Notes: generated by a model not told the origin, from the letters alone. A stretch of 27,970 nt of DNA from a virus (IMGVR_UViG_3300030099_006710:1-27970); one strand, 5' to 3'. Positions 1-27,970 are shown, counted from the stretch's first letter. Translations and numbers: made by a program.

Positions 1-18
1 TCCTTTAACCTCACACAT
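1..18 (-). CDS. possible 5' end of a further minus-strand gene (partial)
   Basis: On the minus strand an ATG at 18-16 opens a frame reading MCEVKG that is still open at the window edge. It overlaps the last codons of the 53-aa gene (stop at 13-11) by 8 nt, the kind of tight coupling seen throughout this cluster. Only six codons are visible, so no function can be given and the frame may be fortuitous. Confidence 0.3.
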
Positions 19-172
19 TAATACTTTTTTCTTTATTGGTTTTTCGGTTAACTGGCTTTTGTCCCAGTATTTTGGATTGTTGCTGTTTAATTTTCTCTTT
101 TTGCTCATACTCTTTTAAGTTTTTTTCTAAATTATTTTTCTCTCTTATAAAAAATTCTATTATTCTTCTCAT
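11..172 (-). CDS. small charged protein, 53 aa, unknown function
   Basis: I translated a 53-residue frame that starts at the ATG at 172-170 and ends at TGA (13-11). Its start overlaps the stop of the upstream gene in an ATGA arrangement (172-169), a strong sign of translational coupling. The product begins MRRIIEFFIREKNNLEKN and is rich in Lys, Glu, Gln and Asn, with heptad-like hydrophobic spacing in the first 30 residues, so a short helix or coiled coil is likely. There is no signal peptide or membrane segment. It is the last complete member of the operon that begins at the promoter near 1091-1122. I do not recognise a family. Confidence 0.6.
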   Translation of the reverse strand: MRRIIEFFIREKNNLEKNLKEYEQKEKIKQQQSKILGQKPVNRKTNKEKSINV

Positions 173-675
173 GTTACATTATATCTATGTCCGTTAATAA
201 TTACTTTTACTTCTGGTAAATACTTATCTACATCATATCTTTCTTTTACATATGCAATTTTATCTTCATGTTTCCACTTAGGTATAAACTCGCCACTTGA
301 CAACATATTAGACTGCTTTATGTAATAATTTTTGAGACAAAAGGCTATTAAGTACTCTAATCTATGTGATTCTTTTGGTATTAATATACGCTCAATACTA
401 TAAGTACCACGTTTTTTATCCCACTTAGTTTGATACTTACGCGTTTTGTTTAATTGCCAGTCACTACTGTAACCGCCTGTTTTAGTACGTCTTACATAGC
501 CCGTGGCATAACTTGCGACGTGTATAGCACAACCATACTGATCGCGTACTGGTAACTTAAATTCACGAGTGCCATTTGCTTTTTGACGCGCTGTTGTAAC
601 CTCATGAATATCAAGTAGTTGTAATTTATCTTCTATATTCATATTACCAACGTTTACATTTATTATATACTTCAT
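169..675 (-). CDS. hypothetical protein, 168 aa
   Basis: The product is soluble, basic and rich in Tyr and Lys, without a signal peptide or membrane segment. I do not recognise the family. The middle (about residues 40-100) has alternating polar and hydrophobic residues that suggest beta structure. The longest start overlaps the upstream 62-aa gene by 32 nt. A second Met at residue 12 (ATG at 642-640) lies just past that gene's stop and is preceded by AAT, matching the AATATG context of the neighbouring starts, so the real product may be 157 aa (169-642). Its stop overlaps the start of the 53-aa gene (ATGA). It is the third gene of the operon driven from about 1091-1122. Confidence 0.7.
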   Translation of the reverse strand: MKYIINVNVGNMNIEDKLQLLDIHEVTTARQKANGTREFKLPVRDQYGCAIHVASYATGYVRRTKTGGYSSDWQLNKTRKYQTKWDKKRGTYSIERILIPKESHRLEYLIAFCLKNYYIKQSNMLSSGEFIPKWKHEDKIAYVKERYDVDKYLPEVKVIINGHRYNVT

Positions 676-832
676 CGAATTGTTCTATCATTCCAGGTTT
701 TAGATCTTCTTTCCAATCACCTTGCATAAAACCCTTAGTTGTCTTGTACATTTCACCCATTAGTCTCATGAGTATTTTATTATCTAATACAAAGTAAATT
801 GCATTATCACTTTTATAAATTCCGTTTTTCAT
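644..832 (-). CDS. hypothetical protein, 62 aa
   Basis: A small, slightly basic soluble protein beginning MKNGIYKSDNAIYFVLD and containing two Trp. The start has the leader aaataataATG shared by several genes of this cluster and no Shine-Dalgarno sequence. It begins 1 nt after the stop of the upstream 79-aa gene and its 3' end overlaps the longest start of the next gene. I do not recognise a family. Conserved start context and tight packing support a real gene. Confidence 0.65.
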   Translation of the reverse strand: MKNGIYKSDNAIYFVLDNKILMRLMGEMYKTTKGFMQGDWKEDLKPGMIEQFDEVYNKCKRW

Positions 833-833
833 A

Positions 834-1073
834 TTATTTATTTTTTTCTTCTATTAAAAATCTGTCACCGAAAACATCTTGCCAATCCATTTCTGATATG
901 TGAGTATTTGTCCACGTAAATAAATTTCTTAGCTCTTCAACAGTCAGTTGACTAAATACATATTTTTTACTAAGTGAATCTTCTAACGACTTAGGCGCTG
1001 TTTTGTAGTTTTTTTGATGCTCTTTAATAGCTTGTTTATGCTCTGTTTTTAGTTGTAACCATAAATTTTTCAT
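834..1073 (-). CDS. hypothetical protein, 79 aa, first gene of its operon
   Basis: A soluble, mainly helical-looking protein (MKNLWLQLKTEHKQAIKEHQ...) with a Lys/Gln/Glu-rich N-terminal half and an aromatic C-terminal half containing TWTNTH and DWQDVFGD. It is the first gene downstream of a copy of the repeated minus-strand promoter element: the -10-like box starts 18 nt before the ATG, so the 5' leader would be only about 10 nt. The ATG follows ttaaataat. No family recognised. Confidence 0.7.
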   Translation of the reverse strand: MKNLWLQLKTEHKQAIKEHQKNYKTAPKSLEDSLSKKYVFSQLTVEELRNLFTWTNTHISEMDWQDVFGDRFLIEEKNK

Positions 1074-1090
1074 ATTATTTAATTTTATTA

Positions 1091-1122
1091 TATTATCTTA
1101 CTTTTATCGAATTTAATTTGTG
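1091..1122 (-). promoter_or_regulatory. repeated phage promoter element, copy A
   Basis: Read on the minus strand, CACAAA (1122-1117) is followed after 18 nt by AGATAATA (1098-1091), with ATTCGA in the spacer. It sits 18 nt upstream of the 79-aa gene. It is one of eight copies with identical spacing, all between 1.09 and 3.86 kb and all pointing left. The -10-like box resembles TATAAT. The upstream box is neither the sigma-70 -35 sequence nor the Bacteroidota TTG / TAnnTTTG pair. Confidence 0.75.
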
Positions 1123-1128
1123 TTAAGA

Positions 1129-1202
1129 ACGAGTGTGACTAGCGGTTTTACCTAAGACCAGCAAACTGTTTTATCTTATTCGGGACTGGCGTCATCACTC
1201 GT
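1129..1202 (-). repeat. long-range inverted repeat, structured intergenic region
   Basis: ACGAGTG (1129-1135) pairs perfectly with CACTCGT (1196-1202), and GAC (1137-1139) with GTC (1191-1193). Inside lie GGT/ACC (1144-1152) and CCAG/CTGG (1158-1161 with 1186-1189), so the RNA could form a branched structure on either strand. It begins 1 nt after the stop of the zinc-knuckle gene and ends 7 nt before promoter copy A. It could be a 3'-end structure, a terminator or a small RNA. No clear T-run follows. Confidence 0.5.
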
Positions 1203-1203
1203 A

Positions 1204-1413
1204 TTACCCTAACATTGTACCATAACCTCTACGTTGAGTCATCTTAGCTATTTTAGCAGCGTCAGCTCTTGACATTATCTGGATAGAGTTACCAGTCTTG
1301 TGGTTAATAAGAGGTGCACAACCATATGCTTCTGTTGTTGAGCAATTAACACAAGTGCTATAACCAAGATTGACTCTTACGCTAGGTATTATATTATTAC
1401 ATTTACACTTCAT
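1204..1413 (-). CDS. small zinc-knuckle protein, 69 aa, TraR/DksA-like pattern
   Basis: I chose the ATG at 1413-1411 because it overlaps the upstream gene's stop as TAATG. A start 9 nt earlier (1422, adding MGL) is possible. The N-terminus, MKCKCNNIIPSVRVNLGY then CVNC, places Cys at 3, 5, 21 and 24, with another at 32. This resembles the TraR/DksA C4 zinc finger (CxxC-x-x-IP-x2-R...CxxC), except that the first knuckle is CxC. The C-terminal half is basic (AAKIAKMTQRRGYGTML), suggesting nucleic-acid or RNA-polymerase contact. TraR/DksA proteins bind RNA polymerase in the secondary channel; a similar role here is only inferred. It is coupled to the 86-aa gene in a two-gene unit behind promoter copy B. 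Confidence 0.65.
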   Translation of the reverse strand: MKCKCNNIIPSVRVNLGYSTCVNCSTTEAYGCAPLINHKTGNSIQIMSRADAAKIAKMTQRRGYGTMLG

Positions 1414-1673
1414 TAGCCCCATTTTGGAAAGTAACTATCATTAACAAATACTAAACCAGCGTGGCCACTGCCAAGTTCATTACATATCATCCACTTATCA
1501 ATGCCTTGACTTGTTTTACTTTCTTTAGTAATAGGATCATTATTATTCCATTGTATGCAACCAAATTTTGCTGGTATTTTACCTATCTCGTATGCTCTGT
1601 ATTTTTCACCGTTTATTGAGTATAATAAATAGTGATCACTGTCTTGCTTTTTTAGTTTTTTTATTGTGTTCAT
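1413..1673 (-). CDS. hypothetical protein, 86 aa
   Basis: A basic N-terminus (MNTIKKLKKQDSDHYLLYSI) leads into a compact, probably beta-rich body with four aromatic residues at the C-terminal end (FVNDSYFPKWG). It has two Cys and no signal peptide. It is the first gene behind promoter copy B: the -10-like box starts 26 nt upstream of the ATG. The stop codon shares bases with the next gene's start (TAATG), so translation of the zinc-knuckle protein is probably coupled to it. No family recognised. Confidence 0.7.
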   Translation of the reverse strand: MNTIKKLKKQDSDHYLLYSINGEKYRAYEIGKIPAKFGCIQWNNNDPITKESKTSQGIDKWMICNELGSGHAGLVFVNDSYFPKWG

Positions 1674-1698
1674 GTTATAATTTTTTTAATTTCATTTA

Positions 1699-1730
1699 TA
1701 TTATCTATAGTGTATCGTATTTAATTTGTG
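1699..1730 (-). promoter_or_regulatory. repeated phage promoter element, copy B
   Basis: On the minus strand, CACAAA (1730-1725), 18-nt spacer, then AGATAATA (1706-1699). The spacer carries TAAATACGA, one base from the TAAATTCGA of other copies. It drives the 86-aa and zinc-knuckle genes and lies 6 nt after the stop of the 20-aa membrane peptide, so the previous unit ends almost on top of this promoter. Confidence 0.75.
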
Positions 1731-1735
1731 ATAAC

Positions 1736-1798
1736 TTAATCTCTTATCCATCTAATCATAGCTAAAACTATAGCCGCTAATATTACCCAGCCTAGCAT
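1736..1798 (-). CDS. 20-aa single-pass membrane peptide
   Basis: This micro-gene is shorter than usual ORF cut-offs. Its ATG (1798-1796) overlaps the stop of the signal-peptide gene as TAATG. It ends at TAA (1738-1736) just before promoter copy B. The product starts MLGWVILAAIVLAMI and ends in RWIRD: a hydrophobic stretch of about 15 residues followed by a positively charged tail, as expected of an inner-membrane peptide. Coupling to a secreted protein suggests the two act together at the envelope, for example in lysis timing or superinfection exclusion. That is inference; no family is recognised. Confidence 0.55.
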   Translation of the reverse strand: MLGWVILAAIVLAMIRWIRD

Positions 1799-2100
1799 TA
1801 GTCTATTTCATCACAGTTCATACAATTTACCTCAAAATTATTATATAATTTCTCATATAATTCATTTCTCATAATTGTTAACCAATAGTTACTTCCCCAA
1901 CCTTCAGAGTATTCACCCATACTAGTTTCACCTCTTTCTTTATCATATTCTTGCCATTCGAGAATATCTTCTAAAGTATTTATTATTTCAATTACTTCAA
2001 GTCTAGTAAATGTTACTTCATCTTGATAATTTACTGTGTCTTGAGCGTTTACAGTTAGCGCAATTAATAGTGCTGCTACACTTAGTTTTATTTTCTTCAT
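1798..2100 (-). CDS. small secreted protein with Bacteroidota-type signal peptide, 100 aa
   Basis: Residues 1-20 form a classical Sec signal peptide: MKKIK, the hydrophobic core LSVAALLIALTV, then NA|QD with predicted cleavage after Ala19. The ...NAQ ending is typical of Flavobacteriia and supports such a host. The mature part is about 80 residues, acidic, with several Trp and Tyr, and ends with a CxxC (Cys93 and Cys96) near the C-terminus that could form a disulfide or bind metal after export. No lipobox Cys is present. It is the third gene behind promoter copy C and its stop overlaps the start of the 20-aa membrane peptide. Function unknown; an envelope-directed host-takeover or exclusion factor is plausible. 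Confidence 0.75.
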   Translation of the reverse strand: MKKIKLSVAALLIALTVNAQDTVNYQDEVTFTRLEVIEIINTLEDILEWQEYDKERGETSMGEYSEGWGSNYWLTIMRNELYEKLYNNFEVNCMNCDEID

Positions 2101-2111
2101 ATTATTTAATT

Positions 2112-2408
2112 TTAATCTAGTCCGTCTCTATAATTACCTCTTTCGTCAAAGAATTTTTTACCTTTTTTAACCATTTCGTTTATAGCATTTTCTAATGGAT
2201 CTACCTCACGTTTTACTTCATTTTGCCATACTTCTTCAGCTTTTGCTTCAATTTCTGACATATTTATTGTGATATTTAAGTAGCCTAAGTGATGTTCTTG
2301 ACCGAAACCATCAGTTACTGTTACACTGTAATGAGTGTTGTCTTTGTATTTACTTATATCTATTTTTCTACTAATACCCATTTTTTCATAATCTATTAAA
2401 TTTTTCAT
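2112..2408 (-). CDS. hypothetical protein, 98 aa
   Basis: A soluble acidic protein. Residues 1-55 look beta-rich (HYSVTVTDGFGQEHHLGYLNITI), and the C-terminal 45 residues look helical and charged (SEIEAKAEEVWQNEVKREVD). The next gene begins 11 nt downstream after ttaaataat. It is the middle gene of the unit behind promoter copy C, between the 62-aa gene and the secreted protein. No family recognised. Confidence 0.7.
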   Translation of the reverse strand: MKNLIDYEKMGISRKIDISKYKDNTHYSVTVTDGFGQEHHLGYLNITINMSEIEAKAEEVWQNEVKREVDPLENAINEMVKKGKKFFDERGNYRDGLD

Positions 2409-2419
2409 ATCTTAACTAT

Positions 2420-2608
2420 TTAGTTTATGTATTCTTCTACTAGTTCGTGTTTGTAGTGACTATCATTTAATTCATTTAGCATTTCATCACTCATTTTCTC
2501 ACCATCATACTCTGCAATTGAAACATAAGCATCTTCATAGTCTGGATAGTCCCAGTGCTTTATATTACTTACTTCTATTACCTCTACTTTATTTATATCA
2601 AACTTCAT
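2420..2608 (-). CDS. small acidic protein, 62 aa
   Basis: A very acidic protein (MKFDINKVEVIEVSNIKHWD... ending EYIN), rich in Asp, Glu and Tyr. Small acidic phage proteins are often inhibitors or DNA mimics, but nothing here proves that. It is the first gene behind promoter copy C, whose -10-like box starts only 14 nt upstream, so the leader would be nearly absent. The ATG follows aaaaataat. Confidence 0.7.
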   Translation of the reverse strand: MKFDINKVEVIEVSNIKHWDYPDYEDAYVSIAEYDGEKMSDEMLNELNDSHYKHELVEEYIN

Positions 2609-2621
2609 ATTATTTTTATTA

Positions 2622-2653
2622 TATTATCTTACTTATTATTAATTTATTTTGTG
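2622..2653 (-). promoter_or_regulatory. repeated phage promoter element, copy C
   Basis: On the minus strand, TCACAAA (CACAAA 2653-2648), 18 nt, then AGATAATA (2629-2622). The region from the last spacer bases to the start of the leader (GTAAGATAATATAATAAA) is identical to copy A. The ATTCGA of the spacer is replaced by ATTAAT. It drives the acidic 62-aa, 98-aa, secreted and 20-aa genes. Confidence 0.75.
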
Positions 2654-2713
2654 ACATTTGCCTGTTACTCTCTTAACTTAACTACCTATTGTCACACTCT
2701 ACAAAAGGAAGAG

Positions 2714-2748
2714 ATGGTACTCACTACTCAACACTTCATGAGTACCAT
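2714..2748 (-). repeat. perfect 10-bp inverted repeat, 3' of the 76-aa gene
   Basis: ATGGTACTCA (2714-2723) and TGAGTACCAT (2739-2748) are perfect complements around a 15-nt loop. The repeat lies 18 nt past the stop of the minus-strand 76-aa gene and about 60 nt before promoter copy C. On the minus strand it is followed by CTCTTCCTTTTG, a weak pyrimidine tract, so it may be a terminator or a transcript-end stabiliser. Confidence 0.55.
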
Positions 2749-2766
2749 TTCAACCTATCCAACTAA

Positions 2767-2997
2767 CTAAACTAGTTCTTTACCTCTTAGTATCATTGGT
2801 ATGTTATTTGTTGCTGTATATGACTTATACTTTGCCCAGCATGGTAGAGACTCTAAAGTTTCTTTCATTATTTCCCATACTTTGTCATGATTATAAGTGA
2901 TTTCATCACCTTTTTTGTTAGTAAATACTATTACTTGGTTTTTACCAATTAGTGTCTTTCTTACTACAAATCTTTTGCTTTTGATTAAATTTTTCAT
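2767..2997 (-). CDS. hypothetical protein, 76 aa; paralogue of the gene at 3501-3725
   Basis: A small basic protein. Its central block (KRFVVRKTLIG, then TNKKGDEITYNHD, then KYKSYTATNNIP) is shared almost residue for residue with the 74-aa protein encoded 0.7 kb upstream on the same strand, so the pair arose by duplication. The N-terminal half looks like a small beta-sheet and the middle like a helix. No signal peptide or metal-binding motif is seen. It is the only gene of the unit behind promoter copy D (-10 box 44 nt upstream) and is followed by a 10-bp inverted repeat. Function unknown. Confidence 0.75.
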   Translation of the reverse strand: MKNLIKSKRFVVRKTLIGKNQVIVFTNKKGDEITYNHDKVWEIMKETLESLPCWAKYKSYTATNNIPMILRGKELV

Positions 2998-3040
2998 AAT
3001 TTTATTAGTTTTAGTTAGTTATTTATTTGTTTTACAGTTA

Positions 3041-3072
3041 TATTATCTTTTACTTGTCGAATTTACATTGTG
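3041..3072 (-). promoter_or_regulatory. repeated phage promoter element, copy D
   Basis: On the minus strand, CACAAT (3072-3067), 18 nt, AGATAATA (3048-3041), with AAATTCGA in the spacer. It differs from the consensus at one base of the upstream box. It reads into the 76-aa gene. Confidence 0.7.
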
Positions 3073-3135
3073 AAAAGTACATAGTTTGTTTACTTATTAT
3101 TTTTAGTTTACTGGTACTATTCCACCTCTCTGTGT

Positions 3136-3282
3136 TTACAATACTTCTATTGACATATTTAGTTCATCAAATAGTTTACCATATTCACTTTCATATACAT
3201 TGTCAAGTGTGTAAACTTCACCATTCACTATCATTTCATAGATGTCATTATCTTCATCTATTCTTAGTACTATTTCTTTCAT
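3136..3282 (-). CDS. very small acidic protein, 48 aa
   Basis: I translated this frame directly: ATG at 3282-3280, TAA at 3138-3136, beginning MKEIVLRIDEDNDIYEMIV and ending in ELNMSIEVL. It is strongly acidic (about 14 Asp/Glu against few Lys/Arg), with a beta-hairpin-like start (VLRIDED...YEMIVNGEVYTL). Promoter copy E lies 25 nt upstream of its ATG, which supports expression. The plus-strand frame covering the same bases is a low-complexity shadow. Function unknown. Confidence 0.65.
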   Translation of the reverse strand: MKEIVLRIDEDNDIYEMIVNGEVYTLDNVYESEYGKLFDELNMSIEVL

Positions 3283-3306
3283 AACTTTTATTTTTATATT
3301 CATATA

Positions 3307-3338
3307 TATTATCTATGAGTGATCTAATTAATATTGTG
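3307..3338 (-). promoter_or_regulatory. repeated phage promoter element, copy E
   Basis: On the minus strand, TCACAAT (CACAAT 3338-3333), 18 nt, AGATAATA (3314-3307). The spacer has TTAATTAGA instead of TAAATTCGA. The downstream bases TATATATGAATA are identical to those of copy H. It drives the 48-aa gene. Confidence 0.7.
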
Positions 3339-3391
3339 ACAAGTGCACACTTCATTATACTATATATATCTTGCATTTTGCATTACATATA

Positions 3392-3423
3392 TATTATCTT
3401 GTAGTGTTCGAATCTAGTTTGTG
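3392..3423 (-). promoter_or_regulatory. repeated phage promoter element, copy F
   Basis: On the minus strand, TCACAAA (CACAAA 3423-3418), 18 nt, AGATAATA (3399-3392), with GATTCGA in the spacer. There is no clear gene between it and copy E. Either the two act in tandem on the 48-aa gene, or F makes a short transcript or a 40-aa peptide (see rejected items). Confidence 0.7.
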
Positions 3424-3440
3424 ACAGCGGCGAGCGATTT

Positions 3441-3494
3441 TGCTATACACTTCGTGCTATACACGAGTGCCTTTCGACACTCCGTGCTTCGCAC
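3441..3494. repeat. GC-rich structured island with a 10-bp direct repeat and hairpins
   Basis: TGCTATACAC occurs twice (3441-3450 and 3455-3464). CACTTCGTG (3448-3456) can pair with CACGAGTG (3462-3469) with one bulged base and a 5-nt loop. GAGTG/CACTC (3465-3469 with 3478-3482) is a competing stem, and GTGC-TTC-GCAC (3484-3494) forms another hairpin. The island lies between the stop of the 74-aa gene (3501) and promoter copy F. It stands out as GC-rich in AT-rich DNA. It may be a terminator, a small RNA or a regulator site. Confidence 0.5.
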
Positions 3495-3500
3495 TTCGTT

Positions 3501-3725
3501 TTACCTACAGAATGTTGGTATGTTGTTAGTGTTAGTGTATGACTTGTACTTTTGGAAACAGTTCATTGATTCAAATCTATCTTTGTTCTTGTTGTACACT
3601 TCATCATGATTGTAAGTTATCTTGTCACCTTTCTTATTCTCAAATGTTATTATAGTGTTAGTACCGATTAGTGACTTTCTGATTACAAATCTTTTAGTTA
3701 CAATGTTGTTCATTTCTTTTTTCAT
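3501..3725 (-). CDS. hypothetical protein, 74 aa; paralogue of the gene at 2767-2997
   Basis: It shares with the 76-aa protein the blocks KRFV-I/V-RK-S/T-LIG, NKKGD-ITYNHD and KYKSYT-TNNIP, including the Cys before KYKSYT. It begins MKKEMNNIV; the second Met (residue 5) is an alternative start. It ends earlier than its paralogue (TFCR). It is the rightmost minus-strand gene and is preceded by two tandem promoter copies, G and H, so it is probably the most strongly expressed of this set. Function unknown. Confidence 0.75.
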   Translation of the reverse strand: MKKEMNNIVTKRFVIRKSLIGTNTIITFENKKGDKITYNHDEVYNKNKDRFESMNCFQKYKSYTNTNNIPTFCR

Positions 3726-3757
3726 AATTTAATTTAATTTAGTTAGTTAGTTATTTA

Positions 3758-3789
3758 TATTATCTATTGTTATACTTATTTAGCTTGTG
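3758..3789 (-). promoter_or_regulatory. repeated phage promoter element, copy G
   Basis: On the minus strand, TCACAAG (CACAAG 3789-3784), 18 nt, AGATAATA (3765-3758). The spacer lacks the ATTCGA core (TAAATAAGT). The -10 box starts 33 nt upstream of the 74-aa gene. Confidence 0.7.
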
Positions 3790-3827
3790 ACTATTTATTT
3801 TATATTGTTAATTTCTTTATTCATATA

Positions 3828-3859
3828 TAGTATCTGTATATACTCGAATTAAGTTTGTG
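3828..3859 (-). promoter_or_regulatory. repeated phage promoter element, copy H
   Basis: On the minus strand, TCACAAA (CACAAA 3859-3854), 18 nt, AGATACTA (3835-3828), with AATTCGA in the spacer. It lies about 70 bp upstream of copy G with no gene between, forming a tandem promoter for the leftward genes. Confidence 0.7.
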
Positions 3860-3861
3860 AC

Positions 3862-4165
3862 TGCGCCAACTACTATGCTATACATACGCGCGCGGCGCGT
3901 TGTTGCAGCTACCTAGCCTAGCTGTAGCCAGCAATACCTAAATACTTTGCAAGGCTTTATTGCTGTGGTCGATGGCAAACACGATATAAATATGGAAACG
4001 CTAAAAATGACTAGAAAGTGCAGAAACACGTATGGGGACTGGTGAAATAAAATTGACTTTCGAAAAATAAAAAAAAATAGGGGAGGAGGGTACAGCACCC
4101 TACTTCTATATTTATAACATCTATTGCATTAGTAAAAAACTATTTTTCTATGTGATAATATAAAT
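3862..4165. other. divergent intergenic interval with hairpin island
   Basis: This is the core of the only gene-free stretch longer than 300 bp (3726-4165); the rest of it holds promoter copies G and H. Three hairpins follow one another. ACGCGC/GCGCGT (3886-3900) is a perfect 6-bp stem with a 3-nt loop. GCTAC/GTAGC (3908-3928) encloses CTAGCCTAGC. CAGCAATA/TATTGCTG (3929-3936 with 3958-3965) is a perfect 8-bp stem. TGCTATACA at 3876-3884 repeats the motif at 3441. AGGGT/ACCCT (4087-4101) is a further hairpin after an A-tract. Just before the first plus-strand gene is TGATAATATAAATATG, which matches the -10 half of the promoter element but without CACAAA. Candidate roles are an origin, a control region or a small RNA. 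Confidence 0.55.
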
Positions 4166-4402
4166 ATGAAAGGCTCACCAATAAAATTAAAACAAAAACT
4201 ATCACCTAAAGCAGCTGCTGCTAAAAAGCGTAGGGACACGGCTATGGCTAAAACTCCAGCGCGTAAAGCTAAAAAAGCACAGAATCAAAGGTTGGGCCAA
4301 AGATCTGATAGCGATATACACCATAGATCTGATGGTTCTGTAGCAAGGGTGTCGATTAAAAACAACCGTGGCAATTTTGGTCGCGGTACAAAAAACGAAT
4401 AA
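4166..4402 (+). CDS. small highly basic protein, 78 aa, histone-H1-like composition
   Basis: The product begins MKGSPIKLKQKLSPKAAAAK and continues with TPARKAKKAQNQR, a run of Lys/Arg/Ala with Ser-Pro and Thr-Pro pairs like the tails of histone H1 or bacterial H1-like proteins. The second half is Gly/Asn/Arg-rich and probably disordered. It should bind nucleic acid or another acidic partner. It is the first plus-strand gene, only 2 nt before the next gene. The short MKGSP start recalls the KMKG...SP motif of two other small proteins here (4405-4713 and 7729-7995). A DNA-condensing or virion role is inferred only. Confidence 0.7.
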   Translation: MKGSPIKLKQKLSPKAAAAKKRRDTAMAKTPARKAKKAQNQRLGQRSDSDIHHRSDGSVARVSIKNNRGNFGRGTKNE

Positions 4403-4404
4403 CT

Positions 4405-4713
4405 ATGCCAGGAAAAAGCAAAAAAGGTGGAGGCCTAGAGGTAGGATCTGCTTACAAAATGAAAAACCCAATATTAAGAGGAGTAAAACACGGTTCTTCA
4501 ATGCAAGTTAATTATGGGTCACCATTAAATACACACACAACAGGTGTTCCTCATAAAACTGATGAAGAAAGATTGAAAGAAATTGAACAAATGCAAGATT
4601 GGTGGAGCAAAAAAGAAGAACGCGCTAAAGCAACAAAAACAAGAGATGATAAAATAAAACAAGAAAAATCATCAAAAGACAAACCTTTCTGGGAAAAAAA
4701 GACAATCTGGTAA
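4405..4713 (+). CDS. hypothetical protein, 102 aa, charged, Gly-rich N-terminus
   Basis: The N-terminal 50 residues are Gly/Lys-rich and look extended (KMKNPILRGVKHGSSMQVNYGSP). Residues 52-102 are very charged and probably helical (DEERLKEIEQMQDWWSKKEER...). There is no signal or membrane segment. It follows the basic 78-aa protein by 2 nt and is followed by two hairpins at 4708-4747. Small proteins with this kind of motif recur in phages of marine bacteria, but their role is not known to me. Confidence 0.7.
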   Translation: MPGKSKKGGGLEVGSAYKMKNPILRGVKHGSSMQVNYGSPLNTHTTGVPHKTDEERLKEIEQMQDWWSKKEERAKATKTRDDKIKQEKSSKDKPFWEKKTIW

Positions 4714-4747
4714 AAAAAACTTACCAAAAAATAGGGAAACACCCTAT
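4708..4747 (+). repeat. two consecutive hairpins after the 102-aa gene
   Basis: TGGTAA (4708-4713, including the stop codon) pairs with TTACCA (4721-4726) across an A-rich loop. ATAGGG (4731-4736) pairs with CCCTAT (4742-4747) across AAACA. Neither is followed by a T-run on the plus strand, so this is not a standard intrinsic terminator; an mRNA-processing or stability element is likelier. The second hairpin resembles AATAGGG...ACCCTA at 4076-4102. Confidence 0.45.
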
Positions 4748-4779
4748 ACCAATAAGTATTAACCTAAAATAAAACCAAA

Positions 4780-5073
4780 ATGACTTATTTATACTACAAG
4801 ACTAGTACATATACTAGCAACCAAAAACCTAATGAAAAAACAATTGAGCAGTGGAAACATTTAGCTGATAAAGTTAACTGGAGAATAACACAATTGCCAA
4901 ATGGTTTTTACCAAACAGAAGTGTCAGATCCTAAAAATGATAAGAGCTGGCACGATGTTACAAGAAGAGAAACGATAGAAGGTGCAGAAGCAGCAATAAA
5001 CGGAAGCATCGATCATTTCTCTAAAAAGCTTGAGGCTGTAAAGGGGCCAAAAGTGGTCAAAACATTTGAATAG
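4780..5073 (+). CDS. hypothetical protein, 97 aa
   Basis: A small soluble protein, Tyr/Thr-rich at the N-terminus (MTYLYYKTSTYTSNQKPNEK). A central helix with Trp (TIEQWKHLADKVNWRITQ) is followed by a short beta region and a helical C-terminus. It lies alone between the hairpins at 4708-4747 and groEL, with an A-rich leader (aaaataaaaccaaaATG) and no Shine-Dalgarno sequence. I do not recognise a family. Its position suggests co-transcription with the chaperonin genes. Confidence 0.65.
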   Translation: MTYLYYKTSTYTSNQKPNEKTIEQWKHLADKVNWRITQLPNGFYQTEVSDPKNDKSWHDVTRRETIEGAEAAINGSIDHFSKKLEAVKGPKVVKTFE

Positions 5074-5107
5074 AAGTACAATTTAATCAAATTTAATTTA
5101 ATAAAAC

Positions 5108-6676
5108 ATGGAATACAACTTACCTAGTGAGATTGTTAAAGACTTAAACTTTGGCAATAGCGCTAAAAAACGAATAATTGCTGGCGTAACCAAGCTAGCA
5201 GAAGCCGTAAAGTCCACATTAGGCGCGAGTGGAAGATGCGTAATATACGAAGATGGACGCGGCAAACCGGTGATCACAAAAGATGGAGTAACCGTGGCAG
5301 AAAGCGTAGTCTTATACGATCCGGTTGAAAACATGGGTGCTACTTTAATTAAAGAAGCTGCAAGAAACACAGTAAAAGAAGCGGGTGATGGTACTACTAC
5401 TGCAACTGTATTAGCAGAGGCTTTAATAAAGGAAATAAATAAAGAGCAAGATAACAATATTTCTGTTAGAGATATTAAACAAGGCGTTAATTCTGGTCTA
5501 GTAAAAGTAAACGATTACTTAAATAGTGTAAAAATCGAGGTAAAAGATGATATGCTAGATAACGTTGCTGCCATTAGCTGTAATAACGATGCTGATCTTG
5601 GCGCTATTATTGCTGACGCTTATAAAAAAGTAGGTAAAGACGGTGTTGTTTTAATGGAAGAAAGCGACACTGATGAAACTTACGTTGAATTAGTTGACGG
5701 GGTGCAAGTAGAATGTGGCTTAACATCACAGCATTTTGTAACAGATACTGAAAAACAACGCGCTATACTAGAAAATCCTTTAATACTTATTGTTGCATCG
5801 GAAATACCAAACATTAGAAAAATACAAAGCATACTAGAGTACGTAATAAAAAACAATAGATCGCTTTTAATAGTAGCCCAAGTGGCACAGCAAGTAAAAA
5901 GTGCACTTTTAATGAACAAAGTTAAAGGTAATATTAAAGTAAATATTATTGACTTACCAGGCTTTGGTCCTACTAAACAAGATACTATAGAAGATTTAGC
6001 AATTTTAACTGGTGCTAAGGTAATAAATGAAGAATTAGGCGATGATCTTGATGGAATATCGCTAGATGTGCTTGGAGAAGTTGAAAAAGTAGTAACAGAT
6101 GATAAAAATACTGTAATTACACTAGAAGATATTGCTCCTAGCGTTGAAGAACGTATAAAAGACGTTAAAAAGCTTTATAAAAAAGAAAAAAACGGCTTTT
6201 TTAAGAAAAAAATACACCAAAGAATAGCAATGCTATCAGGAAGCGTAGGTATAGTGCGCGTTGGTGCTAATTCTAAAATAGAATTAAAAGAAAAGAAAGA
6301 TAGAGTTGAAGACGCTATATACGCTACAAAAGCCGCACTAAAAGAAGGTATTATATCAGGTGGTGGTGTAGCGCTATTAAACGCTTCTCAAAATTTAAAG
6401 GCCAGTAGTAAAGGTGAAGAGATTATATTTAACGCTATCACAGCTCCTTTTCACACTATATTAGAAAATGCTGGTTTAAAACAAATAGGCCCTAGACCTG
6501 CAAAAGGCGTGGGTGTTAATGTTGTTACGGGTGAAGAGGCTAATATGATTGATGTTGGTATCATAGATCCTGTACTTGTTACTAAGTCTGCACTTAAAAA
6601 TGCGGTTTCTGTGGTGACTACTATTATATCTGCTGATTGTGTAATCTCAAATATTAGAATCAATGAAGGCAGTTAA
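5108..6676 (+). CDS. groEL: phage-encoded chaperonin GroEL (Cpn60), 522 aa
   Basis: Group I chaperonin, an ATP-driven folding chamber. The equatorial ATP site is intact: TKDGVTV (Asp59 = E. coli Asp52), AGDGTTTATVL (Asp94 = Asp87), VEDAIYATKAA (Asp402 = Asp398) and SGGGVALL (417-424). The apical domain spans about residues 195-375. Known substrate and GroES contacts are partly altered: E. coli Tyr199, Tyr203 and Leu234 correspond to Leu205, His209 and Gln240, while Phe204 and Leu237 are kept as Phe210 and Leu243. The protein ends ...SNIRINEGS, without the GGM-repeat tail. At 522 aa it is shorter than the usual 540-550. It overlaps groES by 14 nt, in the order groEL-groES, the reverse of bacterial operons. 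It probably folds capsid or tail proteins. No SD; the start follows taataaaac. Confidence 0.95.
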   Translation: MEYNLPSEIVKDLNFGNSAKKRIIAGVTKLAEAVKSTLGASGRCVIYEDGRGKPVITKDGVTVAESVVLYDPVENMGATLIKEAARNTVKEAGDGTTTATVLAEALIKEINKEQDNNISVRDIKQGVNSGLVKVNDYLNSVKIEVKDDMLDNVAAISCNNDADLGAIIADAYKKVGKDGVVLMEESDTDETYVELVDGVQVECGLTSQHFVTDTEKQRAILENPLILIVASEIPNIRKIQSILEYVIKNNRSLLIVAQVAQQVKSALLMNKVKGNIKVNIIDLPGFGPTKQDTIEDLAILTGAKVINEELGDDLDGISLDVLGEVEKVVTDDKNTVITLEDIAPSVEERIKDVKKLYKKEKNGFFKKKIHQRIAMLSGSVGIVRVGANSKIELKEKKDRVEDAIYATKAALKEGIISGGGVALLNASQNLKASSKGEEIIFNAITAPFHTILENAGLKQIGPRPAKGVGVNVVTGEEANMIDVGIIDPVLVTKSALKNAVSVVTTIISADCVISNIRINEGS

Positions 6677-6920
6677 CAATTATATAATAATAGATCTTAT
6701 AAAGACAGAGCCAAAAAAAGTAGGTGGGTTGATTTTAACAGATGAAATCAACGAAGACAATAGGTATTTAAAAGCAAAAGTTGTGTCTGTTGGTAATCTT
6801 GTAGAAGGTATACACATAGACGACATAGTGTACTACGACAAACATGCAGGCCACGGTATACAACATAAAGATAAATTTTACGGCGTTATAAAACAACAAG
6901 ACGTTGTACTTATAGATTAG
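6663..6920 (+). CDS. groES: phage-encoded co-chaperonin GroES (Cpn10), 85 aa
   Basis: This is the lid of the chaperonin chamber. The N-terminal beta strand (NNYIIIDLI) is followed by a mobile loop with Gly-Gly-Leu-Ile-Leu at residues 21-25, matching the Gly-Gly-Ile-Val-Leu that docks onto GroEL. The later strands KAKVVSVG and IDDIVYYDKHAGHGI correspond to GEVLAVG and VGDIVIFNDGYGV. The roof hairpin between them (E. coli about 45-57) is cut to a few residues, as in several phage co-chaperonins that enlarge the chamber. Length is 85 aa against about 97. It overlaps the end of groEL, so the pair is translationally coupled and presumably dedicated to each other. Confidence 0.88.
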   Translation: MKAVNNYIIIDLIKTEPKKVGGLILTDEINEDNRYLKAKVVSVGNLVEGIHIDDIVYYDKHAGHGIQHKDKFYGVIKQQDVVLID

Positions 6921-6991
6921 ACCTAAACCATAAACCAAAACCCTTAAACTTAAAAACGAAAACGAATTATTAATCAAAAAAATTACAAATT

Positions 6992-7288
6992 ATGAAATTA
7001 TTACATTTTGTAGACGCTGCAGGTACTGATGAAAACTTTTTTCCTGCAGGAAATGTCAATCAAATCTCTGTTGCAGACGGTACTTCGGTTGTAGTACATA
7101 TCGCAAACAGTGGTGACGAAGCTGATCATACAGTTGATTTAACTTGTACTGTTCCAGAAGACGTTGCTTTGAGATTAGCTCAAGAGATCGGAAATCAAAC
7201 AGTAAACGGCGGTGGCGTTTTGACTATCAAGGCTACAGTAGCACCTTTTGCTGATGTTTCTGCGGTAGCATTTACTGCTGGTTCATAG
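6992..7288 (+). CDS. small, probably abundant protein, 98 aa; possible virion component
   Basis: A small beta-rich acidic protein (VDAAGTDENFF, then SVADGTSVVVHIANSG, then a Gly/Val/Ala/Thr-rich second half) with few Lys and one Cys. Codon use is visibly different from its neighbours, favouring GGT, GCT, ACT and GTT, as in the capsid gene at 16810-18306, which suggests high expression. It has its own A-rich leader of about 70 nt, with no SD. Composition suits a head-decoration or other minor structural protein, but no family is recognised. Confidence 0.65.
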   Translation: MKLLHFVDAAGTDENFFPAGNVNQISVADGTSVVVHIANSGDEADHTVDLTCTVPEDVALRLAQEIGNQTVNGGGVLTIKATVAPFADVSAVAFTAGS

Positions 7289-7291
7289 TAG

Positions 7292-7732
7292 ATGAGATTA
7301 ACCGCGCAAGATTTGCGTGAAATGAATATCCTTAAGTATTACAGGCTCACTAGAAAGTGGGCTTGTAAGACTTACGGATTAACAGACGCAGATTTAGAAT
7401 TATTAATTTACTTAGATTGTAAAGGAAGATTTACACGACAAGAGTTTATAGATGGTACTTATACTATGAGTTGGGATAAGAATCGTTGGGAGAAGCTACG
7501 AAGGTTAGGTTGGATAGAAACCTGGAGACACAGAAATAGAACAACAATAAAGTACTCAGTTTTTAAAACCTCGTTCAAATGTTCTCAGTTAATATCTAGA
7601 ATATATAGAGTGTTGTTAGGTGAAGAAGATTTACCAGTATCAGAGAGAAGTACTTTTTATAATAATAAAACATATACTGACAAGGTTTTCAATAAATCTA
7701 TAGATGATATGATAAAAGACAAAGACAGATGA
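7292..7732 (+). CDS. MarR-like winged-helix DNA-binding protein, 146 aa
   Basis: Residues 30-110 follow the MarR pattern: LTDADLELLIYL (helix 2), FTRQEF and a following helix with MSWDKNRWEKLRRLGWIE (recognition helix leading into the wing), wing RHRNRTTIKYSV, then LISRIYRVLLGEE (dimerisation helix). The C-terminal 30 residues are Lys/Asp-rich. MarR-family proteins bind operator DNA as dimers; here a role in switching late or structural genes is inferred from its position. It starts 3 nt after the preceding stop and its end overlaps the next gene (ATGA). An adaptor role in the virion cannot be excluded. Confidence 0.65.
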   Translation: MRLTAQDLREMNILKYYRLTRKWACKTYGLTDADLELLIYLDCKGRFTRQEFIDGTYTMSWDKNRWEKLRRLGWIETWRHRNRTTIKYSVFKTSFKCSQLISRIYRVLLGEEDLPVSERSTFYNNKTYTDKVFNKSIDDMIKDKDR

Positions 7733-7995
7733 GCACACCATTTAAAATGAAAGGATTTAGTGGATTTGTAAATTCACCAATGAGACAAGATAAAAAAAGC
7801 AAACTAAAAGTAGGTCAATATACAACCTCAGGTATACCTGAATTTTTATTTGACGCAGATGGTACTAAAATTAACACTGTTAATATAGACGAAGGTACTT
7901 TAAGTAAAATAAAATTAGAGTCTGGTACTAATAGAAAATATGTAGAATACACTACAGGTAGAAAAAAAGGGGGTAGATTGTATTTAAAAAAATAA
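7729..7995 (+). CDS. hypothetical protein, 88 aa, PFKMKG motif
   Basis: Begins MSTPFKMKGFSGFVNSPMRQ, a basic, Gly/Ser/Pro-containing N-terminus of a type that recurs in small genes of this genome (MKGSP at 4166, YKMKNP...GSP at 4405). The second half is a probable beta structure (GIPEFLFDADGTKINTVNID) with a basic tail (GRKKGGRLYLKK). It overlaps the MarR-like gene by 4 nt and is 4 nt from the HExxH gene, so it is co-translated with both. Function unknown. Confidence 0.68.
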   Translation: MSTPFKMKGFSGFVNSPMRQDKKSKLKVGQYTTSGIPEFLFDADGTKINTVNIDEGTLSKIKLESGTNRKYVEYTTGRKKGGRLYLKK

Positions 7996-7999
7996 AATA

Positions 8000-8428
8000 A
8001 TGAAATTTAAACTAGGTAAAGGAAAGTCACCGTCAATGATAAATGGTGAAATAAGAAGCAAAATGGCTTTTGGCAAAGAGGCTGGTGGTGACGCATCTGT
8101 ACCTGGAACTCCTGTAATAAGAAAAAATTTAGGAAAAGGTATTTTAGGAGAAGCCAATATGGATGGTAGTATATTTATTAGTAACAAAATAGAACCTGGT
8201 AGCAAAGAAGAAAAACAAGTAATAAATCACGAAATGAGACACTCTACCGATATGAGAATAGGTAAGCTTGCTTATGGAGATGATTTTGTAAAGTATAACG
8301 GCGTAACTTACCCAAGAGTAACAATGAACGGAAAAGACATGATAATTATTGATGGCGTTCCTACAGAGGCAGGCGATGGTAATTTTCCTTGGGAAAAAGA
8401 CGCAAATAATGGAAATAATAACGTATGA
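8000..8428 (+). CDS. HExxH metallopeptidase-like protein, 142 aa
   Basis: The key motif is His-Glu-Met-Arg-His at residues 77-81, within VINHEMRHSTDM, preceded by a beta strand (SIFISNKIEPGS) as in zincin-type metallopeptidases. HExxH supplies two zinc ligands and the catalytic Glu. Downstream is a conserved-looking segment with GDGNFPWEKDA (125-135), where Glu132 could be the third ligand. No signal peptide; the N-terminus is basic. It overlaps the holin-like gene by 4 nt. Possible roles are processing of virion proteins or local wall attack during entry or lysis. Which applies, and whether it is active, cannot be told from sequence. Confidence 0.6.
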   Translation: MKFKLGKGKSPSMINGEIRSKMAFGKEAGGDASVPGTPVIRKNLGKGILGEANMDGSIFISNKIEPGSKEEKQVINHEMRHSTDMRIGKLAYGDDFVKYNGVTYPRVTMNGKDMIIIDGVPTEAGDGNFPWEKDANNGNNNV

Positions 8429-8817
8429 GTGTATTAGCAAAAATATTTTCAGGTGGAGCCAGTGATTTAGTAAAAAATGTAGGAGGAGTTATAGATAGCC
8501 TACACACGTCTAAAGAAGAAAAGCTTGAAGCTGAAAAAAAGATAAAGGATATGATAATGGGTTACGAAGCTGAAATGCAAAAGCAAGTAACTGAAAGATG
8601 GAAGGTAGACATGAACTCAGATTCATGGTTAAGTAAAAACATAAGACCTTTAGTTCTTATATTTCTAGTTGTAGCGACAGTATTAATGATTTTTATTGAT
8701 GCTGGCGTGCTTACTTTTGAAGTAAAAGACACATGGGTAGACTTATTACAACTAGTATTAATAACAGTGATCGGTGCTTATTTTGGCGGTAGATCATTAG
8801 AAAAAGTAAAAAAATAA
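8425..8817 (+). CDS. holin-like membrane protein, 130 aa
   Basis: A charged helical N-terminal half (SKEEKLEAEKKIKDMIMGYE...) is followed by DSWLSKNIRPL and two hydrophobic segments, about residues 74-93 (RPLVLIFLVVATVLMIFID) and 104-121 (WVDLLQLVLITVIGAYFG), ending in a basic tail (RSLEKVKK). A W-(x)n-RP motif before the first helix and GxYFGGRS-E after the second are typical of the '3TM holin' group found in phages and gene-transfer agents. Holins permeabilise the inner membrane for lysis. Its coupling to the HExxH gene suggests a lysis pair, but a virion-associated membrane role is possible. Confidence 0.65.
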   Translation: MSVLAKIFSGGASDLVKNVGGVIDSLHTSKEEKLEAEKKIKDMIMGYEAEMQKQVTERWKVDMNSDSWLSKNIRPLVLIFLVVATVLMIFIDAGVLTFEVKDTWVDLLQLVLITVIGAYFGGRSLEKVKK

Positions 8818-8821
8818 AAAC

Positions 8822-9577
8822 ATGGCAAGAGATAATTTTTACACAGTAGAAGTAAAACCAATTTTACCTGTAGCAACGCAAATACAGTCTGATAAATCAG
8901 ATTTAGTTTTTGGAGCCGCAGACGTATTGTTTGATTGGACAGCTTTTGATATACCTAGAGGTGCTGCTAAACTAGTAGACATAGCGTGTATGATGAGAGG
9001 TGCTCAAACAACAAAAGAAATAGAGTTCTTTTTTGCAAAAACATATAAAGAAACTGCTCCAGGAAGTATAGGAACAGGTAACGCGACTGCAAATGGAACT
9101 TCATATTATAAAAATATGTTAGGCGGTATTGTTATGGATAATACTAACTTTAAAACAGATTTAGATAATATGACTGTTGGTACTTTAGGTTATGGTGCCA
9201 GCGCTGATCAACACTCTCATTTAGTTTTAGAAGGTGAACCTAACTCTGGAACTAACGCTGGATTTGATAGAATATATGTAGCGGCAACAGTTTCTGGCGG
9301 TAGTGGTTATAATTTTTCTACAGGTATTTTAGCTGATGGCGCTCATAATATAAATGCAACTACTGATATTACAGTGAAAACAGTAGGGGCTCCAACTTTC
9401 TTTGATATAGGAGACGTTATAATGATTCATGATTCTGACACGGCAATAGGAACTATTAGAGACATACTTGATAACACGTCTATATTGTTAGAAGCTAACA
9501 ATGGTGTTGCAATAGAAGACGAAGATGAAATAATACTTCAAAGCCCAATAACGCTTAGACTATGTTTTGAAAGATAA
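8822..9577 (+). CDS. probable structural protein, 251 aa
   Basis: A soluble, Gly/Thr/Asp-rich, beta-dominated protein without Lys-rich tails, beginning MARDNFYTVEVKPILPVATQ. The centre contains a Gly/Ser-rich stretch (about 85-165), then repeated beta strands (DITVKTVGAPTFFDIGDVIMIHDSD). Composition is like virion surface or tail proteins, and the C-terminus (ITLRLCFER) ends in a beta strand. It lies 4 nt after the holin-like gene with an A-rich leader. No family is recognised, so the structural role is inferred from composition and position. Confidence 0.6.
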   Translation: MARDNFYTVEVKPILPVATQIQSDKSDLVFGAADVLFDWTAFDIPRGAAKLVDIACMMRGAQTTKEIEFFFAKTYKETAPGSIGTGNATANGTSYYKNMLGGIVMDNTNFKTDLDNMTVGTLGYGASADQHSHLVLEGEPNSGTNAGFDRIYVAATVSGGSGYNFSTGILADGAHNINATTDITVKTVGAPTFFDIGDVIMIHDSDTAIGTIRDILDNTSILLEANNGVAIEDEDEIILQSPITLRLCFER

Positions 9578-9610
9578 ACAAAAACAAATAATTAACTTAA
9601 ATTAAATAAA

Positions 9611-9901
9611 ATGGCAAAAAAAGAAAAACTAATAGACTTAAAGTCTAAACCAGAAACAATTACTAAGGAACAATTAAAAAAAGTTCAAGATATAATTAAC
9701 GGTTTAAATAGAGCTCAATTAGAGCTAGGCGTAATGGAGACTAGAAAACACAGTCTACTTCATAGTATAGCTGGTATCCAAGATGAATTAACTTTAATGC
9801 AAGACGAGTTTGAAAAACAATATGGAACAAATAATATTAATATTCAAACTGGTGAAATAAAATATCCAAAAGAAAATGGCCAAGTTAATAAGAAAAATTA
9901 G
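9611..9901 (+). CDS. coiled-coil protein, 96 aa
   Basis: After a basic start (MAKKEKLIDLKSKPETITKE), residues 20-72 are one long amphipathic helix with hydrophobic heptads (LKKVQDIINGLNRAQLELGV, then METRKHSLLHSIAGIQDELT). A short beta region follows with INIQTGEI. It probably forms dimers or a helical hairpin. It overlaps the following gene by 26 nt. Similar short coiled-coil proteins occur upstream of terminase in other marine phages as far as I recall; their role is undefined. Confidence 0.7.
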   Translation: MAKKEKLIDLKSKPETITKEQLKKVQDIINGLNRAQLELGVMETRKHSLLHSIAGIQDELTLMQDEFEKQYGTNNINIQTGEIKYPKENGQVNKKN

Positions 9902-10097
9902 TATAGGTAAAGACTATAAAAATGACGCTATGCACTATGCTGTTGGTCAAGAAGTTTATGGTGGCCACACTATTTGTGACATTATAGAAGAAGAAGATAA
10001 ATATTCTATTTATATTAAAAAACATAAAGATGTTTTAGCCTGGAAAGACTTTAACAAAAATATGGCAGTATCTGTAGAATATAACTTAGAGTACTAA
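9876..10097 (+). CDS. hypothetical protein, 73 aa
   Basis: A small beta-rich protein with a basic N-terminus (MAKLIRKISIGKDYK), then VGQEVYGGHTICDIIEEEDKYSIYIKKHK, which suggests a small SH3-like or beta-barrel fold. It overlaps the coiled-coil gene by 26 nt and shares TAATG with the start of the next gene, indicating translational coupling. No family recognised. Confidence 0.65.
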   Translation: MAKLIRKISIGKDYKNDAMHYAVGQEVYGGHTICDIIEEEDKYSIYIKKHKDVLAWKDFNKNMAVSVEYNLEY

Positions 10098-10687
10098 TGA
10101 AAGCGCCTTTTGACTTTGTTATAGAGCCAAAAGGAAATAGATATAACAATACTACCAAAGTTGGAGATAGAGATCTTATATTAAACACTGAGATATTTAA
10201 TCATCAATATGTAAATAGAGAAGCTATTGTTAAGTCTATACCTACAGCCTATAAAACAGAAATAAGACCAGGAGATACTATTGTAACGCACCACAACGTT
10301 TTTAGGCGTTGGCACAATTTACAAGGTAAAGAAAAAAATAGTAGAAGTTATTTTGACGAAAATACATACCTTGTAAAAGAAGATCAAATTTTTTTATATA
10401 AAAGAAAAAACAATTGGAAAGCTACAAAAGGATATTGTTTTGTACAACCTATAAAACAAAGAAATAAATTAAGTTCAGATGTAGAAGAAAGTTGTATTGG
10501 TATTGTTAAATATACAGATGGTGTTTATAATAAAAAAGATCTTGTAGGGTTTACTCCGTTTTCTACATATGAGTTTATAGTAGACGGACAAAGGCTATAT
10601 AGAGTTTTAAATAAATTTATTACAATTAAATATGAATACCAAGGAAACGAAGAAGCTTATAATCCAAGCTGGGCACAAAGCAGTTGA
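10097..10687 (+). CDS. candidate tandem Cpn10 (GroES-like) domain protein, 196 aa
   Basis: The sequence reads as two Cpn10-like barrels in a row. Domain 1 (about 1-112): FDFVIEP, a loop with GDRDLILNTEI that parallels GGLILTDEI of this phage's GroES, then REAIVKSIP, IRPGDTIVTHHNVFRRW and EDQIFLYKR. Domain 2 (about 113-185): YCFVQPI, CIGIVKYTDG, KKDLVGFTPFS, LYRVLNKFITIKYE. Each shows the Cpn10 order of N-terminal strand, A/G-x-V-x-S/Y-x strand, (G)D-(x)2-V/I turn and final strand ending near Lys. It would be a second co-chaperonin or a structural derivative, perhaps for capsid folding like T4 gp31. It is coupled to the 73-aa gene (TAATG) and overlaps the next gene by 56 nt. The domain assignment is my inference from pattern similarity. 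Confidence 0.55.
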   Translation: MKAPFDFVIEPKGNRYNNTTKVGDRDLILNTEIFNHQYVNREAIVKSIPTAYKTEIRPGDTIVTHHNVFRRWHNLQGKEKNSRSYFDENTYLVKEDQIFLYKRKNNWKATKGYCFVQPIKQRNKLSSDVEESCIGIVKYTDGVYNKKDLVGFTPFSTYEFIVDGQRLYRVLNKFITIKYEYQGNEEAYNPSWAQSS

Positions 10688-10910
10688 AGAACTTATCAAC
10701 GTTGCTAAAGAAAAAATCATTACCAATACCGAAGACGATGTGTCAGCTGATAGATTAAAAAATGCGGCAGCTACTAAAAAATTAGCTATATTTGACGCAT
10801 TTGAAATACTTAACAGAATCCAAGAAGAGCAAAGTATTTTAGACGGAAAAAATATTGAAGAGAAAAAAGAAAGAGTTTTTAAAGGATTTGCAGAGGGAAG
10901 ATCAAAATGA
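10632..10910 (+). CDS. candidate small terminase subunit, 92 aa
   Basis: An all-helical, charged protein beginning MNTKETKKLIIQAGHKAVEE, with DDVSADRLKNAAATKKLAIF in the middle and a basic end (KGFAEGRSK). Its stop overlaps the start of the large terminase (ATGA), the usual position of a small terminase, which recognises packaging DNA and stimulates the motor. No helix-turn-helix is obvious and the length is short for a TerS (usually 130-200 aa), so the call rests on context. It overlaps the upstream gene by 56 nt. Confidence 0.45.
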   Translation: MNTKETKKLIIQAGHKAVEELINVAKEKIITNTEDDVSADRLKNAAATKKLAIFDAFEILNRIQEEQSILDGKNIEEKKERVFKGFAEGRSK

Positions 10911-13117
10911 GCTACGAACAAACATTAGTTAAAACAATAGAACCTATTAAACGTACGACTATAACTCGTATGAATAGGGGTAAAAAATGGAAATATGGAC
11001 ACAATAAAGAACATGATATCGTCGTTATCTCAAAAACTGGAAAAATTGGTGAAATACTTGAAATACAAGGCTTGCAAATTGGCCTGCCGTTGGAACCAGT
11101 GCAAGTGCAATTGCGATCCGAAAACAAATGGGTAAAACAAGACCAACCAAAAGAGCTTAGTAGATTAAAAAATATATTTGACTGGAGATCATATCCTGAA
11201 GAAGCAAAAGAGCAGTGGTATGATTATATAGACGAAGAGTTCAAACGAAGAGACGAAGGTTTTTGGTTTTATAATAATAACAAACCGACTTATATAACAG
11301 GTACACACTATATGTACTTGCAATGGAGCAAAATCGACGTAGGCGCACCAGATTTTAGAGAAGCAAATCGTTTGTTTTATATATTCTGGGAAGCTTGCAA
11401 GGCAGATAAAAGATGTTATGGCATGTGTTACCTTAAAAATCGTCGTTCTGGTTTTTCTTTCATGTCATCAGCTGAAACAGTTAATTTAGCCACTATATCA
11501 AGTGATAGTAGATATGGGATACTTTCTAAAACGGGTGCAGATGCTAAAAAAATGTTTACTGATAAAGTGGTACCTATTAGTATTAATTATCCTTTTTTCT
11601 TTAAGCCAATACAAGACGGTATGGACCGTCCTAAAACAGAACTAGCATATAGGGTTCCAGCTAGCAAGTTTACAAGAAAAAAAATTACAGCTAATGAAAA
11701 GCTAGAAGAAATAAAAGGCTTAGACACAACTATTGACTGGAAGAATACTGGTGATAATAGTTATGATGGTGAAAAATTAGCTTTATTAGTACACGATGAA
11801 AGTGGCAAATGGGAAAGACCTGATAATATATTAAACAACTGGAGAGTAACAAAAACTTGTTTAAGATTAGGTAGTAGAATTATAGGTAAATGTATGATGG
11901 GCTCAACTTCCAACGCCCTTGATAAAGGTGGAGATAACTTCAAAAAACTTTATAATGATTCAGATGTTACAAAAAGAAACCGTAATGGACAGACAAAGTC
12001 TGGCCTTTATTCTCTCTTTATCCCAATGGAATGGAACTACGAAGGCTTTATTGATGAATACGGAAGTCCAGTGTTTGATAGTCCGAGTGATGATGTCTTC
12101 GGACCAGATTCCGAGTTAATAGACTATGGTATAATAGATTATTGGAACAATGAAGTAGAAGGCTTAAAAAATGATCAAGATGCTTTAAATGAATTTTACC
12201 GCCAGTTTCCAAGAACTGAAGAGCATGCTTTTAGAGATGAGACTAAAAATTCTATTTTTAATCTTGTTAAAATATACGAGCAAATTGATTATAACGACGG
12301 TATTAAACCAATAATAAGTAAAGGTAATTTTCAATGGGTTAATGGTATAAAAGATACTCAAGTTATATTTTATCCAGACTCAAAAGGTAGATTTAATATT
12401 AGTTGGACACCACCTCAACATTTGCAAAATAAAATAATACTTAAAAATGGTATTAAATATCCAGCCAACGAACACGTGGGCGCTTTTGGTTGTGATAGTT
12501 ACGATATTAGCGGGACTGTAGACGGTAAAGGATCTAAAGGAGCTTTACATGGATTAACTAAATTTAGCATGGAAGACGCTCCTCCAAATCACTTTTTTTT
12601 AGAGTATATAGCTCGACCTCAAACGGCTGAAATATTTTTTGAAGATGTTTTAATGGCATTAGTTTTTTATGGCATGCCTTTATTAGCAGAAAATAATAAA
12701 CCAAGATTATTATATTATTTAAGACGTAGAGGCTATAGAGGTTATAGCATGAATAGACCTGATAAATCTTGGAACAAGCTATCAACAACAGAAAAAGAAA
12801 TAGGTGGTATACCAAACACAAGTGAAGATATAAAGCAAGCTCACGCAGCTGCAATTGAAATGTATATACAAAATCATGTGGGTATTATTAAAGAAAATAC
12901 ATATGGTAATATATATTTTAACGAAACATTAAATGATTGGAGTAGGTTTGATATAAATAAACGTACAAAGTTTGACGCGGCTATTAGTAGTGGTTTAGCT
13001 ATTATGGCGTGTAATAGAAGTTTATATGCTCCAAATGCAAATATAGAAAAACCAAAATTAAACATAAACATATCCAGGTATACTAACACTGGTTATAATT
13101 CAAAAATAATAAAGTAA
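10907..13117 (+). CDS. terL: terminase large subunit, 736 aa
   Basis: Two-domain packaging motor. The ATPase part (about 90-470) has a deviant Walker A at 177-184, KNRRSGFS, in which the usual lysine position is replaced and Lys/Arg lie at the start of the loop, as in lambda-type TerL (KSARVGYS). Walker B with catalytic Glu is ALLVHDE (292-298), and MGSTSN (331-336) is the likely coupling motif. The RNase H-like nuclease part (about 520-710) shows FGCD (Asp530), PLLAENN (Glu595) and TKFDAAISSG (Asp690) as the acidic metal-binding triad. The N-terminal 90 residues are an extra basic domain. It cuts and pumps DNA through the portal encoded 3 nt downstream. The length is on the long side for the family. 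Confidence 0.93.
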   Translation: MSYEQTLVKTIEPIKRTTITRMNRGKKWKYGHNKEHDIVVISKTGKIGEILEIQGLQIGLPLEPVQVQLRSENKWVKQDQPKELSRLKNIFDWRSYPEEAKEQWYDYIDEEFKRRDEGFWFYNNNKPTYITGTHYMYLQWSKIDVGAPDFREANRLFYIFWEACKADKRCYGMCYLKNRRSGFSFMSSAETVNLATISSDSRYGILSKTGADAKKMFTDKVVPISINYPFFFKPIQDGMDRPKTELAYRVPASKFTRKKITANEKLEEIKGLDTTIDWKNTGDNSYDGEKLALLVHDESGKWERPDNILNNWRVTKTCLRLGSRIIGKCMMGSTSNALDKGGDNFKKLYNDSDVTKRNRNGQTKSGLYSLFIPMEWNYEGFIDEYGSPVFDSPSDDVFGPDSELIDYGIIDYWNNEVEGLKNDQDALNEFYRQFPRTEEHAFRDETKNSIFNLVKIYEQIDYNDGIKPIISKGNFQWVNGIKDTQVIFYPDSKGRFNISWTPPQHLQNKIILKNGIKYPANEHVGAFGCDSYDISGTVDGKGSKGALHGLTKFSMEDAPPNHFFLEYIARPQTAEIFFEDVLMALVFYGMPLLAENNKPRLLYYLRRRGYRGYSMNRPDKSWNKLSTTEKEIGGIPNTSEDIKQAHAAAIEMYIQNHVGIIKENTYGNIYFNETLNDWSRFDINKRTKFDAAISSGLAIMACNRSLYAPNANIEKPKLNINISRYTNTGYNSKIIK

Positions 13118-13120
13118 AGT

Positions 13121-15550
13121 ATGGCAGAGTCTGTTATAAAAAGTTATTTCCCTAGTCAAGTTGTAAGTGATGCTGAAAAGCTTAGCTATGATTATGGTTT
13201 AAAAATTGCAAAAGCTATAGAACAAGAATGGTTTTATAATGATAAATTTCAAACTAGATACGCGGCAAATAAAAATAATTTTCATGATTTAAGATTATAT
13301 GCTAGAGGAGAACAATCAATACAAAAATACAAAGATGAGTTATCTATAAATGGTGATTTATCATATCTTAATTTAGACTGGACACCTATACCAATAATAT
13401 CAAAATTTGTAGATATTGTAGTTAATGGTATGTCTGATAGAATGTATGATATAAAAGCTTTTTCTCAAGATCCTTTTGGTGTAAATAAAAGGACACAATA
13501 TATGCAGTCTATTATTGATGACATGCGAACAAAAGAGCTTAATGAATTTGCACAAGAATCTTTTGGAATACAACTATCAACTAACGAACCAGAAACTCTT
13601 CCATACTCAATGGACGAATTACAATTGCACATGCAGCTAAACTATAAGCAAGCTGTAGAAATAGCAGAAGAACAAGCTATTGATACTTTGTTAAATGGTA
13701 GTAATTATGATTTAATACAAAAAAGATTTTATTATGATTTAACAGTTTTAGGTATAGGTGCTACAAAAACTACTTTTAACACTTCAGAAGGTGTTAAAGT
13801 AGAATACGTTGATCCTGCAGATTTAATTTATTCTTATACAGAATCACCTTATTTTGAAGATATATATTACGTTGGTGAAGTAAAAGCGATACCAGTAAAT
13901 GAACTAGTAAAACAGTTTCCTTTTTTAGAAAATGAAGATTTAGAAGAAATAGTAAAAAACAGTAACTATCATTTACGAAATTACAACCAAGGTTATACTC
14001 ATTATAGAGAAATAGATAATAACAAAGTTCATGTTTTATATTTTAATTATAAAACTTATATGAACGAAGTGTATAAAATAAAAGAAACAGGTAGTGGCGC
14101 AGAAAAAGTAATACCTAAAGATGATAATTTTAATCCACCAGAAAACAAAGAAGGAAGCTTTGGTAGATTACAAAGAAATATAGAGGTTTTATATGAAGGG
14201 GCTTTAGTTCTAGGTACAAACAAGCTTTTAATGTGGGAAATGGCTGAAAACATGATGCGACCTAAAAGTGATTATACTAAAGTAAAAATGAATTATTCTA
14301 TTGTTGCACCTAGAATGTACAAAGGAAAAATAGAAAGTTTAGTTAGTAGAATAACAGGTTTTGCTGATATGATACAACTTACGCATTTAAAGCTGCAACA
14401 AGTAATGTCGCGTATGATACCAGATGGTGTGTATATGGATGCTGATGGTTTAGCTGAAATTGATCTAGGTAATGGAACTAATTATAATCCTCAAGAAGCT
14501 TTAAATATGTTTTTTCAAACAGGTAGTGTAATTGGTAGAAGTTTCACTAGTGATGGTAATATGAATCCTGGAAAAGTACCTATACAAGAAATAACTTCTG
14601 GTTCAGGTGGTGCCAAAATACAAGCGCTTATAACTAATTATAATTATTATCTTCAAATGATAAGAGATGTAACCGGTCTTAATGAAGCTAGAGATGGTAG
14701 TACGCCTGATAAAAATGCTTTAGTTGGCGTTCAAAAATTAGCAGCGGCAAATTCTAACACAGCAACTAGACATATATTACAGTCTGGTTTATACTTAACA
14801 GCTGAAACAGCAGAAAAACTTTCACTTAGAATATCTGACATTATAGAGTACTCACCAACTAAAGATGCGTTTATACAAGCTATTGGCGTTCATAACGTGG
14901 CGACTCTTGAAGAAATGTCAGACTTGCATTTATATGATTTTGGTATATTTATTGAGTTATCACCAGATGAAGAAGAAAAAGCAATATTAGAAAATAATAT
15001 ACAAGTTTCTTTAGCTCAACAAGGAATAGAACTAGAAGACGCTATAGACATTAGAGAAATAAAAAATCTAAAACTTGCTAATCAAATGCTTAAGTTACGT
15101 AGACAACGTAAAATAGAGCGTGATCAATTAATGCAACAGCAAAACATACAAGCGCAGGCACAAGCTAACGCGCAGTCTCAACAGGTTGCTGCTCAAGCTG
15201 AAATACAGAAAAACCAAGCAAACGCGCAAGTTCAAGCGCAGTTAGAGCAAGTAAAAGCACAACTTGAATCTGCTAAAATGCAACAAGAAGTTCAGTACAA
15301 AAAAGAATTAATGCAGCTAGAATACCAAATGAATATGAATTTGAAAGGTATGGAAGTTCAAGGATTAAAAAACAGAGAAAAAGAAAAAGAAGATCGTAAA
15401 GACGAAAGAACTAGAATACAAGCTAGTCAACAATCAGAGCTGATTGAGCAAAGAAAAAATAATCAACCAGCTAAAAAGTTTGAATCTTCAGGTAATGATA
15501 TACTAGGAGGTAGATCAGTAGTTGATATGTCTGGTTTTACACCTAGATAA
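13121..15550 (+). CDS. portal protein with long Gln-rich C-terminal coiled coil, 809 aa
   Basis: Forms the dodecameric ring at the capsid vertex through which DNA is pumped. Evidence is position directly after terL, size, and portal-like features: an N-terminal alpha/beta part with FVDIVVNGMSDRMYD (about 95-115), a central part with AVEIAEEQAIDTLL and LTVLGIGATKT, the probable stem/crown region ITGFADMIQLTHLKLQQVMS (about 410-430), and RDVTGLNEARDGSTPD (517-532), a motif found in many portals. From about residue 650 the chain is Gln/Ala-rich (AQAQANAQSQQVAAQ...) then Glu/Lys/Arg-rich, probably a long coiled coil reaching into the capsid, like a barrel. The C-terminus ends GGRSVVDMSGFTPR. Confidence 0.87.
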   Translation: MAESVIKSYFPSQVVSDAEKLSYDYGLKIAKAIEQEWFYNDKFQTRYAANKNNFHDLRLYARGEQSIQKYKDELSINGDLSYLNLDWTPIPIISKFVDIVVNGMSDRMYDIKAFSQDPFGVNKRTQYMQSIIDDMRTKELNEFAQESFGIQLSTNEPETLPYSMDELQLHMQLNYKQAVEIAEEQAIDTLLNGSNYDLIQKRFYYDLTVLGIGATKTTFNTSEGVKVEYVDPADLIYSYTESPYFEDIYYVGEVKAIPVNELVKQFPFLENEDLEEIVKNSNYHLRNYNQGYTHYREIDNNKVHVLYFNYKTYMNEVYKIKETGSGAEKVIPKDDNFNPPENKEGSFGRLQRNIEVLYEGALVLGTNKLLMWEMAENMMRPKSDYTKVKMNYSIVAPRMYKGKIESLVSRITGFADMIQLTHLKLQQVMSRMIPDGVYMDADGLAEIDLGNGTNYNPQEALNMFFQTGSVIGRSFTSDGNMNPGKVPIQEITSGSGGAKIQALITNYNYYLQMIRDVTGLNEARDGSTPDKNALVGVQKLAAANSNTATRHILQSGLYLTAETAEKLSLRISDIIEYSPTKDAFIQAIGVHNVATLEEMSDLHLYDFGIFIELSPDEEEKAILENNIQVSLAQQGIELEDAIDIREIKNLKLANQMLKLRRQRKIERDQLMQQQNIQAQAQANAQSQQVAAQAEIQKNQANAQVQAQLEQVKAQLESAKMQQEVQYKKELMQLEYQMNMNLKGMEVQGLKNREKEKEDRKDERTRIQASQQSELIEQRKNNQPAKKFESSGNDILGGRSVVDMSGFTPR

Positions 15551-15580
15551 ACAATTTTATTAATTATATAATATTTTATT

Positions 15581-16789
15581 ATGGCAAAAAAGAAAAAACA
15601 AGAAACAGCTGAAAAGGCTGTTGAGAAAGTAGACAAAAAGGTAGACGATACTGTTACTAAAGTAGATCTTGAAAAGTTTGAAATTAAAGAAGAAGACAAT
15701 GTAACTAAAGTTGATTTAAATAAAAAACCAGAAAATGAAACCACAGAAAAAACTGAAAAAGATAACGTTGACGACACAGGAGTGGTTGAACTCGTTGAAG
15801 ACACCTCTACCGATAAAGAACAAAAAGAAGTACAACAGGAAGAAAAAACACAAGAACCACCAGTTATAGAAGAAATAAAAAATGAGAAGGTAGAAGAAAA
15901 AGTAGAACAATTAGTAGATGAAGCTGAAGAAGCAATTGCTGAATCTATTGAAACTGGAAAAAAACTACCAGAAAACATTCAAAAACTAATGGATTTTATG
16001 GAAGAAACCGGTGGTGATATAAACGATTATGTAAAGCTTAATCAAGATTATTCTAAACTAGATAATTTAGCTTTATTAAGAGAATATTATCAACAAACAA
16101 AACCTCATTTAGACTCAGAAGAAATTGATTTTTTAATGGAAGATGAGTTTTCTTATGATGAAGAAGAAGATGAGGCTAGAGATATAAGAAGAAAAAAATT
16201 AGCGTTAAAAGAGCAAGTTGCCAGCGCTAAAGCCTATCTGGACGGGCAAAAGTCCAAATACTATGAAGAAATTAAAGCCGGGTCAAAGTTGACCAATGAG
16301 CAACAAAAAGCTATTGATTTCTTTAATAGATACAACAAAGAATCTAAAGAACAGGAAACATTAGTAAAACAACAAACACGTACTTTTTTAAACAAAACCA
16401 ATCAGTTATTTAATAAAAATTTTAAAGGTTTTGAATATAACGTTGGTGATAAAAAGTATAGATTTAATGTTAAAGATGTAGATACAACAAAAACAAATCA
16501 GAGCGATATTAATAATTTTGTCAAGAAGTTCTTGAACGAAAAAAATGAAATGCAAGATGCTGCTGGTTACCACAAAGGTTTGTTTACAGCTATGAATGCT
16601 GATGCTATTGCTAAACATTTTTATGAGCAAGGTAAAGCTGACGCTATGAAAGATAGTGTAGCTAAATCTAAAAATGTTAATATGAACCCTAGACAAAGCT
16701 ATGGGCAAATTGAAACAGGTGGAATAAAAGTTAGAGCACTAGGTGATAGTTCTTCAGATTTTAAATTTAAAATTAAAAACAAAAAATAA
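15581..16789 (+). CDS. putative scaffolding protein, acidic, 402 aa
   Basis: Lies between portal and major capsid genes, the usual place for the internal scaffold that shapes the procapsid. Residues 1-150 are a low-complexity Glu/Lys/Asp/Val/Thr stretch, probably disordered, with VTKVDL at 25-30 and 41-46. The rest is mainly charged helices (IRRKKLALKEQVASAKAYLD, about 205-225), and a basic C-terminus (FKFKIKNKK) could bind the capsid shell. A short patch near 16215-16300 uses more GC-rich codons than its surroundings, perhaps an exchanged segment. No protease domain is visible. The minus-strand frame over residues 1-130 is a Ser-rich shadow. Confidence 0.65.
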   Translation: MAKKKKQETAEKAVEKVDKKVDDTVTKVDLEKFEIKEEDNVTKVDLNKKPENETTEKTEKDNVDDTGVVELVEDTSTDKEQKEVQQEEKTQEPPVIEEIKNEKVEEKVEQLVDEAEEAIAESIETGKKLPENIQKLMDFMEETGGDINDYVKLNQDYSKLDNLALLREYYQQTKPHLDSEEIDFLMEDEFSYDEEEDEARDIRRKKLALKEQVASAKAYLDGQKSKYYEEIKAGSKLTNEQQKAIDFFNRYNKESKEQETLVKQQTRTFLNKTNQLFNKNFKGFEYNVGDKKYRFNVKDVDTTKTNQSDINNFVKKFLNEKNEMQDAAGYHKGLFTAMNADAIAKHFYEQGKADAMKDSVAKSKNVNMNPRQSYGQIETGGIKVRALGDSSSDFKFKIKNKK

Positions 16790-16809
16790 CAATTTAAAAT
16801 TACAAAATT

Positions 16810-18306
16810 ATGGCAATTTCAAATCCAGGTCCTGGTCATTCTGGGACCGCAGGTAGTTTAAATAGCGTGCCAGCTCCACAAAAAGCGACGTTATCTTCAA
16901 ACTACATAGATTTTACTGCGACAGCCACTGCTGGTTGGGCGCAACAATACCTGCCTGACTTAATGGAAAAAGAAGCTGAGGTTTTCGGAAACAGAACTAT
17001 CTCAGGTTTTTTATCTCAAGTTGGTGCAGAAGAAGCAATGACTTCTGATCAAGTTGTTTGGTCAGAGCAAGGTAGATTACATTTATCTTATACTGGTACT
17101 GTAAACAATACTACTGGTGTTTTTTCTATAAGTAATGATATAGATGGAAACTCTGTTGGTACTGACGCTCACGGTGTTAGAATTAACGACATGGTAATTG
17201 TAGCAACTACTGAAGGTGCAATTAAATGTTTAGTTACAGCTGTATCTAACAATGATGTTACTTGTAAGCCTTATGAAGTAGAAAATATTGACGATGCTAC
17301 TGCTTTTGGTACTGGTACTTCAAACGCGGCTACACTATTAGTTTTCGGTTCTGAATTTGGTAAAGGTACTAACGATCAAGGTGGTACTGCTTCTTCAACT
17401 GATGGTTATGGTAATGTAGAGCCTCAGTTCACTTCTTTTACTAACAAACCAATAATCTTAAAAGATTACTATGAAGTTTCAGGTTCTGATACTTCTGCTA
17501 TTGGTTGGGTAGAAATATCTGGAGAAGCTGGACAGTCTGGTTACTTATGGTATTTAAAAGCTGAAGGAGAAACAAGATCTAGATTTTCTGACTACGTAGA
17601 AATGTCTATGTTAGAAGGTGTTTTAGGTGTTGCTGGTTCTTCTACTGCTGATGGTACTGTTAACGGTGCTGGTAATGCTTTTGGTACTGAAGGTTTATTT
17701 GCAGCTATACAAACTAGAGGTAATGTTACTACTGGTATTACTGGTGTTAACGCTGCTACTGATTTAGCTGAGTTTGATGCTATTTTAGCTGAGTTTGACA
17801 AGCAAGGTGCTATTGAAGAATACATGATGTTTGTTAACAGATCTACTAGTTTAGCTATTGACGATATGTTAGCTTCAATGAACTCTTATGGAGCTGGTGG
17901 TACATCTTATGGTGTATTCAACAACTCTGAAGACATGGCACTTAACTTAGGTTTTTCTGGATTCAGAAGAGGTTCTTATGACTTCTATAAATCTGACTTT
18001 AGATACTTAAACGATAGAGCTACTAGAGGTGGTATTAATGACAGAAACACTACTGATCCAATCAGAGGTGTCATGATTCCAGCTGGTACATCTACTGTTT
18101 ATGACCAAGTTATGGGTAAAAACATGAGACGTCCTTTCTTACACGTACGTTACAGAGCTTCACAAACTGATGATCGAAGAATGAAAACTTGGATTACTGG
18201 TTCTGTTGGCGCTGCTACTACTGGGTTAGACGTTATGCAAGTTCACTACTTGTCTGAAAGATGTTTAATTACTCAAGGTGCTAACAACTTTATGTTGTTG
18301 CAATAA
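16810..18306 (+). CDS. major capsid protein, 498 aa
   Basis: The building block of the head, presumably HK97-fold. Support comes from location after portal and scaffold, size, a Gly/Ser/Thr/Ala-rich beta composition, and strongly biased codons (GGT, GCT, ACT, TCT), the most extreme in the window. An intrinsic terminator follows directly. The N-terminus (residues 1-35, PGPGHSGTAGSLNSVPAPQK) looks flexible, as an N-arm. Then comes a helix (WAQQYLPDLMEKEAEVFG) and a beta region with VVWSEQGRLHLSY. RSRFSDYVEMSMLEGVLGVAG (about 256-276) could be the long spine helix. The start follows aaaattacaaaattATG with no SD. Confidence 0.86.
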   Translation: MAISNPGPGHSGTAGSLNSVPAPQKATLSSNYIDFTATATAGWAQQYLPDLMEKEAEVFGNRTISGFLSQVGAEEAMTSDQVVWSEQGRLHLSYTGTVNNTTGVFSISNDIDGNSVGTDAHGVRINDMVIVATTEGAIKCLVTAVSNNDVTCKPYEVENIDDATAFGTGTSNAATLLVFGSEFGKGTNDQGGTASSTDGYGNVEPQFTSFTNKPIILKDYYEVSGSDTSAIGWVEISGEAGQSGYLWYLKAEGETRSRFSDYVEMSMLEGVLGVAGSSTADGTVNGAGNAFGTEGLFAAIQTRGNVTTGITGVNAATDLAEFDAILAEFDKQGAIEEYMMFVNRSTSLAIDDMLASMNSYGAGGTSYGVFNNSEDMALNLGFSGFRRGSYDFYKSDFRYLNDRATRGGINDRNTTDPIRGVMIPAGTSTVYDQVMGKNMRRPFLHVRYRASQTDDRRMKTWITGSVGAATTGLDVMQVHYLSERCLITQGANNFMLLQ

Positions 18307-18313
18307 CAGTTTT

Positions 18314-18343
18314 AAAAGACCGGGGCTTCGGCTCCGGCCTTTT
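18314..18343 (+). terminator. intrinsic terminator after the major capsid gene
   Basis: CCGGGGC (18320-18326) pairs with GCTCCGG (18331-18337) around a UUCG tetraloop, extended after one mismatch by AAAAG/CTTTT. It is followed by TTTTATTTTATT. It starts 8 nt after the capsid stop. The stem is notably GC-rich for this genome and should release or stabilise the capsid mRNA, with readthrough to downstream genes. Confidence 0.88.
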
Positions 18344-18372
18344 ATTTTATTAATTTTATTATATATTATATT

Positions 18373-19215
18373 ATGGCAAAGAAAAAAGAAACAAAAGAAA
18401 TTATGGAGGAAACTCCAGAAATAGTTGAAACTCCAGTAGTTGAAACTAAAAAAACAAAAAGAGTTGAGCCAAAAGGTAAAATCTCTAATGATGGTTGGGA
18501 AATTAAAGATAGAACTTATTTTTTAAAAGGAGGTAAAAAACCTTTATCATATTCTATTAGATCATCTAGTATATATTGGTTTGATGAAGAAAAAGGTCAT
18601 GAAAGAGAATTAAAATACACATCTAATCAAAAAACTCCATTTGTTGATGAGATGATTGGTGATCAAAGATTAGAGCATATAGTATTTAGAAACGGTGTTT
18701 TATTAGTACCTAGAAATAAAACAGTTTTACAAAAATTACTTTCTCTTTACCATCCTCATAGAAACAAATTATATATTGAGTTTGAACCAGAAAAAACTGC
18801 TGCTAGCGATATACAAATATTAGAATTAGAAGCAGACGCTATTTTAGCTGCTAGAAATATGGATATTGATATGGCAGAAGCTATTATGCGTGTAGAGCAC
18901 GGTTCTAACGTGTCTAAGATGAGTTCTAAGGAGATAAAAAGAGATTTACTAGTATTTGCTAGAAACAATCCTATTTTGTTTTTAGAATTAGCTACTGATG
19001 ATAATGTTCAACTTAGAAACTTTGGTATCAAAGCAACTGAACTTGGGATTATTAAATTATCGCAAGATCAAAGAAACTTTTTATGGGGTTCTAACGATAG
19101 AAAGATAATGACGGTACCATTTGACGAGCATCCATATACTGCTTTAGCGCATTGGTTTAAAACTGATGAAGGTATGGAAATATACACAAATATAGAAAAA
19201 AGATTAAATAATTAA
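18373..19215 (+). CDS. hypothetical head/neck-region protein, 280 aa
   Basis: The N-terminal 40 residues are charged and disordered (EETPEIVETPVVETKKTK). A compact domain follows (about 40-140), with ISNDGWEIKDRTYFLKGG, SIYWFDEEKGHERELKY, and RNGVLLVPRNKTVLQKLLSL at its end. The C-terminal half is helical (LELEADAILAARNMDIDMAE, KEIKRDLLVFARNNPILFLE). It sits between the capsid gene and the first connector gene, so it may be a head-associated or neck protein, but I do not recognise the family. It follows the capsid terminator by 30 nt and is followed by a hairpin. Confidence 0.65.
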   Translation: MAKKKETKEIMEETPEIVETPVVETKKTKRVEPKGKISNDGWEIKDRTYFLKGGKKPLSYSIRSSSIYWFDEEKGHERELKYTSNQKTPFVDEMIGDQRLEHIVFRNGVLLVPRNKTVLQKLLSLYHPHRNKLYIEFEPEKTAASDIQILELEADAILAARNMDIDMAEAIMRVEHGSNVSKMSSKEIKRDLLVFARNNPILFLELATDDNVQLRNFGIKATELGIIKLSQDQRNFLWGSNDRKIMTVPFDEHPYTALAHWFKTDEGMEIYTNIEKRLNN

Positions 19216-19221
19216 TCAAAC

Positions 19222-19260
19222 TGTAGGAGTAATCGCCCTACTGGGCGATTGCTTACTACA
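19222..19260 (+). repeat. hairpin between the 280-aa gene and the first connector gene
   Basis: AATCGCCC (19231-19238) pairs perfectly with GGGCGATT (19243-19250) across a TACT loop. After an internal loop, TGTAG/CTACA (19222-19226 with 19256-19260) closes it. It is followed by ATAAAAAAT rather than T-residues, so it is not a canonical terminator on this strand. It may be an mRNA-end stabiliser or processing site. Confidence 0.6.
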
Positions 19261-19273
19261 ATAAAAAATAACT

Positions 19274-19954
19274 ATGGTAAATATAGATACAGTATATCAA
19301 AGAGTTTTAGCTATAGCTAATAAAGAGCAAAGAGGATATATAACGCCACAAGAATTTAATTTATTTGCTAATCAAGCTCAAACGGATATTTTTGAGCAAT
19401 ATTTTTATGATTTACAGCAATATGCTAGAATACCAGAAGCTGGCACCGATTATTCTAGCCGTAAAGAATTACTTGACGATAAGTTAAGTATTTTTAAAGC
19501 AGCAACTACTATCACAGCTACAAGTTCTTCAGTAGCACTACCTTCAGACTTACATAAAATAGGATCAATTATAAATGCTACTAGAAAAGTAGAAATATTT
19601 AAAGTTCAAAAAAGCGAACTAATAAGAATATTAAACACGCCTTTGTCTAAACCTAGTATAGACAGACCTATATATATACTAGAATCAGACTCTATAACAA
19701 TATACCCAACTACTTCTGATGAAATACAAATAAACTATACAAGAAATCCTATAGCTGCAAATTGGGCGTATACAGTTGTTAATCAAAAGCCAATGTATAA
19801 CGCGTCTTCTGCTGTTAACTTTGAACTACATATTTCAGAACAGTCTAATTTAGTTTTTAAAATATTACAATTAGCTGGTATAAGTTTAGGTGGTGAATTA
19901 TATACTGTTGGATCTCAAGAAGAATTAAAAGAAATACAAAAACAAAAACAATAA
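19274..19954 (+). CDS. putative head-tail connector (adaptor) protein, 226 aa
   Basis: Begins MVNIDTVYQRVLAIANKEQRGYI, a helical start, then ITPQEFNLFANQAQTDIFEQYFYDLQQYAR (about 23-52). The middle has beta strands with Ile/Thr/Ser (ITATSSSVALPSDLHKIGSI) and DSITIYPTTSDEIQINYTRNP (about 139-159). The C-terminus is helical. The combination of a helical bundle with an inserted beta domain matches podoviral adaptors that sit below the portal. Its neighbours (the next connector, then the giant tail protein) support this. The start follows an A-rich leader after the hairpin. Confidence 0.6.
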   Translation: MVNIDTVYQRVLAIANKEQRGYITPQEFNLFANQAQTDIFEQYFYDLQQYARIPEAGTDYSSRKELLDDKLSIFKAATTITATSSSVALPSDLHKIGSIINATRKVEIFKVQKSELIRILNTPLSKPSIDRPIYILESDSITIYPTTSDEIQINYTRNPIAANWAYTVVNQKPMYNASSAVNFELHISEQSNLVFKILQLAGISLGGELYTVGSQEELKEIQKQKQ

Positions 19955-19957
19955 TAA

Positions 19958-21151
19958 ATGGGGTTATTAGAAAATACAGCTAAAGAATATTATGAAGGAA
20001 ACGATAGTATTCAAAATACTGGAGATGAAAATTTTGGTAACTATCAATTTACATCATTAAAAGATATTATAAATCAATTTATGATTGCTTATGTTGGTGA
20101 AGGTAAAATTATACCAAAAGCAAAAGTAACAGATGTACAGTTTCACGCAATGAGAGCGTTACAAGAACTATCTTTTGATACATTTAAATCTTGTAAGGCA
20201 CAAGAAATAGAAATACCACCTTCTTTAGTAATGCCGCTACCACAAGACTATGTTAATTATGTTAAATTATCTTGGGTTGATAACGCTGGTATAAAAAGAA
20301 TATTATATCCTACTTCAAAAACATCAAATCCTTTTCCAATAGAGCAAGAGACTAATGGTGATTTTATATTTGAAGGAGACTCAGATACCTTAGCTGATAT
20401 ATTAACACCTGGAATATCTGGTAATTTAAAACAACAATACGAGACTATAGAAGTTGCAACTGGTGATTTTAGTTATAATGCTAATACTATTGTTTTAACT
20501 TCAGACGCTGGTGTTAAGGCCGGTATGAAGGCTGCTGCTTTTGGCTTAGGTACTACAGCGGGCACTTCATTTGCTGGTATTATAACGGTTCAAAGCGTTA
20601 GTAGCGATGGCTTAACTATTAATCTTCCTGTTGGCACAAGCTCTACAGGTTCTGGAAATGGCACTTCTTTATTTTTCTATGATCTTAAAAAAGAATCTGA
20701 CACTTGGGAAAAATACAAAACACACACGCCTGCTGAAAACGCTAATCATGATTATGACTATGATGATAAGATATATGAAGCTAATATTGGCCAAAGATAC
20801 GGAGTAGATCCTCAACATGCACAAACAAATGGATCTTATTATATAGACTGTAATAAAGGTTTAATACATTTTTCTTCTAATATTTCTGGAAAAACTGTAA
20901 TATTAGATTATATAAGTGATAGCTTAGGCACTGACGATGAAATGCAGGTTCATAAGTTTGCTGAGGAAGCTATGTATAAATCAATTGCTTATGGTATACT
21001 ATCAACAACTTTAATTGGACAACCTCTTGTGCCTAGATTTAAAAAAGAAAAATTTGCAGCTATAAGACAAGCTAAATTAAGATTGTCAAATATAAAATTA
21101 GAAGAAATTGCTCAAGTTTTTAGAGGTAAATCTAAATGGATAAAACACTAA
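19958..21151 (+). CDS. putative tail adaptor / ring protein, 397 aa
   Basis: N-terminal helices (SLKDIINQFMIAYVGEGKII, about 33-52, and FHAMRALQELSFDTFKSC, about 62-79) precede a beta domain. An inserted stretch around residues 150-230 (GDFSYNANTIVLTSDAGVKAG..., then a Gly/Ser/Thr-rich segment) looks like an extra beta or Ig-like domain. The C-terminal helices (MQVHKFAEEAMYKSIAYGIL, KEKFAAIRQAKLRLSNI) and a basic tail (FRGKSKWIKH) resemble those of connector rings. It starts 3 nt after the connector gene and is 3 nt from the giant tail protein, so all three are co-translated. I infer the second ring of the tail. Confidence 0.58.
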   Translation: MGLLENTAKEYYEGNDSIQNTGDENFGNYQFTSLKDIINQFMIAYVGEGKIIPKAKVTDVQFHAMRALQELSFDTFKSCKAQEIEIPPSLVMPLPQDYVNYVKLSWVDNAGIKRILYPTSKTSNPFPIEQETNGDFIFEGDSDTLADILTPGISGNLKQQYETIEVATGDFSYNANTIVLTSDAGVKAGMKAAAFGLGTTAGTSFAGIITVQSVSSDGLTINLPVGTSSTGSGNGTSLFFYDLKKESDTWEKYKTHTPAENANHDYDYDDKIYEANIGQRYGVDPQHAQTNGSYYIDCNKGLIHFSSNISGKTVILDYISDSLGTDDEMQVHKFAEEAMYKSIAYGILSTTLIGQPLVPRFKKEKFAAIRQAKLRLSNIKLEEIAQVFRGKSKWIKH

Positions 21152-21154
21152 TAA

Positions 21155-24100
21155 ATGGCAGAAATAAAAAATAACTTTACTCAAGGCAAAATGAACAAAG
21201 ATCTTGATGAAAGACTTGTTCCCAATGGCCAGTATAGAGACGCGATGAATATACAAGTCACTTCGTCTGATGAAAACGATGTTGGTACGGTTCAAAACAT
21301 TTTAGGAAATCAACTAATATCTGCTTCTGGAATACCTAATGACTGCCAATGTGTCGGCGTAGTTAAAGATGAAAAAAGTGATGTTTTTTATTGGTTTTTA
21401 CATGAAACAACTTCAATAAATATTTCTACATATTCAGATATTTTTGCACTTGAAGATAATTATATTGAAAAAGATATGATTTTACAATATAAAAACAATA
21501 TTGTAACGCCTGTTTTTGTAGATAAAAGATCAAAAGTTGTTAAAGCATCGCCTTTTACCACAGGAATTAATCCTAATATAGGTACGATACCAATATTAAA
21601 CTTAAGCACAGCGCAAGAAATACAAAAAGAAGACATAGTTAGTTATATTGTAGATGATACCGGTGGAATACACGAAATTAATTCTCCAGTTTTAAACGTA
21701 GACATTACTAACCCTTTATTTCCTGGGGGTGTTATTTATATAAGTCCAGACGATATACCTATTAGCTTAATAAATATTCTACCTGGCCAACCTTCTCTTG
21801 CAATTATTTTTGATACAAGTACACTAAAGTTTGCTCCAAATAAAATTATTACTGCTATAAACGTTGTTGATGATTTTTTATTCTGGTCAAATGGTTATTT
21901 TGACGAGGAAGGTTCTTTAATACCTATAGAGCCAAAAAAGATAAACATAAGCAAAAGTATACAAGGTACAAATCCTGATATGTCAGAAAATACTTTTGTA
22001 ATTAACGAGTCACAAAACATAGGTATTTTAGATGGTATAAAGTGTAAAGAAGAAGATATAACTGTAATTAAAAAATCTCCTTTATTCGCTCCAAGTTTAA
22101 AATTACAAGGACTAGATGATTCTATAAGAGGATATTCTAATATATCAAATGCGCCTTATGTAGGTCAAGAATTTACTATTGACATTACGCCTATTAATTC
22201 AAGTTCTAACGTAGATTTTAGTTTAGGCGATACTATATGTTTAAATCAAAGTAATGGATTTCCTTTCACGCCTGACCAGGCACAAATACGAGGTTCTGTC
22301 GTACAAGCTAATGGTAGTCAAGTTGTTGTTCGTGCTACTTTTGTTGAAACAGATTTAGATACTGGAGATGTTTTTTATATAGTATTAGATACATCTGAGA
22401 AAAAATTATATAAATTAAAATTTCCTAGATTTGCTTTAAGATATAAATATAGAGATAATGAATATTCTGCTTTTTCTTCTTTTACAAATGTAGCTTTTTT
22501 ACCTGGATCTTTTAATTTTTCTCCTAATGAAGGTTATAATCTTGGAATGGAAAATGATATAGAAGAAATAGAAATAACTAACATAGTACAAGGTGATATA
22601 CCTAAAGAAGTTAAAAAAATAGAAATACTTTATAAAGAATCTGATTCTCCAAATGTATATAAACTAGATTCATTATCGCCAACAGATGAGCAATGGATTA
22701 ATAATAAGTATATTTTAAATAACGAAAATATAGATTCTTTAATTTCATCTAATCAACTTTTACGCCCGTGGGATAATGTTCCACGAGCAGCTAGAGCGCA
22801 AGAAATAATTGGAAGTAGACTAATATACGGAAATTATTTACAAAATTATGATTTTGATACTACAACTGATTTAACTGTTCTTTTAAGAGATAGAGAGCTG
22901 CAACAAAATAAAAAATCTATAAAATCGTCAAGAAAATATCAGCTAGGAATAGTTTATGCTGACAAATATCAAAGGCAAACGCCGGTGTTTACAAACGCTT
23001 CTGGTAATATTAATGTTGGTAAATTAGAATCTGGAAGAAATACTCAAATTGTTGTAAAAAATAACACACCAGCACCAAGTTGGGCAGATAGTTTTAAGTT
23101 TTTTATAAAAGAAACTTCTACAGAATATTACAATCTGGCATTAGATAGATTTTTTGATGCAGAAGACGGTAATATATGGTTAAGCTTTGCTTCAAGTGAT
23201 AGAAATAAAATTGATACTGAAACTACTTTATTTTTAAAGAAAAAACTAGAAAGCGATGTACCTGAAGAGTCTTCAAATGTTTATAAAGTATTAGCTATAG
23301 AAAATGAAGCGCCAGAATATATAAAAACAAGAAAGGTTGTATTAGGTGAAGTTAGAAACATATCAAACATTCATAATTCTTCAAGTATATTTTTAACTAC
23401 AAATGGTACTAACGATGAAAAACCTGCAGAAGGTGAGCAAGAAATAAAAATAAAAAAATTAGCTTTTACAAATACTCTTTTAGAAGATTTTCACGAAAAA
23501 CAAAGCGTTGAAGACAACGATAAAGTATTGTTTATAAGATTTATTGGTGTAAATGCAGATGGCACTAAAACAGGTAATATATCTGATTATTTTGAAATAG
23601 ATAATGTTAAAGTAATCACGGCAGACGTTGATAACCAAATAAATGATAGTGGTAATGTAGTTACTTTAACAGATGCAGAGTTTTATCAAATAAGATTGAA
23701 AAAACAATTAGTAGACAATGATAACGGAAAGATTAGCTGGATGGACACTACGCCTGGCTCTGTCACTATGACATATTCAACTGTTCAGTTTGGTACTGGC
23801 GCTGGAGATATAAAGGTAGAAATAACTCAAGAGGTAGTTCAGAATAAATCAGCTTTTCAAGGAAGGTTTTTTGCAAAAATACGTAAAGATCAATATATAG
23901 AAAATACAATTGTAGCAACAAGTAGTTTTCAACAAACTAAAATAGTTCAAAAAATTAACGCTTATTACGCTAAAAACTTTACAGAAAATGATACGCCAGG
24001 AACTCAAAGTTTAAGTCCGTGGCCTTTTTCTTTTTCTTGGAGAACAGCAGCAGATCACGCTACAGAAATAGCAAGTTGGAACGCTAATCACGGAGATCCA

Positions 24101-26470
24101 CATACTCCTATACCAGAAGACGCATACTGCTCTTGGTATGCTTGGAGAGGTATATATGAAATTTTAAGAGACACAAATGATCCAGGTCACTCTTATGGTG
24201 CTGGAGGTTTTATTATAGATGAGGCTTACCACGCTGGTGAAGAGCCTTTTTGGGGTTTAAACGGCTTTGATCCAGATCAAGAAACAACCTGGTTTGGTAA
24301 TGTAAATGATGTTTATAAAAATAGCTCTACTTTATACGGCGGTTATAACGCTATTTGGGTAAATACCAATGCGCTTCCTTATGCTAGTAATTTATACGCG
24401 TTAATGCATCAAGAAAAATCTGGAAACCCATTTATTGGCACAAGTAATAATTTTGCGCAGTTAGCGGGCATTGGTTTTGGCGTTCAAGGACTTGGGCATG
24501 GACCAGCTGACTTTTCAAGTAATCTTGAAAATTATCAGTTTTTTTCTCAAGGCGCAGGTGTAACATCAAACACAATAGATATTTCGTACGTTGGCCCTTA
24601 CGGGCGTGACCTTAATGCGGCTGGCGGTAGCGAAAGATTAGAAACTCATAACAGTGGGTGCGGGCAAGGTTCTTCTGGAGGGTTATTTCCTTCACCTGGT
24701 GTGGAAGTAACTGAAGAACTTTGGATGAATTACTGGAAGATAAGTGAGTCTTATGATCCTGATGCACATAATTTTGCTAAACAAATAAAATCTGGTGCTC
24801 TTATTAGGTTTACAAACGATCCAAATAGCATAATATACACGGTTACCTCTGTACAGAAGTTTTATAAATTTAATTATCATAGTGTTTACACGGGTGGTGT
24901 CCACCCGTATCCACCACCTGGAATTAATCAAGGCAATGAAGTGCCACAGTTTGATGATGATGAAGATCCTAATTATAATCAAGCCCCGTTTTCTTCAGAG
25001 GTTTTACCTCCAAACTCGGTTGCTTGGGGCGAAGGTAATCTTGCTCAATTTGGTGTTCCACCAATTACTTATACTCCTAGCGTTCAGTTGATTAATCGGA
25101 GTCATCATAACCGTAGAGTTACATGGAGGCTTACGTTAAGAGATTTAAATGGAGATCCTCCTGACTGGACAGATTATCATCCAATTACTGGCTTGCCTGG
25201 ATCTAGTGATACTGTAACGCTTAATACTAATCCTTGTGGCATTGAAATAGTTACAAATAGTTATATATTAGAAGACAATGAAGTTAAGTTTCCTGAAAAC
25301 CCTGCTGTATTTGAAACAGAGCCTAAAACAGATGAGGATTTAAGCCTTTATTATGAAGCCTCTAGTTTTATACCAACAAGACTTAGCATAAATAACGTGG
25401 AAAGTTTAGCACCAATATCAAGTGAAATTACATCATATACTTCAGGTGTTCAACTTACTGAAGCTAAAATAAGTGGTTGGGCTCCTCCTATTAATGTTAA
25501 TTATTCTGCATACGAAGCTTTAGTATTGCAAACAACTGGTACGTTTGAAAGTGGAATTACAAATAAAATTATTAAAATACAAGTTGAAAACGGATCTTTT
25601 ATTAACCTTAAAGTTTTAGCGTTATATAATTCAATTATTGATATTCAAGGAAACGAAATTAGCGATCAACTTTTAATAGACACAGATATTTCAAATAAAT
25701 TAGTAGGTTTAAATTGGTTTAATTGTTTTTCTTTTGGAAATGGCGTTGAGTCGGATAGAGTAAGAGATGTTTTTAATGGTGTTAGAATAGATAATGGCGC
25801 TAAAGCATCTACAACTATAGAAGAAGAATATCAACAAGAACACAGAAAATATGGTTTAATATTCTCAGGTATTTATAATTCAATATCTGGTGTAAATAAT
25901 TTTAATCAGTTTATCATGGCTGATAGTATAACAAAAGATATTAATCCTACTTATGGAAGTATACAAAAACTATTTACTAGAGATACTGATTTAGTTACTT
26001 TTTGTGAAGATAGAGTATTAAAAGTATTAGCAAATAAAGACGCTTTGTTTAATGCTGACGGAAGCACAAACGTTGTTGCTAGTTCTAATGTTTTAGGTCA
26101 AACAATGGCTTTTGTTGGTGATTATGGTATATCAAAAAATCCAGAGTCATTCGCGTCAGAATCTTATAGAGCTTATTTTACAGACAAACAGAGAGGATCT
26201 GTTTTACGACTTTCAATGGATGGTTTAACACCTATTTCTGAAGCTGGTATGAGTTATTGGTTTGGAGATAATTTAAAAAATTACAAGCTATTAATTGGTA
26301 GTTATGACATAGACAAAGGTGAGTATAATTTAACTTTAACAAATAATTTTTCTGAAGAAATAGAATTAGACGTAACTAATACTGACAGTTATACAACAGG
26401 TGTTTCTAGTAGTGGCAGTAGCGATACAGATAGTAACAGTGGTTCATCTAATAGTGGTTCTACATATTAA
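21155..26470 (+). CDS. giant tail protein (nozzle/muzzle-like), 1771 aa
   Basis: The largest gene in the window. The N-terminus (residues 17-31, DERLVPNGQYRDAMN, then DVGTVQNILGN) resembles the start of podoviral tail nozzle proteins that bind the adaptor. Most of the chain is beta-rich with repeated blocks suggesting beta-propeller or barrel domains. Residues about 1600-1720 (TRDTDLVTFCEDRVLKVLANK, then VLGQTMAFVGDYGISKNPESF) resemble the C-terminal part of crAss-like muzzle proteins. Residues about 950-1370 are Trp/Gly/Pro-rich with more GC and may be a receptor-facing insertion. The last 25 residues are Ser/Gly/Asp/Thr repeats, a probable flexible linker. Too long for a single nozzle, so it may be a fusion. 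The function is inferred, not proven. Confidence 0.65.
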   Translation: MAEIKNNFTQGKMNKDLDERLVPNGQYRDAMNIQVTSSDENDVGTVQNILGNQLISASGIPNDCQCVGVVKDEKSDVFYWFLHETTSINISTYSDIFALEDNYIEKDMILQYKNNIVTPVFVDKRSKVVKASPFTTGINPNIGTIPILNLSTAQEIQKEDIVSYIVDDTGGIHEINSPVLNVDITNPLFPGGVIYISPDDIPISLINILPGQPSLAIIFDTSTLKFAPNKIITAINVVDDFLFWSNGYFDEEGSLIPIEPKKINISKSIQGTNPDMSENTFVINESQNIGILDGIKCKEEDITVIKKSPLFAPSLKLQGLDDSIRGYSNISNAPYVGQEFTIDITPINSSSNVDFSLGDTICLNQSNGFPFTPDQAQIRGSVVQANGSQVVVRATFVETDLDTGDVFYIVLDTSEKKLYKLKFPRFALRYKYRDNEYSAFSSFTNVAFLPGSFNFSPNEGYNLGMENDIEEIEITNIVQGDIPKEVKKIEILYKESDSPNVYKLDSLSPTDEQWINNKYILNNENIDSLISSNQLLRPWDNVPRAARAQEIIGSRLIYGNYLQNYDFDTTTDLTVLLRDRELQQNKKSIKSSRKYQLGIVYADKYQRQTPVFTNASGNINVGKLESGRNTQIVVKNNTPAPSWADSFKFFIKETSTEYYNLALDRFFDAEDGNIWLSFASSDRNKIDTETTLFLKKKLESDVPEESSNVYKVLAIENEAPEYIKTRKVVLGEVRNISNIHNSSSIFLTTNGTNDEKPAEGEQEIKIKKLAFTNTLLEDFHEKQSVEDNDKVLFIRFIGVNADGTKTGNISDYFEIDNVKVITADVDNQINDSGNVVTLTDAEFYQIRLKKQLVDNDNGKISWMDTTPGSVTMTYSTVQFGTGAGDIKVEITQEVVQNKSAFQGRFFAKIRKDQYIENTIVATSSFQQTKIVQKINAYYAKNFTENDTPGTQSLSPWPFSFSWRTAADHATEIASWNANHGDPHTPIPEDAYCSWYAWRGIYEILRDTNDPGHSYGAGGFIIDEAYHAGEEPFWGLNGFDPDQETTWFGNVNDVYKNSSTLYGGYNAIWVNTNALPYASNLYALMHQEKSGNPFIGTSNNFAQLAGIGFGVQGLGHGPADFSSNLENYQFFSQGAGVTSNTIDISYVGPYGRDLNAAGGSERLETHNSGCGQGSSGGLFPSPGVEVTEELWMNYWKISESYDPDAHNFAKQIKSGALIRFTNDPNSIIYTVTSVQKFYKFNYHSVYTGGVHPYPPPGINQGNEVPQFDDDEDPNYNQAPFSSEVLPPNSVAWGEGNLAQFGVPPITYTPSVQLINRSHHNRRVTWRLTLRDLNGDPPDWTDYHPITGLPGSSDTVTLNTNPCGIEIVTNSYILEDNEVKFPENPAVFETEPKTDEDLSLYYEASSFIPTRLSINNVESLAPISSEITSYTSGVQLTEAKISGWAPPINVNYSAYEALVLQTTGTFESGITNKIIKIQVENGSFINLKVLALYNSIIDIQGNEISDQLLIDTDISNKLVGLNWFNCFSFGNGVESDRVRDVFNGVRIDNGAKASTTIEEEYQQEHRKYGLIFSGIYNSISGVNNFNQFIMADSITKDINPTYGSIQKLFTRDTDLVTFCEDRVLKVLANKDALFNADGSTNVVASSNVLGQTMAFVGDYGISKNPESFASESYRAYFTDKQRGSVLRLSMDGLTPISEAGMSYWFGDNLKNYKLLIGSYDIDKGEYNLTLTNNFSEEIELDVTNTDSYTTGVSSSGSSDTDSNSGSSNSGSTY
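24890..24908 (+). repeat. perfect 8-bp inverted repeat inside the giant tail gene
   Basis: ACGGGTGG (24890-24897) and CCACCCGT (24901-24908) pair around a 3-nt TGT loop, within the coding sequence near residue 1247 (encoding YTGGVHPYPP). It lies in the GC-richer, Trp/Gly-rich part of the gene. It could be an RNA hairpin affecting translation, a recombination point, or chance in a GC-rich patch. Confidence 0.55.
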
Positions 26471-26480
26471 TATATTATAA

Positions 26481-27970
26481 ATGGCAATAACAATAACATA
26501 TAAAGAAAGCGCAAAAGGCTGGGTTAGCTTTAAATCTTTTATTAAAGAACAAGGAATTAGCCTTAATAATAAATATTATACTTTTAGCAATGGTATGCCT
26601 TGGGAGCACCATGTAAAAGATCTTAATATTGAAGCTAATAGTTTTTATGGCCAAAGCCCTGTAGATTCTTATGTTGATGTTATTTTTAATCAAAGCGCTA
26701 ATGTTATAAAAGATTTTAAAGCTATAGCTTATGAAGGTAGCCAATCTAGAGTTTTAGGTAATGCTAACAACTATTATGATATAAAACAAAAACAAGGTTG
26801 GTGGGTTGAAAGCATGATAACAGACGAAGGTTATCCTAACGAGCAAACAGGTAGTATACCTGAGTTTATTGAAAAAGAAGGTAAATGGTTTAATTATATT
26901 AAAGGAGAGCAGACTTATTGGAACAGTGTTTCAAATAACAATTTAAATACTTCTGAGTTTAATTTTCAAGGTATAGGTAACGCTGTATTATTAGATCATA
27001 GTTTACCACCTTTATCAACACAGCTTTTTAGTATTATAGATTCTTCTGATCTTGATACAAATAATTTTCCTGGTGAGTCATATGTAAATCCATTAAATTA
27101 TGGACAAATGAGTTATTATTTAACTGGGTTGATAAATATAAACGCACCTTATATTAATTCAGATGCTTATGAGCAACACCTTTTTAACAATACTAGCAAT
27201 ATGCAGTATTATGATTATTCAGGCAACGATGGTTACAATTCTTATTCCAATGTAAACGCTATTTTAAGCCAAGATAATGTTAGTGGTTTTCAAACTATAT
27301 CTTTATGGCAAAACTTTACAAACACTCCTGGAGTATCAACTATAGAAGCTCATAAATTAAGAATAAACGGACATAGCTTAAGTGATACTAGTAATACTTT
27401 TATAACAAACAATGGTGTATTAACACCTTATGGCGCGTTAACAAGTACTGGTTTATCTACTTACACTGGTTACACTATACAAGATCCAAGCGGTGGTTAT
27501 GTAGACACTTATAGCTTTTCTTCATCAAACGTTGATGTAAATATAACTAAAATAGAAATAACAGAAGATCATGCAAATACACTTGGTCTTTCTGTTCCTG
27601 GATCTAATTATAATCCTAGAACTATAATAAAAGTATATTTTGAGTCTTTTACAATGCCAGCTGAAAACATTATTATACCAATCGATATTGATCATGATCC
27701 ACCTGGCCCACCTCCACAAATGAGACAATTACAAGTTCTTTTTAGAAATGATGGTAATGGATTTAATTCTACTATGGCGCCTTCTCAACCAGCAGGTGGA
27801 ACTTCTCAATATTACACGCCAAGACCTTCTCATAATTTTAATGTAACAGGTGGCGTTTCTTCAGGCGTGTTTAATACTAAAACACTACAAAAAGCAGAAG
27901 GAAGTTTAGTTCAAGATATTGTTACTTTTAAAATAACACCAACAGACACTTATGTGATTGGTGATAATGG
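26481..27970 (+). CDS. muzzle-like tail protein, N-terminal 496 aa (runs off the window)
   Basis: Starts at an ATG 10 nt after the stop of the giant tail protein, in a different frame, and is open to the window edge. The N-terminus (ITYKESAKGWVSFKSFIKEQ) and the segment NNKYYTFSNGMPWEHHV (about 33-49) look like continuations of the propeller-type tail sequence seen at the end of the previous protein. GWWVESMITDEGYPNEQTG (about 106-124) and FIEKEGKWFNYIKGE (about 130-144) resemble blocks I associate with crAss-like muzzle proteins. The remaining sequence is Asn/Ser/Tyr/Thr-rich beta. It probably completes the distal tail. Confidence 0.7.
   Translation, partial: MAITITYKESAKGWVSFKSFIKEQGISLNNKYYTFSNGMPWEHHVKDLNIEANSFYGQSPVDSYVDVIFNQSANVIKDFKAIAYEGSQSRVLGNANNYYDIKQKQGWWVESMITDEGYPNEQTGSIPEFIEKEGKWFNYIKGEQTYWNSVSNNNLNTSEFNFQGIGNAVLLDHSLPPLSTQLFSIIDSSDLDTNNFPGESYVNPLNYGQMSYYLTGLININAPYINSDAYEQHLFNNTSNMQYYDYSGNDGYNSYSNVNAILSQDNVSGFQTISLWQNFTNTPGVSTIEAHKLRINGHSLSDTSNTFITNNGVLTPYGALTSTGLSTYTGYTIQDPSGGYVDTYSFSSSNVDVNITKIEITEDHANTLGLSVPGSNYNPRTIIKVYFESFTMPAENIIIPIDIDHDPPGPPPQMRQLQVLFRNDGNGFNSTMAPSQPAGGTSQYYTPRPSHNFNVTGGVSSGVFNTKTLQKAEGSLVQDIVTFKITPTDTYVIGDN

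Follow-up and report, generated by a model that had tools for sequence, protein, structure and literature searches.

The window, that is, the whole stretch of 27,970 nucleotides that was analyzed, is a tailed-phage fragment with early genes on the minus strand (1-3900) and late genes on the plus strand, the latter including genes for GroEL, terminase, portal and virion proteins (Table 1). No close match to the window was found among phage records. The best named relative is ctfjg026 (MW202828), whose terminase is 65% identical; more distant relatives are phages of Flavobacterium, Maribacter, Cellulophaga and Tenacibaculum, and the terminase of phi38:1 (filed under Pervagoviridae) is 37.6% identical to that of the window. 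The Pervagoviridae-related flavophages phi38:1 and Calle, Panino (a Maribacter phage), the elemo phages and MW202828 resemble the window in their homologous terminases (38-65%), structural genes and GroEL, as well as in the divergent arrangement of early and late arms. Judging from these relatives and from leaders that lack Shine-Dalgarno sequences, the hosts of the clade are probably Bacteroidota. Assigning a host through bacterial genomes was rejected, as the six matches obtained lie in MAG contigs (labelled Aliivibrio, Ilumatobacteraceae, Lewinella, Halieaceae and Saprospiraceae) and are probably mis-binned phage DNA.

Table 1. Early-arm elements and genes of the window, with late-arm landmarks; +1 positions are predicted.
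Feature	Position	Strand	Remarks
168-aa early protein	169..675	-	query that led to L088 and L089
Class-1 copy CACAAATTAAATTCGATAAAAGTAAGATAATA	1091..1122	-	+1 ~1085; ahead of ORF 834-1073
72-aa early protein, paired cysteines	1204..1422	-	conserved in 8/8 sigma-clade genomes
Class-1 copy, top matrix score in window (46.5 bits)	1699..1730	-	+1 ~1693; ahead of ORF 1413-1673
Class-1 copy	2622..2653	-	+1 ~2616; ahead of ORF 2420-2608
76-aa early protein, paralogue of 3501-3725	2767..2997	-	
Class-1 copy	3041..3072	-	+1 ~3035; ahead of ORF 2767-2997
Class-1 copy, downstream in tandem pair	3307..3338	-	+1 ~3301; ahead of ORF 3136-3303
Class-1 copy, upstream partner of 3307-3338	3392..3423	-	+1 ~3386
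74-aa early protein, first early-arm gene, paralogue of 2767-2997	3501..3725	-	family in 8/8 sigma-clade genomes compared (window included)
Class-1 copy, downstream in tandem pair	3758..3789	-	+1 ~3752; ahead of ORF 3501-3725
Class-1 copy with AGATACTA, upstream partner of 3758-3789	3828..3859	-	+1 ~3822; nearest divergent junction
Class-2 promoter-like site GTAAA-N14-TGT-GATAAT-A	4132..4160	+	late-arm head, six nt before ATG 4166
GroEL-like chaperonin	5108..6676	+	near late-arm start
Terminase large subunit	10907..13117	+	homologue in 26/26 promoter-pattern contigs
Portal protein	13121..15550	+	

The early arm carries eight copies of a bipartite element, here termed class 1, which a preliminary description had aligned by hand. 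A pattern scan recovered all eight at the same coordinates on the minus strand, with invariant spacing in every copy. The motif proposed at the time, CACAAA-N18-AGATAATA, is exact in four sites (1122, 1730, 2653 and 3423) but inexact in the other four, where the box reads CACAAT (3072 and 3338), CACAAG (3789) or AGATACTA (3859). The pattern CACAA-N19-AGATA[A/C]TATA is exact in all eight and has no further copy in the 27,970 bases, with none in the late arm and eight minus-strand copies against zero exact ones on the plus strand. When up to three mismatches were allowed, the sole extra matches were four plus-strand sites with three mismatches each, which is chance level. The T preceding CACAA in seven of the eight sites and the ATTCGA in four were likewise found as described. 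A position matrix of 41 columns, derived from other contigs only, scored the eight sites at 28-46 bits, and shuffled windows at below 0 bits. The distance to the start codons, given earlier as 14-44 nt, is 13-43 nt for five sites and differs for the other three. Four sites form the tandem pairs 3423/3338 and 3859/3789, whose upstream members (3423 and 3859) lie 88 and 102 nt from the ORF. Since the TATATG of the 3338 box itself supplies the first ATG of its ORF, the true start is probably the next ATG (~3279).

The two loci retrieved through the 168-aa early protein (L088 and L089; 63% and 54% identical) carry the motif 8 and 10 times, respectively, on the early strand only. While a stricter DNA pattern found nothing in viral contigs, a pattern of 15 fixed bases matched at least 119 stretches, including 27 loci with two or more copies, which hold 92 sites, on a single strand in each locus. 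Across the two relatives and the 26 contigs found by the pattern, there are 2-10 copies per contig, always on the early-gene strand. All 26 multi-copy records behind the 27 loci encode a terminase 73-88% identical to that of the window on the opposite strand, and the reversed pattern gave 0 matches in these records; at the DNA level, the class-1 pattern by itself thus suffices to recognize the clade (26/26 multi-copy contigs). Bases outside the search pattern are also conserved, namely TAAATACGA and a T plus purine 3' of the -10 box. The clade consensus is (C/T)ACAAACTAAATACGA-N9-GATAATATA-ww-T-R, in which R is the predicted +1. Relative to this position, GATAAT lies at -12 to -7 and the upstream element, which is really about 16 bp long (CACAAACTAAATACGA in most relatives), at -37 to -22. 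A matrix scan of phi38:1, Panino, elemoE and MW202828 revealed no convincing class-1 site.

Motif-bearing genomes also encode, on the early strand, a sigma70-family protein of 249-253 aa with regions 2, 3.0 and 4. It matches the Pfam families Sigma70_r2 (PF04542, 1.7e-5) and Sigma70_r4 (PF04545, 3.6e-7), both above the gathering score, as well as PHROG 351 (RNA polymerase sigma factor, 1.4e-21), and a profile search of the PDB retrieved SigA and FliA. A structure model of modest confidence aligns along sigmaA chains with a low TM-score (0.3). The gene lies outside the window, downstream of class-1 promoters, and was found in all seven motif genomes that cover its region; a gene for a 206-aa protein with a C-terminal HTH adjoins it or lies nearby. 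Relatives of the sigma are encoded on at least 368 stretches of viral contigs (IMG/VR), and no protein clustering with it was detected in MW202828, phi38:1, Panino or elemoE. These four scanned phages differ from the clade in having neither class 1, nor class 2 (described below), nor a clustering sigma gene.

For an unbiased test, 80 sigma loci were searched with the upstream box alone, allowing up to two mismatches and leaving the -10 region free. This yielded 384 sites on the sigma strand as opposed to 13 on the other. GATAAT was present at exactly the predicted distance in 318 of the 384, and a purine occupied column 37, the predicted start, in 353 (92%). The spacing was at offset 0 in 324 of 390 cases, at -1 in two and at -5 in one. 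Class-1 sites lay upstream of the sigma gene in 44 of the 50 loci with at least 7 kb of upstream sequence, and diverged versions occur in several of the others, for example CACGGACTTAT...GATAATAT in L325 and a C before GATAAT in L280. Between genomes the element varies at the base at -13 and in its box (CACAA, TACAA or CACGG), while copies inside one genome tend toward the same variant. Strand, position, conservation ending at the predicted +1, restriction to the clade and concerted genome-specific drift together provide good support for class 1 being a family of phage-specific early promoters unlike the host consensus, and its members are almost certainly genuine transcription starts, probably at the predicted +1 positions.

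Promoters of the E. coli sigma70 type consist of TTGACA at -35 and TATAAT at -10, 16-18 nt apart. In agreement with the preliminary description, class 1 is unlike both this and the Bacteroidota type. It has no TTGACA and was therefore rejected as an E. coli-type promoter; GATAAT agrees with TATAAT in five of six bases, and the spacing is different. For the primary sigma of flavobacteria, the published consensus places TAnnTTTG at -12 to -5 (PMC9723704). None of the class-1 logos contains TAnnTTTG, and class 1 was for this reason also rejected as a host primary-sigma promoter. Both have an upstream box, an AT-rich -10-like box and A-rich leaders free of Shine-Dalgarno sequences, but class 1 has no TTTG at -8 to -5, no TTG box, a G or A rather than T at -12, and a fixed spacing. 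Host-type promoters (TTG-N16-21-TAnnTTTG before genes) occur twice in ~470 kb of the clade, which is not above chance; Panino alone has ten, and MW202828, phi38:1 and elemoE have two or three each. The clade thus seems to have dropped the host promoter signal almost completely.

A second element, class 2 (GTAAA-N14-TGT-RATWAT-ATA), was defined on 62-63 distinct sites. It follows the sigma stop codon directly in 67 of 80 loci by pattern and in most others by eye; other copies open the late arm and precede a late structural gene. When the -10 hexamers are aligned, both classes share R-12 A-11 T-10 W-9 A-8 T-7 A-6 and, at equal distance, T-1/R+1; an earlier alignment of the two on TAAA-N16-TAAT was replaced by this shared RATWATATA and start step. 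In two loci (L302 and L310) a class-1-like site takes the place of class 2 directly after the sigma gene. Class 2 remains constant while class 1 drifts.

A phage-specified factor is suggested by the shared -10/start step, the restriction to the clade, the concerted drift and the missing host promoters, and the sigma is the best candidate for it. We lean, with slightly better than even confidence, toward the reading that class 1 is recognized by the phage sigma70-family factor, bound to host core RNA polymerase in place of the host primary sigma. The resulting holoenzyme would transcribe the early arm from class 1, and the replication genes after the sigma gene as well as the late arm would be served by class 2, which has an identical -10 and predicted start. 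Of the earlier proposal of a phage-specific promoter read by a modified polymerase, the early promoter unlike that of the host is what stands; the modified polymerase would fit the phage sigma, and an activator binding CACAAA/ATTCGA, the alternative offered there, might also be involved. That description mentioned neither the sigma gene, which it could not have seen in the window, nor class 2, which the window does contain.

Region 2.4 of the sigma reads KRI[KR]G-x-IRR in 79 of 80 sequences. Two SigA residues contact base -12, and a profile alignment places Gly and Arg at these two positions in the phage sigma, which would fit a purine instead of T at -12. The DNA-contact segments are nearly invariant although class-1 variants differ between genomes, and in a covariation test these variants tracked the sigma no better than they tracked the HTH, ERF and exonuclease proteins. 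Pairing the sigma with class 1 through covariation was accordingly given up, a sigma-specific signal being absent. Class 1 co-occurs strongly with the sigma, as does class 2, among relatives that share ancestry.

As the sigma is encoded downstream of class 1, it could not produce the first transcripts unless it is carried in the virion or weak host initiation helps. Class 1 might instead be read by the unmodified host holoenzyme, with the phage sigma reading class 2 only; we regard this as possible but rather unlikely, whether the primary sigma tolerates non-consensus sequences, a different host sigma is used, or the host sigma is assisted by an activator that binds the 16-bp upstream box. SPO1, T4 and phiEco32 classically go from host sigma early to phage sigma later. 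Such an order is in line with class 1 fronting the earliest genes upstream of the sigma gene, with class 2 beginning directly after its stop codon and opening the late arm, and with class 2 and the DNA-binding segments of the sigma both being constant as class 1 drifts. Phage 7-11 relies on host sigma70 at its early promoters and on its own sigma at the late ones (PMC8948821); by analogy with 7-11 and phiEco32, the phage sigma would serve middle or late genes, which counts against its reading class 1. Arguing against the host holoenzyme, hundreds of class-1 copies lack the published TAnnTTTG (PMC9723704) and have G, not T, at -12, the concerted genome-specific variants are unexpected under a conserved host sigma, and TTG/TAnnTTTG promoters are in use in a related phage, Panino.

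An RNA polymerase packaged in the virion, like those of N4 and crAss-like phages, would account for the first transcripts, the fixed spacing, the concerted drift and the missing host-type promoters, and the giant late protein of the clade has a well-conserved C-terminal domain that is absent from MW202828. We nevertheless consider this very improbable: the profile of that domain matches no PDB polymerase, its model, of low confidence, has a HAD domain and then helices, with no polymerase match, the G002 giant proteins have no DxDxD motif, and family scans of large proteins gave no polymerase, so that the giant protein was rejected as a virion RNA polymerase. A T7-like polymerase was not found by a PF00940 search of the genomes, which also gave no match in the control genomes. 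The copy at 1730 resembles a T7-type core by eye, but that part is absent from the other copies, and a T7-like promoter was discarded. There is an equally slight chance that the repeats serve as operator, replication or packaging sites bound by a phage protein, or as an RNA leader element, since operators, too, can be intergenic elements repeated within one arm and the MW202828 early arm carries a 16-bp perfect palindrome 14 times, but class 1 is asymmetric, always aimed at the next gene, and its -10-like half ends in a T-R step, with the same -10/start step in a second class.

Recognition by the phage sigma on host core polymerase, our preferred reading, has counterparts in known phages. MotA promoters pair an upstream box with a -10 element. 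The T4 middle (MotA/AsiA) and late (gp55) systems and the SPO1 gp28 cascade redirect the host core by phage factors to distinct promoter classes, as proposed here; compared with T4 and SPO1 promoters, class 1 has other sequences, rigid spacing and an upstream element that spans 16 bp (-37 to -22). Like this clade, the phiEco32-like phages (phi32_gp36; 7-11 SaPh711_gp47) have a podovirus-type genome in which early/middle genes run opposite to late ones, the early/middle strand also encoding a sigma70-family factor. The 7-11 promoter, GTAAtg-(16)-aCTA, is built of two parts, and its GTAA upstream box recalls class 2. In phiEco32 and 7-11, however, early promoters depend on host sigma70, whereas here the early genes carry a non-host element and a host-type class was not detected. 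A literature search, with preprints and most subscription journals outside its scope, found no publication on the sigma or the promoters of this clade.

It is conceivable, though doubtful, that the lineage gave up host primary-sigma promoters entirely, so that even its first genes need a phage-specified factor. With the first genes behind such a promoter, either the factor must arrive with the DNA, as a virion-borne sigma or activator, or leaky host initiation must prime the system. If true, this would set the clade apart from known sigma-encoding phages, in which early genes are read with host sigma. Our findings outline, for a large group of uncultured marine phages, a transcription programme that is defined by sequence and open to testing, comprising two promoter classes, a sigma gene and predicted starts. 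They also add an orthogonal sigma/promoter candidate for Bacteroidota, in which standard promoters fail, and raise the question of how infection begins without a host-type promoter.

Class-1 promoters, the elements that precede early genes, were found immediately 3' of a tRNA gene or of a sequence resembling the 3' end of a tRNA (GGTTCGAGTCC...) in genome G026 and at similar sites in five further loci (L116, L131, L133, L175, and L177), which places tRNAs between early operons. A class-1-like match also lies within the conserved exonuclease gene of genomes G002 and G012; it may be a promoter inside the gene, or the resemblance may be a chance result of protein conservation. In loci L302 and L310, a class-1-like site takes the place of class 2, immediately 3' of the sigma gene.

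The class-1 motif was not found in MW202828.1, the closest named phage. In the early arm of this phage, the perfect palindrome GTGTCGTTAACGACAC is repeated to a total of 14 occurrences, many of them 20–50 nt upstream of start codons, and these repeats are perhaps an operator or other switch for early genes.

The small paralogous early proteins belong to a family found in all eight sigma-clade genomes compared. The 72-aa early protein is well conserved within the clade; it is zinc-ribbon-like and a candidate binder of RNA polymerase or nucleic acid. Homologues of sigma were also detected in MAG contigs labelled Aliivibrio, Ilumatobacteraceae, Lewinella, Halieaceae, and Saprospiraceae (L334–L339), which are probably phage contigs mis-binned as bacterial.

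Locations of the features described
Feature	Location	Strand	Remarks
Early paralogues, 74–76 aa	window 2767-2997, 3501-3725	minus	
Early protein, 72 aa	window 1204-1422	minus	CxC and CxxC pairs
Class 1 after tRNA/tRNA-like end	G026:57488-57591		
Class-1-like match in exonuclease gene	G002:65602-65633, G012:508-539		
Palindrome copies	MW202828.1:43745-55154 (L090/L091)		early arm
Giant late protein	G002:16694-23572 (L101)		homologues in G003, G012, G018, G026, G028, G030, G033
Structural protein with crAss muzzle C-terminal domain	G002:28938-38438 (L100)		3166 aa

The giant late protein of G002 and its homologues comprise 2292–4058 aa. Their N-terminal parts vary; the C-terminal domain, about 880 aa long with 44–55% identity among homologues, consists of a HAD-like part (DFDETL) and helices. 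Giant late proteins with this domain were not found in MW202828. A structural protein of G002 has a crAss muzzle C-terminal domain (PF25729) at its end, which ties the podovirus-like phages of the clade to crAss-like tails.
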